Source: Pelagibacteraceae bacterium AG-439-F23
GTDB lineage: Bacteria; Pseudomonadota; Alphaproteobacteria; Pelagibacterales; Pelagibacteraceae
Assembly (NCBI GenBank): GCA_003212415.1
Contig: QCPT01000001.1
Location: 1 to 64,000 of the forward strand
DNA length: 64,000 nt
Direction: 5' to 3'
Positions within the stretch are counted from its first letter, which is position 1. Each line of letters begins with the position of its first letter. This document shows, piece by piece, positions 1-64,000 of this stretch. The notes beneath the pieces are model-generated. The model was not told the DNA's origin. It was given only the letters and a program-made list of their open reading frames with translations, and did no database searches. The position numbers were made by a program, and so were the translations under genes.

Positions 1-412
1 GAAATATTTTTTCTGGTTCTCCAGTAATGCCAACAAAATTATTATCAAAATTACTTAAATAATTTTTTACAATTTCTGGAGTATCTCTTTCTGGATCAAC
101 GCTTATAAAAAAAAATTTTACATGTTTTTTCTTATTTTTTAACTTATCTAAAACGATATCCATTTTATTTAATGTCATTGGACAGACATCTGGACAATTT
201 GTAAATCCAAAAAAAATTGCAGTTAGAGGACCGTCGAAAGACTCTTGAGTAATAACATTATTGTTCATATCTTTTAAGGAAAAATCAGAACCCTTAAATG
301 ATGAAATAGACTCATCTTTTTTATCTTTCATAGATAAAAAAACTGGCAGCATAATAAATAAAAAAATTATAAGACATCCGCCTATTATGCTAATTGAAGT
401 TTTTAATTTCAT
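1..412 (-). CDS. SCO1/SenC/PrrC-type copper chaperone, 3' part cut by window edge
   Basis: Absent from the ORF track because it runs off the left edge; reading the minus strand from ATG at 412 gives an open frame of about 137 codons. It starts with one N-terminal membrane anchor (ISIIGGCLIIFLFIMLPVF), followed by a thioredoxin-like domain with the SCO motif GFTNCPDVCPMT (CxxxC copper-binding pair) and the following ISVDPERDTPE segment. SCO proteins deliver copper to the CuA centre of cytochrome c oxidase subunit II and act on the periplasmic side of the membrane. It is divergent from the subunit III-like gene at 449, which fits an oxidase-assembly role. The C-terminal part, including the expected distal histidine ligand, lies outside the window. 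Confidence 0.9.
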   Translation of the reverse strand, partial: MKLKTSISIIGGCLIIFLFIMLPVFLSMKDKKDESISSFKGSDFSLKDMNNNVITQESFDGPLTAIFFGFTNCPDVCPMTLNKMDIVLDKLKNKKKHVKFFFISVDPERDTPEIVKNYLSNFDNNFVGITGEPEKIF

Positions 413-448
413 TATTGTAAAATTGTTTATACTAACTATATAAATATT

Positions 449-1126
449 ATGTCTTTCTTAAAGAAATTATTTGGCACACTGGCCCAAAAACCTTGGGAAG
501 AAAATCAAGTTGTGATCGACAATACTCATTCTGGTCGTTCATTTAATCTTTCAAACCAAATGTCAGCAGTAATTATAATTTTTGGTGTTAGCACTGCTAT
601 ATTCAGCCTGATATTTACAGGATATCTTTATTCTCTTCCACCTGAACAGGATACTACATTTATTTTAAAAACCACTTTAGTTTGGGTTAATACTTTAGTT
701 TTAGTTATGGTTACTTTTTTCTTTAATAAAATAAGCAGTGATCTTAAAAAAAATTTAACTAATAAAATTAAAAAAAATTTAATTTATGTAGGAGCGTTAA
801 GTTACTTATTTTTATTTTTACAATTATTGTTGTGGTATCAACTTATGAAAAGTGGAAACTTTGTAGATACAAATACTTACTTTTCATCTTTTTATATCTT
901 TACTACATTACATGGTATCCATCTTCTTGGAGGCTTATTTTTTTGGGGAAAGGTTAGCTCAAGAATATTTAAATTAGATGAAAAAGATTATGCAAATGAA
1001 GAAAAAAATATAAACGCTTTATCATTGTACTGGTTATTTTTATTTATTGTTTGGATTGTATTCTTTGCAATAATGTTTATTTATAATGATGCAGTAATTG
1101 CATGGTGCAAATCTTTGATAGCTTAA
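449..1126 (+). CDS. Heme-copper oxidase subunit III-like membrane protein (second, divergent copy)
   Basis: A 225-aa protein with about five predicted membrane segments. The stretch FTTLHGIHLLGG followed by SLYWLFLFIVWIVFF has the layout of the COX3 family (compare FHGTHVSIGV and LYWHFVDLVWVFIF in the coxC product at 4123), so the family is fairly clear. The usual His in the WHFVD motif is replaced (WLFLF). It stands outside the main cox operon, separated from coxB by a gene on the other strand. It could be an alternative subunit III, an assembly or stability factor, or a NorE-like relative; the sequence does not decide. No good Shine-Dalgarno is seen before the ATG. Confidence 0.75.
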   Translation: MSFLKKLFGTLAQKPWEENQVVIDNTHSGRSFNLSNQMSAVIIIFGVSTAIFSLIFTGYLYSLPPEQDTTFILKTTLVWVNTLVLVMVTFFFNKISSDLKKNLTNKIKKNLIYVGALSYLFLFLQLLLWYQLMKSGNFVDTNTYFSSFYIFTTLHGIHLLGGLFFWGKVSSRIFKLDEKDYANEEKNINALSLYWLFLFIVWIVFFAIMFIYNDAVIAWCKSLIA

Positions 1127-1131
1127 ATTTA

Positions 1132-1323
1132 TTATAAAAATAAAACTAAAATGGTACCAACCGCAGCAATTATTATTAAAAGTATATTTACAGATTTTAA
1201 ATATTTCTTTGTTTCCGGCTTCAGTTTATCTTTTGAAAAGGCCCCAGCCCCTAAAGATATGACTATATAAAAAAGTAAAACTAAAACGAGTATTGAAACT
1301 AAGATTCCTAATTTACCGAACAT
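1132..1323 (-). CDS. Small two-helix membrane protein, possibly DUF2909-like
   Basis: A 63-aa ORF with two hydrophobic helices (about residues 5-27 and 46-62) joined by a charged linker (SKDKLKPETKKYLKS). Size, topology and position beside cytochrome oxidase genes resemble the twin-transmembrane DUF2909 family, but similarity in so short a protein is weak evidence. It ends 5 nt from the convergent subunit III-like gene and is divergent from coxB, so its promoter must share the 89-nt gap that carries the palindrome at 1361. Function unknown; a small oxidase-associated protein is an inference from context. Confidence 0.6.
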   Translation of the reverse strand: MFGKLGILVSILVLVLLFYIVISLGAGAFSKDKLKPETKKYLKSVNILLIIIAAVGTILVLFL

Positions 1324-1360
1324 ATTATCCTTGAATATACTAGTTAATTTAAGATGATTT

Positions 1361-1377
1361 TATGACATTTTGTCATA
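1361..1377. promoter_or_regulatory. Perfect inverted repeat upstream of coxB, operator-like
   Basis: TATGACA-TTT-TGTCATA: two perfect 7-nt arms around a 3-nt spacer, in the divergent gap between the 63-aa gene and coxB. Its right half overlaps the candidate -35 (TTGTCA) of coxB, the usual place for a repressor or redox-regulator site. No known regulator is matched, and no T-run follows, so a terminator is unlikely. Confidence 0.45.
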
Positions 1378-1397
1378 GGTATTTATGTGGTTATTAT
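1370..1397 (+). promoter_or_regulatory. Candidate sigma70 promoter of the cox operon
   Basis: TTGTCA (1370-1375) and TATTAT (1392-1397) each match the -35/-10 consensus at 5 of 6 positions with a 16-nt spacer. A second -10-like TATATA sits at 1400-1405, which would give a nearly leaderless coxB mRNA. In DNA this AT-rich, chance matches are common, so confidence is low. Confidence 0.3.
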
Positions 1398-1412
1398 TCT
1401 ATATAAACAGCT

Positions 1413-2249
1413 ATGCATGCGGGTATAATATTTTTTTTAGTCATTCTTGGGTCGGTATTATTCCACATTTTTACACCTTGGTATTGGACTGATGTTGCTT
1501 CAAATTGGGGAGGAATGGACGACACTATCACGCTAACCTTTTGGGTCGGAGGAGGTGTATTCGTGGCAGTTTGCCTTTTTATGGTTTATTGCGTTTTTAA
1601 ATTTTCTTATAAAGAAGATCGTAAAGCTGAATACAAACCTGAAGATAAAAAATTAGAAAGAATACTTACATGGGCAACAACATTAGGTGTGGCAGCACTT
1701 TTAGCACCAGGACTTATAATTTGGAATCAGTTTATTAGCGTTCCAAAAAATGCAATTGAGATTGATGTAATGGCTTGGCAGTGGGGATGGCAGTATAGAT
1801 TGCCTGGAGAAGATGGAAAATTGGGAACAACTCAAGTTACGAATATAAATGATAATAATCCTTTTGGAATTAATTTAGACGATCCATATGGAAAAGATGA
1901 TGTAATGATACAAACCGATGTAATAAACTTAGAAAATAATAGACCAGTTAAAATATTATTAAGATCAGTTGATGTTCTTCATAACTGGTATGTTCCTCAA
2001 TTTAGAGCAAAAATGGATGCGGTTCCAGGAATTGTAACTTATTATTGGTTTGAGCCTAATAAAACAGGTGAGTACGAAGTTTTATGTGCTGAGTATTGCG
2101 GAGTTGGTCATTATGCTATGAGAGGCGGAGTTTTAGTTCAAGATAATCAAGATTACGAAAATTGGCTTCAAGAACAAGAAACATTTTCTGAATTAATGGC
2201 AAAACAAAAATTATTAGAAACTGGTGAAACAAAATTAGCAAAAAAATAA
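1413..2249 (+). CDS. coxB: Cytochrome c oxidase subunit II (CuA subunit)
   Basis: A 278-aa protein with an N-terminal hydrophobic segment acting as signal/anchor, transmembrane helices at about residues 45-65 and 90-110, then a periplasmic cupredoxin domain. The CuA motif CAEYCGVGHYAMRG supplies both Cys, the Glu, the second His and the Met; the aromatic electron-entry patch is AWQWGWQYR. It receives electrons from cytochrome c and passes them to subunit I. No C-terminal heme-c domain is present, so it is not a caa3 fusion. First gene of coxB-coxA-coxC-IV-small ORF-ctaB-ctaG. The ATG at 1413 has no clear ribosome site. Confidence 0.97.
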   Translation: MHAGIIFFLVILGSVLFHIFTPWYWTDVASNWGGMDDTITLTFWVGGGVFVAVCLFMVYCVFKFSYKEDRKAEYKPEDKKLERILTWATTLGVAALLAPGLIIWNQFISVPKNAIEIDVMAWQWGWQYRLPGEDGKLGTTQVTNINDNNPFGINLDDPYGKDDVMIQTDVINLENNRPVKILLRSVDVLHNWYVPQFRAKMDAVPGIVTYYWFEPNKTGEYEVLCAEYCGVGHYAMRGGVLVQDNQDYENWLQEQETFSELMAKQKLLETGETKLAKK

Positions 2250-2276
2250 ATTAAATGTTAATAATAAAGAAAAAAA

Positions 2277-4115
2277 ATGTCAGAAGACTTAAACAATAAC
2301 AAAACAATACAGGCACAATCTTCAGAAACTATTTCTGGAGGTGGATCTGGGATATCTCCGGATATTGATTATGTAAGACCTGCAGAAATTCCAGAACAGG
2401 ATTTGTATCATGGGCATAGCTTTATTACTAAATGGGTTTTTTGTCAGGATGCAAAAGTTATTGGAATTCAATATTTTCTTCTAGCAACATTTACAGGAAT
2501 TATTGGTCTTATTCTATCTTGGCTAATGCGTTTACAATTAGGATTCCCAGGACTTGCAGGTTTTATGACTGCAGAGCACTATTACCAGTTTGTAACTATG
2601 CATGGAATGATAATGGTAGTTTATTTTTTAACAGCACTTTTTCTCGGTGGCTTTGGTAATTATCTAATTCCATTAATGGTTGGCGCTAGAGATATGGTTT
2701 TTCCTTATCTTAACATGGTAAGTTTTTGGTCTTTTTTTGTTGCTGTTGGAGTTTTATTGGCAAGCTTTTTTGTTCCAGGAGGACCAACAGGAGCAGGATG
2801 GACTCTTTATCCACCTCAAACAATTTTAGAAGGAACGCCAGGACATGGAATGGGTATATTACTAATGTGTATATCTTTAATATTATTTGTTGCTGGATTT
2901 ACCATGGGTGGACTGAACTATTTAATCACTGTTCTTCAAGCTCGTACTAGAGGTATGACATTAATGAGAATGCCCTTAACCGTTTGGGGTATTTTTACAG
3001 CAACTGTTTTAGCTATGTTAGCCTTTCCAGCATTATTAGTAGGCGCATTAATGATGACTTTAGACAATATACTTGGAACAAGTTTTTTTATGCCAACTAT
3101 ATTAAAAGCGGGTGAAGTTTTAGAATATGGTGGAGGAAGTCCTATTCTTTTTCAACATTTATTTTGGTTTTTTGGTCACCCCGAAGTTTATATCGTTGCA
3201 TTGCCTGCATTTGGAATAATTTCAGATTTAATTTCAGTGCACTCTAGAAAAAATATATTTGGCTATAGAATGATGGTTTGGGCTATTGTTGGTATTGGCG
3301 CGCTAAGCTTTTTTGTATGGGCGCACCACATGTATGTTAGTGGAATGAACCCATGGTTTGGTTTCTTTTTTGCAACCACAACACTTATCATAGCAGTTCC
3401 TACGGCAATGAAAGTTTACAATTGGATTTTAACTCTTTGGAGAGGAAATATCAGAATGAATGTTGTTATGCTTTGGTGCCTTGGTTTCATTGTTACCTTT
3501 GTTAATGGTGGTATTACAGGAATTTTCTTAGGTAATGTTACCGTAGATGTTCCGTTATCTGATACTTATTTTGTTATTGCGCACTTCCATATGGTAATGG
3601 GTATTGCACCACTTATGGTAATTATGGGAGCTGTTTATCACTGGTTTCCTTTGGTATCTGGAAAATTTTTAGATGAAAAATTAGGTAAATGGCATTTCTG
3701 GCTTACTTTTTTAGGAGCTTATTCAATTTATTTCCCAATGCATTATTTAGGATTTATTGGAGTACCTAGAAGATATTTTGAAATGTATGACAGCCCTTAC
3801 ATGACTTCAGCTGTTGGAATGAATGAATTTATAAGCTTAGCAGCTTTTATAGTGGGCGCTGCTCAATTTATTTTAATTTATAATATTGTTAAAACTTTAA
3901 AAATAGGAAAGCCAGCTGGACATAATCCTTGGAAAGCAAATTCACTAGAATGGCTTACGCCTACAGTTCCACCTGAACATGGTAACTGGGGCGAAAGACT
4001 TCCTGTTGTTCACAGATGGCCATATGATTTTAGTGTTCCTGGAGTAAAAGAAGACTTTGTTACACAAACTACAGCACCAAGTGAAATTGCTGGCTCTAAG
4101 GTAGAAAAAACTTAA
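2277..4115 (+). CDS. coxA: Cytochrome c oxidase subunit I (heme-copper catalytic subunit)
   Basis: A 612-aa, about 12-helix protein. FGHPEVYIVALP carries the CuB His, the proton-channel Glu and the cross-linked Tyr of A-type oxidases; WAHHMYVSGM gives the other two CuB histidines; HFHMVMG gives the heme a3 and heme a ligands. The D-channel region LMVGARDMVFPYLN is present. It reduces O2 to water while pumping protons. A polar N-terminal extension of about 50 residues (Gly/Ser-rich) precedes the first helix, and the C-terminus carries the hydrophilic tail NPWKANSLEWLTP seen in this group. Starts 27 nt after coxB. Confidence 0.98.
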   Translation: MSEDLNNNKTIQAQSSETISGGGSGISPDIDYVRPAEIPEQDLYHGHSFITKWVFCQDAKVIGIQYFLLATFTGIIGLILSWLMRLQLGFPGLAGFMTAEHYYQFVTMHGMIMVVYFLTALFLGGFGNYLIPLMVGARDMVFPYLNMVSFWSFFVAVGVLLASFFVPGGPTGAGWTLYPPQTILEGTPGHGMGILLMCISLILFVAGFTMGGLNYLITVLQARTRGMTLMRMPLTVWGIFTATVLAMLAFPALLVGALMMTLDNILGTSFFMPTILKAGEVLEYGGGSPILFQHLFWFFGHPEVYIVALPAFGIISDLISVHSRKNIFGYRMMVWAIVGIGALSFFVWAHHMYVSGMNPWFGFFFATTTLIIAVPTAMKVYNWILTLWRGNIRMNVVMLWCLGFIVTFVNGGITGIFLGNVTVDVPLSDTYFVIAHFHMVMGIAPLMVIMGAVYHWFPLVSGKFLDEKLGKWHFWLTFLGAYSIYFPMHYLGFIGVPRRYFEMYDSPYMTSAVGMNEFISLAAFIVGAAQFILIYNIVKTLKIGKPAGHNPWKANSLEWLTPTVPPEHGNWGERLPVVHRWPYDFSVPGVKEDFVTQTTAPSEIAGSKVEKT

Positions 4116-4122
4116 GAAGTAT

Positions 4123-4833
4123 ATGTCTGATCCAAAAATAGAAGGCTACACATTTAAACCAGGTTTTAAAGGGATGGCCCAAGACACGGGTTCCGATCAA
4201 ACTATGTTTAAAGGCGTACATTGGGGAAAAGCAATGATGTGGATCTTTTTATTAAGTGATACATTTATATTTAGTTGTTTTCTAATTTCTTACATGAAGG
4301 GCAGAGGATCTACTTTAATAGATTGGCCAAATCCAAGTGAAGTTTTTGGATTACATGTATTTGGTGTTGATGTTCCTTTGTTACTTATCGCTATTATGAC
4401 TTTTGTATTAATTACAAGCAGTGGAACAATGGCTCTTGCAGTAAAATATGGTTATGAAAAAAACAAAAAGATGTGTGGATGGCTGATATTATTTACAGCT
4501 TTAGGTGGACTTACTTTTGTTGGAATGCAAGCTTTTGAATGGTCAAAACTAATCCATGAAGGAGTAAGACCTTGGTCAAATCCTTTTGGAGCACCACAAT
4601 TTGGTTCTTTTTTCTTTATGATTACTGGTTTTCACGGCACCCATGTTTCTATAGGTGTAATTTTTTTATTTATCTATGCCTATAAAACTTTTAAAGGCCA
4701 TTACGATGAAGGAAAAAGAGGTTGGTTTACAACAATTAAAGGTGATTATGTTGAAATAGAAATTCTAGGATTGTACTGGCACTTTGTAGATTTAGTATGG
4801 GTATTTATTTTTGCATTTTTTTATTTATGGTAA
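4123..4833 (+). CDS. coxC: Cytochrome c oxidase subunit III
   Basis: A 236-aa protein with about five hydrophobic helices and the family signatures FHGTHVSIGVIF and LGLYWHFVDLVWVFIF. Subunit III stabilises the proton-pumping core rather than binding metal. It begins 7 nt after coxA and ends 8 nt before the subunit IV gene, clearly one operon. Unlike the copy at 449 it retains the conserved WHFVD residues, so this is the likely structural subunit. Confidence 0.95.
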   Translation: MSDPKIEGYTFKPGFKGMAQDTGSDQTMFKGVHWGKAMMWIFLLSDTFIFSCFLISYMKGRGSTLIDWPNPSEVFGLHVFGVDVPLLLIAIMTFVLITSSGTMALAVKYGYEKNKKMCGWLILFTALGGLTFVGMQAFEWSKLIHEGVRPWSNPFGAPQFGSFFFMITGFHGTHVSIGVIFLFIYAYKTFKGHYDEGKRGWFTTIKGDYVEIEILGLYWHFVDLVWVFIFAFFYLW

Positions 4834-4841
4834 ATTAAATT

Positions 4842-5177
4842 ATGAGTGATACAAAAAAACAAGAACAGACATCAACACATAAGATAGGAATATATCTTTG
4901 GATCTGGGGTTTGTTATTTGTTTTAAGTTTCTTTTCATACATGGTGGATTGGTATCAATTCCAAGGTATGCTTAGATGGTCATTAATTTTAATTTTTATG
5001 TTTTTAAAAGCAGGACTGATTATGGCTTTCTTTATGCATTTGTTTTGGGAACGTTATGCATTGGTTAATGTTTTATTATGGCCAATGACAGCAATAGCAT
5101 GTTTTATATTTTTGATGGTTGCAGAGTTTGAATATACTGTTTTTACTAGGATTTTTTATTTTGTTGTAGGAGGGTAA
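4842..5177 (+). CDS. Cytochrome c oxidase subunit IV, prokaryotic type
   Basis: A 111-aa protein with three hydrophobic helices. The middle helix FMFLKAGLIMAFFMHLFWERYA is typical of the prokaryotic COX4 family (CtaF/CoxD-like), whose conserved core is a Lys in the second helix followed by a Met/His segment. It is a small non-catalytic subunit. Position right after coxC supports the call. Confidence 0.88.
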   Translation: MSDTKKQEQTSTHKIGIYLWIWGLLFVLSFFSYMVDWYQFQGMLRWSLILIFMFLKAGLIMAFFMHLFWERYALVNVLLWPMTAIACFIFLMVAEFEYTVFTRIFYFVVGG

Positions 5178-5183
5178 TAATTT

Positions 5184-5447
5184 ATGGACGGATATACTAT
5201 ATTAGCTGGTTTTTTATTATTTTTCTTATTTTTTATTTACATAACTTGGTTTGGATTTTCAGTTAAAGTTGAAAATCAAAAAGAACAGCCTGAAAAAATA
5301 TCTATTAATCCTTACGATCAACTTCCTTTGCATAGAAAATTAATTGATAAAAAGAATGACAAAGTTGGAATGTTTGATCTTGGCAATCATATTCTTATAA
5401 TTGGATTAATTTTAATAGTAATTTTTGTATCACTTAATGTTGAATAA
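5184..5447 (+). CDS. Unrecognised small membrane protein in the cox operon
   Basis: An 87-aa ORF between the subunit IV gene and ctaB, 6 nt after the former and 2 nt before the latter. It has an N-terminal aromatic-rich helix (residues 5-25), a polar middle with SINPYDQLPLHRKL, and a C-terminal helix (67-85). I do not recognise a family. Tight packing inside the oxidase operon suggests an extra small subunit or an assembly factor. Confidence 0.7.
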   Translation: MDGYTILAGFLLFFLFFIYITWFGFSVKVENQKEQPEKISINPYDQLPLHRKLIDKKNDKVGMFDLGNHILIIGLILIVIFVSLNVE

Positions 5448-5449
5448 AA

Positions 5450-6364
5450 GTGACAACAAAAATACTTAAAAAACAAACTGTTTCTTTTAATTTTTTTACA
5501 TATTTAAAGTCTTTATTACAATTGATGAAACCAAGGGTTATGTCTTTGGTTATTTTTACTTGTGCAGTTGGACTTTTAACTTCCCCAAATCAAATTCCTT
5601 TATTTGACTCTTTAATTTGTATTTTCTTTGTAACCGTAGGTGCTGGTGCAGCTGGTGCATTAAACATGTGGTATGAAGCAGATCTTGATAGTTTAATGAC
5701 AAGAACATGTCTTAGACCGATACCAACTGGAAAGGTTAGCAAAGACCAAGCTTTAATTTTTGGAATTGTTTTATCAATAATTTCAATTATTGGACTTTAT
5801 TATTTTTCAAATTTTTTATCTGCTACATTATTGTTTATAACAATTGCATTTTATGTTTTTGTTTATACCATCTGGCTTAAAAGAAAGACTCCTCAAAATA
5901 TTGTCATTGGTGGAGCTTCAGGCGCATTACCTCCAGTGATAGGCTGGACCATTGCTACTAACTCTTTAAGTCTTGAACCAATTACATTTTTTCTAATAAT
6001 ATTTTATTGGACACCATCTCATTTTTGGGCATTAAGCCTTTATAAAGCCAAAGATTATGCGAAAGCAAAAATACCAATGTTACCAATTACAAATGGAATA
6101 GAAGAGACAAAGAAAAAAATCTTTGTATATTCTTTGTTTATGATACCAGTGATTATAATTCCATATGCAATAGGCTTTAGCGGAAAACTATATATATTTG
6201 TCTCTTTATCTCTTACACTTTATTATAATTATATCTGTTACGATCTATATAAATTCAAAAAAAATAAATTTGAATTGAATAAGGCAAAAAAAGTATTTTC
6301 TTATTCAATTTTTTATCTATTTTTACTATTTGTTTTATTCTTGGTAGATCAGATTATTAAATAA
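5450..6364 (+). CDS. ctaB: Protoheme IX farnesyltransferase (heme O synthase)
   Basis: A 304-aa UbiA-superfamily prenyltransferase with many membrane segments. The first Asp-rich motif NMWYEADLDSLMTRT and the second region DYAKAKIPMLPITNG are characteristic. It farnesylates heme B to heme O, precursor of the heme A used by the coxA product. Start is GTG at 5450, 2 nt after the preceding stop. CtaA (heme A synthase) is not in the window. Confidence 0.96.
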   Translation: MTTKILKKQTVSFNFFTYLKSLLQLMKPRVMSLVIFTCAVGLLTSPNQIPLFDSLICIFFVTVGAGAAGALNMWYEADLDSLMTRTCLRPIPTGKVSKDQALIFGIVLSIISIIGLYYFSNFLSATLLFITIAFYVFVYTIWLKRKTPQNIVIGGASGALPPVIGWTIATNSLSLEPITFFLIIFYWTPSHFWALSLYKAKDYAKAKIPMLPITNGIEETKKKIFVYSLFMIPVIIIPYAIGFSGKLYIFVSLSLTLYYNYICYDLYKFKKNKFELNKAKKVFSYSIFYLFLLFVLFLVDQIIK

Positions 6365-6406
6365 AAATATCATTAGTTATTTAATATAATATAATTATTA
6401 TTTATA

Positions 6407-6874
6407 ATGATTCAGAAAAAAGACTCCTCTAAAATATTTATTATAGGCTCCTTTTTATTATTGATTACTATCTTCTTGGGTGTAGCTATAATTTATGAAA
6501 AAAATAAAAAAGAAAATAATAGAATTATTAAGATAAATTTAGATACTAAAGTAGAAAAAGCTTTAAATTGGAAATTTTTAACAAAAACTAATTTTATAAA
6601 TGCAGAAATTGGCCAAATTTACAAGATAGATTTTAATGTAGAAAATTATAGTTCAAAGGAGACTTCTGGAAGAGCCTTCTATGAAGTTAAACCAAATTTT
6701 CTAAACAAATATTTCGTTGAAATTGATTGTTTTTGTTATAAAAAACAAACATTATTACCGAGCGAAAAGTCAACATACTCAATCACTTTTTATATTGATC
6801 CAAAAATAATAAGTGATTTAAAAGCTAGTGATATTAAAGATATAAATATCTCTTATACTTTTTTAAATATTTAA
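6407..6874 (+). CDS. ctaG: Cytochrome c oxidase assembly protein CtaG/Cox11
   Basis: A 155-aa protein with one N-terminal membrane helix (about 10-28) and a periplasmic domain. The family's copper motif CFCF appears as DCFCYKKQTLLPSEKS, followed by YSITFYIDP. Cox11 delivers copper to the CuB site of subunit I. It is shorter and more divergent than typical alphaproteobacterial homologues, but motif order and operon position leave little doubt. It follows ctaB by 42 nt and precedes thrC by 15 nt. Confidence 0.9.
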   Translation: MIQKKDSSKIFIIGSFLLLITIFLGVAIIYEKNKKENNRIIKINLDTKVEKALNWKFLTKTNFINAEIGQIYKIDFNVENYSSKETSGRAFYEVKPNFLNKYFVEIDCFCYKKQTLLPSEKSTYSITFYIDPKIISDLKASDIKDINISYTFLNI

Positions 6875-6889
6875 TATGGTCAAAAAACT

Positions 6890-8257
6890 ATGAAATATGT
6901 AAGCACAAGAGACAATTCTAAAGAATACAGTTTTGAAGATGTTTTTATTAAAGGTTTGGCAGACGATGGCGGTCTTTATGTTCCGGTATCTTTAAAAAAA
7001 TATAGTGCAGAAGAATTGCTAGAATTTAAAAATTTAAATTATAATGAATTATCTACTGAAATAATAAATCAATTTTCATTGGATTTTATCTCTAAAGAAG
7101 AACTTTCGTCCTTAATTAAAAAATCATATTCAACATTTAGAGAAAAAGAAGTGGTTAAAATTTCAAACGTTGGAGAATTAAAATTATTAGAATTATTTCA
7201 CGGACCAACATTAGCCTTTAAAGATATTGCTATGCAATTCATTGGCAATTTGTATGAATATTATTTAAGCAAAAACGATAAAAAAATTAATATAGTTGTT
7301 GCAACTTCTGGAGATACAGGTGCTGCAGCTATTGATGCAATTAAAGGAAAATCTAATCTAAATATTTTTGTTTTACACCCTAACAATAGAATTTCTTCTG
7401 TACAAAGAAAAATAATGACAACAGTTGAAGAAAAAAATGTTTTTAATATTGCAATAGATGGAAACTTTGATGATTGTCAAAATATTGTAAAACAAATGTT
7501 TTCTGATCTTGAGTATTCTAAATCTATAAATATGTCAGGAGTGAATTCAATCAATTGGGCAAGAATAATTGCTCAAACAGTATATTATTTTTACTCATAT
7601 TTTAAATTAGATAAGAAAACAGTTTCATTTTCAGTGCCTACTGGAAATTTTGGCGATGTATTTGCCGGCTATCTTGCAAAAAAAATGGGATTACAAATTG
7701 ATAAATTAATCGTTGCTACAAACGAAAATGATATTTTGCACAGAGCTATCTCAAAAGGAGACTATGTTTCAAAAGAAGTTAGAGAAACAATTTCACCTAG
7801 CATGGATATTCAATTAGCAAGTAATTTTGAAAGATTAATTTATTACATAAATAATTCTGACTCACCGAAAACAGCAAATGCTATGAAAAAAATTAAGCAA
7901 AATACTTATCAAATTGATAAACCAAGTTTAGAAATAATTCAAAAAGATTTTCTTTCAGAAAGTTGTAATGAACAAGAAACTCTAGATATTATTAAAAAAA
8001 TTTACGAAGAAAATAATATAATTTTAGATCCTCATACTGCAGTTGGAGTAGGGGCTGCAAATAAACTATCTTTTAATGATTGTGTAATTTTATCAACTGC
8101 ACACCCATGCAAATTTCCAGATGCTACTAATAATGCAATAAATAAGCATGAAAAGTTGCCCGATGAACTTCAGTATGTCCTTGATAAGGATGAAAATTTC
8201 CAAGTGCTAAATAATAACACTGAAGAAGTAAAAAACTTTGTTAAAAGCAAAGTTTAA
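6890..8257 (+). CDS. thrC: Threonine synthase
   Basis: A 455-aa PLP enzyme. N-terminal YVSTRDNSKEYSFEDVFIKG and the PLP-lysine motif LFHGPTLAFKDIAMQF are diagnostic, with the phosphate-binding loop ATSGDTGAAAIDA. It converts O-phosphohomoserine to threonine. The partner homoserine kinase (thrB) lies about 1 kb away on the other strand, so the pathway is not a single operon here. It may be transcribed together with the cox genes because no clear terminator separates them. Confidence 0.97.
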   Translation: MKYVSTRDNSKEYSFEDVFIKGLADDGGLYVPVSLKKYSAEELLEFKNLNYNELSTEIINQFSLDFISKEELSSLIKKSYSTFREKEVVKISNVGELKLLELFHGPTLAFKDIAMQFIGNLYEYYLSKNDKKINIVVATSGDTGAAAIDAIKGKSNLNIFVLHPNNRISSVQRKIMTTVEEKNVFNIAIDGNFDDCQNIVKQMFSDLEYSKSINMSGVNSINWARIIAQTVYYFYSYFKLDKKTVSFSVPTGNFGDVFAGYLAKKMGLQIDKLIVATNENDILHRAISKGDYVSKEVRETISPSMDIQLASNFERLIYYINNSDSPKTANAMKKIKQNTYQIDKPSLEIIQKDFLSESCNEQETLDIIKKIYEENNIILDPHTAVGVGAANKLSFNDCVILSTAHPCKFPDATNNAINKHEKLPDELQYVLDKDENFQVLNNNTEEVKNFVKSKV

Positions 8258-8258
8258 A

Positions 8259-8287
8259 CGGGCGTTCTGTTGCTAGGTGCTCCGAAC
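8259..8287. other. GC-rich element in the thrC/bcp convergent gap
   Basis: The 42 nt between the convergent stops of thrC and bcp contain ACGGGCGTTCTGTTGCTAGG and a following TGCTCCGAAC, more than half G+C in a chromosome near 30%. GTTC and GAAC can pair as a weak outer stem, but I find no strong hairpin with a T-run, so a standard terminator is only one possibility. Nothing in the neighbouring genes explains the composition. Confidence 0.35.
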
Positions 8288-8299
8288 TATTAAAGATAA

Positions 8300-8761
8300 T
8301 TATATATTTTTAATTTCTTTAAATACTTCTTTTGCATGATCTTTTACTCTTACATTGGACCAAATTTTATGTATTTTTCCTTTATAATTAATCAAGAATG
8401 TTGTCCTTACAATACCCATAAACTCTTTTCCTAAAAATGATTTTTTTCCCCAAACTCCATACTTTTTTATTACTTCTTTTTTTTCGTCAGAAAGTAAATT
8501 GAATTTCAATTTATACTTCTTTTTGAATTTTAAATGACTTTCAATGCTATCTTTAGAAATTCCCAAAACAATAGTTTTGTTTTTATTTATTAAATTATTT
8601 AATTTACTAAAATCTTTTGATTCTAAAGTACAACCTGGAGTATCATCTTTAGGATAAAAATATAAAATTATATTCTTTTTTATTTTACCCAATTCAAAGA
8701 CACTTCCATCTGTGCTGGGTAGTTTAAATTTTGGAGCTTTAGTGTTAGGTTTTAATTTCAT
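8300..8761 (-). CDS. bcp: Thioredoxin-dependent peroxiredoxin, BCP/PrxQ type
   Basis: A 153-aa thioredoxin-fold peroxidase. The peroxidatic cysteine sits in PKDDTPGCTLESKDF with the conserved upstream Pro/Thr. It is the only cysteine in the protein, so no resolving Cys is available within the chain; a 1-Cys mechanism with an external thiol is inferred. Reduces H2O2 and organic hydroperoxides. It follows rnhA by about 45 nt, perhaps with its own promoter. The trxB reductase at 51.6 kb could supply the thioredoxin system. Confidence 0.94.
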   Translation of the reverse strand: MKLKPNTKAPKFKLPSTDGSVFELGKIKKNIILYFYPKDDTPGCTLESKDFSKLNNLINKNKTIVLGISKDSIESHLKFKKKYKLKFNLLSDEKKEVIKKYGVWGKKSFLGKEFMGIVRTTFLINYKGKIHKIWSNVRVKDHAKEVFKEIKNI

Positions 8762-8806
8762 AACTAAAACTAAATATAAGATATATAATTTGTGTCAATT
8801 CGGTTA

Positions 8807-9229
8807 TCATGAATTTGCCATTTCTCTTGCAATTAAATCTACTTCGTTATTTAATTTATCGTCTGAATGTGCTTTTACCCAACTCCACTTTATTTCGAAT
8901 TCATTAGTCAAAAGATCTAACTCAGTCCAAAGTTCTTTATTTTTAACTGGTTGTTTGTTTGCAGTTTTCCATCCATTTTTTTTCCAATTATGAATCCATT
9001 CTGTTATTCCTGACTTTACATATTTAGAGTCTGTAAAAATTTGAACTTTGCTACCTTTCGGTATTTTCTTTAAGGCCTGAATTGGGGCAATTAGCTCCAT
9101 TTGATTATTAGTTGTATTTTTTTTGCTTCCTTTTATCTTATTTTTTTTTCCATCAATTATAATTATTGCAGCCCAACCCCCATTACCTGGATTTTCTAAG
9201 CATGATCCATCAGTATAAATTTTAATCAT
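8807..9229 (-). CDS. rnhA: Ribonuclease HI
   Basis: A 140-aa RNase H fold: IYTDGSCLENPGNGGWA (catalytic Asp7), NNQMELIA (Glu45), IFTDSKYV (Asp67) and the C-terminal VKAHSDDKLNNEVDLIAR (His and fourth Asp). It degrades RNA in RNA/DNA hybrids. Start overlaps the thrB stop by one base (TAATG-type coupling). Normal length for the family. RNase HII is at 24708. Confidence 0.96.
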   Translation of the reverse strand: MIKIYTDGSCLENPGNGGWAAIIIIDGKKNKIKGSKKNTTNNQMELIAPIQALKKIPKGSKVQIFTDSKYVKSGITEWIHNWKKNGWKTANKQPVKNKELWTELDLLTNEFEIKWSWVKAHSDDKLNNEVDLIAREMANS

Positions 9230-10197
9230 TAATTATAATAATTTTTAAAATTACTAAACTTATTATGTACTTTAAGTTTTTGAATATATTCTTTCGGATT
9301 CTTAATTTTAATAATAGCATTTTTTGGAGTATTTAAGTAATCATAGGTTCTTGTTAACAAATATCTAAGAGCCGCACCTCTACACAAGATATTTAAAGAT
9401 TTTTTTTCTTTAACAGAGAAACTTCTTATTTTTGTATATCCTCTAATAAGATTTTTTGATTTTTTCTTATTAAATATAAATTTATTATTTTTTTTATCAA
9501 AACATAAAGCATTTATACAAATAGCAATTTCGTACATCAAAAAATCATTACATGCAAAATAAAAGTCTATATATCCGCTGAGTGTATTTTTTTTGAAAAA
9601 AATATTATCAATAAATAAATCAGCATGAATGATTCCACTAGATAAATTTTTTGGCCACTTATTTTTTATTTCCAAAAAACTATTTTTCATTAAACTATTT
9701 AAATTTGGATTTATAATTTTTGATTTATTTCCAATTTTATTTAATATTTTTGGCCATTCTTTTAAAGATAATGAATTTTTTCTATAAAGTTTTATTTTTT
9801 TTGATGCATTATGAAGTTTAGCTATACTTTTACCAATTTCATAACAGTTTTTTGGGCTTAATTTTAACTTATCTTTTCCTTCAACAAAGGAGACAATAGA
9901 GGCAGTCTTATTTTTAATTTTTATTATAAAACTTCCTTTTTTATTTCTTTGAGGTTTTGGACAATTAATTTTATGCTTATTTAATTTGTCCATTAAATTC
10001 ATAAAGAAAGGTAAATCTTTTTTTTGAACTCTTTTTTCAAATAGCGTTAGTATGAATCTTTTATTTTTTGTTTTTAAAAGATAATTGGTATTTTCAATTC
10101 CTTTTTTAATACCAATAAAACTTTTAATTTTTCCAATATTATAATTTTTTTCAATATAGTTTATATCTTTCGAATTAACTCTTGTGTAAACAGCCAT
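9229..10197 (-). CDS. thrB: Homoserine kinase, APH-fold (alphaproteobacterial ThrB)
   Basis: A 322-aa kinase of the aminoglycoside phosphotransferase fold used as homoserine kinase in alphaproteobacteria, not the GHMP-fold enterobacterial type. The catalytic motif is GIIHADLFIDNIFF and the metal-binding motif is GYIDFYFA; GIENTNYLL is the nucleotide-binding turn. Phosphorylates homoserine for threonine synthase. Overlaps both the ispH stop and the rnhA start by one base. Very lysine-rich, which reflects the AT-rich codon pool. Confidence 0.93.
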   Translation of the reverse strand: MAVYTRVNSKDINYIEKNYNIGKIKSFIGIKKGIENTNYLLKTKNKRFILTLFEKRVQKKDLPFFMNLMDKLNKHKINCPKPQRNKKGSFIIKIKNKTASIVSFVEGKDKLKLSPKNCYEIGKSIAKLHNASKKIKLYRKNSLSLKEWPKILNKIGNKSKIINPNLNSLMKNSFLEIKNKWPKNLSSGIIHADLFIDNIFFKKNTLSGYIDFYFACNDFLMYEIAICINALCFDKKNNKFIFNKKKSKNLIRGYTKIRSFSVKEKKSLNILCRGAALRYLLTRTYDYLNTPKNAIIKIKNPKEYIQKLKVHNKFSNFKNYYN

Positions 10198-11141
10198 TAG
10201 TTTAACTTTCCAGGAATTTTAAATGTTATATTTTCTTTAATTATTTCCACTTCTTCAATTTCTAAAGTAAATTCTTTTTTTAATTCGCTTATAAATTTTT
10301 CTACTAAAATTTCTGGTGCCGATGCTCCAGAAGAAATTCCTACAGTTTTACAATTAGCAATTTTATCCAGGGGAACCTTGCTTTCAGAATGAATTAGTTC
10401 TGATTTATCACATCCATTATTTTTTGCTACCTCTACTAACCTAACTGAATTAGATGAATTTCTGCTTCCAATTACAAAAAACATATCACATTTTTTTGCA
10501 ATCTTTTTTACAGCTGACTGTCTATTTGTAGTTGCATAACAAATATCTTCTTTTTTTGGTTCATTTATGTCTGGGAATTTTTTTTTTAAAACGTTTATAA
10601 TTTCTCTAGCGTCATCTACTGATAATGTAGTTTGTGTAATATAGGCAAGTTTTTTTCCATTTTTTTTTGAATATTTTTGTGCATCTTCAACATTTTCAAT
10701 AAGATCTATACTTTCATTAGGTAATTGGCCCATAGTTCCAATTACCTCCGGATGATTTTTGTGTCCGATAAGCAATATATGAGAACCTTTTTTATTTAAA
10801 TTTTCTGCCTCTCTATGAACTTTAGATACCAGTGGGCAAGTTGCATCAACATAAGTTATATTTAGATTTGAAGCTTCTTTTGGTACTGATTTTGGAACAC
10901 CATGAGCAGAAAAAATAACTGGTCTAGTTTTATCTTTTATTTCTTCTAACTCTTCTACAAATATAGCTCCTATTTTTTTTAAACTATCCACAACATGTTT
11001 GTTGTGAACAATTTCATGTCTTACATAAACAGGCGATCCAAATTTATTTATACTTTTTTTTACTATTTCTATTGCTCGATCTACACCAGCACAAAATCCT
11101 CTTGGAGAAGCTAATAAAATTTTTAAGTTTTTATTACTCAT
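10197..11141 (-). CDS. ispH: 4-hydroxy-3-methylbut-2-enyl diphosphate reductase
   Basis: Last enzyme of the MEP isoprenoid pathway, a 4Fe-4S protein making IPP and DMAPP. Seen: ASPRGFCAGVDRAIEIV (first cluster Cys), VDATCPLVSKVHREA (second), DICYATTNRQSAV (third), plus the His-containing VRHEIVHN. The ORF track starts at TTG 11150; I prefer the ATG at 11141 (MSNKNLKILL), which overlaps the blh stop by 8 nt. Placement behind blh puts precursor supply in the same transcript as carotenoid cleavage. Confidence 0.96.
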   Translation of the reverse strand: MSNKNLKILLASPRGFCAGVDRAIEIVKKSINKFGSPVYVRHEIVHNKHVVDSLKKIGAIFVEELEEIKDKTRPVIFSAHGVPKSVPKEASNLNITYVDATCPLVSKVHREAENLNKKGSHILLIGHKNHPEVIGTMGQLPNESIDLIENVEDAQKYSKKNGKKLAYITQTTLSVDDAREIINVLKKKFPDINEPKKEDICYATTNRQSAVKKIAKKCDMFFVIGSRNSSNSVRLVEVAKNNGCDKSELIHSESKVPLDKIANCKTVGISSGASAPEILVEKFISELKKEFTLEIEEVEIIKENITFKIPGKLN

Positions 11142-12024
11142 TTTTTTCAATTAAATATTCAAGCAATATATGAGGAAAAGTTAAAGAGGCAAGCCCAATA
11201 AAAATAACTTTATATATTGAGTCATTTAATTCATTGTAGTTATTCAAAATATATATAGCAAATATGTAACCAAATATTGTTATGATTGTCAGGGGCAAAG
11301 CTTTTTTTATAAATATTGGTAAACCTTTTTTTAAACTAGTATTCATTTCATTTATTAGCGAAATAGAATGCCTTATTGAGTGCAAGAAACAAAAATAAAA
11401 AGTAAATGCTAGTACTGGATTAAGAAAATAATTTAATATGAGTATAGATAAAAAATCCATCAATAAAAGAGATTTGATATCAAAACTTTTATTTAAAGAT
11501 AGAATGATGTTTGAAATAAAACTAAGAAATATAAATAAATATAATATTTCATTATTAATTAGGATATTTGTTGAGATATCAAAATTTAAGGATTTAAAAA
11601 TAGATAAAGTTTCATTTTTATGAAATAACAATGGTGATATTATAACCAGCGAACCTTTAAAAAAGTAAATTAATTCAAGATTTTTATATTTACTTATAAA
11701 ATCAGAATCTTCTTTGCCAAAATGAAAAGCCGCAACTATTAAAAATAAAAATAATAAAAATTTAGGAAATAAAATCCATATAATTATTGTTATTAATCCT
11801 ACAATTACATAACTAATATAAAAAATAGCCGACGATTTAAAACCTAAAATTTTTAATAGCTTTTTCCCTTTTATATGGTCAAGTGAACCATGAGATATTC
11901 CAATGCTTAAAATCAAAAGTAAAGAAATTATTAATAGATTATTATTTCTTAAATAATCAAAAGCAGATAAAAATATACAAAAATTAAAAAAAATTAGTGA
12001 ATGATAATAATTTATTTTAATCAT
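11134..12024 (-). CDS. blh: Brp/Blh family beta-carotene 15,15'-dioxygenase (retinal-forming)
   Basis: A 296-aa polytopic membrane protein with the His-rich signatures of the Brp/Blh family in order: GISHGSLDHIKG, AAFHFGKEDSDF, CFLHSIRHS and FPHILLEYLIEKN. Blh cleaves beta-carotene into two retinals using an iron centre. It directly follows crtY with a 1-nt gap, completing crtIBY-blh. The obvious use of retinal is as proteorhodopsin chromophore, but no opsin gene is in this window, so that link is established knowledge of such clusters rather than something seen here. Confidence 0.93.
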   Translation of the reverse strand: MIKINYYHSLIFFNFCIFLSAFDYLRNNNLLIISLLLILSIGISHGSLDHIKGKKLLKILGFKSSAIFYISYVIVGLITIIIWILFPKFLLFLFLIVAAFHFGKEDSDFISKYKNLELIYFFKGSLVIISPLLFHKNETLSIFKSLNFDISTNILINNEILYLFIFLSFISNIILSLNKSFDIKSLLLMDFLSILILNYFLNPVLAFTFYFCFLHSIRHSISLINEMNTSLKKGLPIFIKKALPLTIITIFGYIFAIYILNNYNELNDSIYKVIFIGLASLTFPHILLEYLIEKNE

Positions 12025-12025
12025 T

Positions 12026-13096
12026 TTAATTTCTAAATAGGGCTTTAATAAAAGTCCACTTTGGCATTTTTAAAATAATTGAAAAATCTTCCAAAATATT
12101 ACTTTTATTAGATAAAAATTTTATAACAGTATTTGAAGAGCTGCTAAACATTTTAAAAAATATATCTGGCATAATTTCAGAATTTTTCTTAATAACTCTT
12201 AAAAATATTTTATCTAAAAATTGATATTTTTTATCTATTGTAAATACTTTCGTTTTGTTAATATTTTCAAGGTTTTCTCTTATAAACTTACTGTGTTCTT
12301 GAATATTAAGAAAAGTGTATCCCGTACTTAATCTTGTCATGCCACCTGCGGTTCCAATATTTATTTTATTGTTTTCACTCTTATTTGATGGATTAAAAAG
12401 AGGTATGGCTCCTTCTTCTTTATAATTTATTTTATAATCTCTAAGGTTTAAGTGATTTTCTAAATATTTTTTAATTTGATTTTCATAATCTTTTTCTGAA
12501 TCGTCATTCATAATTGACAGCCAAGTAGTTTCAATCAGCGCTTTGTTTTTTGTAAACGGAAGTGTATAAAAAAAATGAACACTTTTTCTTTGTTCACAAT
12601 CAAAGTCCATTAGATTAATAATTTCATCATCAAAAAAGTTATTTTTGGTCTCAATTTCTACCCCACAAAAATGCTGCCAAAGATCATTATTATTTGCGTT
12701 AAGTTCAGGAAGACTATTAAAAATAAAAGAATTTTTTGTGTTTATTTCATCAATATTTTTAAAAAAAATTATATTTTTATTTTGTTTTAATTTTTCATTA
12801 ACTTTTTTATAAAATAATCCACTATCAATAGACTGATAAGGGTATTTATTACAATCCAAAAACTTTGTTTTATTTGGAACATTTATTGAAAAATTTTTCC
12901 AACATTTTTTTACACAATCATCAAAATTATGAGGAATTATTTTCCAAAAAGACCATGTTTTATCTCTTTTATACTCATTTCTTGGTTCTATAATTGCTAG
13001 AGTTTTATTTTTTAACTTTTTATGGATTTCTAATTCATATGCCAAAGATAAGCCCGCACAGCCTCCACCAATAATTATATAATCAAAGTCTTTCAT
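12026..13096 (-). CDS. crtY: Lycopene beta-cyclase (CrtY type)
   Basis: A 356-aa FAD/NAD-binding cyclase. The N-terminal dinucleotide fold is DYIIIGGGCAGLSLAYEL; the region NIGTAGGMTRLSTGYTFLNI contains the conserved GG.....TGY segment of CrtY proteins. Converts lycopene to beta-carotene, the Blh substrate. Its start overlaps the crtB end by 14 nt. Confidence 0.93.
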   Translation of the reverse strand: MKDFDYIIIGGGCAGLSLAYELEIHKKLKNKTLAIIEPRNEYKRDKTWSFWKIIPHNFDDCVKKCWKNFSINVPNKTKFLDCNKYPYQSIDSGLFYKKVNEKLKQNKNIIFFKNIDEINTKNSFIFNSLPELNANNNDLWQHFCGVEIETKNNFFDDEIINLMDFDCEQRKSVHFFYTLPFTKNKALIETTWLSIMNDDSEKDYENQIKKYLENHLNLRDYKINYKEEGAIPLFNPSNKSENNKINIGTAGGMTRLSTGYTFLNIQEHSKFIRENLENINKTKVFTIDKKYQFLDKIFLRVIKKNSEIMPDIFFKMFSSSSNTVIKFLSNKSNILEDFSIILKMPKWTFIKALFRN

Positions 13097-13934
13097 TTAA
13101 ATCAATTTCTTCATTTATTAACTGATGTTCTTTATATCTAAGATGATCTTTGTCTTTAATCAATGATAGTCTCACAAGGTCAAAAAAAGATAACAAAGTT
13201 TGAACTATTTTCCCAGTACTTGTCACATATATTTTTCCGGAATTATTATAATTTTCTATAGATTTTTTATTTAGAATATTTTGTCCAATTTTTCTGTAAA
13301 CTCTTCTTGCTACCAATATTGAAAAACGAAAACTAATTGGAATTTTTTTTATGGATGGAAAGCAACTTTCATAAAATAAATCAGCGATATTTAAAGTTTC
13401 TTTTATTGATTCAAAGTTATGAGATATATAGAATCTATTATTTTTTGAGTCTTCCACTATATCTCTTGAGATATTAGTAAGCTGCATAGCTATACCTAAA
13501 TCGATTGCTGATTTAAGCGAATTTTTATCTTTAACATTTAAAATTTTTGCCATCATCAAACCAACTGAACCTGCAACTCTATAAGAATAAATAAATAATT
13601 CTTTTTTTGAATTTATTTGTACTTTATTTTTTAAATCAGTCTCTACGCCATCAAATAAATCATTTACTATTTTTCTTGAAATTCCATATTCTTTTATTAA
13701 AGACCACATATTTTCAATAATTGGGTCACTGTAGTCTTGATTATTAAATTTATTCTTAAAGTTTAAAAAATTATTTTTTTTAACATCTATTTCTTGTTCA
13801 TTATCAGCAATATTGTCTATTGTTCTACAAAAATCATATAAATTAGAGCACTTTAAATAAATTTTTTTAGGTAAAAAAAACCCAGCCCAATTAAAAGATT
13901 TTGCGTATGTAGATAAATAACTATTATTGGGCAT
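13083..13934 (-). CDS. crtB: Phytoene synthase
   Basis: A 283-aa all-helical squalene/phytoene synthase family protein. The two Asp-rich motifs are DFCRTIDNIADNEQ (first) and AMQLTNISRDIVEDSKNNRFYI (second, NISRDIVED). Condenses two GGPP to phytoene. The GGPP synthase (CrtE) is not in the window. Start overlaps the crtI stop by one base (TAATG). Confidence 0.95.
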   Translation of the reverse strand: MPNNSYLSTYAKSFNWAGFFLPKKIYLKCSNLYDFCRTIDNIADNEQEIDVKKNNFLNFKNKFNNQDYSDPIIENMWSLIKEYGISRKIVNDLFDGVETDLKNKVQINSKKELFIYSYRVAGSVGLMMAKILNVKDKNSLKSAIDLGIAMQLTNISRDIVEDSKNNRFYISHNFESIKETLNIADLFYESCFPSIKKIPISFRFSILVARRVYRKIGQNILNKKSIENYNNSGKIYVTSTGKIVQTLLSFFDLVRLSLIKDKDHLRYKEHQLINEEIDLNERL

Positions 13935-15391
13935 TATAAAATTTTATCTAAAACTTTAGCAGATGATAGCACACCTGGAACACCTGCTCCTGGATGTGTA
14001 CCGGCACCTACAAAATATAAACCTCTAAATATTTCTGATCTATTATGAAATCTAAAATAAGCAGATTGGGAAAATTTAGGTTGAATTGAAAAACCAGAGC
14101 CATATTTAGTATTAAGTTCTTTTTCAAAATAGTCTGGCGTTAGGTAAAAATCTTCTACAATATTTTCTCTAAGGTTTGGCAATAAAGAATTTTCCATTTT
14201 ATCTATTACAAGATTTTTTAATTTTTCCGCTTCTACTGACCAATTGATGCCAGATTGATTATTTGGTACTGGTACAAGTACATAAAAACAATCATGGCCA
14301 TCAGGAGCCATTGATTTATCATTTGCTGTAGGTCTATGAAGATAATAACTGATATCTTCATTTAATTTTTTATTGTTAAATATATCATCTAAATGTTCTT
14401 TATATTTTTTTCCAAACTTTATTGTGTGATGTTCTACTGTTTCATAAGTTTTTTTAGTGCCAAAATAATATACAAATAAACCCATAGAATATTCCATTCT
14501 TCTCATTTTCCAATTAAACATTAGATTTGTATTTTTTGAATTTAACAGCTTTGAATAAACTGCTGGTGGATCGGAATTACAAATAATATTGTCAGCTTTT
14601 ATTTCTTTGCCATTATTTAATTTGAGACCAATTATTTTACTATCTTCAGCAATAATGTGCATAGCTTCATTATTTTTTAGAATTTCAATATTTTCTTCTT
14701 TCATTAATTTTTCTAAACCATTAATAATTTGCCCTGTTCCTCCCATTGAATAATGAATTCCCCATTTTTTTTCTAAGTATAAAATCAAACCATATATTGA
14801 AGTTGTGGTAAAAGGATTTCCTCCAACTAGTAGTGGATGCATACTTAATAATCTTCTTAATTTTTCATTTTTAATATAGGAAGACACTAGAGCATAAACA
14901 GATTTATAGCTTTTTAGATTTAGAAGAGCAGGAATTTGTTTTATCATGAAAGAAGGATTATCAAATGGAACTTCAGAGAGCTCGGTAAATCCCTTATCAA
15001 AAATTTTTTTTGTAAAATTTACTAACTTGTCATAACCGATAACATCTTCTGGGCTCATATCCTTAATTTGACTTTTCATTTTTTCTTCATTACCTGAATA
15101 ATCAAATTTAGATCCATCTTCGAATACAAATCTATACCAAGTTTTCAAAGGTTTTAATTTTATATAATCCTGAGGATTTTTATTAAATAACTGAAATAGC
15201 TCATATATTAAATGAGGTGCAGTTATAACTGTGGGTCCACCATCAAAAGTAAAACCATTTTTTTTAAATACTCTAGCACGACCTCCCAAGTCTCGATGCT
15301 TTTCAATAAGTGTAACTTTATGATTTTTTGCTTTTAATCTTAATGCTGCTGCTATACCCCCAAAACCAGAACCTATAACTACCGAATTCAT
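13934..15391 (-). CDS. crtI: Phytoene desaturase
   Basis: A 485-aa FAD amine-oxidase-fold desaturase: N-terminal VIGSGFGGIAAALRL and EKHRDLGGRARVFKKNGF, and C-terminal LYFVGAGTHPGAGVPGVLSS, the CrtI signature. Converts phytoene to lycopene. First gene of the carotenoid group, 52 nt behind atpF; that gap is AT-rich and could hold a promoter (AATATAAAAT as a -10-like stretch), so light or growth-phase control separate from the atp genes is possible but not shown. Confidence 0.96.
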   Translation of the reverse strand: MNSVVIGSGFGGIAAALRLKAKNHKVTLIEKHRDLGGRARVFKKNGFTFDGGPTVITAPHLIYELFQLFNKNPQDYIKLKPLKTWYRFVFEDGSKFDYSGNEEKMKSQIKDMSPEDVIGYDKLVNFTKKIFDKGFTELSEVPFDNPSFMIKQIPALLNLKSYKSVYALVSSYIKNEKLRRLLSMHPLLVGGNPFTTTSIYGLILYLEKKWGIHYSMGGTGQIINGLEKLMKEENIEILKNNEAMHIIAEDSKIIGLKLNNGKEIKADNIICNSDPPAVYSKLLNSKNTNLMFNWKMRRMEYSMGLFVYYFGTKKTYETVEHHTIKFGKKYKEHLDDIFNNKKLNEDISYYLHRPTANDKSMAPDGHDCFYVLVPVPNNQSGINWSVEAEKLKNLVIDKMENSLLPNLRENIVEDFYLTPDYFEKELNTKYGSGFSIQPKFSQSAYFRFHNRSEIFRGLYFVGAGTHPGAGVPGVLSSAKVLDKIL

Positions 15392-15443
15392 TAGTTTAGA
15401 TTTTATATTATTTTTAAGAAAAGTAACGAAATTATCTTGCTAT

Positions 15444-15941
15444 TTAAGAATTGATTTTTTTAAGTTCGGATTTGGCTTCTTCTAAATTTTTTTCAAATAA
15501 ATTATTCAATTTAGATTTATCAACAGAAGTAGTAATAATTTTTTTAACAGAATTAACTGCTATTTTAATTGAAGTATCTTTTATTTCTTTAATCGCTGCT
15601 TCTTTTATTTGAGTAATTTTATTTTGTGCTAGATTTTTTTTAATTTCTGCTGATTTATGAAATTTATCATTCATATCAATAACAAGTTTGTCAGATTCAC
15701 TTTTTGCTTGATCTAGAATTTTTTTTGTTTCTACACTTACCGAGTTCAGTTTACTTTGGGCATTATCTAGAAGTTGTTTTGATTCAGTTCTTAATTTTTC
15801 ACTTTCATCAATTTCATTTTTTATATCCATGATCATTTTTGTAAGTAATTTGTTAACAGTTTGGGGTATTTTGAAATAAACCAAAGCTCCAAAAAAAATA
15901 ATAAAAGATACTGCTACCCAAAAAGTTGCATCAAATTCCAT
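15444..15941 (-). CDS. atpF: ATP synthase F0 subunit b
   Basis: A 165-aa protein with a single N-terminal membrane helix (FWVAVSFIIFFGALVYF) and a long charged helix for the stator coiled coil, including alternating Lys/Glu and VKKIITTSVDKSKLNNL near the end. It is one of two b-type subunits here. Its start overlaps the end of the b' gene by 11 nt, so the two are probably translated together. The F1 genes are not in the window. Confidence 0.92.
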   Translation of the reverse strand: MEFDATFWVAVSFIIFFGALVYFKIPQTVNKLLTKMIMDIKNEIDESEKLRTESKQLLDNAQSKLNSVSVETKKILDQAKSESDKLVIDMNDKFHKSAEIKKNLAQNKITQIKEAAIKEIKDTSIKIAVNSVKKIITTSVDKSKLNNLFEKNLEEAKSELKKINS

Positions 15942-16518
15942 TTTGTTCCCCTCTCTTTCTTGATTGTTCTTCGACTATTGCAGATATACTGCTACTATTT
16001 GCTTCTTCGCCAATTAATTGTTTTATTAACTCGGATGATGTTTCAACTGCTATATTTTTTATTTTTTCACTTGAAGTAGTCTTTAGATTATTTACTTCTT
16101 GTTCGGCGGCATTTATTTCTTCATCAATATCTTTCTCTAAAGCTATTCTTTTTTTATTGATATCATCTAGTATTTTTTGCCTAGTTCTATTAAAATAATT
16201 TTTTGCTTCAAGTTTGCTTTCTAAAATAATTTTTTCAAATTCTTTAAGTTTTTTTTCGCTTTCTTCTCTTTGTGTTTCTGCTGTTTCTATATTTTCTAAA
16301 ATTTGTGATTTTCTAGACTCTAAATTATCACTAATTCTAGGTAAAATTAATTTTGATAATACTATATAAAGAATACCAAAAGTTAAAACTAACCATACTA
16401 TTTGAGAAACCCAAAATTCTGGATTTAGCTGTGGCATGCCACCACTTTCCCCACTTTGTGCAGAACTAACCAGCACAAAGTTTAAAGCGAATATTTGAAT
16501 AATTATTTTTTTTAACAT
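15931..16518 (-). CDS. ATP synthase F0 subunit b' (AtpG/AtpF2)
   Basis: Second b-type stator subunit. It carries an N-terminal signal-like hydrophobic stretch ending in VSSAQSG, then NPEFWVSQIVWLVLTFGILYIVLSKLILPRI, the b' membrane helix, and a long coiled-coil. The ORF track begins at TTG 16521; the ATG directly after it (16518) is the simpler start and leaves 3 nt after atpE. Paired b/b' subunits are typical of alphaproteobacteria and phototrophs. Confidence 0.9.
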   Translation of the reverse strand: MLKKIIIQIFALNFVLVSSAQSGESGGMPQLNPEFWVSQIVWLVLTFGILYIVLSKLILPRISDNLESRKSQILENIETAETQREESEKKLKEFEKIILESKLEAKNYFNRTRQKILDDINKKRIALEKDIDEEINAAEQEVNNLKTTSSEKIKNIAVETSSELIKQLIGEEANSSSISAIVEEQSRKRGEQNGI

Positions 16519-16521
16519 CAA

Positions 16522-16749
16522 CTAAAATGCAAATAAAATAATCAATGCAACTACTAGACCAAATAGTCCAGTTGCTTCAGCTAAAGCAAATCCTAATAGC
16601 AAATTAGGAAATTGTTTTTGAGCTGCTGACGGATTTCTCATTGCACCAGAAAGGTAATTACCGAAGATAATTCCAATTCCAACACCGGCACCTGCTAAAG
16701 CTATCGCCGCAAGACCTGCTCCTATCATTTTTGCTGCTTCTAGTTCCAT
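16522..16749 (-). CDS. atpE: ATP synthase F0 subunit c (rotor ring)
   Basis: A 75-aa two-helix proteolipid. The glycine-rich first helix (GAGLAAIALAGAGVGIGIIFG), the polar loop RNPSAAQKQ and the proton-binding carboxylate in LGFALAEATGLFG are all present. I see nothing pointing to sodium coupling. It has the best Shine-Dalgarno of the operon, which fits its need for many copies per complex. Confidence 0.97.
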   Translation of the reverse strand: MELEAAKMIGAGLAAIALAGAGVGIGIIFGNYLSGAMRNPSAAQKQFPNLLLGFALAEATGLFGLVVALIILFAF

Positions 16750-16754
16750 TGTTT

Positions 16755-16760
16755 CCTCCT
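16755..16760 (-). promoter_or_regulatory. Strong Shine-Dalgarno of atpE
   Basis: On the minus strand AAGGAGGAAACAATG: a full AGGAGG 5 nt before the atpE start. Most genes in this window lack such a site, so this stands out and agrees with high translation of subunit c. Confidence 0.85.
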
Positions 16761-16769
16761 TTTTTAATG

Positions 16770-17504
16770 TTAATGGTGTAAATTTAATGCATCATTTAAA
16801 TAGATGCAGGTTAAAATTGCAAAAACATATGCTTGAAGAAAAGCAACTAATATCTCCAAACCAGTTAATGCAACCGAAAAACTAAGTGGAAGCCATCCAC
16901 CAATAATTCCAAGACTTATAACAAAACCCCCAAATACCTTCATCATTGTATGACCTGCCATCATGTTTGCAAACAATCTTACAGATAGGCTAACTGGTCT
17001 ACTAAGATATGAAATTATTTCAATTACTACGATTAATGGAAGCAAGATTATTGGAACTCCACTAGGTACAAAAAGTTTTAAATATCCCAGACCATGCTTA
17101 ATAAAACCAATAATTGTAACTCCAATAAAAATAAATGCCGCTAATGCAAAAGTAACAATAATATGACTTGTTACTGTAAAAGAATAAGGAATCATTCCAA
17201 ACATATTGCAAAATAATACAAACATGAATAATGAAAATATGAATGAAAAATAAGGTTTAGCTTTAGAGCCAGCAGTGTCACTTATCATTTTTGATACAAA
17301 TGAATAACTAAGCTCTGCCAACAATTGAATTTTATCTGGTATTAATGATTTTTTTTTAGCACCTAAATTAAAAATAATTAGTACAGCTAAAGTACTAATT
17401 ACCATGAATAGGCTTGCATTTGTAAATGAAATATCTACTTCGCCTAATTTTATTTCTGGACCAATTCTATAAACATTGAATTGGTACATTGGATTTGCTG
17501 CCAT
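16770..17504 (-). CDS. atpB: ATP synthase F0 subunit a
   Basis: A 244-aa membrane protein. The essential arginine is in PVSLSVRLFANMMAGHTMM and the last helices contain ALTGLEILVAFLQAYVFAILTCIYLNDA, the conserved Gln/Tyr segment. It forms the proton half-channels against the c-ring. Ends 20 nt before atpE and begins 12 nt after atpI. Confidence 0.97.
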   Translation of the reverse strand: MAANPMYQFNVYRIGPEIKLGEVDISFTNASLFMVISTLAVLIIFNLGAKKKSLIPDKIQLLAELSYSFVSKMISDTAGSKAKPYFSFIFSLFMFVLFCNMFGMIPYSFTVTSHIIVTFALAAFIFIGVTIIGFIKHGLGYLKLFVPSGVPIILLPLIVVIEIISYLSRPVSLSVRLFANMMAGHTMMKVFGGFVISLGIIGGWLPLSFSVALTGLEILVAFLQAYVFAILTCIYLNDALNLHH

Positions 17505-17516
17505 TACTATTCTCTA

Positions 17517-17792
17517 CTATTTTTGCATTTTTTTTGCAGATTTCACTACATTCATTATTCCAGCAACTACACCTACAAAAAAAAATATTAAAATTAACCA
17601 TGGCTTAGTACCAAACCAATTGTCTAAAATAAACCCAATAATTGTCCCAACTGCAACAGCGGACACTAATTCAGTGCTCATTTTGAAAGCAGCACCCATA
17701 CTTGAGGATGTTTGTTCATTTTTTAAAGATTTTCTGGACTTTGCTTTATTTTTTGCAATTTTTAAGCGAGTTTTAAACTGATCTTCTGACAT
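17517..17792 (-). CDS. atpI: AtpI/AtpZ-like ATP synthase assembly protein
   Basis: A 91-aa protein with a charged N-terminus and two helices (about 40-55 and 62-82) around GTIIGFILDNWFGTKPW, the pattern of AtpI/AtpZ (DUF) proteins preceding atpB in alphaproteobacteria. Thought to help c-ring assembly or Mg/Ca handling. It starts 7 nt after the smc stop, so the F0 genes may share transcripts with smc. Confidence 0.85.
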   Translation of the reverse strand: MSEDQFKTRLKIAKNKAKSRKSLKNEQTSSSMGAAFKMSTELVSAVAVGTIIGFILDNWFGTKPWLILIFFFVGVVAGIMNVVKSAKKMQK

Positions 17793-17799
17793 TGATTAT

Positions 17800-20373
17800 T
17801 TATGCAACCATACTTTCAGCTTTTTGAAGATCTACCGCAACTAGCTGACTAATGCCTTTCTCTGGCATTGTTACGCCGTATAGTCTATTCATTTTTGACA
17901 TCGTTAGAGCATGGTGCGTAACAATAATAAATCTTGTAGAAGTAATTTTTGTTAATTCAGATAGGAGGTTGCAAAATCTTGTAACATTTGCGTCATCGAG
18001 TGGAGCATCAACTTCATCCAAAACACATATTGGTGATGGATTAGTTAAAAAGACTGCAAAAATTAAAGATAGAGCTGTTAAAGCTTGCTCTCCTCCAGAT
18101 AGCAATGTTATTGATTGAAGTCTTTTCCCTGGAGGACTAACTAACATTTCTAAACCTGCATCTAATGGATCATCAGAGTCAACTAACTCTAGTTTGGCAC
18201 TACCTCCATTGAATAGTTTTGTATATACCTCATTAAATTTTCTATTTACCTTTTCAAAGGCTTCTAATAATCTTTCTCTTCCTTTCTGATTTAATTCGGT
18301 AATACTTTCTTTGAGCTTAATTATAGCAGTTACAAGATCTTGTCTGTCTTTTTCCATTTTTTTTATTTCTTCTTCATATTTTGAAGTTTCTTCATCTGCA
18401 ATTAAATTTACCGAACCTAATTTTTCTCTTTCCCTCTTTTTTTTGTCCAAAAGTTCTTCTTGAGCTACTGTGTCTGGAAACTTTTCCTCTTTTTCAAGAT
18501 TAGAATATTCTAGTAAATTATCTTCCTTTAAATTGAGTTCCGTCATAACTCTATCCAGCAAATCATTTCTTCTTTTATTTAATCCATCGATTGTTGCACC
18601 TGAACTGGCTTTTCTTTCTCTTATTTCAATGGAATTTTCTTTAGTTACATTTAGTTCATTTCTTAAATTAATTATTTTTCCATCAATTTCTTCAATTAAA
18701 ATTTCATTTTCATTTTTTTCTTTTTCTGAAATTCTTAGATTTTCAGATGTCTGACCTTTTTTTTCTGCTTGATTTTGTGGTTGTTTTTCTAATTCGTTTA
18801 ATTTTAAATTTTGTTTATTTTTTCTTTCATTTAATTCTATGGACATTTTTTCAGAATTATTTAACAAGTTTTTCCAACTCTCAATTTCTTGATCAATTAT
18901 TTTTATTCTTTCATTTCTCTTAACGGATTCTTTTTTTATATTTTGGTTTTTACTATAAGTTTCGGCATAATCATCTTGCATTTGTTTAATTGTTTCATTT
19001 TTTGAATTTAAATTTGAAATTAGATTTTCCCCCTCAATTTCTTTAATTTTCAAAATTAAGAAAGATAAACTTGTCTTACATTCTTCTAATAAAGTTATTG
19101 CTTCTTCGCTTTTATTTTCAGCAATTAAATTTTTAGCTTTATCCAATTGGTCGTTAGTAGAATTAATTGTTTCAAAATTTTTTTGTAAGAATTCTAAATT
19201 AAAATATTGAAGCAAATTATCCATTCTATCTTGTTCACTTTTTAGTGTTGATTTTGCTTGCTCAAGATCTTGATTAGATAATTTTTCAGTTTCGTAATAT
19301 TTAGAATCTATTTCAATTAGTTGGCTTTTCTCTTCTTTAAGTCTTTTTTCATTTGAATTAGCATCAATTACAATGCTTTTTTCTCTATCTATATCTTCAT
19401 CTATAACTTTTAAGGTATTTTTAATTGAATTTATTTCTTCTTCTATTCTTTCATTTTCTTCATCTAGTCCTTTTAGTTCTAGGTTTAATCTTTGTATTTT
19501 TGATAGATTTTCTATATTTTTTTCTCTAATTGGGGTTACTTTTTCAACTTCAATTTTTATTGTTCTTTCAATTTCTTCAAGTTTATTATTGAAATCTTTT
19601 ACTTTGTCATCTGCTTCTAAATTTATTTCATTTTCTAATTTTATTTCATGATCAATCTCTTTTAATTTTAAATAATAAAGACCAGATTCAACTTTACGAA
19701 TTTCTTCAGATATAGATTTATATTTTGCAGCTTCTTCAGCTTGTTTTTGTAGATTTGCTAGTTGTTTTTCTTGTTGCCTTCTTAATTCGTCTGCTCTTTT
19801 TAAATTATTTTCTGCAGCTCCTAATCTTAATTCTGCTTCGTGCCTTCTGACATGCAGTCCTGAAATGCCAGCCGCTTCTTCTAATATTGCTCTTCTATCA
19901 GAAGGTTTGGCGGTAACTAAAGCTCCTATTCTTCCTTGACTTATGATTGAAGGAGAATGGGCTCCTGTTGACAAATCGGCAAAAAACATTTGAGCATCTT
20001 TTGCTCTAACTTCTTTATTGTTAATATAAAATTTTGAACCTTTATCCTTTTCAATTTTACGTCTAATTTCAATTTCATCTAATTTGTTATACTGATGTGG
20101 GCCATCTTTATTATCATTTGACAGGTTAATAGATACTTCAGCAATATTTTTTGAAGGCTTATTAGAAGTTCCTGAAAAAATAACATCTTCCATCCCAGAA
20201 CCTCTCATACTTTTCGCGGAGGTTTCTCCCATGCACCACCTTAATGATTCAACTATATTTGATTTACCACATCCATTAGGACCAACTATTCCAGTTAATC
20301 CTTCTTCAATCAGAAAATTTGTTTTCTCTGCAAATGATTTAAATCCATTTAAATGGATTTTTTTAAACTCCAT
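17800..20373 (-). CDS. smc: SMC chromosome condensation ATPase, short form without recognisable hinge
   Basis: An 857-aa protein. Heads are intact: Walker A GPNGCGKSNIVESLRW (residues 31-46), signature LLSGGEQALTALSL (757-770), Walker B PICVLDEVDAPLDDANV (781-797) and the IVTHHALTMSKM switch. Between them lie two coiled-coil arms of about 250 residues. Bacterial SMC is usually near 1150-1200 aa with a glycine-containing hinge of about 150 aa in the middle; here the middle (about 390-450) is a short helical stretch with AENKSEEAITLLEECKTS and no hinge-like sequence. The mutY-dciA-dsbA-smc context supports orthology to SMC rather than RecN or Rad50, and no CxxC zinc hook is present. Confidence 0.88.
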   Translation of the reverse strand: MEFKKIHLNGFKSFAEKTNFLIEEGLTGIVGPNGCGKSNIVESLRWCMGETSAKSMRGSGMEDVIFSGTSNKPSKNIAEVSINLSNDNKDGPHQYNKLDEIEIRRKIEKDKGSKFYINNKEVRAKDAQMFFADLSTGAHSPSIISQGRIGALVTAKPSDRRAILEEAAGISGLHVRRHEAELRLGAAENNLKRADELRRQQEKQLANLQKQAEEAAKYKSISEEIRKVESGLYYLKLKEIDHEIKLENEINLEADDKVKDFNNKLEEIERTIKIEVEKVTPIREKNIENLSKIQRLNLELKGLDEENERIEEEINSIKNTLKVIDEDIDREKSIVIDANSNEKRLKEEKSQLIEIDSKYYETEKLSNQDLEQAKSTLKSEQDRMDNLLQYFNLEFLQKNFETINSTNDQLDKAKNLIAENKSEEAITLLEECKTSLSFLILKIKEIEGENLISNLNSKNETIKQMQDDYAETYSKNQNIKKESVKRNERIKIIDQEIESWKNLLNNSEKMSIELNERKNKQNLKLNELEKQPQNQAEKKGQTSENLRISEKEKNENEILIEEIDGKIINLRNELNVTKENSIEIRERKASSGATIDGLNKRRNDLLDRVMTELNLKEDNLLEYSNLEKEEKFPDTVAQEELLDKKKREREKLGSVNLIADEETSKYEEEIKKMEKDRQDLVTAIIKLKESITELNQKGRERLLEAFEKVNRKFNEVYTKLFNGGSAKLELVDSDDPLDAGLEMLVSPPGKRLQSITLLSGGEQALTALSLIFAVFLTNPSPICVLDEVDAPLDDANVTRFCNLLSELTKITSTRFIIVTHHALTMSKMNRLYGVTMPEKGISQLVAVDLQKAESMVA

Positions 20374-20381
20374 TCACTAAC

Positions 20382-20963
20382 TTATATCAGTTTTTCTAAA
20401 AATTTTTTCAATTTTTTGTAGTTTGTAGGATTATCGAACTTTTCTCCATTAATAATTAATGTAGGAGTTGCTTCTAATTTGAATTTTTTGGCACCTTCGA
20501 TTCGGTCTTCTAAAATATGATCCTCAACTTCTTTATTGCTTAGGCAATTCTCCACATCTAATTTGAAAGCCGATTTATCAATAAATTTTTTGATATTCTG
20601 ATTAAGTTCTTCAATTGTATTTCCCTTTACCCATTTATCTTGATTATCAAATAAATAATGAAGAATTTCTGAATTTCCATCATTTCTACAATGTGCAATT
20701 TTTGATGCATTCATTGCGGCCATATCTAAAGGGAAGTTTTTGAACTCTATATAAACATGTCCTTTATCAATAAAGTTTTCTTTTAAGCTCGGATAAACAT
20801 TTTTGTGAAAATTTGCACAATGGCTACAGGTTAACGATTCAAAAATTATAATTTTAATTTTTGCATCTATGCTGCCTTCGGATATTGTCTTAATTTCAGC
20901 TTTTAGACTTACTGGTAAAAAATAAAATATAGCAAATAAGGTTGTAATAATTATTTTTTTCAT
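20382..20963 (-). CDS. DsbA/DsbG-like secreted thiol oxidoreductase
   Basis: A 193-aa protein with a cleavable signal (IIITTLFAIFYFLPVSLKAE) and a thioredoxin fold with DsbA-type active site FESLTCSHCANFHKN (CSHC) and the cis-Pro region LEATPTLIINGEKF. Two further cysteines (HCRND, NCLSN) may form a structural disulfide. Likely catalyses disulfide formation in the periplasm. It overlaps the dciA-like stop by 4 nt (ATGA) and ends 8 nt before smc, an alphaproteobacterial gene order. Confidence 0.88.
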   Translation of the reverse strand: MKKIIITTLFAIFYFLPVSLKAEIKTISEGSIDAKIKIIIFESLTCSHCANFHKNVYPSLKENFIDKGHVYIEFKNFPLDMAAMNASKIAHCRNDGNSEILHYLFDNQDKWVKGNTIEELNQNIKKFIDKSAFKLDVENCLSNKEVEDHILEDRIEGAKKFKLEATPTLIINGEKFDNPTNYKKLKKFLEKLI

Positions 20964-21442
20964 CTTGGTTTATATATTTTACTTAATTCTAATAAAGATT
21001 TTTTAATTTTATCGTTTTTAATATTATCTATCTTTTTTATGTGTTCTCTTTTTGTCGCATTAACCACTTTTTTTTCTATATTTTTTTCATATTCTCCTTC
21101 AAAAGTATTTAGTTTAATATTTTTTATTGCTTCATAGCCAAAATAGGCATTCATTTTATTCATTATATTTTTTTTTGAGTATTCCAAGTCAACTTCATTC
21201 CCTCTTTTAACCATTATGACTAAACAACTTCCTCCTAGTTTATTTGAACTTTTAAAAGATTTTGGGTAACAAACTTTAAATAGTTCATCTCCGACAATAT
21301 ATTTCCAATTATCTAGAGTCTGCGAGTACATATGACCTTTTTTATCAATTATTCTTTTTACTTTTGTGGGTAAAGTATTTTTAAAAGATCTTAATCCTTG
21401 AATGGATTTATATCTCTGCTTAGTATTATATTTGAGACTCAT
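20960..21442 (-). CDS. DUF721 protein, DciA-like
   Basis: The ORF track begins at 21583, but its first 47 residues are only antisense of mutY; the ATG at 21442 gives a 160-aa protein beginning MSLKYNTKQRYKSIQGLRSF. The N-terminal part with NWKYIVGDELFKVCYPKSFK is the DUF721 pattern; the GSCLVIMVKRGNEVDLEYS strand follows. DciA proteins work with the replicative helicase DnaB in bacteria lacking DnaC. The start codon abuts the mutY start with no space between (CATATG). Confidence 0.78.
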   Translation of the reverse strand: MSLKYNTKQRYKSIQGLRSFKNTLPTKVKRIIDKKGHMYSQTLDNWKYIVGDELFKVCYPKSFKSSNKLGGSCLVIMVKRGNEVDLEYSKKNIMNKMNAYFGYEAIKNIKLNTFEGEYEKNIEKKVVNATKREHIKKIDNIKNDKIKKSLLELSKIYKPR

Positions 21443-22432
21443 ATGAATAACAAAAACATACCAAAAAAAATTCTTTATTGGTACGATAATAATAAAAGGT
21501 TTTTGCCTTGGAGAAAAAAAGTTTCTTTGAAAAAAAGAGAATTTTATACTTTGGTTAGTGAGTTTATGCTTCAACAAACTCAAGTGAAAACTGTAATTCC
21601 TTATTTTCTTAACTTTATAAATAAAATACCAAATATAAATAGTTTAGCAAAAGTTAAAAATCAAACATTAATAAGATATTGGGAAGGCTTAGGATATTAT
21701 TCTAGGGCTAGAAATTTAAAAAAGACAGCTATAAAAATTTTAAAAGAATATAATGGTAGATTGCCTAGCACGATTGAAGAGTTAAAAACATTACCGGGCA
21801 TTGGAGATTATACTTCAAAGGCCATAATGGCCATTGCATTCAATAAAAAAATTATACCATTAGATGGAAATGTTGAGAGAATACTGAAAAGAGTTTTTTA
21901 TTTAAGAAAAGAAGATGAGATTTCAAAAGAATATCTAAATAAAAAAATAATTTTTTTTGGAACATCGGATAGATCAAGTGATTATGCACAAGCCATAATG
22001 GAGATCGGCGCTTTAGTGTGCAAACCGAATAATCCTCTATGTGTCAAATGCCCAATTTTATTAAATTGCATTTCATTTAAAAAAAATGATTTTACAATTA
22101 AAACTAAAAACAAATCTAATAAAACAAAATATTTTGAAGCAAAAATTTACCAAAATAATGATAAATATCTATTAGTAAAAAATAATAAATTTAATTTTTT
22201 AAAAAATATGCCAATTTTTCCAATGAATGAAGTTGAGGAAAGGAAATATAAATATTCGAATAGTAAAAAAATTAATATTAAATTATCAAATATGGATATG
22301 AAAATAATTTTAAATAAAGTTGATAGATTGCCAAATATAAAAAATAAAATTCTACTTAACCGCGCTAATACTAAATCAATAATTTTGCCTTCTTTTACAA
22401 AAAAAATATTTAGCTCAGTCTCAAAGATTTAA
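21443..22432 (+). CDS. mutY: A/G-specific adenine DNA glycosylase
   Basis: A HhH-GPD glycosylase of 329 aa from the ATG at 21443 (the 21398 start in the ORF track would extend into dciA). Seen: SEFMLQQTQVKTVIPYF with the catalytic Glu, the helix-hairpin-helix LKTLPGIGDYTSKAI, the catalytic Asp in PLDGNVERIL, and an intact 4Fe-4S motif CKPNNPLCVKCPILLNC (C-x6-C-x2-C-x5-C). Removes adenine opposite 8-oxoG. The C-terminal MutT-like domain is short and divergent. Its stop overlaps the next start by one base. Confidence 0.94.
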   Translation: MNNKNIPKKILYWYDNNKRFLPWRKKVSLKKREFYTLVSEFMLQQTQVKTVIPYFLNFINKIPNINSLAKVKNQTLIRYWEGLGYYSRARNLKKTAIKILKEYNGRLPSTIEELKTLPGIGDYTSKAIMAIAFNKKIIPLDGNVERILKRVFYLRKEDEISKEYLNKKIIFFGTSDRSSDYAQAIMEIGALVCKPNNPLCVKCPILLNCISFKKNDFTIKTKNKSNKTKYFEAKIYQNNDKYLLVKNNKFNFLKNMPIFPMNEVEERKYKYSNSKKINIKLSNMDMKIILNKVDRLPNIKNKILLNRANTKSIILPSFTKKIFSSVSKI

Positions 22433-23562
22433 TGAAAAAAATAGCTATCATTGGTGCTGGAATTTCTGGTTTATATCTTGCAAATTTATTAGAAAAAGAA
22501 AAAGATTTTGAATATAAAATTTTTGAAAAACGTTCCAAACTTGATTTAGAAGAAGGTTATGGAATTCAGTTATCAGTAAATAGCATTAAATTGCTTAATA
22601 AAATTGGTTTTAAAAATATACCTGCTTTAGATATTTTTTTTCCAAAAAAAGTTAATTTTTTTAAGTCAAATAATCCAAATAAAATATGTGATATAAATCT
22701 TACCCAATTTAATGATGATTTAAACAAATATACAACCACCAAAAGGTCAACTCTATTAAAATTTCTATTAAAAAATATCCCTAAAGATAAAATAAAATTT
22801 AACACAATTTTAAATAATATAGACTATAGCAATAATATTAAAGTTTATTTTTCATATGAATCAGAAGAAAATTTTGATTTTGTAATTATTGCTGACGGTG
22901 TTTTTTCTCAATCTAAATTAATAATATCAAAAGAAAATTTAAAACCGAAATATAACAATAGTATAGCTCTTAGAGGAAATTTTAATAAATATGATGATAA
23001 CAATATTTCAATTTTTATGGGATCAAATTTTCATTATGTAATTTATCCAGTTAATCAAAATAACGAATATAATTTCGTTGCAATTTTACAAAAAAAGTTA
23101 AAGGAATCAGAATTAAAAAATGAACAATTTTTTCAATCTGAAATTTTTATAAATTCCTTAAAAAAAACTTTAACCAATAATTCATTAATAAATTTAGAAA
23201 ATTTGACTGAAATTCGAGCTTTTCCTGTATTTGTTAGCAAAAATTTAGCTACCACAAATCAAAAAAATATTTTTTTATCTGGTGATGCCTTGTTTGCCTT
23301 CCCCCCATCTTTTGCACAAGGAGCTTCCCAAAGTATTGAAACGGCTCACGACATATTTGCAAGTATTATTAGTGGTTCTGACAATCTATATAAAAATAGA
23401 ATTAGTAGAATTCATTCAATAAATTGGAGATCAAAGCTTAATCATTTTGCATTCCATTTATCAAATCCAATCAATACATTAATTAGAAATATAATTTTGC
23501 AATATCTTTCAAAAAATAAAAAATTTCTTCAGAGTTATTTAGGTAAAATTTATAGAGATTAA
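22432..23562 (+). CDS. FAD-dependent monooxygenase of the UbiH/PHBH family
   Basis: A 376-aa flavoprotein hydroxylase: N-terminal AIIGAGISGLYLANLLEKE, the middle motif FDFVIIADGVFSQSKL (DG family motif) and the FAD motif LSGDALFAFPPSFAQGASQSIE. Group members hydroxylate aromatic rings. A ubiquinone-pathway hydroxylase is possible, since SAR11-like cells need several such steps, but nothing in the neighbourhood proves the substrate. Coupled to mutY by a one-base overlap and convergent with ccrM (4-nt overlap). Confidence 0.82.
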   Translation: MKKIAIIGAGISGLYLANLLEKEKDFEYKIFEKRSKLDLEEGYGIQLSVNSIKLLNKIGFKNIPALDIFFPKKVNFFKSNNPNKICDINLTQFNDDLNKYTTTKRSTLLKFLLKNIPKDKIKFNTILNNIDYSNNIKVYFSYESEENFDFVIIADGVFSQSKLIISKENLKPKYNNSIALRGNFNKYDDNNISIFMGSNFHYVIYPVNQNNEYNFVAILQKKLKESELKNEQFFQSEIFINSLKKTLTNNSLINLENLTEIRAFPVFVSKNLATTNQKNIFLSGDALFAFPPSFAQGASQSIETAHDIFASIISGSDNLYKNRISRIHSINWRSKLNHFAFHLSNPINTLIRNIILQYLSKNKKFLQSYLGKIYRD

Positions 23563-24632
23563 TGTGTTGGTCGCAATTTTTGTCTTAAATCATCAATTGG
23601 TTTAAGAGAATTTCCAGACTGATAATGCCAAAAAGTCCAACCATTGCAACTTTCAGCGCCAATTATTTTAGCTGCTACCTTATGAATTGAACCCTCTGAC
23701 TCTTGATATTTAATGCTTCCATCAACCATTATTTTTGCATTAATTTTTTTCTTTTGATCATAAATTTCTGTACCAGGTTTAATTAATCCCATTTCGATCA
23801 ATGAACCAAAAGGAACTCTTGGTTTAGTTCTATTGTTTTGTAAAGTATCTAAATATTCATCTTCAATAACTTTTGTATTTTTTAACCTTTTATTTGCAGC
23901 TTCAAAATAATTTTTTCCTTTTTCAATGCCACAATAATTTCTTCCAAGTTTTTTTGATACTACAGCTGTTGTTCCTGATCCCAAGAATGGGTCTAGAATG
24001 AAATCATTCTTATTTGAAGATGCTAAAATAATTCTGTGTAACAATGACTCGGGTTTTTGAGTTGAATGAACTTTTGTTCCATTATTTTTAAGTCTTTCTT
24101 TTCCGTTACAAATAGGCAAGTTCCATGTCGACCGCATCTGAAGATCATCGTTCAAACATTTAAGAGACTGATAATTAAATGTATATTTTGATCCTTCGTT
24201 TTTTGAAGCCCAAATTAATGTTTCGTGAGCATTAGTAAATCTTGTGCCTCTAAAGTTTGGCATAGGATTATTCTTATTCCAAATTACATCGTTAAGAATC
24301 CAAAAACCCAAATCTTGGATTATAGATCCAACTCTAAAAATATTGTGATAGCTTCCAATAACCCAGATAGTTCCATTTTTTTTTAAAATTCTTTTGCATT
24401 CAGATAGCCAATTTAATGTAAATTCATCATAACTCTTAAAATTTTTAAATTTATCCCATTTGTCATCAACAGCCATAACTTTTGATGTATCTGGTCTACT
24501 CAGCTCTTTTTTTAACTGAAGGTTATAGGGTGGATCTGCAAAAATAAGATCAAAAGTTTCGCTAGGAATTTTTTTTAACTCCCTAAGACTATCTCCATTA
24601 ATTATTTTGTTTTTTAAAATTGATTTAATCAT
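23559..24632 (-). CDS. ccrM: Cell-cycle adenine-N6 DNA methyltransferase, GANTC-specific CcrM type
   Basis: A 357-aa beta-class methylase closely following Caulobacter CcrM in length and layout. Motif IV DLIFADPPYNLQL, the segment IWVIGSYHNIFRVG, target region NPMPNFRGTRFTNAHETLIW, then motif I ILDPFLGSGTTAVVSKKLG, and a C-terminal domain ending ESCNGWTFWHYQSG, which is the alphaproteobacterial CcrM DNA-binding tail. It methylates GANTC after replication and couples gene expression to the cell cycle. No restriction enzyme is nearby, so this is a solitary methylase. See the promoter and GANTC cluster upstream. Confidence 0.95.
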   Translation of the reverse strand: MIKSILKNKIINGDSLRELKKIPSETFDLIFADPPYNLQLKKELSRPDTSKVMAVDDKWDKFKNFKSYDEFTLNWLSECKRILKKNGTIWVIGSYHNIFRVGSIIQDLGFWILNDVIWNKNNPMPNFRGTRFTNAHETLIWASKNEGSKYTFNYQSLKCLNDDLQMRSTWNLPICNGKERLKNNGTKVHSTQKPESLLHRIILASSNKNDFILDPFLGSGTTAVVSKKLGRNYCGIEKGKNYFEAANKRLKNTKVIEDEYLDTLQNNRTKPRVPFGSLIEMGLIKPGTEIYDQKKKINAKIMVDGSIKYQESEGSIHKVAAKIIGAESCNGWTFWHYQSGNSLKPIDDLRQKLRPTH

Positions 24633-24645
24633 TTTCTAAAAAACA

Positions 24646-24674
24646 ATTAGACTCCAAGCAAGAGTCGGGGTCAA
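24646..24674 (-). promoter_or_regulatory. Predicted ccrM promoter overlapped by GANTC sites
   Basis: Minus strand: TTGACC (24674-24669), 17-nt spacer, TCTAAT (24651-24646); each hexamer matches the sigma70 consensus at 5 of 6. One GANTC lies in the spacer 2 nt after the -35 and another runs into the -10. The inferred start of transcription is about 24640, giving a leader of under 10 nt before the ATG at 24632. Confidence 0.6.
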
Positions 24675-24726
24675 CCTATGATTGAATTAATTTGACTCCA
24701 CTTGTTGTCAATTTTTTTTGAGACTC
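24650..24726. promoter_or_regulatory. Cluster of four GANTC methylation sites
   Basis: GACTC at 24650-24654, GAGTC at 24662-24666, GACTC at 24694-24698 and GACTC at 24722-24726 (the last inside the rnhB 3' end). Simple base composition predicts about one GANTC per 350-400 nt here, so four in 77 nt is a strong local excess. All four have C or G in the middle, although A or T would be expected more often. Confidence 0.8.
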
Positions 24727-25286
24727 AATATATTGTGTATTGGTTTAAATGTTTTTCTATGAAATTTAGTTACCCCAAATTTCTTGATAGCTCTTAAATG
24801 TTCTTTTGTTCCATAGCCAGCGTTTAAATTCCATTTATAGCTTTTAAAATTTTTCGAAATACCAGTAATCAATTTATCCCTTGAAACTTTTGCAATTATA
24901 GAAGCCGCAGATATTTCCGGTATTTTTTGATCACCTTTAATTATAGTCTTTATAATATAATTTTTTATTTCAGGAGATTTATTTCCATCAACAAGAACTA
25001 TTTCTGGTTTTTTTTTAAGTTTTATAATAGCCCTTTTCATTGCGAGTAAACTTGCATTTAAAATGTTAATTTTTTCAACTTCTTTTAAAGAAGCAGAACC
25101 AATAGCCCATGTAGAATTTTTTTTTATATATTTTGCCAGGGTTTCTCTTTTAAATTTATTTAGTTTTTTTGAGTCTTTAATTTTTTTTTTATTTATATTT
25201 TTGTTTAAAATAACTGCTGCAGCATAAACGGGTCCAATTAAACTGCCCCTACCAACTTCATCTACGCCAGCAATAATCTTTTTCAT
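24708..25286 (-). CDS. rnhB: Ribonuclease HII
   Basis: A 192-aa enzyme with IIAGVDEVGRGSLIGPVYAAAVIL (catalytic Asp-Glu and the GRG ribonucleotide-sensing motif), IVLVDGNKSPEI (third acidic residue) and ISAASIIAKVSRDKLI (fourth region). It removes single ribonucleotides from DNA. Its ATG shares one base with the stop of a 44-aa upstream ORF (TAATG), suggesting translational coupling. In Caulobacter and relatives, rnhB and ccrM are also neighbours. Confidence 0.96.
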   Translation of the reverse strand: MKKIIAGVDEVGRGSLIGPVYAAAVILNKNINKKKIKDSKKLNKFKRETLAKYIKKNSTWAIGSASLKEVEKINILNASLLAMKRAIIKLKKKPEIVLVDGNKSPEIKNYIIKTIIKGDQKIPEISAASIIAKVSRDKLITGISKNFKSYKWNLNAGYGTKEHLRAIKKFGVTKFHRKTFKPIHNILSLKKN

Positions 25287-25420
25287 TAAACAAAGAAGAA
25301 ATGGTAAATTAACAAACCGATAATTAACCCTTTAATGAAAGTTAACCATAATGCAGCATAGTCTGATATATTAAATTTTTTTTGCCACCATTTTAAGCAT
25401 CTTTTATGTAATTCTATCAT
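25286..25420 (-). CDS. 44-aa single-helix membrane protein upstream of rnhB
   Basis: Below the ORF-track cutoff. Minus strand from ATG at 25420 to TAA at 25288-25286 reads as a coherent small protein: a basic start (MIELHKRCLKWWQKKFNI), then SDYAALWLTF and a C-terminal hydrophobic helix IKGLIIGLLIYHFFFV. Its stop overlaps the rnhB start by one base, and it fills almost all of the gap before the UDG gene. The Trp/Lys-rich head followed by one membrane helix is a typical small membrane protein shape. I recognise no family. Confidence 0.65.
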   Translation of the reverse strand: MIELHKRCLKWWQKKFNISDYAALWLTFIKGLIIGLLIYHFFFV

Positions 25421-25429
25421 TTTAATAAT

Positions 25430-26131
25430 TTATAAACTTATATTTAATTGGTCAATTTTTTTTCTTATTTCTTTTAAATCTCTCCATGAGTACTTTTTGT
25501 TTTCAGGCTGTCTTAGTAGATAAGCAGGATGAAAAGTTATCATACAAAGATAATTTTTATTATTAACGATTATATCTTTCCATGATCCTCTTTCTTTTGT
25601 AATTTTTATATTTGAGCCAAATAAAGACTCCATTGCTGTACTACCCATTAATATTAATATTTTTGGATCAATAATTGAAATGTGTTTTCTTAAAAAATTT
25701 GAATATTTTGTTATTTCAACAGGCTCTGGTTTTCTATTATTTGGAGGTCGATAATTTACTACATTCGTAATGTAAACATTTTTTCTTTCAATATTAATTG
25801 ATTTTAACATCTTATTTAAAAGCATGCCTGCGTCGCCAACAAAAGGCTTTCCTTCTTGATCTTCTTTTTGACCAGGTCCTTCACCAACAATCATTATTTT
25901 GCTTCTATTATTGCCATCACTAAAAACTATTTTCGAAGCATTTTTCTTTAACTCGCAGTTTTCTATTTTTTCGATTTCATTCCTTAATTCATCTAATTTT
26001 GTTGATATATCTTCTACTTTAGGTTTAGTTTTAAATCTATTTATTGGCTTATCAGCGAATATATACTTGTTATAATTTAAATTTAACTCAGAATTTATGA
26101 TGTTACTTTGATTTTTTTCTTCTGAAGCCAT
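25430..26131 (-). CDS. Uracil-DNA glycosylase, family 4-like
   Basis: A 233-aa protein. Active-site motif MIVGEGPGQKEDQEGKPFVG matches the family 4/5 GE.PG..ED..G.PFVG pattern; ITNVVNYRPPNNRKPEP and the terminal TFHPAYLLRQP motif complete the fold. It excises uracil from DNA. Only two cysteines are present (NCELK and LCMITF), so the usual four-Cys 4Fe-4S cluster of family 4 cannot be built in the standard way. The N-terminal 60 residues are a polar, probably flexible extension. Divergent from the TPR gene by only 10 nt. Confidence 0.86.
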   Translation of the reverse strand: MASEEKNQSNIINSELNLNYNKYIFADKPINRFKTKPKVEDISTKLDELRNEIEKIENCELKKNASKIVFSDGNNRSKIMIVGEGPGQKEDQEGKPFVGDAGMLLNKMLKSINIERKNVYITNVVNYRPPNNRKPEPVEITKYSNFLRKHISIIDPKILILMGSTAMESLFGSNIKITKERGSWKDIIVNNKNYLCMITFHPAYLLRQPENKKYSWRDLKEIRKKIDQLNISL

Positions 26132-26141
26132 AAAATATTAT

Positions 26142-27812
26142 ATGTATTTAAAAATATTAATTTTCTTATTTTCATTTTTATACCAGAACGCAACGTATTC
26201 AAAAGCAAATGACACAAATGATTTCAACCAGAAGTATTTATCTAACTATTTTTCTGCTTTAGTTTCTTCCAATAACCAAAAAAATGATGATGCTATTAAA
26301 TTTTTTAATTCTTCAAAAAAATTAATCAATCAACATGATAATTTTTTAAGAGAATATGTGTTTTCTCTAATTTTAGATGGTCAGGTTAAAGAAGCTATTA
26401 AACAAATAAAACGTACTAATAATTCAAATTTTTTTGAGGCTAATTTATTATTAACATTAGATAGTTTAACAAAAAATAAATATAAAAAAGCTTCAAAAAA
26501 ATTAAACAAACTTTTAACTTTTCAGGAAAACGGCACTTATGAATATGTAATTACTAAAATTTTGGAGAGTTATAGCTATTTATTTCTTAATGAAAAAATT
26601 GGCAAAACCAATAGAAATTTGGGAAAAATTGATCTTGTTACTAATGCTTTTCAAAATTGTTATTTAGGCTCAAATAAAACAAATTCAAATTTTTTAAATT
26701 TAATTAATTCTCCAAAAAGTGACTATTCTAGATATTTATTTTTTTACTTAGGAAATATTGTTGAAAACAAAGATTACAATATTGCAAATGAAATTTCAAA
26801 AACAATTGAACCCTTAAAAAGTAGTTTGCTGATTGCTCAATCTAAAAAATGGATTGAAGAAAATAATTATCATAAATTTAATCAGTACTTTTCTTGCAAA
26901 AATAAAAAAGATCTATTGGCTGAATTTTTTTTCTTAATTTCTAACCTTTATTCTTCACAAGGTTTATTTAAGGAATCTAATTTTTACTTAAATATATCTA
27001 ATTATTTGAATCCAAAATTTTATTTTAATTTATCCTTACTTGTGGAAAATTATCAGTTAAATGATAACTTTATATTAGCAAAAAAAATTTTACAAAAAAT
27101 TAGCGATGAAAATGAAATATACCATTGGTACAAAAATAAAAAAATTATACAATTTTTAGCAGAAAAAGAAGGAGACGATGTAGCATTAGCTTACTTTGAA
27201 AAAAAAATTGATAATTTCAAAAATCCTTCAAATAAAATTTTATATGATATTGCAAATATTTATAAAAAATTTAGAAATTATAAAAAGGCAATAGAATATT
27301 ATTCTATAGTTTTGTATAAGATTGATGAAAATACCTCAACTTTTGCTGATATTCTTTACAGAAGAGGAGGATCTTTTGAAAGAATGGGCAATTACGAAAA
27401 AGCAGATATTGATTTGTTAAAATCATTAGAAATAAGACCCGATGACCCTTACTCGTTAAATTATTTAGCTTATAGTTGGCTTGAAAGAAATTATAAAATA
27501 GAAAAAGCAATTCAAATGTTAGAACGTGCATATAATGAAAAAGAAAATGATCCATACATTACAGATTCAGTTGGTTGGGGTTATTATTTAATAGGAGATT
27601 ATCAGAGCGCAGAGAAATATTTAAGAAGAGCCGTAGAATTAATGCCAGAAGACCCCATTGTTAATGACCACTATGGTGATGTGTTATGGCAGCTAAATAG
27701 AAAGATGCAGGCTAATTATTTTTGGAAAAGTGTATTAGAATTTGAAGACACAGAACAAAAAATGAAAAAAGATATTCAGAACAAATTGCTAAATGGACTT
27801 AATAAAATTTAG
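26142..27812 (+). CDS. Secreted tetratricopeptide-repeat protein
   Basis: A 556-aa protein with an N-terminal signal (YLKILIFLFSFLYQNATYSKA). Helical repeats run through the chain, clearest at the C-terminus: YEKADIDLLKSLEIRPDDPY, IEKAIQMLERAYNEKENDPY, YQSAEKYLRRAVELMPEDP. TPRs mediate protein-protein contact, here probably at the periplasmic face or outer membrane. TPR genes beside ispE are common in alphaproteobacteria, but their task is unknown. Ends 3 nt before ispE. Confidence 0.85.
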   Translation: MYLKILIFLFSFLYQNATYSKANDTNDFNQKYLSNYFSALVSSNNQKNDDAIKFFNSSKKLINQHDNFLREYVFSLILDGQVKEAIKQIKRTNNSNFFEANLLLTLDSLTKNKYKKASKKLNKLLTFQENGTYEYVITKILESYSYLFLNEKIGKTNRNLGKIDLVTNAFQNCYLGSNKTNSNFLNLINSPKSDYSRYLFFYLGNIVENKDYNIANEISKTIEPLKSSLLIAQSKKWIEENNYHKFNQYFSCKNKKDLLAEFFFLISNLYSSQGLFKESNFYLNISNYLNPKFYFNLSLLVENYQLNDNFILAKKILQKISDENEIYHWYKNKKIIQFLAEKEGDDVALAYFEKKIDNFKNPSNKILYDIANIYKKFRNYKKAIEYYSIVLYKIDENTSTFADILYRRGGSFERMGNYEKADIDLLKSLEIRPDDPYSLNYLAYSWLERNYKIEKAIQMLERAYNEKENDPYITDSVGWGYYLIGDYQSAEKYLRRAVELMPEDPIVNDHYGDVLWQLNRKMQANYFWKSVLEFEDTEQKMKKDIQNKLLNGLNKI

Positions 27813-27815
27813 CTT

Positions 27816-28658
27816 ATGAAATATTATAAGATTAAATCTTATGCTAAGATAAATATTTCGCTTAAAATTTTAGGTAAATTAAAATCCAAATTTCACAAAA
27901 TAGAGAGTCTATTTTATTTTATAAATTTATATGATGAAATTTTTATAAAAAAAATAAATGATAAAAATCATAAGATCATTTTTTATGGCAAATTCTCAAA
28001 AGGAATTTCGAAAAATAATACAATTTCAAATTTGTTAAAAATAATAGAACACAAACTTTGTGGTCAAAAATATTTAATAAAAATTAACAAAAAAATTCCT
28101 CAAAAATCTGGAATGGGAGGAGGGTCTATGAATGCATCTTCTTTGCTAAAATTTTTTATTAAAAAAAAAAAATTAAGTCTAAACTCAAAAGAAATTATTA
28201 AAATTTCTTCAAAAATTGGATCTGATGTGAAAATTGGAATGCAAAAAAAAGCATCAATTCTATATGGAAATGGAAATATAAAATATTTAAATAATAAAAT
28301 AAAATTATATACTTTGTTAGTCAGGCCAAATTTTGGTTGTTCTACAAAAACTATATACAGTAATGTTAAATATTTTTCTAAACCAGTTTTTAATATAAAA
28401 AAAAGAATCAAAATCAATTATAAATTTCTTTCAAATTTAAAAAATGATTTAGAGGAACCATCATTTAGAAAATATCCTTTATTAAAAAAAATTAAGATAT
28501 TTATGGAAAAATTAGAAAATATTTTATTTGTAAATATGACAGGTTCTGGATCTACTATCGTGGGATATTTTATTACAAAAAAAACTGCATTAAATGCATT
28601 TAAAATAATAAATAAAAAATATAAAAACTATTGGTGCATTTTATCTAAAACTATATAA
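27816..28658 (+). CDS. ispE: 4-diphosphocytidyl-2-C-methyl-D-erythritol kinase
   Basis: A 280-aa GHMP kinase of the MEP pathway. The ATP loop is KIPQKSGMGGGSMNASSLL; the N-terminal SYAKINISLKILGK and the C-terminal VNMTGSGSTIVGYF (the third GHMP motif) agree with IspE. It phosphorylates CDP-methylerythritol. Extremely Lys/Ile-rich, with long A-runs, yet motifs are intact. Together with ispH this makes two MEP genes in the window. Confidence 0.94.
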   Translation: MKYYKIKSYAKINISLKILGKLKSKFHKIESLFYFINLYDEIFIKKINDKNHKIIFYGKFSKGISKNNTISNLLKIIEHKLCGQKYLIKINKKIPQKSGMGGGSMNASSLLKFFIKKKKLSLNSKEIIKISSKIGSDVKIGMQKKASILYGNGNIKYLNNKIKLYTLLVRPNFGCSTKTIYSNVKYFSKPVFNIKKRIKINYKFLSNLKNDLEEPSFRKYPLLKKIKIFMEKLENILFVNMTGSGSTIVGYFITKKTALNAFKIINKKYKNYWCILSKTI

Positions 28659-28690
28659 AGCTTTTTTTTTGTGTTATACGAAATTAATTT

Positions 28691-28764
28691 TGGGGCGTAG
28701 CCAAGTGGTAAGGCAGCGGTTTTTGGTACCGCCATCCTAGGTTCGAATCCTAGCGCCCCAGCCA
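28691..28764 (+). tRNA. tRNA-Gln (anticodon TTG)
   Basis: Acceptor TGGGGCG pairs perfectly with CGCCCCA; D-arm GCC..GGC; anticodon stem GCGGT/ACCGC with loop TTTTGGT giving anticodon TTG; T-arm CCTAG-GTTCGAAT-type with TTCGAAT loop; discriminator G; CCA encoded. The U1-A72 weak first pair is a known Gln identity feature. Canonical in all respects, and a useful control for the unusual tRNA-Val at 62836. The following CDS begins 3 nt after the CCA. Confidence 0.97.
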
Positions 28765-28767
28765 ATT

Positions 28768-30042
28768 ATGAAAAATATTTTAACCAAAATTTTTAGTTCA
28801 AAAAACGAATTAAGTTCTAAAGAAATATCTTTTTTAGAAATTACAAAAACAACTAAAGTTTCTCAACTTTTCAATGTTATTTTTAATCACAACGATTCAA
28901 GTGAAATTAGATATGTTGGAGGTTGTGTAAGAAAAATTTTAAATAACGAAAAAATTGACGATATAGATTTAGCCACAAATCTTAAACCTGAAGAAGTAAA
29001 AGAATGCTTAAAAAATAATAATATAGATTTTTTTGAGACTGGAATAAAACATGGAACAATAACAGCTCGTATAGAAGAAAAAAATTTTGAAGTAACTTCA
29101 CTTCGAAAAGATGTTTCAACAGATGGAAGGCACGCAGTTGTTGAATTTACAAATGAATGGACAGATGATGCTTTACGTAGAGATTTTACAATTAATTCGA
29201 TTTATGCAGATAAAGAAGGAAATTTGTTTGATCCAAATGATGGAGTTAAAGATTTAGAAAATGGAAAAATTAAATTTATAGGAGATCCAGAAAAAAGAAT
29301 TAAAGAAGATTACCTAAGAATTTTGAGGTACGTTAGATTTTTTCTTAACTACAGCAAGCAAGAACATGAGCCGAATGTAAAAAAAATTATTAAACAAAAT
29401 ATCAGTGGGGCTGTTAAGCTATCAAAAGAAAGATTGATAGATGAATTGAAAAAATTAGTAACCTCCAATGGATTTATTAATATTGACAATGATGAGTTTT
29501 GCAAAGAACTATTGTTGTTAATTTTTCCTCAAATGAAAAATATAGATATATTTAAAAAGTTTAAAAAAAATTACAAAAACGAAATACTTAAAAAAGATTT
29601 TATATTTTTATTATCTTTATTAATAATTGACGAAACAGATAATTCTGAATTTTTCCTCTACAAATATAATATGTCTAACGAAGCCAAAACAAGAATCAAT
29701 TTTTTAAAAGAAATATATGAAAAATCTAATGATAAAAACACTTTTTCAAAAAATAATTTACAAAAAATTTTTTATTTTCAAGGGAAATCTTATTTATTAG
29801 ATGCAATAGATTTTCAGTTATTCAAATCTAATAAAAAAAACAATAAATTAATTGAATTCAAAAAGCATTTCGAAAAATTAGAAAAACCAAAATTTCCAAT
29901 TAAAGCCAAAAATATAATGGAAAAATATAATTTGAAAGAAGGCAAAGAGCTTGGTCAAAAACTTAAATATCTAGAAAATTTATGGGTAGAAAACAGTTTT
30001 AATATTTCAGAAAAAGAAGTGGAAAATACTTTTTTGAGTTAA
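28768..30042 (+). CDS. CCA tRNA nucleotidyltransferase / poly(A) polymerase family
   Basis: A 424-aa class II nucleotidyltransferase. Motif A is [20 protein letters not shown] with the DxD metal pair; motif [19 protein letters not shown] (RRDFT.N), and motif [17 protein letters not shown] (EDxxRxxR). It repairs or adds the 3' CCA of tRNAs. Its ATG lies 3 nt after the CCA of tRNA-Gln, so tRNA processing and this mRNA must be linked. Typical alphaproteobacterial size. Confidence 0.92.
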
Positions 30043-30515
30043 ATATATTTTACATCAATTATTTCAAAATTTTTAACTCCAGCGGGAGTAGAAGCTTCTA
30101 TCAAGTCACCTTTGTTTTTTCCAATAAGAGCTTTTCCTATGGGCGATTTAAAAAAAAGAAGTTTTTGTTTTAAATCGGCTTCATCTTTTCCAACAATTTT
30201 ATAATCAATTTTTTCATTAGTATCCAAATTTTGCAAAAAAACTGTTGATCCGAAAATTACTTTTCCATCATTATTAATTTTAGTTACATCAATTACATTT
30301 GCTCTTGCGATAATATCTTCTATTTCTTGAATTCTACCTTCATTATGAGATTGCTGTTCTTTAGCAGCATGGTATTCGGCATTTTCTTTTAGATCACCAT
30401 GTGATCTAGCTTCAGAAATTGCGGCAACAATTTCCGGTCTTTTTTTTTCTTTTAGAAAAATTAATTCGTCCTTAATTTTTTCCAATCCATTAATTGTAAT
30501 AGGTTCTTTATCCAT
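30039..30515 (-). CDS. greA: Transcription elongation factor GreA
   Basis: A 158-aa protein. N-terminal coiled coil with [17 protein letters not shown] and the tip [21 protein letters not shown] (acidic residues that activate RNA polymerase backtrack cleavage), then the C-terminal FKBP-like domain ending [20 protein letters not shown]. Normal length. Convergent with the CCA enzyme, overlapping by 4 nt. Confidence 0.97.
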
Positions 30516-30519
30516 AAAT

Positions 30520-31347
30520 TTATTTCCACTTTGCTGAAGGAGGTAAAGACATTAATATAGCATCTACATTACCTCCGGTTTGTAAACCAAATTTGGTACC
30601 TCTATCATATAGCAAGTTAAATTCGACGTATCTTCCTCTTTTTTCATACTGAATTTCTTTTTCTTTTTTTTTCCATTTTTTTCCATTTTTTTTTAATATT
30701 ATTTCTCGAAATATGTTTTTAAAGCTTATTCCCACTTCTCTTACAAAAGAAAAATCTTTTTCCCAATTATTTTTTTTATAATCAAAAAAAATACCACCTA
30801 TACCTCTTGCCTCATTTCGATGTGGTAAATAGAAATATTCATCACACCATTTTTTATATTTTTTGTAATAATCTTTATTATGTTTGTCACATGATTTTTT
30901 TATTTCAGCATGAAACCATTTTTCTAATTTTTTATCTTTAATGCAGGGCGTAGCATCAATTCCTCCCCCAAACCATCCATGAGAAGTATAAATATATCGA
31001 GTATTAAAGTGCATAGCCGGAACATGTGGATTCTTCATGTGCATAACTACGGATATTCCTGAAGCCCAAAATTTAGGATTTTTGCTTGTACCAGGAATTT
31101 TATTTCTAAATTGTTTTGAAAATTTTCCATAGACTTCAGAGAAATTTACTCCAACTTTTTCAAATATTTTTCCATTTTCAAGAATTCTGAATTGACCTCC
31201 ACCTTCACTTGATTTTTTTCCTCTTTCCCAATTTTTATGTCTGAATAAGTTTGAAGAACCTTCAAGCTCTTCTATTTCCTGACAAAAAACTTCTTGTAAA
31301 GTTTTAAACCAATTTCTTGCTATTTTTTTTTTGATTATTTGGTCCAT
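30520..31347 (-). CDS. hemF: Oxygen-dependent coproporphyrinogen III oxidase
   Basis: A 275-aa enzyme with the HemF signatures [49 protein letters not shown] and [20 protein letters not shown]. It makes protoporphyrinogen IX precursor using O2, consistent with an aerobic, heme-demanding cell with bc1 and cytochrome oxidase close by. Start overlaps the trmL end by 13 nt; 4 nt separate its stop from greA. Confidence 0.97.
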
Positions 31348-31793
31348 ATATAATTTGTTTGTCTTAAATTTTCAGACAATGCTATTGCAACTGAAGTAGC
31401 TAAATTTAATGATCTTTTTTTTTCAATCATTGGTATCTTTATTTTATTTTTAACTTTTTTATGTATAGCTTCAGGGACACCGGCACTTTCTCTACCAAAT
31501 AACAAAGTGTCATTATTTTTAAATTTAAAATTAGTATATTTTTTTTTTGCCTTAGTTGTCATTAATATAATCCTTTCAGATTTTTTTTTATCAAAAAATT
31601 CTTCTGAACTATTATAAATCTTAATCATAGTTTCATCCAAATAATCCATTACCACCCTTTTAAATCTTTTATCATTGAATAAAAAACCACAAGGCTCAAT
31701 TATTTCTAGAATAGCACCTAAGCAGGAACAGGTTCTTATTATAGCCGCAGTATTTTGTGGTATATCAGGCTCATAAAGCGCAATTTTTGGCAT
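31335..31793 (-). CDS. trmL: tRNA 2'-O-methyltransferase, TrmL type (SPOUT)
   Basis: A SpoU-family knotted methylase. MPKIALYEPDIPQNTAAIIR is the family start, so I take the ATG at 31793 rather than the 31817 start in the ORF track. The SAM-binding knot is seen in LLFGRESAGVPE and KIPMIEKKRSLNLATSVAIAL. TrmL methylates the wobble ribose of tRNA-Leu isoacceptors. It is the first gene of trmL-hemF-greA and is divergent from petA. Confidence 0.9.
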   Translation of the reverse strand: MPKIALYEPDIPQNTAAIIRTCSCLGAILEIIEPCGFLFNDKRFKRVVMDYLDETMIKIYNSSEEFFDKKKSERIILMTTKAKKKYTNFKFKNNDTLLFGRESAGVPEAIHKKVKNKIKIPMIEKKRSLNLATSVAIALSENLRQTNYIWTK

Positions 31794-31819
31794 TGAAATA
31801 GATTTTTTGTGTGTCATTG

Positions 31820-31831
31820 TTGCTATAGCAA
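31820..31831. promoter_or_regulatory. 12-bp palindrome in the trmL/petA divergent gap
   Basis: TTGCTATAGCAA is a perfect 12-bp palindrome between the two divergent genes, more GC-containing than its surroundings. It could be an operator for petABC or trmL; the binding protein is unknown. Confidence 0.35.
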
Positions 31832-31845
31832 AATATCTCTTTTCT

Positions 31846-31861
31846 TATATGAAATCATATA
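31846..31861. promoter_or_regulatory. 16-bp inverted repeat upstream of petA
   Basis: TATATGA-AA-TCATATA has two perfect 7-nt arms. It lies just before a purine-rich AGGAG at 31866-31870. It may be an operator or include the -10 region of the petABC promoter; arms rich in A and T reduce its weight. Confidence 0.35.
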
Positions 31862-31886
31862 TTAAAGGAGATTTAAAATAATAAAC

Positions 31887-32405
31887 ATGTCGGAATCTGA
31901 TAAAAAAAAGCCAAATAGAAGAGATTTTATTTTAACAGCAACTACTGCAGCAGGTGCGGTTGGAGTAGGGGCGGCAGCCTGGCCGTTAATTGACCAAATG
32001 AACCCGGATGCTTCAGTTAAAGCTTTAGCGAGTACTGAGGTTGATATAAGTGGAGTTGAACCAGGTCAGTCGATTACTGTTTTGTGGAGAGGAAAGCCAG
32101 TATTTATAAAAAGAAGAACTAAAGAAGAAATTGACAGTGCAAGATCGGTAGATTTAAAAGATTTAAAACATCCTGAAAAAGACGAAGATAGAGCAAAAGA
32201 TCCGGAGTGGCTAGTCATGTTAGGAGTTTGTACGCACTTAGGCTGTGTACCTTTAACAGACAAGGGAGATTATAATGCTTGGTTTTGCCCTTGTCATGGT
32301 TCTCACTATGATACATCTGGAAGAATAAGAAAAGGTCCAGCACCAACAAATTTAGAAGTTCCAAAATACGTATTTATTAATAGCAAAACTATTAAAATAG
32401 GTTAA
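31887..32405 (+). CDS. petA: Ubiquinol-cytochrome c reductase Rieske iron-sulfur subunit
   Basis: A 172-aa protein. The N-terminus [20 protein letters not shown] is a twin-arginine-type signal anchor; the 2Fe-2S cluster motifs are CTHLGCVPL and [12 protein letters not shown], with both cluster His and Cys pairs and the two disulfide Cys. It transfers electrons from ubiquinol to cytochrome c1. An AGGAG lies 16 nt before the ATG, farther than usual, and no better start is in frame. First gene of petABC. Confidence 0.97.
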
Positions 32406-32408
32406 CAA

Positions 32409-33677
32409 ATGAGTAATCACGATTATCAACCCAAATCAAAGTTAGGAAAATGGTTTAATGATCGTTTACCTTTGTTGACTCTTTCAAATCATCTACAAGA
32501 ATATCCAACTCCTAAAAATTTAAATTACTGGTGGACATTTGGAGGAATATTAACTTTTTGTTTAATTACTCAAATAGTTACAGGAGTAATCTTAGGAATG
32601 CATTATATAGCTCATGCAGATTTAGCATTTGAAAGCGTTGAACATATTATGCGTGATGTAAATTATGGATGGTTAATACGATATGTTCATGCAAATGGAG
32701 CTTCAATGTTTTTTCTTGCAGTTTACATTCATATTTTTAGAGCATTATATTATGGATCTTATAAGTCGCCCAGAGAAGTAATCTGGATTATTGGAATGAT
32801 TATTTATTTTTTAATGATGGCAACTGCATTCATGGGGTACGTCCTTCCTTGGGGACAAATGAGCTTTTGGGGAGCTACAGTGATTACAAATTTATTTAGC
32901 GCAGTTCCTTTTATAGGAGAAAGTATTACAAACTGGTTATGGGGAGGTTACGCAGTAGACAATCCAACTCTTACAAGATTTTTTAGCTTACATTATCTTT
33001 TGCCGTTTTTAATTTTAGGACTGGTAATTCTCCACATTTGGGCATTACATGTTCCAGGCAACAATAATCCAATTGGAATTGAAATTAAAAAACCATCTAA
33101 TGATACAGTTCCGTTCCATCCTTACATTGTAATAAAAGATTTGTTTGCATTAATATTATTTTTAATTGTTTTTGCTTTTTTTGTATTTTATTCACCAAAC
33201 ATACTAGGCCACGCAGATAATTATATTGAAGCAAATCCAATGGTTACACCGGCACATATAGTACCAGAGTGGTATTTATTGCCATTCTATGCAATTTTAA
33301 GATCAGTCCCCGATAAATTATTTGGTGTTATAGCAATGTTTGCATCAATTTTTGTGTTAGTAATATTGCCTTGGCTGGATACATCAAAAGTAAGATCGGC
33401 AATTTTTAGACCAATTTATAAACAGTTTTATTGGTTTCTTGTAGCAGATGTAATAATACTAGGTTATATGGGCGCTATGCCTGCCGAAGGCACATACTTG
33501 ATAATAGCAAGGGTTGCTACTGTATATTATTTTCTTCATTTTTTAGTAATACTTCCAGTTTTAGGCAGTAAAGAAAAAACACTTGATGTTCCTTTAAGTA
33601 TAACAGAACCTGTTTTAGGAGGATATCCAAATCAAGCAAAAACAAAAGATAAACTAAACATAAAAGAAAGCCTGTGA
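32409..33677 (+). CDS. petB: Cytochrome b of the bc1 complex
   Basis: A 422-aa, eight-helix protein. Heme ligands appear as two His pairs: [20 protein letters not shown] and [18 protein letters not shown]. The Qo-site motif is [15 protein letters not shown]. It carries out the Q cycle. Full-length (not split as in b6f). It begins 3 nt after petA and overlaps petC by 4 nt. Confidence 0.98.
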
Positions 33678-34456
33678 AAAAAAATATAAAATTATTATTT
33701 TTACTAACTTTTTTAATTAGCATTAACAATGCCAAGGCGATAGCAGAAACCTCTCAAGAACTATTAAAAGTTGACTGGAGTTTTAAAAGTTTTATCGGAA
33801 AATTTGATAGAGCATCATTGCAAAGAGGTTATCAAGTTTATAATGAGGTTTGCGCATCATGCCATTCGATAAAATATTTAAGTTATAGAAATCTTGCAGA
33901 AAAAGGAGGACCAGAGTTTTCAGAAGAAGAAGCTAAAGCAATAGCCTCTAATTTTGAAGTAGTAGACGGACCCGACAGCACTGGAGAAATGTTTACAAGA
34001 AGTGCAAGACTTTCAGATAAATTTGTTATGCCATATGCCAATGAAGAAGAGGCCAAATCTACAAATGGAGGAGCATATCCTCCAGACATGTCTGTATTGG
34101 TTAAAGCTAGAGCGGGTGGAGCAGACTATATCTATTCATTATTACTTGGATATGAAGATCCGCCAGCAGATGTAAAACTAGATGAAGGTGTTTATTACAA
34201 TAAATACATGTATGGGAATAAAATAAAAATGTCCGCACCATTATCTGATGGTTTAATAGAGTATTCTGATGGTACCAAAGCAACTACTGAACAAATGGCA
34301 AAAGATGTTGTAAGTTTTTTAATGTGGGCTGCAGAACCACATTTAGAACAGAGGCACAAGTTTGGATTTAGAGTTCTTATATATTTAATAATTATAAGTG
34401 TGCTTGTATATTTTAGTATGAAAAAGATTTGGTCACGTATTGAATCTAAAGTTTAA
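33674..34456 (+). CDS. petC: Cytochrome c1
   Basis: A 260-aa protein with GTG start overlapping the petB stop (GTGA). Signal peptide ([16 protein letters not shown]), heme-c motif [16 protein letters not shown], the C-terminal region [17 protein letters not shown] and a terminal membrane anchor ([16 protein letters not shown]). It passes electrons to soluble cytochrome c and thence to the oxidase encoded at 1.4-5.4 kb. Its 3' end overlaps ychF convergently by 24 nt. Confidence 0.97.
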
Positions 34457-35509
34457 TACATCTCCATCATTAACAATATAGTCTTTACCTTCTAGTCTCA
34501 TTTTTCCAGATTCTTTTGATTTAAGCCAACCACCATTATCAATAAAATCTTTATAAGAAACTGTTTCAGCTCTTATAAATCCTTTTTCAAAATCTGTATG
34601 AATTTCACCTGCAGCTTTTGGTGCAGTACAATTTTTTGATACCGTCCATGCTCTTGACTCTTCAGGCCCTGAGGTAAAAAAAGTTTCAAGAGAAAGTAAG
34701 TCATAACCCTTTTTAATTAAATTATTTAATCCTGTTTCCTTCATTTTTATCATTTTCATATAATTTTCTTTTTCTAATACATTTTCAAGTTGGTTGATTT
34801 GACTTTCAATTTCAGCGGATATTATTATTGTATTTTTTTCGTTATATTTTTCTAAAAATTTATCAGAATACTTGTTTCCTTTTTCAATACTTTGTTCATC
34901 AACATTGCATATATAAAGTTTAGGTTTTATTGATAATAAAGCACACTGTTTTAAATCTTTTTCTTCATATTCATCATTTAAAACCTTAAGATCTTTATCA
35001 TTATTGATCAAATTTCTAGCTTCATCTAAAATTTTAAATATTTTTTCTTCTAAATTTTTTCTATTTTTTTTATCGAGTCTTTTTTCAATCGAATCTAAAT
35101 CTGCTAGTTTCATTTCTGTTTCAATAATTTCTAAATCTCTAACAGGATCTACATTTAAGTTTACATTCTGAATATCATCAGAATCAAAACACCTAATCAT
35201 ATGAATTATTGCATCTACTTCTCTTATGTGTGATAAAAACTTATTTCCCAATCCTTCACCTTTGGAAGCTCCTTTTACTAGTCCTGCTATATCAACAAAT
35301 GAAATAGTTGTATGAATCTTTTTTATTGAATTAGAAATAGAAACTAATTTGTCCAATCTTTTATCTGGAACTGGCACCACTCCTATATTTGGATCTATTG
35401 TACAAAATGGAAAATTTTCTGCTTGAGCTTTACTAGAATTTGTTAAAGCATTAAATAAAGTTGATTTTCCAACATTTGGCAATCCAACTATTCCACATTT
35501 AAAACTCAT
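34433..35509 (-). CDS. ychF: Ribosome-binding ATPase YchF (Obg family)
   Basis: A 358-aa P-loop protein: GIVGLPNVGKSTLFNALT, DIAGLVKGASKGEGLGN, and ICNVDE in place of the GTPase NKxD motif, which is why YchF prefers ATP. Long coiled insertion, then a TGS domain with TFFTSGPEESRAWTV and GEIHTDFEKGFIRAE. Binds ribosomes and affects oxidative-stress responses. Last gene of the lgt-to-ychF run. Confidence 0.97.
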   Translation of the reverse strand: MSFKCGIVGLPNVGKSTLFNALTNSSKAQAENFPFCTIDPNIGVVPVPDKRLDKLVSISNSIKKIHTTISFVDIAGLVKGASKGEGLGNKFLSHIREVDAIIHMIRCFDSDDIQNVNLNVDPVRDLEIIETEMKLADLDSIEKRLDKKNRKNLEEKIFKILDEARNLINNDKDLKVLNDEYEEKDLKQCALLSIKPKLYICNVDEQSIEKGNKYSDKFLEKYNEKNTIIISAEIESQINQLENVLEKENYMKMIKMKETGLNNLIKKGYDLLSLETFFTSGPEESRAWTVSKNCTAPKAAGEIHTDFEKGFIRAETVSYKDFIDNGGWLKSKESGKMRLEGKDYIVNDGDVLNFRFNT

Positions 35510-35525
35510 TTAGTTATATTTACTT

Positions 35526-36086
35526 TTAGTTATTATTTACTTTGCTGGAGAATAGATCTAGTTTTTTTTCAATTAAAATTGATATTGAATTAATAATGTT
35601 ATTTGTAATTTTTTCTAAGCTTTCATTCTCTTCTTCGCTAAAGTCATTTAAAACGTAGTCAGCTGCAGACACCTTTTCTTTTGGCTTTCCAATTCCTATT
35701 CTTACTCTTGAGTAGTCTTTTCCAATAAACTTATCTATTGAAGCAATGCCATTATGACCAGCGTTAGATCCTCCGAATTTTGCTTTTATTTTTCCAAATT
35801 CAACATCTAAATCATCGTGAAAAACAATTACGTCTTCAGCATCAATTTTGAAATATTCTAATAATTCCCTTATGCAAATTCCAGAATTGTTCATAAATGT
35901 TAGAGGTTTTATTGCATATATTTTTTTTTCTTCAATATTTCCTGTTGTCAAGAGTCCTTTAAATTTTGGTTTTTGTTTTGAGAGACCAAATTTTTTATTA
36001 ATTGCATCTACTATTTTAAAACCAATATTATGTCTATTATTTTGACTATTGGGGGTTGGATTTCCTAAACCTACAAATAACAGCAT
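35526..36086 (-). CDS. pth: Peptidyl-tRNA hydrolase
   Basis: A 186-aa protein. FVGLGNPTPNSQNNRHNIGF contains the catalytic His; LTFMNNSGICIREL and VFHDDLDVEFGKIKAKFGGSN are the other family blocks. It frees stalled peptidyl-tRNAs. It follows rplY (35 nt) and precedes ychF (16 nt), the common rplY-pth-ychF order. Confidence 0.97.
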   Translation of the reverse strand: MLLFVGLGNPTPNSQNNRHNIGFKIVDAINKKFGLSKQKPKFKGLLTTGNIEEKKIYAIKPLTFMNNSGICIRELLEYFKIDAEDVIVFHDDLDVEFGKIKAKFGGSNAGHNGIASIDKFIGKDYSRVRIGIGKPKEKVSAADYVLNDFSEEENESLEKITNNIINSISILIEKKLDLFSSKVNNN

Positions 36087-36121
36087 ATAATTTAATTAAA
36101 GGAAAAATTCAAATTTCTTTC

Positions 36122-36832
36122 TTATTTTTTTTCTGCTGCAGGTTTTTCAGTTTCAGTTTTTTTATTATCAGATTCTGCAGCTTTATTTTCGCCTTCAGCA
36201 GCACTTGCCTCCGATCCTTCGGTTGCTGCTTCAGCTTCTCCTTCTGCTTCTGCAGGTTTTTCCGGTTCTTTAACAACTGTAGGAGCTGCTACTGTTGCAA
36301 TCACAAAGTCTCTTCCTTGGATTGTTGGACTTACATTCTCAGGCAAGTCAATAGAGGAAATTTTTATACTCGTTCCTATATCTAAACCTTCAAGATCGAC
36401 AACTAATTCAGTTGGTATATTTTCTGTAGGACATTTTAATTCAACTTTACGTCTTACTATATTTAAAACACCTCCTCTTTTTAGTCCAGGCGATAATTCA
36501 TTATTTATAAATCTTACTGGTATTTCTAAAATTATTTTTGCACCTTTAACTATTCTTAAAAAATCTATATGTGTTGGTTCGTCTGAAATTATATCAAAAG
36601 TTATTTCTCTTGGTAAAACTTTTTGTTCTTTTTCATCTAGTTTAATAGAAACTACATTGGATAAAAAATTTTCTTTATTGATTAAATTTTTAACTTCTTT
36701 TTTTGAAAGAGAAATTTTTTCATTTGCATTCTCTCCACCATAGATGATACCAGGAACTTCTCCACCTTTTCTTAAAGTTTTTAGTTCACCTCTAGTCTTT
36801 GTATTTCTAATTGTAGCTTGAATTAAATTCAT
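36122..36832 (-). CDS. rplY: Ribosomal protein L25, Ctc/TL5 form with C-terminal acidic tail
   Basis: A 236-aa L25. The N-terminal 5S rRNA-binding domain (ATIRNTKTRGELKTLRKGGE, VPGIIYGG) is followed by the TL5 beta domain (RGGVLNIVRRKVELKCP) and then a roughly 50-residue low-complexity Ala/Glu/Lys tail (AEAEGEAEAATEGSEA). Such tails are known on alphaproteobacterial L25 and are likely disordered. The tail's composition differs from the rest of the window (many Ala codons). Confidence 0.95.
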   Translation of the reverse strand: MNLIQATIRNTKTRGELKTLRKGGEVPGIIYGGENANEKISLSKKEVKNLINKENFLSNVVSIKLDEKEQKVLPREITFDIISDEPTHIDFLRIVKGAKIILEIPVRFINNELSPGLKRGGVLNIVRRKVELKCPTENIPTELVVDLEGLDIGTSIKISSIDLPENVSPTIQGRDFVIATVAAPTVVKEPEKPAEAEGEAEAATEGSEASAAEGENKAAESDNKKTETEKPAAEKK

Positions 36833-36874
36833 AAAGTGCAGGTTTTTAACTGATGAATCTTAATTTTACAAGAA

Positions 36875-37807
36875 TTATTTAAATAGATCGGATACTGAAG
36901 TAGAATTAGAAATTCTCTTCATAGCTTCTGCCAATAAATTTGATATAGATAATACCTCAATATTTCTTGATTTTTTTACTTTGTCCGAGTTATCTATAGT
37001 ATCTGTAACAACTAAATTTTTTATTTTTGACTTTCTGATTTTTTCGACAGCTTCGCCGCTTAAAACGCCATGGGTAATATAAACATGAACTTCTTTAGCC
37101 CCTCTTTTTGTTAACGCATCTGCTGCATTTACAATAGTCCCTCCCGAGTCAATTATATCGTCAACTATAATGCAAGTTTTTCCTTTAACATTTCCTATCA
37201 CATTCATAACCTGTGACTTTCCAGGGGCAGGTCTTCTTTTATCAATTATTGCTAAACCAATATCCAGTTTTCTTCCTAAAGCTCTTGCTCTTTCTACTCC
37301 CCCAACATCAGGAGCCACGCAAATTAAATTTTTATTTTTTATTTTTCTCTTAATATGTCTAGAGAAAATTGGCGTTGCAAAAAGATTATCAACCGGAATA
37401 TCAAAAAAACCCTGAATTTGTCCTGCATGCAGATCAACAGTTACAATTCTATCTGCCCCAGCTTTTGTAATTAGATTTGAAACAAGTTTAGCAGATATTG
37501 ATGTTCTTGGAACAACTTTACGATCTTGTCTAGCATAACCAAAGTAAGGTATCACCGCAGTTATATTTTTAGCTGATGATCTTTTTAGCGCATCAATGCA
37601 CAACAAAAGCTCCATTAAATTATCATTGGCAGGTGAAGATATTCCTTGAATAATAAAAATGCTATTACCTCTAATATTTTCATTTATTTCTATATAAATT
37701 TCACCATCAGAAAATTTTCTAATACTAGAATTAACTAGTTTATTTTTAAGGTATTTGGATATTTTTCCGCTCAGTTTCTTATTGCTATTTCCTGTGAGAA
37801 TTTTCAT
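36875..37807 (-). CDS. prs: Ribose-phosphate pyrophosphokinase
   Basis: A 310-aa PRPP synthetase. Seen: YFGYARQDRKVVPRTSISA, VTVDLHAGQIQGFFDIP (Mg/ATP site), and the PRPP loop CIIVDDIIDSGGTIVNAA. Makes PRPP for nucleotides, His and Trp. A 42-nt gap separates it from rplY downstream. Confidence 0.97.
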   Translation of the reverse strand: MKILTGNSNKKLSGKISKYLKNKLVNSSIRKFSDGEIYIEINENIRGNSIFIIQGISSPANDNLMELLLCIDALKRSSAKNITAVIPYFGYARQDRKVVPRTSISAKLVSNLITKAGADRIVTVDLHAGQIQGFFDIPVDNLFATPIFSRHIKRKIKNKNLICVAPDVGGVERARALGRKLDIGLAIIDKRRPAPGKSQVMNVIGNVKGKTCIIVDDIIDSGGTIVNAADALTKRGAKEVHVYITHGVLSGEAVEKIRKSKIKNLVVTDTIDNSDKVKKSRNIEVLSISNLLAEAMKRISNSTSVSDLFK

Positions 37808-37820
37808 TTTATAGAATAAT

Positions 37821-38573
37821 TTATTTAATCATAATAATTGATATATTTCTACCATAATCATAATTATTTTTTTTTAAAGATCTTCTTGCGCTAAAAAAAT
37901 TATTTTTCTTTAAATAAGTATCTTTATTAATAATTTCTATCCTATTTATTCCAGATTCTTTCAGTTGATTTTTTATATAATCATTCAAGCTAAAAAAAAT
38001 TTTATTTTTATTAAAAATAAAAAAACGTATATTTCTTTGATTCTGATTTAAAAATTTTTTTAAAAAATCTTTTTTTACTTCATATCTATATTTTGATATG
38101 CAAGGCCCTATAACAGATATTAAATCTTTTACATGACTTCCTTTTTTTTTAAATTTGTTTATAGTTTTGTAAATAATTTTTTTATATGCTCCTTTCCATC
38201 CAGCATGTATAGCGGCTATTATATTTTTATATGGATCAAATATAAATATAGGAGCACAATCTGCAGTTAATATTCCAAGTGCCAAATTTCTTTTACAAGT
38301 TATTAACGCATCTCCTTTAAGCTTTTTTTTTGAAATTTTGTTTAATGAATAAACTTTATTACTGTGTATTTGATTTAGCAATACTAGATTATTTTTATTG
38401 CATTTTATTTTGTTGCAAACTTTTTTTATATTTTTTTTTATATTTTTTTTATTATCATCTGATCCTACACCACAATTTAAACTTTTATAAATTCCATTAG
38501 AATATCCGCCAAGTCTATTAAAAAAACCATGTGATATATTATTATACTTACTAATAGATTTAGATTTAATCAT
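37821..38573 (-). CDS. pgeF: Peptidoglycan editing factor PgeF / YfiH-type laccase-domain protein
   Basis: A 250-aa DUF152 protein. Metal/active-site motifs: NQIHSNKVYSL (His), ILTADCAPIFIFDP (Cys), IAAIHAGWKGAYK (His), VIGPCISKYRYEV. PgeF removes wrongly placed L-Ser in muropeptides in E. coli; purine-nucleoside activities are reported for relatives. It follows midA by 1 nt; the lgt-midA-pgeF order is typical of alphaproteobacteria. Confidence 0.9.
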   Translation of the reverse strand: MIKSKSISKYNNISHGFFNRLGGYSNGIYKSLNCGVGSDDNKKNIKKNIKKVCNKIKCNKNNLVLLNQIHSNKVYSLNKISKKKLKGDALITCKRNLALGILTADCAPIFIFDPYKNIIAAIHAGWKGAYKKIIYKTINKFKKKGSHVKDLISVIGPCISKYRYEVKKDFLKKFLNQNQRNIRFFIFNKNKIFFSLNDYIKNQLKESGINRIEIINKDTYLKKNNFFSARRSLKKNNYDYGRNISIIMIK

Positions 38574-38574
38574 T

Positions 38575-39618
38575 TTAAAATCCTAAATTAAAATTATTTT
38601 TTTTATTTGTTGCAAGCAAAACTTTAAATAATTTGCCCATTTGTTTCGGGTCAATTAATCTTTTTACTCTATAATAAATATCCGATTTTTTTGAGAAAGG
38701 CATATTTTTACTAATTATTTCAGCTCTTTCTAATATCCCCATTTTTAATAAGAATTCTCTTTGTGTAGTCAATTTTACCGAATCTATTTTGGAATTTATA
38801 ATTTTTTTTTTATAAAAATTGAAATTTATTAAGTGAGTGATGTCTGCTTGATAAATGTTTTCTAAAAAAAAATTTTTATTGTGATTTTTTACACTTTGTA
38901 AAGTATCATGCATTTTTTTATCATAATATCCATAGTCAATTATTAGCAAACCTCCATTTTGTTTTTTTATAATTTTAGAAATTATATTTAATTTTCTATT
39001 TGCCAATGGTGAATATTCAATAAATTTCTGATTTTTTGGTATTTTTTGTTTAATTAATTTTTCTATTAATTGTAATTTTGTTTTCTTCTCAAAAAACCGC
39101 AAGCATTTGTTTTTATTAATAATGTATTTTTCAAACCAATCATTATCTTTATTTATGAATTGTTTAATAGGCAGTGCATCAAAAAATTCATTAGCTATGA
39201 ATATAGAAGGACAATTGGAAATTTTTTTTAAATCATTTATCCAATTTATATTTTTAAAATTTATTTTTTTTCTTTGTATTTTTTTTAAATATGGACTTTT
39301 TTCATAAATAATAAAATTAGAACTTGATTGAAATTTTTTAAAATTTTTAATTGTTTTTAAAATTTGAAACATCATTTCACCATTGCCCGCTCCAAGTTCA
39401 ACTATATTAATTTTTTTTGGGGATCCCATATTCTCCCAAAAAGATATTAGCCATATCAAAATCATTTCAGAAAATATGATCGATATGTTTGGAGAAGTTA
39501 CAAAATCACCTTTATAACCTATGGGATTTTTGCTCATGTAATACCCTTTGGTTTTGTCATACAAAACTTTATTAATAAATTTGTCTAATGGAATTTTGCT
39601 ATTGTTTTTTAGAAACAT
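38575..39618 (-). CDS. SAM-dependent methyltransferase, MidA/NDUFAF7 family (DUF185)
   Basis: A 347-aa protein with DUF185 signatures: MSKNPIGYKGDFVTSPNIS, INIVELGAGNGEMMFQIL (SAM-binding loop) and IANEFFDALPIKQF. The mitochondrial homologue NDUFAF7 methylates an arginine of a complex I subunit; bacterial targets are unknown. Start overlaps the lgt end by 20 nt. Confidence 0.9.
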   Translation of the reverse strand: MFLKNNSKIPLDKFINKVLYDKTKGYYMSKNPIGYKGDFVTSPNISIIFSEMILIWLISFWENMGSPKKINIVELGAGNGEMMFQILKTIKNFKKFQSSSNFIIYEKSPYLKKIQRKKINFKNINWINDLKKISNCPSIFIANEFFDALPIKQFINKDNDWFEKYIINKNKCLRFFEKKTKLQLIEKLIKQKIPKNQKFIEYSPLANRKLNIISKIIKKQNGGLLIIDYGYYDKKMHDTLQSVKNHNKNFFLENIYQADITHLINFNFYKKKIINSKIDSVKLTTQREFLLKMGILERAEIISKNMPFSKKSDIYYRVKRLIDPKQMGKLFKVLLATNKKNNFNLGF

Positions 39619-40375
39619 ATTTAATTTGAAATAACATAATACCTGCTATAAAAAATATAATACTTATTATTTGCCCTAAGCTCATATTAAATAAGATCAA
39701 TCCTATGTGAGAATCTGGTTCTCTAGTAAATTCTATAAAAAATCTAAATATAGAGTAAAAAATTACAAATAAGGATGAAATCAAACCATTTTTCTTTGAT
39801 ATATTTTTATAAACTAAATTTAAAATAATAAATAAAACTATTCCTTCAAAAATTGCTTCATAAATTTGAGAAGGGTGTCTGCTTAAACCATCAACTTGAA
39901 TAAATTTCACTGACCAAATTACATCGGTTACTCTTCCATATAGTTCTGAGTTAATGAAGTTTGCAATTCTTCCTAAAAATATTCCTATTGGACAAGTTAA
40001 GGCAACTAAATCTAAATAATAAAAAATATTTTGATTATTTTTCTTAGAAAATATGTAAGTTGCAAATATAACACCAATTACAGCACCATGAAATGACATC
40101 CCTCCATTCCAAATCATAGGTATTTCAGTTAAATTATTTAAATAATACAAAGGGTTATAAATAAAAACATAACCCAATCTTCCCCCTATTATTATTCCAA
40201 GAATTATATAAACGATATAATCATCAAATTGTTTTTTTTTATTTTGGTCATTTATTAGAATTTTATTGCAATATATCCAACCAAATATTAGACCAAATAT
40301 ATAAGCTAAAGAATACCATCTAACTTCAATAGAAAACACTTGAAATGCAACAGGATCAAAATTATTGATAAACAT
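39599..40375 (-). CDS. lgt: Prolipoprotein diacylglyceryl transferase
   Basis: A 258-aa polytopic membrane enzyme. Key blocks: IWNGGMSFHGAVIGVIFA (catalytic-region His), GIFLGRIANFINSELYGR (the Lgt signature with the essential Arg/Asn), and DGLSRHPSQIYEA. First step of lipoprotein lipidation. First gene of the lgt-midA-pgeF-prs-rplY-pth-ychF run; 47 nt from divergent ubiK. Confidence 0.97.
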   Translation of the reverse strand: MFINNFDPVAFQVFSIEVRWYSLAYIFGLIFGWIYCNKILINDQNKKKQFDDYIVYIILGIIIGGRLGYVFIYNPLYYLNNLTEIPMIWNGGMSFHGAVIGVIFATYIFSKKNNQNIFYYLDLVALTCPIGIFLGRIANFINSELYGRVTDVIWSVKFIQVDGLSRHPSQIYEAIFEGIVLFIILNLVYKNISKKNGLISSLFVIFYSIFRFFIEFTREPDSHIGLILFNMSLGQIISIIFFIAGIMLFQIKYVSKKQ

Positions 40376-40422
40376 TAATAAATTTTATTATAAGTATAAT
40401 ATATATTTGGTAATTAATTATT

Positions 40423-40677
40423 ATGTCAAAATCAAGATTTGTCCTAGATAAATTTGCAAAACTTATAGAACAAGGATTATTAAGTTATAAAGATCTTAGC
40501 GATGAAATATTAAATATATTAAAATCTAAAAGAGATGAAATAATTTTTAGAATGAAAATTGTAAGTAAAGAAGAATTTGAAATTTTGAATAAAAGAGTTG
40601 ATTCTTTAGAAAAAAAATTAAATGAAATAAAGAAAAAAAAATCTTCAAAAAAAACTAAACGGGCAAAACGATCTTAA
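40423..40677 (+). CDS. ubiK: UbiK-like accessory factor (BMFP family)
   Basis: An 84-aa protein with an amphipathic N-terminal helix, a C-terminal coiled coil (EFEILNKRVDSLEKKLNEIK) and a very basic tail (KKKKSSKKTKRAKRS). This layout is the BMFP/UbiK family, helpers of ubiquinone synthesis that may bind membranes and lipids. The last 23 nt overlap the envZ-like gene on the opposite strand. Confidence 0.78.
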   Translation: MSKSRFVLDKFAKLIEQGLLSYKDLSDEILNILKSKRDEIIFRMKIVSKEEFEILNKRVDSLEKKLNEIKKKKSSKKTKRAKRS

Positions 40678-41968
40678 CTTTTAACCCACCTAAATTTGAT
40701 TTTTCAAAATTAATATCTCCACCATGAGATTTTACTATATCTGAAGAAATTGATAAACCAAGCCCAACACTTGATTTTGTTTCCGATCTACTTTTATCAA
40801 TTTTGTAAAATGGTTTAATTACATTTTCATATTCAGTCTTTGGAATACCAGGTCCATCATCTTCTATTGATATGACAATGTTTGATTGTTGTTTTTTAAT
40901 TATAATCTTTATTTTTTTTCCATATTTTATTGAGTTATCAATTAAATTATTGATACATCTTTGAATTAAATTTTTTCTTCCATTAAAATAAATTTTACTA
41001 TCAAAATCTTTTAAAATGTTTGGGTTTTCATATTTATATATTATATTTTCTAAAAGTTCAGATAAATCAAATGTTTCTGTTTTATCTATTGCTCCAGTAC
41101 TTGCGAATTGAAGGTAATCATTTAACATTTTTTCCATTTCATCCACATCCATTGATAGCTTCTTGGATAAATTTTTATCTTTTATCATTTCTAGTTGGAG
41201 TTTTATTCTAGTTAATGGAGTTCTTAAATCATGACTAATTCCAGATAACATCTCAGATCTTTGGTTTAAATGCCGTATTATTCTTTCTCTCATCTTGTTA
41301 AATTCTAATCCTGCTTTTCTAATTTCTAAAGCACCGGAAGGCCTAAATTCGTCTATATCTTCTCCTCTGCCAAATCTTTCAGAAGCTTCTGCAAGTTTTA
41401 TTATTGGTCTTGTTTGATTTTTTAAAAATATAATTGCAATTGTTATCATTAATATAGCTGGCACTGTAATCCACAGTCCAAAAACTCTAGCTGAACTGCT
41501 AGTTAATCTTTCTCTTGGTATATAAAATTGAAAATATCCTTTTGAATATTTTATTTTTAAATCGATAACTTTTTTAAGACTAGTTGTATTAAATGAATAT
41601 TCTAAATTTTTTTTTTTTAATTCTCTTCTTAGAGATCTGTCTATAGGGCTAAACCATCTTTCTTTAAATTCTTCTGGCAATATCTTGTCCGGTTCGTATT
41701 TTATGTTAATTCCCAAATGATCTTTAAATAAAATAATAATGAAATCTTTATTAGTTTCGTCATTATCATATGCATCGATAAATGTTTTTACTTCAGACAC
41801 AAGTGCTCTTGTCATTCCAGAATTTGTTTTAATCCACAAGCTATCAAAAAATACTATTGAAATTATAGTTTGAAGCACAATAATTGGAACTGCAACAATT
41901 AGAAGACCTCTATAAAATAATCTTTTTGGAAGTAAATTTTTTATAAATTTATTCAATCCATAAAACAT
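40655..41968 (-). CDS. EnvZ-like sensor histidine kinase
   Basis: 437 aa from the ATG at 41968, which has a good upstream GAGGAGAAGGAT; the ORF-track start at 42022 is a TTG inside the regulator gene. Two membrane helices (about 15-40 and 150-170) flank a periplasmic sensor; then HAMP, the H box LSGISHDLRTPLTRIKLQLE, N box INNLIDNSIKYGKK, and G boxes IEDDGPGIP and SVGLGLSISSD. Partner of the overlapping OmpR-type regulator. The signal is unknown. Confidence 0.93.
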   Translation of the reverse strand: MFYGLNKFIKNLLPKRLFYRGLLIVAVPIIVLQTIISIVFFDSLWIKTNSGMTRALVSEVKTFIDAYDNDETNKDFIIILFKDHLGINIKYEPDKILPEEFKERWFSPIDRSLRRELKKKNLEYSFNTTSLKKVIDLKIKYSKGYFQFYIPRERLTSSSARVFGLWITVPAILMITIAIIFLKNQTRPIIKLAEASERFGRGEDIDEFRPSGALEIRKAGLEFNKMRERIIRHLNQRSEMLSGISHDLRTPLTRIKLQLEMIKDKNLSKKLSMDVDEMEKMLNDYLQFASTGAIDKTETFDLSELLENIIYKYENPNILKDFDSKIYFNGRKNLIQRCINNLIDNSIKYGKKIKIIIKKQQSNIVISIEDDGPGIPKTEYENVIKPFYKIDKSRSETKSSVGLGLSISSDIVKSHGGDINFEKSNLGGLKVKIVLPV

Positions 41969-42626
41969 ATCCTTCTCCTCTAATTGTTTGTAAATATTTT
42001 GGACTTTTGGGATTTTCTTCAATTTTTTTTCTTAATCTTGTAATTATGACATCTATGGATCTTTCTTTCTCTAAGTCTATTAAATTGCCTATGTCTTCTC
42101 TCTGAAAAATTTTTCCAGGAGAATTAATCATTTTTTCTAAAATTATTTTTTCAGTATTATTTATTTTTAAGCTTTGTTGGTTTCTATAAATGAACAACTT
42201 ATTTAGATCTATTTTAATACTTCCAAACTCTATTATTCTTTTTAAATCTTCAGTTTTAGTTTTATTTAAAATATTATTAATTCTCAAAATTAATTCTTTT
42301 GGCTCAAAAGGCTTTGCCAAATAATCATCAGCCCCAATTTCTAAACCCTCAACTCGCTCAGAAGCCTCTCCTTTTGCTGTTAATAATATAATTGGTGTAT
42401 CTAATTTTTTTTTATTTTCATTTGTAAATTCCAACCCACTTTTTCCTGGCATCATTATATCTAGTACAATTAAATCAAATTTAATTATTTTGACCTTTTC
42501 TAAAGCATCTTCCGAACTTTTTGCTGTTGTAACAAGATAATTATTTTGATTTAAAAATTGTTTAACCAATTCTCTTATTCCATCATCATCATCTACTACT
42601 AATATATGAGCTTTATAATTTTCCAT
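41949..42626 (-). CDS. OmpR-family response regulator, PetR-like
   Basis: A 225-aa regulator: receiver domain with acidic pocket VVDDDDGIREL, phospho-acceptor in DLIVLDIMMPGKSG, ILLTAKGEASERVEGLEIGADDYLAKPFEPKELILRI, and a winged-helix domain ending RLRKKIEENPKSPKYLQTIRGEGYVLW. It overlaps the MarR gene (14 nt) and the kinase gene (20 nt). A MarR gene directly before an OmpR-type regulator is the petP-petR arrangement described in Rhodobacter capsulatus for cytochrome bc1 control; that identity is inferred from order. Confidence 0.92.
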   Translation of the reverse strand: MENYKAHILVVDDDDGIRELVKQFLNQNNYLVTTAKSSEDALEKVKIIKFDLIVLDIMMPGKSGLEFTNENKKKLDTPIILLTAKGEASERVEGLEIGADDYLAKPFEPKELILRINNILNKTKTEDLKRIIEFGSIKIDLNKLFIYRNQQSLKINNTEKIILEKMINSPGKIFQREDIGNLIDLEKERSIDVIITRLRKKIEENPKSPKYLQTIRGEGYVLWIE

Positions 42627-43056
42627 TTATTATTTTTTTTAAAACACTGTCGAAACTAATTACTTCTTCAGATTTTGAATTTAAAAAAGCTTTGTAAATT
42701 CTTTTTTTCTGTATTGAAAAAATTTCATTAAATAATTTTATTCCATATTCTGTTAAAAATACATGTTTTATCCTTGTATCTTTTTCATTTTTTTTAAAGG
42801 TAATTACATTTAGTTTAATTAGATCTTTTAAAACTCTATTTAGACTTTGCTTAGTTATTTTTAGTTTTTTAAGAAGTTCCGAAATGGTTATGCCTTCATA
42901 TAATGATATTAAATGAATTACTTTGCTATGGGCTATTCCTATAGAATATTTGTCTAATATTTTTTTGACATCAGAGACCGTTTCTCTGTATCCCACAAAT
43001 ATTTTTTCTATATATTGTTTTAATTCTTGATCTTTTAAATATAAAAGTTTTTTCAT
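42613..43056 (-). CDS. MarR-family transcriptional regulator, PetP-like
   Basis: A 147-aa winged-helix protein. Central DNA-binding domain with KVIHLISLYEGITISELLKKL, KITKQSLNRVLKDLIKLNVI and the wing EKDTRIKHVFLTEYG. Followed by the response regulator in a MarR-OmpR-EnvZ unit. It is divergent from ilvE with 60 nt between, so it may act on that shared promoter region. The inducer is unknown. Confidence 0.87.
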   Translation of the reverse strand: MKKLLYLKDQELKQYIEKIFVGYRETVSDVKKILDKYSIGIAHSKVIHLISLYEGITISELLKKLKITKQSLNRVLKDLIKLNVITFKKNEKDTRIKHVFLTEYGIKLFNEIFSIQKKRIYKAFLNSKSEEVISFDSVLKKIINGKL

Positions 43057-43070
43057 ATTGGTAAGTTATA

Positions 43071-43099
43071 TTGACATATTATATATACAAATATATTTT
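43071..43099 (+). promoter_or_regulatory. Candidate ilvE promoter
   Basis: A perfect TTGACA at 43071-43076 is followed by TATATT (43092, 15-nt spacer) or TATTTT (43094, 17-nt spacer). Perfect -35 hexamers are rare by chance even in AT-rich DNA because of the G and C. It sits in the gap shared with the divergent MarR-type gene. Confidence 0.5.
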
Positions 43100-43116
43100 T
43101 TAAAAAAAAAAATCTA

Positions 43117-43998
43117 ATGATACCCTTCGATAAAAGAGACGGAAAAATTTGGTACAATAATGATCTTGTTGATTGGCAGGATGCAAAATTACACGTAATT
43201 AGTCATGGACTTCATTATGCAAGTTTAATTTTTGAAGGACTTAGAGTTTACGAAGGTGAAATTTTTAAGCTAGAAGAACATACAGATAGACTTTTCCATT
43301 CAGCCAAAAGAATGGATATAAAAATTCCATATACAAAAGATGAAATTAATAATGCATGTAAAAAAATAGTTTCTGTGCAAAAAGTTCAAAATGGATATGT
43401 AAGGCCATTTGCTTGGAGAGGCAGCGAAATGATGGGTGTTTCAGCGCAACAAACAAAAATTAATGTTGCAATAGCTACCTGGGAGTGGGGAGACTACTTT
43501 GATTCAAAATTAAAAATTGAAGGAATAAAATTAAATATTTCAAATTGGAGAAGACCAGCGCCTAATACAATACCGTGGGATAGCAAAGCCGCAGGATTAT
43601 ACATGATTTGTACTTTATCCAAACATGAAGCAGAAAGACAAGGCTATAGCGAGTCGCTTATGCTAGATCATGATGGCAATGTAGCAGAGTCTACTAGTGC
43701 AAATGTTTTTTTTAAAGATAATAATGGAGAGCTACATACACCTATCCCAGATTGTTTTTTAGATGGTATAACAAGAAGAACTGTAATTGAAATTGCAAAA
43801 TCAAAAAATATAAAAGTTCACGAAAGAAAAATATCACCAGACGAACTTTCTAATTTTGTAGGTTGTTTTTTAACAGGAACAGCGGCAGAGATAACACCCG
43901 TTTCCCAAATTGCTGAAAATAATTATAAAGTATGTGATCTTATTTTAGACTTATCAGCGAGCTATGGAAAATTAGTTAGAAAGAAAAAAGCAGCTTAA
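43117..43998 (+). CDS. ilvE: Branched-chain amino acid aminotransferase
   Basis: A 293-aa fold-type IV PLP enzyme. Seen: GLHYASLIFEGLRVYEG, RPFAWRGSEMMG, the PLP lysine in IPWDSKAAGLYM, and DHDGNVAESTSANVFF. Last step of Leu/Ile/Val synthesis. ilvE divergent from a MarR/OmpR pair is a recurring alphaproteobacterial layout. It overlaps pgsA convergently by 4 nt. Confidence 0.95.
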   Translation: MIPFDKRDGKIWYNNDLVDWQDAKLHVISHGLHYASLIFEGLRVYEGEIFKLEEHTDRLFHSAKRMDIKIPYTKDEINNACKKIVSVQKVQNGYVRPFAWRGSEMMGVSAQQTKINVAIATWEWGDYFDSKLKIEGIKLNISNWRRPAPNTIPWDSKAAGLYMICTLSKHEAERQGYSESLMLDHDGNVAESTSANVFFKDNNGELHTPIPDCFLDGITRRTVIEIAKSKNIKVHERKISPDELSNFVGCFLTGTAAEITPVSQIAENNYKVCDLILDLSASYGKLVRKKKAA

Positions 43999-44579
43999 TT
44001 TTTATTATCTTCAGATATAGCGTGATCTATGCCTTTTCTTAAATACTCATAACCAGTATAAAGAGTAAGGAATGCAGATAACCATAGAAGAATAATTCCA
44101 ATTGTTTGGGCATTGTAATCTTGAAAATTAACTATTTTATTTCCAGTTTCACCAGTAAGTAGAGCTGAAATTGCAAACATTTGTAAGAAAGTTTTAGCTT
44201 TTGCCAAATTAGACACAGGAAGTTTAATTTTTCCTCCTGCTAAAAATTCTCTTAATCCTGAGACTAATATTTCTCTAGTTAAAATTATGATTGCTGCAAT
44301 TACTTCATAATTTTTTATTGTTCCATCCATAACTAATAATATTAAAGCTGTTGCCACAATAATTTTATCTGCAATAGGGTCTAACAATTCTCCAAGCTTA
44401 GATTCTTCCTTATACATTCTCGCCAATAATCCATCTAAAAAATCCGTAAAAGATGCAATTACAAATAATGCAAAAGGAATAACATCTCCGTAAAATCCAG
44501 GAAGATAAAAAGCAAAAACAAATATAGGAACTATAATAATTCTTCCTATTGTCAGATAATTTGGAAATTTAAATTTCAT
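43995..44579 (-). CDS. pgsA: CDP-diacylglycerol-glycerol-3-phosphate 3-phosphatidyltransferase
   Basis: A 194-aa membrane enzyme with the complete CDP-alcohol phosphotransferase motif [25 protein letters not shown] pattern (DG-x2-AR-x8-G-x3-D-x3-D). Makes phosphatidylglycerophosphate. It overlaps the uvrC stop by 4 nt; uvrC-pgsA linkage is common in proteobacteria. Confidence 0.95.
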
Positions 44580-46411
44580 TCGTGGAAAAAATTATATATT
44601 TTTTTTGCAACTTTTTCCTCAACTCCTTCTACTGATTTGATTTCATCTAAACTTGCCGATTCAACGGCTCTAGCAGAGCCAAAATGGTTCAATAATGCTC
44701 TTTTTCTGTTAGAGCCTACACCTTGTATCTGATCTAATAGGGATTTGCTTATATTTTTCTTTCTTTTAGCTCTATGCGCACTGATAGCAAATCTATGAGC
44801 CTCATCTCTTAATCTTTGAAGAAAGAATAGGGAAGGGTCATTTTTAAGAAATTTATATCTTTTTCCATTATGAAAGAATGTTTCATCACCACTATTTCTG
44901 AACTTTCCTTTTGCTATTGCTATAATTGGAATATCATAAAGACCAAGTTCATTTAATGTCTCTCTAGCAATAGAATATTGGCCTTTTCCACCGTCTATTA
45001 AAACTAAATCAGGAAAAGATAGGTAATTACCCTTTTCTTCAACAGCTCTTTTAAATCTTCTATTTAAAACTTCTTTCATCATTCCATAATCATCTTGTTT
45101 ATTTTGTTTTATTTTAATATTGAATTTTCTGTATCTTTTTTTGACAAACCCTTCTTCACCATAAGTAATTAAAGCACCTACACTGTCAGTTCCTTGTATG
45201 TGGCTATTATCATAAACTTCAACAAGTTTAAGATTTGAATCTAAATCAAATTTTTTTGCAATCTCATCTAACAGTCCTCTATTATTTTGACTTTCATAAA
45301 GTTTTCTATTTAAGCTATCTTTTGCATTTTTAATTGCTTGATTTATTACTTTAAGTTTAGAACCTTTTTTTGCTATTGAAATTTTTATTTGTTTATTTTC
45401 TTTTTGAGATAAAGTTTTTTCTATTAAAGATTTTTCTTTAATATCATTACTTAATATAATTGAATTTGGCACACTTTTATTTTCATAAAATTGAGTAACA
45501 AAAGAATTTAGTATTTCTTTTAAACTTTCATCTGGATCATGTTTTGGGAAAAAAGCTTGATTTCCCCAATTCTGTTTAGATCTATAAAAAAAAATTTGAA
45601 TGCAAGTTTTGCCAGATTCTTTATATCCAGCAATAACATCTGCATCTATTAGGTTTGCTTCATTTATTTTTAGAGATGATTGAATTATATTAAGTGATTT
45701 AATTTTATCTCTTAATATAACAGCTTTTTCAAAATCAAGTTCTTCACTAGCTTTTTCCATTTGAACAGAAAGATTTTTTTGGATTTTTCTATATTTTCCA
45801 CTACTAAGAAATTCATCGGCGGCCTCGACAAGTTTTGCATAATCTTCTTTGCTAATTTTACCCCCACAAGGTCCAGCACAACGTTTAAGATAATAATTAA
45901 AACATGTTTTGTTACCTGCTTTAACTTGTTTGTCTGTACAAGATCTTAATAAAAATATTTTTTGAAGAGTTTTTATTGCGCTATTAACTGCAATTGGACT
46001 AGCAAAAGGACCGTAGTACCGTCCAGGTCTATTTTTTGCGCCACGATGTTTTTCAATACGAGGAAAATCATGTTCAGATAAAAAAATATAAGGAAAAGAT
46101 TTATCGTCTTTTAACAGAATATTAAATTTAGGTTTATATTTTTTTATTAAATTTGCTTCTAAAAGAAGAGCTTCGCTTTCATTTGATGTAGTAGTTATCT
46201 CGAGCTTTTTTGTTTGAGATAACATTCTCTCAGTTCTTATTATGTGATTTTTTTCAGATACGTAGTTTTTTAATCTATTAGTAAGATTTTTAGCTTTACC
46301 CACATATAGAATTTCATTTTTAGCATTTAACATCCTGTAAACCCCAGGAAGCTTTGGCATTAACGGGAGTTCTTTTTTTATTACTTCTTTTCCAATATCA
46401 GAACTTATCAT
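44576..46411 (-). CDS. uvrC: Excinuclease ABC subunit C
   Basis: 611 aa from the ATG at 46411 (the ORF track's 46441 is TTG inside folB). GIY-YIG nuclease domain: [32 protein letters not shown]; Cys-rich [18 protein letters not shown] motif near 230; RNase H-like nuclease [17 protein letters not shown] and [11 protein letters not shown]-terminal helix-hairpin-helix [18 protein letters not shown]. Makes both incisions in nucleotide excision repair with UvrB (47.6 kb). Confidence 0.96.
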
Positions 46412-46823
46412 GGCTTCTTTTTTTAGAAATCTGTATTCCAACTGATGAACAGTCTTTCATAATTTCTAATTTTTCAATTTGAAGAGTTATTTTATCAATT
46501 CTTTTGTCTTTAAATAGCTCATCAAAAACATCTTCGGCCAATGTTTCAAGAAAGTTATAATGTTTATTTTTAACTAGTTTCTTTATTAGTCTTACTATTC
46601 TAGCATAATTTACTATTGATTTTAGGTCTTTATCATTTGATGGCTTTTTGTCTTCGTAGTTAACTTCAAGAGAAAATTTTACTTTTTGTGATTTTTCTTT
46701 TTCAAAGTCGTAATAACCAAGTTTTAAATTTAAAATTAGTTCATTAATAAGAATTTTCTTTTCGTAATTAAATAAACCTTTGTTCTTATCTATTTTTACA
46801 ATTTTAAGGTTATTTTTTTTCAT
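46398..46823 (-). CDS. folB: Dihydroneopterin aldolase family protein
   Basis: A 141-aa T-fold protein: [25 protein letters not shown] with the substrate Glu/Tyr region, [14 protein letters not shown] and [15 protein letters not shown], which hold the conserved Glu and Leu-Ala-E segment. Converts dihydroneopterin in folate synthesis. Overlaps the SDR stop by 4 nt; the pair is likely a pterin unit. Confidence 0.87.
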
Positions 46824-47575
46824 TCTTTACTTCCCATTATATCGGGTGTTTGCCAGTTTAAACTTTGACCGCTATCAACCGAAATTACTTGACCTGTAAT
46901 AGATCTATTTTTAATAAAAAAGTCAACCGCATTACAGATTTGCTCAACGTCCACTTGTCTTTTAAGAGGGGTAGCCATGTATTGTTTTTTAAAGTGTTTT
47001 GCTGATTGTCTTTTATTTTTTAAAGTTGGGCCTGGAGCTATTCCATTAACTCTTATATTTGGAGCAAGACTCATAGCGCTTGTTTTAGTAAGAGTATAGA
47101 GTCCAGTTTTGCTTATTGTGTATGAAAAAAAATATGGAGTTAGTTTAAAAATTCTTTGATCAATTATGTTAATTATATTGTTATTTTTTCCTCTAATGTT
47201 TTTTGCGAATTCTTTTGATAAAAGTGCTGGTGTTCTTAAATTAGTTCTTAAATGGCGTCCCCAACTATCAGTGGTAAAATTTTCAAGTTTATCGCTTTCA
47301 AATAGTGAAGCGTTATTAATCAAGCAATCAAAGTATTTTAATTGAGATTTGGCAAATTTTACTATTTTGTTAACATCTGTCTCTTTGCTTAAATCACCTT
47401 TAACCAAATATACTTTTGTTTTATTTTTTGATAATTCTTTCTTTAATTTTTCCGCACTTGATTTTGATTCATTGTAGTGAATTACTATTTCTACCCCAGG
47501 ACCAGAAAGCTTTCTTGAAATTGCGGCTCCAATTCTTGTAGCACCTCCGGTGATAATTATTTTATTTGCTTCCAT
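46820..47575 (-). CDS. Short-chain dehydrogenase, pteridine-reductase (FolM/PTR1)-like
   Basis: A 251-aa [21 protein letters not shown] (NADPH loop), LINNASLFE (NNAG variant), and active site [21 protein letters not shown], with Asp where most SDRs have Ser, the feature of PTR1/FolM reductases, and the Tyr-x3-Lys pair. Then [13 protein letters not shown]. Neighbouring folB fits reduction of dihydropterin/dihydrofolate. It overlaps the uvrB end by 19 nt. Confidence 0.83.
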
Positions 47576-49728
47576 TTTTTCTTTCCTTTTTGCGCTCTAG
47601 TTCCGGGCATTCCCATAGTTGATCTTCCTTTAGGATAGATTTTATTATTTTGACTGTATTTTTTTACTTTTGGATTAAGTGTAATCTCTAATTCAGTACT
47701 TTCAAGTTTTCTAATTTCATCTCTAATTTTAGCGGCTTCTTCAAACTCTAGGTTGCTTGCGGATTCTTTCATCTTTTTATTTAAAGCTTTAAGGTGTTTT
47801 TTAAGATTTCCACCAATATTTTCTGAAGTTCCAACTTTTACATAATCTTTCTCATAAACACTTTCTAAAATATCGCTAATTTCTTTTTTGATTGTAGTGG
47901 CGCTAATTTTATTTTTTTTGTTATATTCTAATTGAATATTTCTTCTTCTATCTGTTTCCTTAATTGCTTTTTTAATACTTTTAGTTTCCTTGTCGGCATA
48001 CAAAATTACTCTACCATCTAAATTTCTTGCAGCTCTTCCAATTGTTTGAACAAGTGAAGTTTCAGATCTTAAAAAACCTTCTTTATCAGCGTCTAATATT
48101 CCAACTAGAGCGCATTCAGGTATATCAAGACCTTCTCTTAATAAGTTAATCCCAACCAAAACATCGAATACACCCAATCTTAAATCTCTCATGATTTCTA
48201 TTCTTTCAAGAGTGTCTATATCAGAGTGTAAATATCTAACTTTAATTCCATTTTCGTGAAGATATTCGGTTAAATCTTCAGCCATTTTTTTTGTTAAAGT
48301 TGTAACCAATACTCTATGGTTTTTTTCTATTGTTTTTCTACACTCATGCATTAAATCATCAACTTGATTTTTTGCAGGTTTTATTTCTACAGGGGGATCA
48401 ATCAATCCAGTTGGACGAATAACTTGATCAATAAATTTTCCTTTTGTTTGTTCTAACTCCCAAGGTCCAGGGGTTGCAGAAACAAAAACAGTTTGAGTTC
48501 TCATTAAATCCCATTCTTCAAATTTTAATGGCCTATTGTCCATACAAGAAGGAAGTCTAAATCCATATTCTGCTAGTGTACTTTTTCTTGATCTATCACC
48601 CTTAAACATTCCATTTAATTGTGGAACTGTCACATGACTTTCGTCAACAAATATTAAAGTATTATCAGGAAAATACTCAAATAGAGTAGGTGGTGGTTCG
48701 CCAGCTTTTCTTCCTGATAAAAATCTAGAATAGTTTTCAATTCCAGCACAAGTTCCGGTCGCTTCAATCATTTCTAAATCAAACTTAGTTCTTTCTTCCA
48801 ATCTTTGAGCTTCTAGTAATTTATTTTCGTTTTTATGTTTTTTTAAAGTTAATTCTAATTCTTTTCTAATTTTTATTACCGCTTGTTCTATCGTTGGTTT
48901 TGGGGTTATGTAATGACTATTTGCATAGACTTTTATTAAGTTTAATTCTCTTACTTGATCACCTGTTAATGGATCAAATTCTTCAATTTTTTCAAGTTTG
49001 TCACCAAACAAACTTAACCTCCAAGCTCTATCCTCTAAATGTGAAGGAAAAATTTCTAAATATTCTCCTCTAGCTCTAAAAGTTCCTCTAAAAAAATTTT
49101 GATCATTTCTTTTATATTGAAGAGCAACTAATGATTTTATTATTTGCTCTCTGTTATAATCATTATTTTTTTTAAGAGTTAAAGTCATCTTGCTATAGGC
49201 CTCAACCGAACCAAGTCCATAAATACAAGATACGCTGGCAACAATTAAAACATCGTCTCTTTCAAGAAGAGATCTTGTTGCAGAGTGTCTCATTCTGTCT
49301 ATTTGTTCGTTAATTGAAGCTTCTTTTTCAATGTATGTGTCTGATCTTGGCACATATGCTTCAGGTGTGTAATAATCATAATAAGACACAAAATATTCAA
49401 CAGCATTATCTGGAAAAAATGTTTTCATCTCTCCATAAAGCTGTGCTGCTAAAGTTTTATTTGGCGCCAAAATTAAAGCTGGCCTATTTGTTTCTTCAAT
49501 AATTTTTGCCATGGTGAAGGTTTTTCCAGATCCAGTGACACCAAGTAAAACCTGATTAAATTCATTTTTGTTTGCACCCTTGACTAATTTTTTAATTGCT
49601 TCAGGCTGATCTCCTGCAGGCTTAAAGTCAGATTTAATTTTAAACTTTTTTCCACCCTCGAGTTTTCCAGCAATTTCTGGATTTTTGCTCTGTATATCTG
49701 TAATTAAATCTTGATAAGTATTTTGCAT
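47557..49728 (-). CDS. uvrB: Excinuclease ABC subunit B
   Basis: A 723-aa helicase-like protein. Walker [18 protein letters not shown]; beta-hairpin [33 protein letters not shown]; motif [14 protein letters not shown]; and C-terminal UVR motif for UvrC contact ([17 protein letters not shown]). Length is ordinary with a basic C-terminal tail ([11 protein letters not shown]). It loads UvrC onto lesions. UvrA is not in the window. Confidence 0.97.
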
Positions 49729-49752
49729 ATATTAAACAACGTATTAAAATAA

Positions 49753-50952
<1,200 letters not shown>

Positions 50953-50955
50953 ATT

Positions 50956-51615
50956 ATGAAAACAGCATTATTGTTTGGTTCATCGGGGCTAGTTGGAGGC
51001 CACCTTCTTAGACAATTAATTGAAAATAGTGAATATTCAAAAATAAAGATATTTGTTCGTTTAGAACCTGAAATTAATGATCCAAAATTAGAAATTATTA
51101 AAACTAATTTTAATAATTTAGAACATCATAGAGAAGATATTAAAGGTGATGACTGTTTTTTTTGTATTGGCACAACAAAGCAAAACTCCCCTAATAAAGA
51201 TGAGTATAGAAGAATTGAATTGGATATGCCCAAACAAATTGCTCAAATTGCAAAATCAAATTCAGTGAACTCGTTTGTTTTTGTCTCTTCTGGATTTGCA
51301 GATCCTAAAAGTTCAGGAGATTATTTAAGATACAAAGGTGAAGTTGAGGAAGAACTAAAAAAACTAAATTTTTTAAAACTTGGAATAATGAGACCATCCT
51401 TTTTATTAGGCAATAGAAAAGAAAAAAGAGTTGGTGAAAAAATAGGTATATTTTTATTTAAATTACTTTCACCTTTATTTGTAGGACCTTTAAAGAAAAT
51501 GAAACCAATTCACTCCAAAAAAGTTGCAATAGCCATGATAAATGTGACTCAAAGAGATTATGAACAAACTATTTTTGAGTCTAATGAAATTGTTGAGGCC
51601 AGTTTTTCCATATAA
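50956..51615 (+). CDS. NAD(P)-binding atypical SDR, TIP30/HTATIP2-like
   Basis: A 219-aa Rossmann protein: TALLFGSSGLVGGHLLRQL (GxxGxxG), FCIGTTKQNSPNKDEYRRIE, FVFVSSGFADPKSSGDYLRYKGEVEEEL (YxxxK), and LGIMRPSFLLGNRKEKR. Fits bacterial YwnB/TIP30-like oxidoreductases. Substrate unknown. 3 nt behind the aminotransferase, so co-transcribed; convergent with trxB. Confidence 0.85.
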   Translation: MKTALLFGSSGLVGGHLLRQLIENSEYSKIKIFVRLEPEINDPKLEIIKTNFNNLEHHREDIKGDDCFFCIGTTKQNSPNKDEYRRIELDMPKQIAQIAKSNSVNSFVFVSSGFADPKSSGDYLRYKGEVEEELKKLNFLKLGIMRPSFLLGNRKEKRVGEKIGIFLFKLLSPLFVGPLKKMKPIHSKKVAIAMINVTQRDYEQTIFESNEIVEASFSI

Positions 51616-51617
51616 AT

Positions 51618-52562
51618 TTAAGAAGATAAATATTTTTCAGCTTCTAGGGCAGCCATACATCCCATTCCCGCAGCAGTTACTGCCTGTCTAAAAATTTTAT
51701 CTTTCACATCTCCTGCAGCGAAAACTCCAGGTATATTAGTTTCTGTAGAGTCTGATTTTGTTTTTAAATAACCTTCTTTGTCCATATCTAATTGATCTTT
51801 AAAAAGTTCAGTTGCTGGGTCATGTCCAATTGCTATAAAAAGACCATCTATTTTTAATTCTTTAATATCGTTAGTTTTTACATTTTTAATTTTTAGACCT
51901 TTTACATTCTTAGGTTCTTCATCGCCAATTACTTCTTCAACAACGCTATCCCAAATAATTTCAATTTTTTTATTTTCCATTAATTTTTTTTGAAGTAGTT
52001 TTTCCGCTCTTAATTCATCTCTTCTGTGAATCAATTGTACTTTCGATGCAAATTTTGTAAGAAACATTGCCTCTTCAACTGCAGCATTTCCTCCACCCAC
52101 AACTGCTACTGTTTTTTCTTTAAAGAAAAATCCATCACATGTTGCACATGCGGATACTCCAAATCCTCTAAATTTTTGTTCAGAATCAATATTTAACCAT
52201 CTTGCTTGAGCTCCAGTTGAAATAATAATTGAGTCCGCAGTATATTTCTGGCCACCATCCCCAACTGCCTCAAATGGTTTTGATTTTAAATTTACAGAGG
52301 CGATATGATCTTCAATCATTTCAGTTCCAACTGCCTCAGCTTGTTCTTTCATTTGTTCCATTAACCAAGGTCCTTGAATTACTTCTGCAAAACCTGGATA
52401 ATTTTCAACATCAGTAGTTGTTGTTAATTGACCACCCGGCTCCATGCCATGTACTAAAATAGGTTTTAGCATTGCCCTTGCAGCATAAACAGCAGCTGTG
52501 TATCCAGCGGGACCGGATCCAATTATTAACACTTTTGTGTGTTTAGTTGGATTTTGACTCAT
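51618..52562 (-). CDS. trxB: Thioredoxin-disulfide reductase
   Basis: A 314-aa flavoprotein: VLIIGSGPAGYTAAVYAARA (FAD), redox pair CATCDGFFF (CxxC), AVVGGGNAAVEEAMFLT (NADPH) and IPGVFAAGDVKDKIFRQAVTAAG. Reduces thioredoxin, which would serve Bcp. In some SAR11 genomes a trxB-like gene is beside proteorhodopsin; no opsin is found here on either side. Confidence 0.97.
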   Translation of the reverse strand: MSQNPTKHTKVLIIGSGPAGYTAAVYAARAMLKPILVHGMEPGGQLTTTTDVENYPGFAEVIQGPWLMEQMKEQAEAVGTEMIEDHIASVNLKSKPFEAVGDGGQKYTADSIIISTGAQARWLNIDSEQKFRGFGVSACATCDGFFFKEKTVAVVGGGNAAVEEAMFLTKFASKVQLIHRRDELRAEKLLQKKLMENKKIEIIWDSVVEEVIGDEEPKNVKGLKIKNVKTNDIKELKIDGLFIAIGHDPATELFKDQLDMDKEGYLKTKSDSTETNIPGVFAAGDVKDKIFRQAVTAAGMGCMAALEAEKYLSS

Positions 52563-52583
52563 ATCAAAGCTATATAATGATTA

Positions 52584-53522
52584 ATGACTAAATTAAAAGG
52601 TCTTTTATTAACTGAAGGAATGCATGGCATGATAAGCCAAGTAGAAGGTTTGGCCAAAGCATTAGATATTGATTTTACTCACCATAAAGTTGAACTAAAT
52701 AGTTTTTGGAAATTAATACCACCTAAATTTACACCAGTTTCAAATATTACTTTCAATTCAATCGGTTCAAAAGATTTTGATATTATAATTTCCTGTGGAA
52801 GAAAAAGCGTAATTCCATCAATCTGTCTTAAAAAAAATTCTAAAAAAAAAGTTTACAATATTCATATTCAAGATCCCAAAGTATCTTTAAAAAATTTTGA
52901 TTTTATTGTAGCCCCGGAACACGATGGACTAGCTGGCGAGAATGTAATTTTATCAAAAGGATCAATTCATTACTTAACTAATGAAGAAATAGTTAATAAT
53001 CATGAATATTTGACTGAAAGATTGAATAAAGAAAAGGAATATTTAGCACTCATTCTTGGAGGTCCTAATAAATACTATGATTATAGTGATCAAAATTTAA
53101 AAATTGTTTTCGATAAAGTTAAAAGCATAGTGGAAAAAAATAACTTACAAGCAGTAATTGTTCCTTCAATAAGAACACCCAAAAAAACAATTGATCTTTC
53201 GTATAATTACTTCGGACAAGATCATTTAGTTATTAAACATATAGATAAAAAAGCTTATTTATGTAGTTTGTCATTAGCTAAATATATTGTTATTACATGC
53301 GATTCTACATCTATGATTTCAGAAGCGACATTAACCGGGAAACCTATTTATATTGCTGAAATTCCAGCAAAGATAAATGATTATAGATTTAGAAGATTTA
53401 GGGATTTGTTTAGTAAATTAAATATAGTTAAAAATTTAGATGAAAAAGTTGAAATTTGGAATTATGAAACTCTAGATGAAACAAATAGAATAGCAAAGGA
53501 AATCAAAAGAAAAATATCTTAA
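52584..53522 (+). CDS. ELM1-like (DUF1022) protein
   Basis: A 312-aa GT-B-like protein: GLLLTEGMHGMISQVEGLAKALD at the N-terminus, VYNIHIQDPKVSLKNFDFIVAPEHDG, LALILGGPNKYY and YIVITCDSTSMISEATLTGKPIYI. This is the mitochondrial fission ELM1/DUF1022 family of alphaproteobacteria and plants, related in fold to sugar-nucleotide transferases. Activity is not established. Stop overlaps the next start by one base. Confidence 0.82.
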   Translation: MTKLKGLLLTEGMHGMISQVEGLAKALDIDFTHHKVELNSFWKLIPPKFTPVSNITFNSIGSKDFDIIISCGRKSVIPSICLKKNSKKKVYNIHIQDPKVSLKNFDFIVAPEHDGLAGENVILSKGSIHYLTNEEIVNNHEYLTERLNKEKEYLALILGGPNKYYDYSDQNLKIVFDKVKSIVEKNNLQAVIVPSIRTPKKTIDLSYNYFGQDHLVIKHIDKKAYLCSLSLAKYIVITCDSTSMISEATLTGKPIYIAEIPAKINDYRFRRFRDLFSKLNIVKNLDEKVEIWNYETLDETNRIAKEIKRKIS

Positions 53523-54184
53523 TGTCATTTTTAAATTCAGTTCTCAATCAATCAAAAAAATATGAAGAACCATTTCCGCATTGGGAATTAAATCAGCCTT
53601 TGACAGAAGAACAAGTTAAAGAAATAGTTAGTGCTGATATTGCAAATCCAACTGAACATAATCTTAATTATGATGGCACGAGAGCAATTGATGGAGGAGG
53701 GCCAGAATTTAGAAAAGGTATTGCTGACGGAGGAAAAGCTTTAAAGTTTAGATGTTTTATTACTAAACATAATTCTAACGAATTTCCCAATTTAACAAGT
53801 TTAATAAAAGAACTTCAAAACAAACAAACTTGTGAAAAAATTTCAAATCTTATAGGAAAAGATTTATCCAATGCATATGTAAGAATTGAAGTTATATGTG
53901 ATAGGAGGGGTTTTTGGCTTAAACCTCATTGTGATATTAAAGAAAAACTTATGTCATGCTTGCTTTTTGTTAATAAGCATAACGAGAGCGAAGAACTTGG
54001 AACCGACTTTTATGATAGCAATTTAAAGCGAATAAAAACAATGCCATATAGAGATAATTATGGATATTTTTTTTCTAGTGGACCAAATACTTGGCATGGA
54101 ATGGAAAAAAAAGACATAGTTAAAGAGAGAAGATGTCTACAGGTTAATTATGTTGATTTTAAAACAGATTGGAAAGTAGACTAA
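53522..54184 (+). CDS. 2-oxoglutarate/Fe(II) oxygenase-like protein
   Basis: A 220-aa protein with the double-stranded beta-helix iron triad in order: [19 protein letters not shown] (HxD), then [22 protein letters not shown] (distal His and a downstream Arg able to bind 2-oxoglutarate). The N-terminal part ([16 protein letters not shown]) resembles prolyl-hydroxylase-like proteins. Coupled to the ELM1-like gene (one-base overlap), suggesting a shared job, perhaps in surface glycan or small-molecule modification; that is a guess. Converges with carB (4-nt overlap). Confidence 0.68.
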
Positions 54185-57100
54185 TTTTCCTGAAGAGGTT
54201 TTACTTTCAGTTTTTTATTTTTTAATGATTGAATTGCTTCTAAGCACGCATACGCGGTTGACATATTAGTACAATATGGAACTTTATTAATTAATGTAGC
54301 TCTTCTCAAAGCTCTTGCATCGCTAAGACGATGCTTTCTTTTTCCACCACCAGTATTAATTACTAAGGCTATTTTTTTTGAATTTAAAACATCTACTATG
54401 TGAGGATTTCCTCCACTTACTTTATTTATTTTTTTACATTTAATTCCTTTATTTCTAATTGCATTGGTTGTGCCATTGGTGCCACAAAGATTGAAGTTTA
54501 ATTTTAATAATTTTTTAGCAAGATCAATTATTTCATCTTTATGTGAATCTTTAACAGATAAAAAAGCCAGGCCTTTAGTCGGTAAAGAGTTTGCTGCAGC
54601 TATTTGACTTTTGGCATATGCCATTCCAAAATCATAATCAAATCCCATTACCTCTCCTGTTGATTTCATTTCTGGTCCAAGAAGAACATCACTATCTGGA
54701 AATTTATTAAATGGGAAAACAGCTTCTTTTACGGCAAATTTTTTGTTAGTTTGATATTTTAATTTATATTTAGAAAGTTTTTCGCCTGCCATAATTCTCG
54801 ATGCAATTTTAGCCAATGGAACTCCATTAGCTTTTGAAACAAAAGGAACGGTTCTGCTAGCTCTTGGGTTTACTTCAATCACAAATATTTCATCCTTTTT
54901 AATTGCAAATTGGATGTTTAAAAAACCTTTAACTTTTAAAGCTAAAGCTAGTTTTCTAGTTTGTATTTTTAGTTCTCGTAAAAGATTTTCTTTAATTGAT
55001 ATTGGCGGCAAACAACAAGCAGAGTCTCCAGAATGAATACCTGCTTCCTCAATGTGTTGCATAATTCCAGCTACGTAAACATCTTTGCCATCTGAAATAG
55101 CGTCAACATCAACTTCCATTGCATTGTTAATAAATTTATCAATTAAAATTGGATTTTCTTCTGAAGCTTTAAACGCCTCATTAATGAATTCTTTTAACTG
55201 GTTTTTTTCATGAACTATTTCCATCGCTCTTCCGCCAAGTACGTAAGATGGCCTTATAACTAAAGGCAAACCAATTTTATTAGATATTTTTATTGCTTGA
55301 TTATAAGTATATGCAATTCCACTTTTAGCTTGTTTTAAATTTAATTCTATCAGCAAGTTTCTAAATCTGTCTCTATCCTCAGCCAAATCAATAGATGTAT
55401 ATTGCGTTCCTAATATCGGTAATGAATTTTCATACAAAAATTTTGCTAGTTTAATAGGTGTTTGACCTCCAAATTGAGCGATAATTCCCAATAAATTTCC
55501 ATTAGATTTTTCTTTTAAAATTATATTGTGAACATATTCTTCAATTAGTGGCTCAAAATATAGCCTATCACTCGTGTCATAATCAGTTGAAACTGTTTCT
55601 GGGTTGCAATTGATCATTATTGTTTCAAAACCATCTTCTTTCAATGCAAAACTTGCCTGACAGCAACAATAATCAAACTCTATACCTTGGCCTATTCGAT
55701 TTGGGCCGCCTCCAAGAATAATTATCTTTTTCTTGTTAGTGGGATTTGCCTCGCATTCAGTATTTAATGAAAAATTTCTTTGGTAAGTAGAATACATATA
55801 TGGAGTAAAAGATTTAAATTCAGCTGCACAAGTATCTACTTTTTTAAATACAGGATAAACTTTTAAAGCAGTTCTTTTTGATCTTACTATTTTTTCTTTT
55901 ACTCTTGTTAGTTTTGAAAGTTTTTTATCTGAAAATCCTATTGATTTAATTCTGTTAAACTCATTATAATTTTTAGGTAGGCCTTTTTTTATTATATTAT
56001 TTTCTTCATCAACTATTTCCTTAATTTGATTTAAAAACCAAGGGTCGACTTTTGATAAATTATGAACTTTTTGAATAGATATTTTTTTTCTAAAAGCTTC
56101 TGCTATTAGAAGTATTTTATTTGGAATGCTAAGCTTTAATTTTTTAATTATTTCTTTTTTTGAAAAATTAAAAATATTATCTAATCCAGATAAGCCAATC
56201 TCGAGTGAAACAAGGGCTTTTTGTAAAGATTCTTTAAAATTTCTTCCAATCGCCATAGCTTCACCAACTGATCTCATTGATGTTCCAAGGATTGCTTCAG
56301 TGTCAGAGAATTTTTCAAATGTAAATCTTGGTATTTTTGTAACCACATAATCAATAGTTGGCTCAAAAGAAGCTGGAGTTGTCTTGGTAATTTCATTTTT
56401 TAATTCATCCAAAGTGTATCCAACAGCTAATTTTGCAGCTACTTTTGCAATTGGAAAGCCAGTAGCCTTTGATGCTAAAGCAGAAGATCTTGAAACTCTT
56501 GGGTTCATTTCAATAATTACCATTCTTCCATTTTTAGGATTTATGGCAAACTGTACATTAGAGCCTCCAGTTTCTACTCCAATTTTTCTTAAACAAGCAA
56601 TGGATGCATTTCTCATAACTTGATATTCTTTATCAGTTAAAGTTAAGGCAGGAGCTATTGTAATAGAATCTCCTGTATGAATTCCCATAGGATCTATGTT
56701 TTCTATTGAACAAATAATTATACAATTATCTTTTCGATCTCTCACTACTTCCATTTCAAATTCTTTCCAACCTTCTAAACACTCTTCAATTAAAACCTGA
56801 TTTTTTGGAGACTCGTGGATTCCCTGTTTTACTATTTTAAAAAATTCTTTTTTAGTTTTAGCAATACCGCCACCTAAACCTCCCAAGGTAAATGAAGGTC
56901 TGATGATTGCGGGTAATCCAATTTTTTTTAAACATTTTTCTGCATGCTTAAAGCTATTTAATATTTCAGATTTAGGTAAATCAATTCCAATATCAGACAT
57001 ATTTTTTCTAAATTTTTTTCTGTCTTCAGCATTTTCAATCGCTTTTGATTTAGCCCCAATTAATTCAATTTTGTATTTTTTAAGAAGACCAACTTCTTCT

Positions 57101-57405
57101 GCTTTAATTGCTAAATTTAAAGCAGTTTGACCGCCCATTGTAGGAAGAATTGCATCTGGTTTTTCTTTTTTAATTACTTCTTCAAGAACTTCTAACGTGA
57201 TTGGCTCTATATATGTTTTGTCAGCAACTTCAGGATCAGTCATAATTGTTGCAGGATTTGAATTGATTAAAATTACTTTATATCCTTCATCTTTAAGAGC
57301 TTTGCATGCTTGTGTTCCAGAATAATCAAATTCACATGCTTGGCCGATAATAATTGGCCCAGCACCAATGACTAAAATTTTTTTAATATCTTTTCTTTTT
57401 GGCAT
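54181..57405 (-). CDS. carB: Carbamoyl-phosphate synthase large subunit
   Basis: A 1074-aa enzyme made of two ATP-grasp halves: [21 protein letters not shown] / [13 protein letters not shown] in the first and [21 protein letters not shown] / [14 protein letters not shown] in the second, plus the C-terminal methylglyoxal-synthase-like allosteric domain ([17 protein letters not shown]). Feeds pyrimidine and arginine synthesis. Its start overlaps the carA end by 23 nt. Confidence 0.98.
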
Positions 57406-58576
57406 ATTTTTTTACATCTTTAATAAAATCGTTAAATAAATAATGACTATCTTGTGGTCCAGGATTTGATTCAGGATGATATTGTACTGAGAACACTGGT
57501 TTATTCTTTAATTTAATTCCTTCAATGCAGTTATCAAAAAGTGATTTATGAGTTATCAGGATATTTTTTTTTAAACTTTCTTTAATAATTTCAAAACCAT
57601 GATTTTGACTTGTTATTTCAACTTTTTTATTAATTAAATTTTTTACCGGGTGATTGGCACCTCTATGCCCAAGCTTCATTTTTTTTGTTTTTGCATTTAA
57701 AGCTAAAGCAAGAATTTGATGACCTAAACAAATTCCAAAAACAGGTAAATTAGAACTAATTAATTTTTGAACAATTGGAATTGCATAAGTTCCTGTTGCT
57801 GCTGGATCACCAGGTCCATTTGATAAAAAAATCCCATTTGGTTTTAATTTTAATATTTCTTCCGCAGTTTTTTTGCATGAAACTACTTTTACTTCACAAT
57901 TATAATTTGAAAAATATCTTAAAATATTTTTTTTTATTCCATAATCTATTGCTACAATTCTTATTGATTTCTTTTTATTTTTTTTAAAACCCTTGCCTTT
58001 TTCCCAGGTTTTTAATCCTTTCCAGGTATATGTTTTTTTAGTTGTTACTTCTTGCGCTAAGTCTAAACCATTTAATCCAGACCATTTAGTAGAGATATTA
58101 ATTAATTTTTTAATATTAAAATTGCCATTTTTATTGTTTGATATTGTGCCTTTTGGCGCTCCTTTGTCTCTTATAAAGTTTGTTAAACTTCTTGTATCAA
58201 GTCCAGTTATTCCAACTATTTTATTTTTTTTTAACCATTCGTCTAAATTTTTAAGAGATCTATAATTTGATGGGTTAGTTATTTCAGAATTGAAAATAAC
58301 TCCTCTGGTCCATATTTTGTCTGATTCTAAGTCTTCATTATTTGTTCCTACATTGCCAATATGTGGAAAAGTAAAATTTATTATCTGACCAGCATAAGAC
58401 GGATCAGATATAATTTCTTGGTATCCTGTTAAAGAAGTATTGAAACAAATTTCACCAGTTGCATTACCTTCGTAACCTAAGCCAATTCCTTTAAGTATTG
58501 ATTTGTTTTCAAGAACTAAAATAGCTGGAGAAAATTGAGGTTTAATTGAATTCTTTTTTTTTCGTTTTGTGGTCAA
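57383..58576 (-). CDS. carA: Carbamoyl-phosphate synthase small (glutaminase) subunit
   Basis: A 397-aa class I amidotransferase: [44 protein letters not shown], catalytic Cys in [16 protein letters not shown] and the His/Glu in [13 protein letters not shown]. No ATG is available in frame before the core domain; the codon after the upstream in-frame stop is TTG at 58576, which I take as the start. A 4-codon ORF overlaps it (see separate entry). Confidence 0.96.
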
Positions 58577-58587
58577 TTACAACTCAT
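58573..58587 (-). promoter_or_regulatory. Four-codon upstream ORF overlapping the carA TTG start
   Basis: Minus strand ATG AGT TGT AAT TGA (M-S-C-N-stop): its TGA shares two bases with the carA TTG (TTGA). It lies over the 12-bp palindrome AACTCATGAGTT (58581-58592). It could raise or gate initiation at the weak TTG, or be coincidence. Confidence 0.3.
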
Positions 58588-58695
58588 GAGTTAAAGGTTA
58601 ATACAATAAAACCTAAATTTCCGCAACACATCTAATATAAATAAAAAAAAAATTTTTTCTTTTGAACAAAATTGTCTATACAGTAAATTAAAAAA

Positions 58696-59157
58696 ATGAG
58701 TTTAAGAGAAAAAATCGAAACTGACTATAAAAACGCATTAAAATCAAAAGATAAAAATAAAATATCAACTTATAGGTTAATATTATCAGGCATCAAAGAC
58801 CTTGATATTAACAATCGATCTGGACCCGATAAAAAAGAAACAGATGAAAACGATATTAAAAAATTGCTTAAAAAGATGATTAAACAAAGATCCGAATCGA
58901 TTGATGTTTATAAAAAAAGCAATCGAAATGATTTATTAGAAATAGAACGGGGCGAGGTTAATGTTCTTTCAGAATATCTTCCCAAGCAACTTGGAGAAGA
59001 AGAAACAAGAAAACTTTGCTCAGAAATAATTGAGAGAACAGGAGCTTCATCAATTAAAGATATGGGAAAGGTTATGGGAGAATTAAAAAAAAATCATTCT
59101 GATGACATAGACTTTTCAAAAGCAGGCTCAATTTTAAAGGAAATATTAAATAAGTAA
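58696..59157 (+). CDS. GatB/YqeY domain protein
   Basis: A 153-aa helical protein: SLREKIETDYKNALKSKDKNKISTYRLILSGIKD, LLKKMIKQRSESIDVYKKSNR, EISEYLPKQL-type block (LSEYLPKQLGEEETRKL) and MGKVMGELKKN. YqeY resembles the GatB tRNA-binding tail and very often precedes dnaG. Precise role unknown. Coupled to dnaG by a one-base overlap. The 119-nt gap to carA contains A/T tracts and no other recognisable feature. Confidence 0.92.
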   Translation: MSLREKIETDYKNALKSKDKNKISTYRLILSGIKDLDINNRSGPDKKETDENDIKKLLKKMIKQRSESIDVYKKSNRNDLLEIERGEVNVLSEYLPKQLGEEETRKLCSEIIERTGASSIKDMGKVMGELKKNHSDDIDFSKAGSILKEILNK

Positions 59158-60932
59158 TGAAATACCCAAAAGAGTATTTGGATGAAATTAAGACAAGGTT
59201 AAAAGTATCAACTGTTGTTTCAAAAACTGTAAGTTTAAAAAAAAGAGGTAAAGAATTTGTAGGACTTTCTCCTTTTAAAAACGAAAAAACTCCATCTTTT
59301 ACTGTTAATGATGAAAAAGAATTTTATCATTGTTTTAGCACCGCAGAACATGGAAATATTTTTGACTTTTTAATGAAAACACAAAATTTAAAATTTGGTG
59401 AAGCAGTTAAAGCTTTAGCTAATTTAGCTGGAATGAGGCCTTATACTTTTTCAAAACAAGATGAAGAAAGAGAAAAAAATTGGACAGAATATAAATCTAT
59501 TTATTCAAAATATGTTGAAAAGTATCATAGCGAGTTATTTAAAAACCCACTCGCAGAACCTGCCAAAAAATATCTTAAACAAAGAAATCTAACAAGTATA
59601 GAAGTTAAAAAATTTAAAATTGGATTTGTAGGCAATGAGACAACTTTTTATGATGAATTAATAAAAGAATTTAACGAGAAAAAATTGACAGATAGTGGCT
59701 TATTTTATTTTGATGAAAGAAATAAAAAATATGTTGAAAGATTTAGAAATAGAATAATTTTTCCAATAAATAATATTTCAGGAAATCCAATAGGTATTGG
59801 TGGTAGGATTTTAGAAGAAAATAATAAGTTGGCAAAATATATAAATTCACCAGAAACAGAATTTTTTAAAAAAGGTTCAAATCTTTTTAATTTAGACAAT
59901 GCAAGAAAATTATCTAATAAAGTTGAGGATATATATTTAGTAGAAGGTTATATGGATGTAATTGGTTTAAATAAAAATGGCATTGAAAATGCAGTTGCAA
60001 ATCTAGGAACATCATTAACTAATCGGCAAATTTTAATATTGAATCAATTTTTTGAAAATATAATTATTTGTTTTGATGGAGATGAAAGTGGTTATAAAGC
60101 AGCCTTAAGAGCGGCAGAAAATTCAATTATAGAATTAAAGCCGGAGAAAAAAATATCTTTTTTATTTTTGCCTGATAAGCATGATCCAGATAGTTTTGCA
60201 AATAAGCATGGTAAGGAATATTTTATGGAATTTTCAAAGAATAATTCTATTTCAATACATAAATTTATTTTTGAACATTATTCAAAAAAATTAGATGATA
60301 GCCCTTCTTCAAGAGCAGTATTTGAAAAGAAATTAAGGTTAATCTCAACTACAATTAAAGATGAGTATATTAAAAAATATGTTCTAGAGTTTTTTCTAGA
60401 TAAAATTTCAGAATTAACTCCAAATATTAACAGAAAAAATAAAAGTTTTATTACAAAACAAACAAAATCTTTAAAGAAAACTCAAAATTATTACAATGAA
60501 ACCAAATCTTTAAAACCAATAGAAATTAAAGAATTTTCATTATTATATATAATATTAAAAAAACCAGATCTTCTAAGAGAAAATTATTATCTTATTGAAG
60601 ATGTAAAATTATTTACTAATGAAAATAGAATAATTTTTGAACAAATTTTAAAGGAAACTAATAATTTAGAAAAAACTGATTTTGAAAATATAAATATTGA
60701 TCAAAATTTGATTGATAGAATTTTAAAATATGCATCAATAAAACATATTTTAGAAAAAAATTATAATGATGATGATAAAATCCTGGAAATATTAAATGAA
60801 GTTTTGAGAGACATAAAGAATTATGAGCTTGAATTTAGGATTGCTGAATTAGAATCAAAATTTTCTAAAGATTTGAGCGAAGCAACTTTTAATGAACTAA
60901 AAGAGCTAAAAAAACAGCAAAAAATCAATTAA
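59157..60932 (+). CDS. dnaG: DNA primase with degenerate zinc-binding domain
   Basis: A 591-aa primase. The catalytic core is normal: INNISGNPIGIGGRIL, the TOPRIM motifs IYLVEGYMDVIGLNK and IICFDGDESGYKAALRA with HDPDSFANKHG. The N-terminal zinc domain keeps its fold residues (SPFKNEKTPSFTVNDEKEFYHCFSTAEHG) but the four ligands expected at C-H-C-C are Ser38, Lys41, Cys59 and Thr62, so only one remains. C-terminal helicase-binding region is present but divergent. Part of yqeY-dnaG-rpoD. Confidence 0.95.
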   Translation: MKYPKEYLDEIKTRLKVSTVVSKTVSLKKRGKEFVGLSPFKNEKTPSFTVNDEKEFYHCFSTAEHGNIFDFLMKTQNLKFGEAVKALANLAGMRPYTFSKQDEEREKNWTEYKSIYSKYVEKYHSELFKNPLAEPAKKYLKQRNLTSIEVKKFKIGFVGNETTFYDELIKEFNEKKLTDSGLFYFDERNKKYVERFRNRIIFPINNISGNPIGIGGRILEENNKLAKYINSPETEFFKKGSNLFNLDNARKLSNKVEDIYLVEGYMDVIGLNKNGIENAVANLGTSLTNRQILILNQFFENIIICFDGDESGYKAALRAAENSIIELKPEKKISFLFLPDKHDPDSFANKHGKEYFMEFSKNNSISIHKFIFEHYSKKLDDSPSSRAVFEKKLRLISTTIKDEYIKKYVLEFFLDKISELTPNINRKNKSFITKQTKSLKKTQNYYNETKSLKPIEIKEFSLLYIILKKPDLLRENYYLIEDVKLFTNENRIIFEQILKETNNLEKTDFENINIDQNLIDRILKYASIKHILEKNYNDDDKILEILNEVLRDIKNYELEFRIAELESKFSKDLSEATFNELKELKKQQKIN

Positions 60933-60964
60933 AAATTAAAAAAATCACATAGATTTTTTTAAAA

Positions 60965-62833
60965 TTGGCATTATATACATCTTCCGAACTTTTTATTGTG
61001 GAAAGAATAATTACAAAATCATTTGCTAGGTTGATGGGTCGTGGTATCCATAGAGGTTTTATAACATATGAAGAATTAAGTAAATCATTAGGAAAAAGAA
61101 ATTTATCAAACGAGAACTTGGAGCAAGCATTCATCCATATTCTTGAAGAAAAAATAGTTTTAGTTGAAAAAAAATCAGACTTTAAAGTTTTAAGAAAAAA
61201 AGACAATTCATCAAAAGAAGAAGGCAAATCTATCGAGAAAAGCGACGATCCTATTAGAATGTATCTAAGAGAGATGGGAGGTGTGGAGTTACTTTCAAGA
61301 GAAGGCGAGATTGCAATTGCGAAAAGAATTGAAGCTGGAAAAGACGTTATGCTTAATGCTTTATCACAAAGTCCAATTACAGCACAACAATTTTTTGAAT
61401 GGAACGAACAGCTTCAAAAAGATGAAATTCTAGTTAGAGAAATTATAGATATTGACACTAATTACATGGAAGATGAAGAAACTGGACAAAGCGCAAAACA
61501 AAAAAAAACAGATACTAATAACGAAGATGGCAAACAAGAAAATATGGCAACAAATGATGATGATGAATTTAACCCAACTCTTGCAGCAATGGAAAGTGAA
61601 ATAAAACCGAAAGTATTAGAGACTGTAAACACTTTAACAAAAGAATATAGCAAGCTTACAAAATATCAAAAAGACAAATTAGAATGTATTTTAAAATCAA
61701 TAACATTTTCTTCATCTAAAGAAAAAAACTATAAAAAAATTGTTGACAATATTTTGGAAAATATAAAATCACTTCAACTATCACCTCCAGTTTTAGAACT
61801 TCTTGTCCAAAAGCATTATATAGAAAATAAAAAAATTATTTCTTTAGAAGGAAATCTTTTAAGGCTTGCTATAAATGAAAAAATTCCAAGAGATGAATTT
61901 ATAAAATTTTATGTTGGAAACGAAATAAATCCAAACTTAAAAAGTTTTCTAGATACCAATATTTCCTGGAAGAAATTTTTTCAAAAACATAAAGAGGAGT
62001 TTAAAAATATAAGAGAAAGATTAATTGAGATAAGTAAAAAATTAGGTATTTCCGTAACAGAATATAAAAAATTAGTTAGTAGAATTCAAAAAGGAGAGAA
62101 AGAATCTAGAATTGCAAAAAAAGAAATGGTTGAAGCTAATCTTAGACTAGTCATATCAATTGCTAAAAAATATACAAATAGAGGATTGCAGTTTTTGGAT
62201 TTAATTCAAGAAGGAAACATTGGTCTAATGAAAGCGGTCGATAAATTTGAATATAGAAGAGGATATAAATTTTCAACTTATGCAACATGGTGGATAAGAC
62301 AAGCAATAACAAGATCAATTGCAGACCAAGCTAGAACTATTAGGATTCCTGTACATATGATTGAAACAATTAATAAGATTGTAAGAACACAAAGATTGAT
62401 ACTAAGTGAGTTTGGTAGAGAGGCAACCCCAGAAGAACTAGCTAAAAAATTAAGAATGCCTCTCGAGAAAGTGAGAAAAGTTTTAAAAATTTCTAAAGAA
62501 CCCGTTTCCCTGGAAAAACCAGTAGGAGATGAAGAGGATAGTAGTTTGGGAGATTTTATAGAAGATACAAAAGCACTAGCCCCTTTAGAACAAGCAATTA
62601 AGTCTAACTTAAGCGAAGCTACTACAAAAATTTTATCAACTTTAACACCAAGAGAGGAAAGAGTTTTAAGAATGAGATTTGGCGTAGGAATGAATACCGA
62701 TCATACACTCGAAGAAGTTGGGCTTCAATTTTCTGTAACAAGAGAAAGAATTAGACAAATAGAAGCTAAGGCACTAAGAAAATTAAAACATCCTAGCAGA
62801 TCAAAACAATTAAAGAGTTTCTTGGAGAACTAA
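60965..62833 (+). CDS. rpoD: RNA polymerase primary sigma factor (sigma70)
   Basis: A 622-aa sigma factor. Region 1.1-like start ([21 protein letters not shown]), region 1.2 ([22 protein letters not shown]), an acidic insert ([19 protein letters not shown]), region 2 ([40 protein letters not shown]), region 3, and region 4.2 helix-turn-helix ([19 protein letters not shown]). The start is uncertain: no ATG lies in frame; TTG 60965 or GTG 60995-type codon further in are candidates. A tRNA-Val follows 2 nt after the stop. Confidence 0.96.
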
Positions 62834-62835
62834 TA

Positions 62836-62910
62836 GGGCCGTTAGCTCAATAGTAGAGTACTGCATTGACATTGCAGGGGTAGTTGGAGCGTAACCAACA
62901 CGGCCCACCA
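62836..62910 (+). tRNA. tRNA-Val (anticodon GAC) with non-canonical elbow loops
   Basis: Acceptor GGGCCGT pairs perfectly with ACGGCCC; D-stem GCTC/GAGT; anticodon stem CTGCA/TGCAG with loop TTGACAT (GAC); variable GGGTA; T-stem GTTGG/CCAAC perfect; discriminator A and encoded CCA. The D-loop is AATAGTA (A18-G19 instead of GG) and the T-loop is AGCGTAA instead of the usual TTCRANN. G19 and C56 remain, while T54/A58 becomes A54/T58. Intact stems argue for a working gene rather than a pseudogene. 2 nt after rpoD. Confidence 0.85.
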
Positions 62911-62972
62911 TTATTTAATTATCTTCAATTGATAACTTAAAGAAAATGATATATTTAAATTTCTAATATGTA

Positions 62973-63049
62973 GGGCCTGTAGCTCAGTTGGTTAGAGCAG
63001 TACACTCATAATGTATTGGTCCCAGGTTCGAGTCCTGGCGGGCCCACCA
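62973..63049 (+). tRNA. tRNA with CAT anticodon, likely Ile2 (lysidine) or elongator Met
   Basis: Acceptor GGGCCTG pairs with CGGGCCC (one T-G pair); D-loop with GG; anticodon stem GTACA/TGTAT and loop CTCATAA; T-loop TTCGAGT; CCA encoded. G1-C72 excludes initiator tRNA. C4-G69 and C5-G68 match the acceptor features that TilS uses in E. coli to choose tRNA-Ile2, so Ile(CAT) is favoured, but elongator Met cannot be excluded from sequence alone. Confidence 0.9.
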
Positions 63050-63141
63050 TTTAATTCTTAAATATTGCTAATTTTTATAATAACTTTCTTTTAGTTTTGA
63101 AAATTTATTGAAAAAAATCAATTAATAATTGATAATTAATC

Positions 63142-63597
63142 ATGAAGTTTAAATTAGTAGTAAAACCTAAAGTTGCCTATTTAATCTCTATAGTTGTTGC
63201 CTTAATAATTTTACTTTTCTTTTCTTATAAAGCTGTAATTGCATACTTGATTCATAGAGAGCTTTATGGTGGAGGATTAGATACCTTGGTTTTATTGAGG
63301 GCTTCTATAGCAGGGATAATGTTTTTATTAATACTATTGTTTATTCAATTTATGAAAATAAATGATTTAAAAAGTCAAAGAACTATACTCAGAGGAATAT
63401 TTATTGGATGGACTAGTGTATTTATTGTTCTGATAGTAATAAAAATAAGTTCGATTTATTTTGTAGTTTTAACTGGAGCCTCATCATTTTTAGTTCTTGT
63501 AACATTATTTAGTCTTATCGATCAGATAAAAGAGGAAAAAAATACCCTTACAGATAAAGAGATATATTTATTACAGAAACTAGCAAAAAAAAAATAA
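63142..63597 (+). CDS. Unrecognised four-helix membrane protein
   Basis: A 151-aa ORF with four hydrophobic segments (about 12-34, 50-68, 83-103, 106-124) and a charged cytoplasmic-type tail (DQIKEEKNTLTDKEIYLLQKLAKKK). No motif I can place. Upstream 92 nt are almost pure A/T with short inverted repeats (ATTGAAAAAAATCAAT), probably its promoter region. It converges with the MlaC gene. Codon use resembles its neighbours, so it is likely a real native gene. Confidence 0.7.
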   Translation: MKFKLVVKPKVAYLISIVVALIILLFFSYKAVIAYLIHRELYGGGLDTLVLLRASIAGIMFLLILLFIQFMKINDLKSQRTILRGIFIGWTSVFIVLIVIKISSIYFVVLTGASSFLVLVTLFSLIDQIKEEKNTLTDKEIYLLQKLAKKK

Positions 63598-63622
63598 AAT
63601 CAAAATTCTGTGTTTCTGATAA

Positions 63623-64000
63623 TTATTTTATTAAAAATTCTTCTAGAACTTTAAACAATGCATTTAAATCCCCGTCATTATTTTGAATAACTGAATTAAA
63701 CTCTTCTTTCTGAGTTCTTGCCAAACTTAAACCTTCAACAATCAAATCTCTAATTAAAGGTTTTTCGGGATTTTTGGTATAAATTCTCCAATCAATTTTT
63801 ACTTTTGGTCTTTTTGAAGTTGCTTCTAAAATGCTATTAACAATAGTGTATTTTTCATTAATTTTTTTTTGAGAAATTACATTAATTTTTGGATCTGTAT
63901 AATCCACCAGTCTACTAGAAAAGCTTTTTAAAAAATAACTTCTGAAAAGTTTTTTATACTTTGTTTTCTCATCTTCTGACATAGTTTTTTTGTGTTTTCC
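63623..64000 (-). CDS. mlaC: MlaC/Ttg2D-type phospholipid-binding protein, 5' part cut by window edge
   Basis: The ORF track begins at Met 63982, but the frame stays open to the window end (GKHKKT precedes it), so the real start lies outside. Visible part: MSEDEKTKYKKLFRSYFLKS, NSILEATSKRPKVKIDWRIY and LIRDLIVEGLSLARTQKEEF, the MlaC pattern of a V.D..VEG.S...-type C-terminal half. MlaC shuttles phospholipids between outer and inner membranes. Partners MlaA/D/E/F are not in view. Confidence 0.82.
   Translation of the reverse strand, partial: GKHKKTMSEDEKTKYKKLFRSYFLKSFSSRLVDYTDPKINVISQKKINEKYTIVNSILEATSKRPKVKIDWRIYTKNPEKPLIRDLIVEGLSLARTQKEEFNSVIQNNDGDLNALFKVLEEFLIK

Follow-up and report, generated by a model that had tools for sequence, protein, structure and literature searches.

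The tRNA-Val(GAC) gene of the window, by which we mean the whole 64,000-nucleotide stretch analysed here, probably encodes a working tRNA for GTT and GTC codons whose elbow has been replaced as a set by an alternative one, spread horizontally mainly in a TruB-less subclade of SAR11. Comparison of sequences leads us to give this reading a probability of about 0.72. The contact between G18 and U55 (psi55) is near-universal and, with the T-loop, among the most conserved features of tRNAs; that conservation is incorporated into gene finders. In the window gene G19 and C56 are present, but G18 and U55 are replaced by A18 and G55, and U54-A58 by A54 and T58. The features concerned are as follows.

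60965..62833, + strand: rpoD-like sigma factor gene directly upstream of tRNA-Val, used for the species tree
62836..62910, + strand: tRNA-Val(GAC) with the rewired elbow, CCA encoded (ARAGORN call; Rfam RF00005; 75/75 identity in relatives)
62849..62855, + strand: D-loop AATAGTA, that is A14 A15 T16 A18 G19 T20 A21 (sequence)
62852, + strand: A18 replacing G18, invariant in 29 distinct SAR11 rewired tRNAs
62868..62870, + strand: anticodon GAC, the valine identity bases A35 and C36, with A73, being kept (sequence, ARAGORN)
62882..62882, + strand: A48 opposite A15, an unusual Levitt pair; A48 in 29/29 distinct rewired SAR11 tRNAs
62888..62894, + strand: T-loop AGCGTAA, that is A54 G55 C56 G57 T58 A59 A60 (sequence)
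62973..63049, + strand: canonical tRNA-Met(CAT), downstream of tRNA-Val (ARAGORN)

ARAGORN places the boundaries of the gene at exactly 62836-62910. The Rfam model accepts it as a cloverleaf at 53.6 bits against an RF00005 gathering score of 29, the lowest score among the 23 tRNAs found in the genome. Read in parts, the 5' half is GGGCCGT TA GCTC AATAGTA GAGT A CTGCA TTGACAT TGCAG and the 3' half GGGTA GTTGG AGCGTAA CCAAC ACGGCCC A CCA. All the stems are paired, with G10-T25 the sole wobble, and the anticodon GAC, A35, C36 and A73 are those of a valine tRNA. With A18 alongside G55, G19 alongside C56 and an intact cloverleaf, the molecule belongs to what we call the A18/G55 class. The original prediction was thus right about the two loop sequences, the four altered positions with G19 and C56 kept, the paired stems and the encoded CCA, and also about the other two tRNAs of the window, Gln(TTG) and Met(CAT), which have canonical T-loops. 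It missed the unusual A15/A48 combination at position 15-48 and the proximity of rpoD, whose stop codon ends only 2 bases 5' of the tRNA. With the stop so close to the tRNA (window region 62831-62836), the rpoD mRNA would end, on its 3' side, where RNase P cuts. In some relatives the stop touches or overlaps the first tRNA base; in the other genera inspected the gene order is rpoD-Met, without Val between.

In a search of 147 genomes of the family, the 75-mer occurs without a mismatch in the window genome and in 21 others of the same genus. A pattern drawn from the 5' half had matches in 163 of 298 genomes of the family; among the same-genus matches listed, the A18 D-loop occurs in all except G105, G109 and G280. 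Complete relatives contain one intact copy per genome, to which G051 adds a 3' fragment. Own-genus genomes without a match are mostly assembly gaps: several are without the neighbouring rpoD as well. In other genera the same elbow is carried on different acceptor, anticodon and T stems. Alignment of the 29 distinct SAR11 rewired tRNAs shows standard pairs in 99.7% of pair cells and both-sided changes at 15 pairs (131 doubly changed cells). The covariation score of 0.511, compared with 0.126 when shuffled, was equalled in none of 500 shuffles, nor did slid registers come anywhere near that of the true register. Every variable stem changes with compensation and the elbow block is nearly invariant, G19-C56 being present in all 29 forms. 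A further pattern is visible at positions 16 and 59, where T16 occurs with A59 or A16 with T59 in 28 of the 29, the exception being the G291 type; a strict T-A/A-T pair was rejected, since T/T is found in 9 of 34 phage A54-T58 tRNAs, and the pattern is therefore tentative only.

The two loops change together. Across 46 distinct SAR11 forms of tRNA-Val(GAC), G55 is always accompanied by A18 and T55 always by G18. A few congeners (G105, G109, G264, G280, G305 and G383) have the canonical pair of loops at the rpoD-linked locus. It had been suggested that a canonical T-loop at this locus in close relatives would point to sequencing error or a dying gene; such relatives do exist, but their D-loops are canonical too, which points instead to a coupled switch. 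In G280, for example, the canonical tRNA differs from that of the window at just three sites outside the loops (one T-stem pair and position 48), so that both loops switch together. The G291 haplotype, A18/G55 with T54-A58, looks like an intermediate between the elbow states. Positions 18/55, and likewise 54/58, switch jointly when congeners are compared at this one locus, and they do so between SAR11 genera and among phage tRNAs of many isoacceptors; this bears out the earlier view that the changes represent compensated evolution rather than decay.

The idea that the elbow might be unique to one genome or to SAR11 is unsupported, since phages and Verrucomicrobia also carry A18/G55. A search of 385 alphaproteobacterial genomes, representing 276 genera, turned up no further tRNA-Val(GAC) with G55; two other matches lacked the stems. 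When the GTDB species genomes were scanned for a pattern excluding the commonest Pelagibacter form, 42 SAR11 and four Verrucomicrobia contigs matched. The latter (L290, L291, L298 and L315) hold tRNA arrays, in which tRNA-Val(GAC) has A18, G55 and G54/G58 with T-loops GGCAGCA or GGCGGCA; in L290 and L291, the two whose neighbours were searched, HNH endonuclease genes accompany genes of chromosomal type, such as those for a histidine kinase and a GDSL lipase. ARAGORN missed the Verrucomicrobia rewired tRNAs and some of the phage forms. Viral contigs similarly have rewired tRNA-Val(GAC) inside tRNA arrays, with A54-T58 as in the window in L329, L330 and L334 and with T54-A58 or G54-G58 in others. 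Four of the 15 viral Val matches (L327, L336, L337 and L341) were discarded as chance matches without a cloverleaf.

A viral scan blind to the anticodon, in which a single type of D-arm (7-base D-loop) was held constant and variation allowed at 18 and 55 alone, argues strongly for coupling of these two positions. At least 120 stretches have A18/G55 and at least 120 have G18/T55, compared with six for A18/T55 and four for G18/G55. The Fisher p of ~5e-58 for the association, calculated on these counts, two of which are lower bounds, takes tRNAs irrespective of shared descent and, since phage tRNAs do share descent, is not a count of independent events. Among the matches listed, a cloverleaf check yielded 93 distinct A18/G55 tRNAs, five A18/T55 and four G18/G55. 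The listed A18/G55 tRNAs cover around 19 anticodons (Ile GAT 33, CAT 17, Val GAC 8, Val TAC 6, Gly GCC 5 and others), so the elbow is not a peculiarity of valine. Positions 54/58 are T-A in 40 of the 93, A-T in 34, G-G in 16 and otherwise in three. The 155 G18/T55 viral tRNAs listed have T-A in 145 and A-T in seven, and the latter show that 54-58 is not strictly tied to 18-55. Named examples include an unannotated A18/G55 tRNA in Erythrobacter phage vB_EliS-L02 (OL955261.1, 72153-72227), rewired tRNA-Val GAC and CAC among canonical neighbours in Erythrobacter phage XM05 (PV416404.1) and a rewired tRNA-Met in Brevundimonas phage vB_BpoS-Kikimora (ON529857.1). Rewired tRNAs are absent from phage T5, several blast matches, Lacusarx among them, proved to have canonical sequences, and blastn searches with single tRNAs against named phages gave no matches. 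Literature searches, confined to open papers, turned up no paper describing a bacterial or phage elbow of the A18/G55 kind.

The genome is 76% complete, and among its 23 tRNAs found tRNA-Val(GAC) is both the only one with a changed elbow and the only one reading GTT and GTC, which together account for 58% of valine codons in the window, GTT being the commonest. The search for another tRNA able to read these codons, which had also been proposed, led to a sole further valine tRNA, Val(TAC), canonical according to ARAGORN. CmoB gave no match over the cut-off, so that Val(TAC) may read GTT and GTC poorly and the GAC tRNA is probably needed for them.

TruB, the psi55 synthase, requires the sequence 53-GUUYRANYC-61 (PMC7912444). 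The window T-arm, 53-GAGCGUAAC-61, departs from this motif and, since U55 within it is needed, TruB cannot act on the window tRNA. The original prediction that neither T54 nor psi55 could form therefore stands, with U54 and U55 both absent from the tRNA, TruB not found in this part of SAR11 and TrmFO below the cut-off in every SAR11 tested, where only MnmG-like partial matches were seen. TruB was detected in 0 of 66 genomes tested of g1, g2, g3, g4, g6 and g10, several of them complete, and in 14 of 14 control genomes. It is present in g5, g9 and g12, in most of family f2 and in one g7 genome out of two; the three genomes of g7 and f2 in which it was missed are incomplete. The deep split of the family in the RpoD tree coincides with presence or absence of TruB, so a single loss suffices. 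No description of the absence of TruB from a whole SAR11 subclade was found in the open papers searched. Most of the rewired forms occur in this TruB-less subclade, yet g12 has both the elbow and TruB, and most of g4 has neither; these cases, together with the phages, show TruB loss to be neither necessary nor sufficient for the elbow. The overlap most likely reflects an elbow that cells making no psi55 tolerate or favour.

Within SAR11 the trait is patchy: mapped onto the RpoD tree (63 genomes), the rewired label needs 15 changes and the canonical label 13, at least 10 of them on well-supported branches for each label. The rewired gene lies at rpoD in g1, at the native site beside family F0 in some g3 and g4, and in g12 next to F6/F10, the slot of the canonical gene in g9. 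An identical rewired tRNA is found in g1 (G026) and g12 (G023, G048), which indicates transfer. The pattern as a whole fits transfer and recombination more than vertical descent, and spread among SAR11 was most likely by horizontal transfer or recombination. In G155 (L221 and L247) an intact canonical tRNA-Val(GAC) elsewhere accompanies a decaying rewired copy at rpoD, with T-loop AGTGTAA and a mispaired T-stem. G051 has, at a second place (C1:397210-397265, L054), a perfect copy of the 3' part of the rewired tRNA, 56 bases long, which adjoins a glycosyltransferase-like gene and resembles an attachment-site duplication.

How might such an elbow work? In canonical tRNA, A58, G18, G57, G19 and C56 form one stack. 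G18 also touches psi55, and the ribosome and RNase P use the face formed by G19-C56 (PMC4810234). In the window tRNA this outer pair would be retained as a flat docking face for the ribosome, for RNase P and for further factors that read the elbow, while the inner contacts would be replaced as a set, A18-G55 standing in for G18-psi55 and 54-58 becoming A-T (elsewhere in the class T-A or G-G). Like G18 in its normal place, A18 most likely slots in between 57 and 58, and would pair with G55, with 54-58 presumably still stacking on G53-C61. The L-shape would thereby be preserved without modification to T54 or psi55. The class, common in phage tRNAs, would have spread horizontally, mainly into the SAR11 subclade without TruB. 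Once TruB was lost U55 would no longer have had to be a substrate, and one reason for retaining U55 would be gone.

Other explanations have to be weighed against this. Constraint may simply have been relaxed, such that after an ancestral loss of TruB in SAR11 U55, and positions 18, 54 and 58 along with it, changed by neutral drift in steps that compensated one another, with the phage forms as unrelated parallels. The loss does map to the branch of g1, g2, g3, g4, g6 and g10, which have most of the rewired forms, TrmFO was not found over the cut-off in any SAR11 tested, and G291 resembles a step along such a path. Nevertheless, only one of the 23 tRNAs found in the genome has changed, rewired tRNAs persist in phages and in g12, which has TruB, the elbow block hardly varies although the stems do, unlike drift, and the identical gene in G026 and G023/G048 speaks of transfer, so that we consider drift unlikely. 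Somewhat less likely again is evasion, whereby the elbow would spare first phage and then SAR11-host tRNA from tRNA nucleases, or tRNA-gene integrases, that recognise the canonical T-loop or D-loop. The abundance of rewired tRNAs in phage tRNA arrays and the attachment-site-like piece in G051 are consistent with this. Against it, no nuclease or integrase with a specificity of this kind came to light, neither of the two ORFs in the 2.5 kb around the G051 fragment was recognisable as an integrase, and structure alone explains the 18-55 coupling.

A job outside translation is very improbable. The precedent is the Staphylococcus tRNA-Gly used for cell wall synthesis, which likewise has altered elements, in its case to escape EF-Tu (PMC9976931). 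However, no second Val(GAC) tRNA turned up in the 76% complete genome, the window gene serves the commonest valine codon, CmoB was not detected and no gene for a valyl-transfer side-reaction is seen nearby. As to a decaying gene or a sequencing error, decay does occur, as the G155 copy beside a canonical gene illustrates, but the window gene is identical in many separately assembled genomes and its stems are compensated; on this conservation we reject decay or assembly error for it, with hardly any probability left to either. A functional tRNA with a transferred elbow is thus the reading that we prefer.

This tRNA can be compared with several known systems. It shares with the canonical bacterial elbow (G18-psi55, T54-A58, G19-C56) the cloverleaf, G19-C56, a seven-base T-loop and G53-C61, but has A18/G55 and A54/T58, making modification to T54 and psi55 impossible. 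Eukaryotic initiator tRNA (A54-A58) also has A at 54 and no T54 but keeps the U55-class elbow, where the window tRNA has G55 and T58. The non-proteinogenic Staphylococcus tRNA-Gly is another bacterial departure from conserved T-arm elements; there the alterations escape EF-Tu, whereas here there is a coupled replacement, in the one tRNA found to read its codons. The elbow-less mitochondrial tRNAs of metazoans likewise work without the canonical D-loop/T-loop contact, although the window tRNA differs from them in having loops of normal length and the 19-56 pair. Zagryadskaya, Doyon, Kotlova and Steinberg (2003-2004), whose work PMC7912444 cites, reportedly selected E. coli suppressor tRNAs from randomised elbows; non-canonical elbows can thus work in a bacterium, but those were laboratory selections and the window tRNA is natural.

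Conservation of the elbow across the genus and its presence in many phage tRNAs suggest a working alternative design and not a broken gene. We are evenly divided on the broader proposition, namely that A18/G55 with a free choice at 54/58 (T-A, A-T or G-G) would constitute a second elbow architecture, widespread in phages, independent of T54 and psi55, and fixed for the commonest valine codon in abundant ocean bacteria after TruB loss. SAR11 is among the most abundant bacterial groups of the ocean. A natural, covarying replacement allows one to test which contacts in the elbow are required by folding, by charging, by RNase P and by the ribosome. A lineage without TruB gives reason to ask what TruB is for. 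The phage examples suggest that phage tRNAs may be made so as not to depend on elbow modification by the host.

Two minor observations may be added. In G005 and G013 (L251, L252) the canonical tRNA-Val(GAC) has the anticodon loop TCGACAC and hence C33, U33 being near-universal in tRNA anticodon loops. Elsewhere in the window, positions 24629-24698 of the - strand match the bablM sRNA of Rfam at 59.6 bits.
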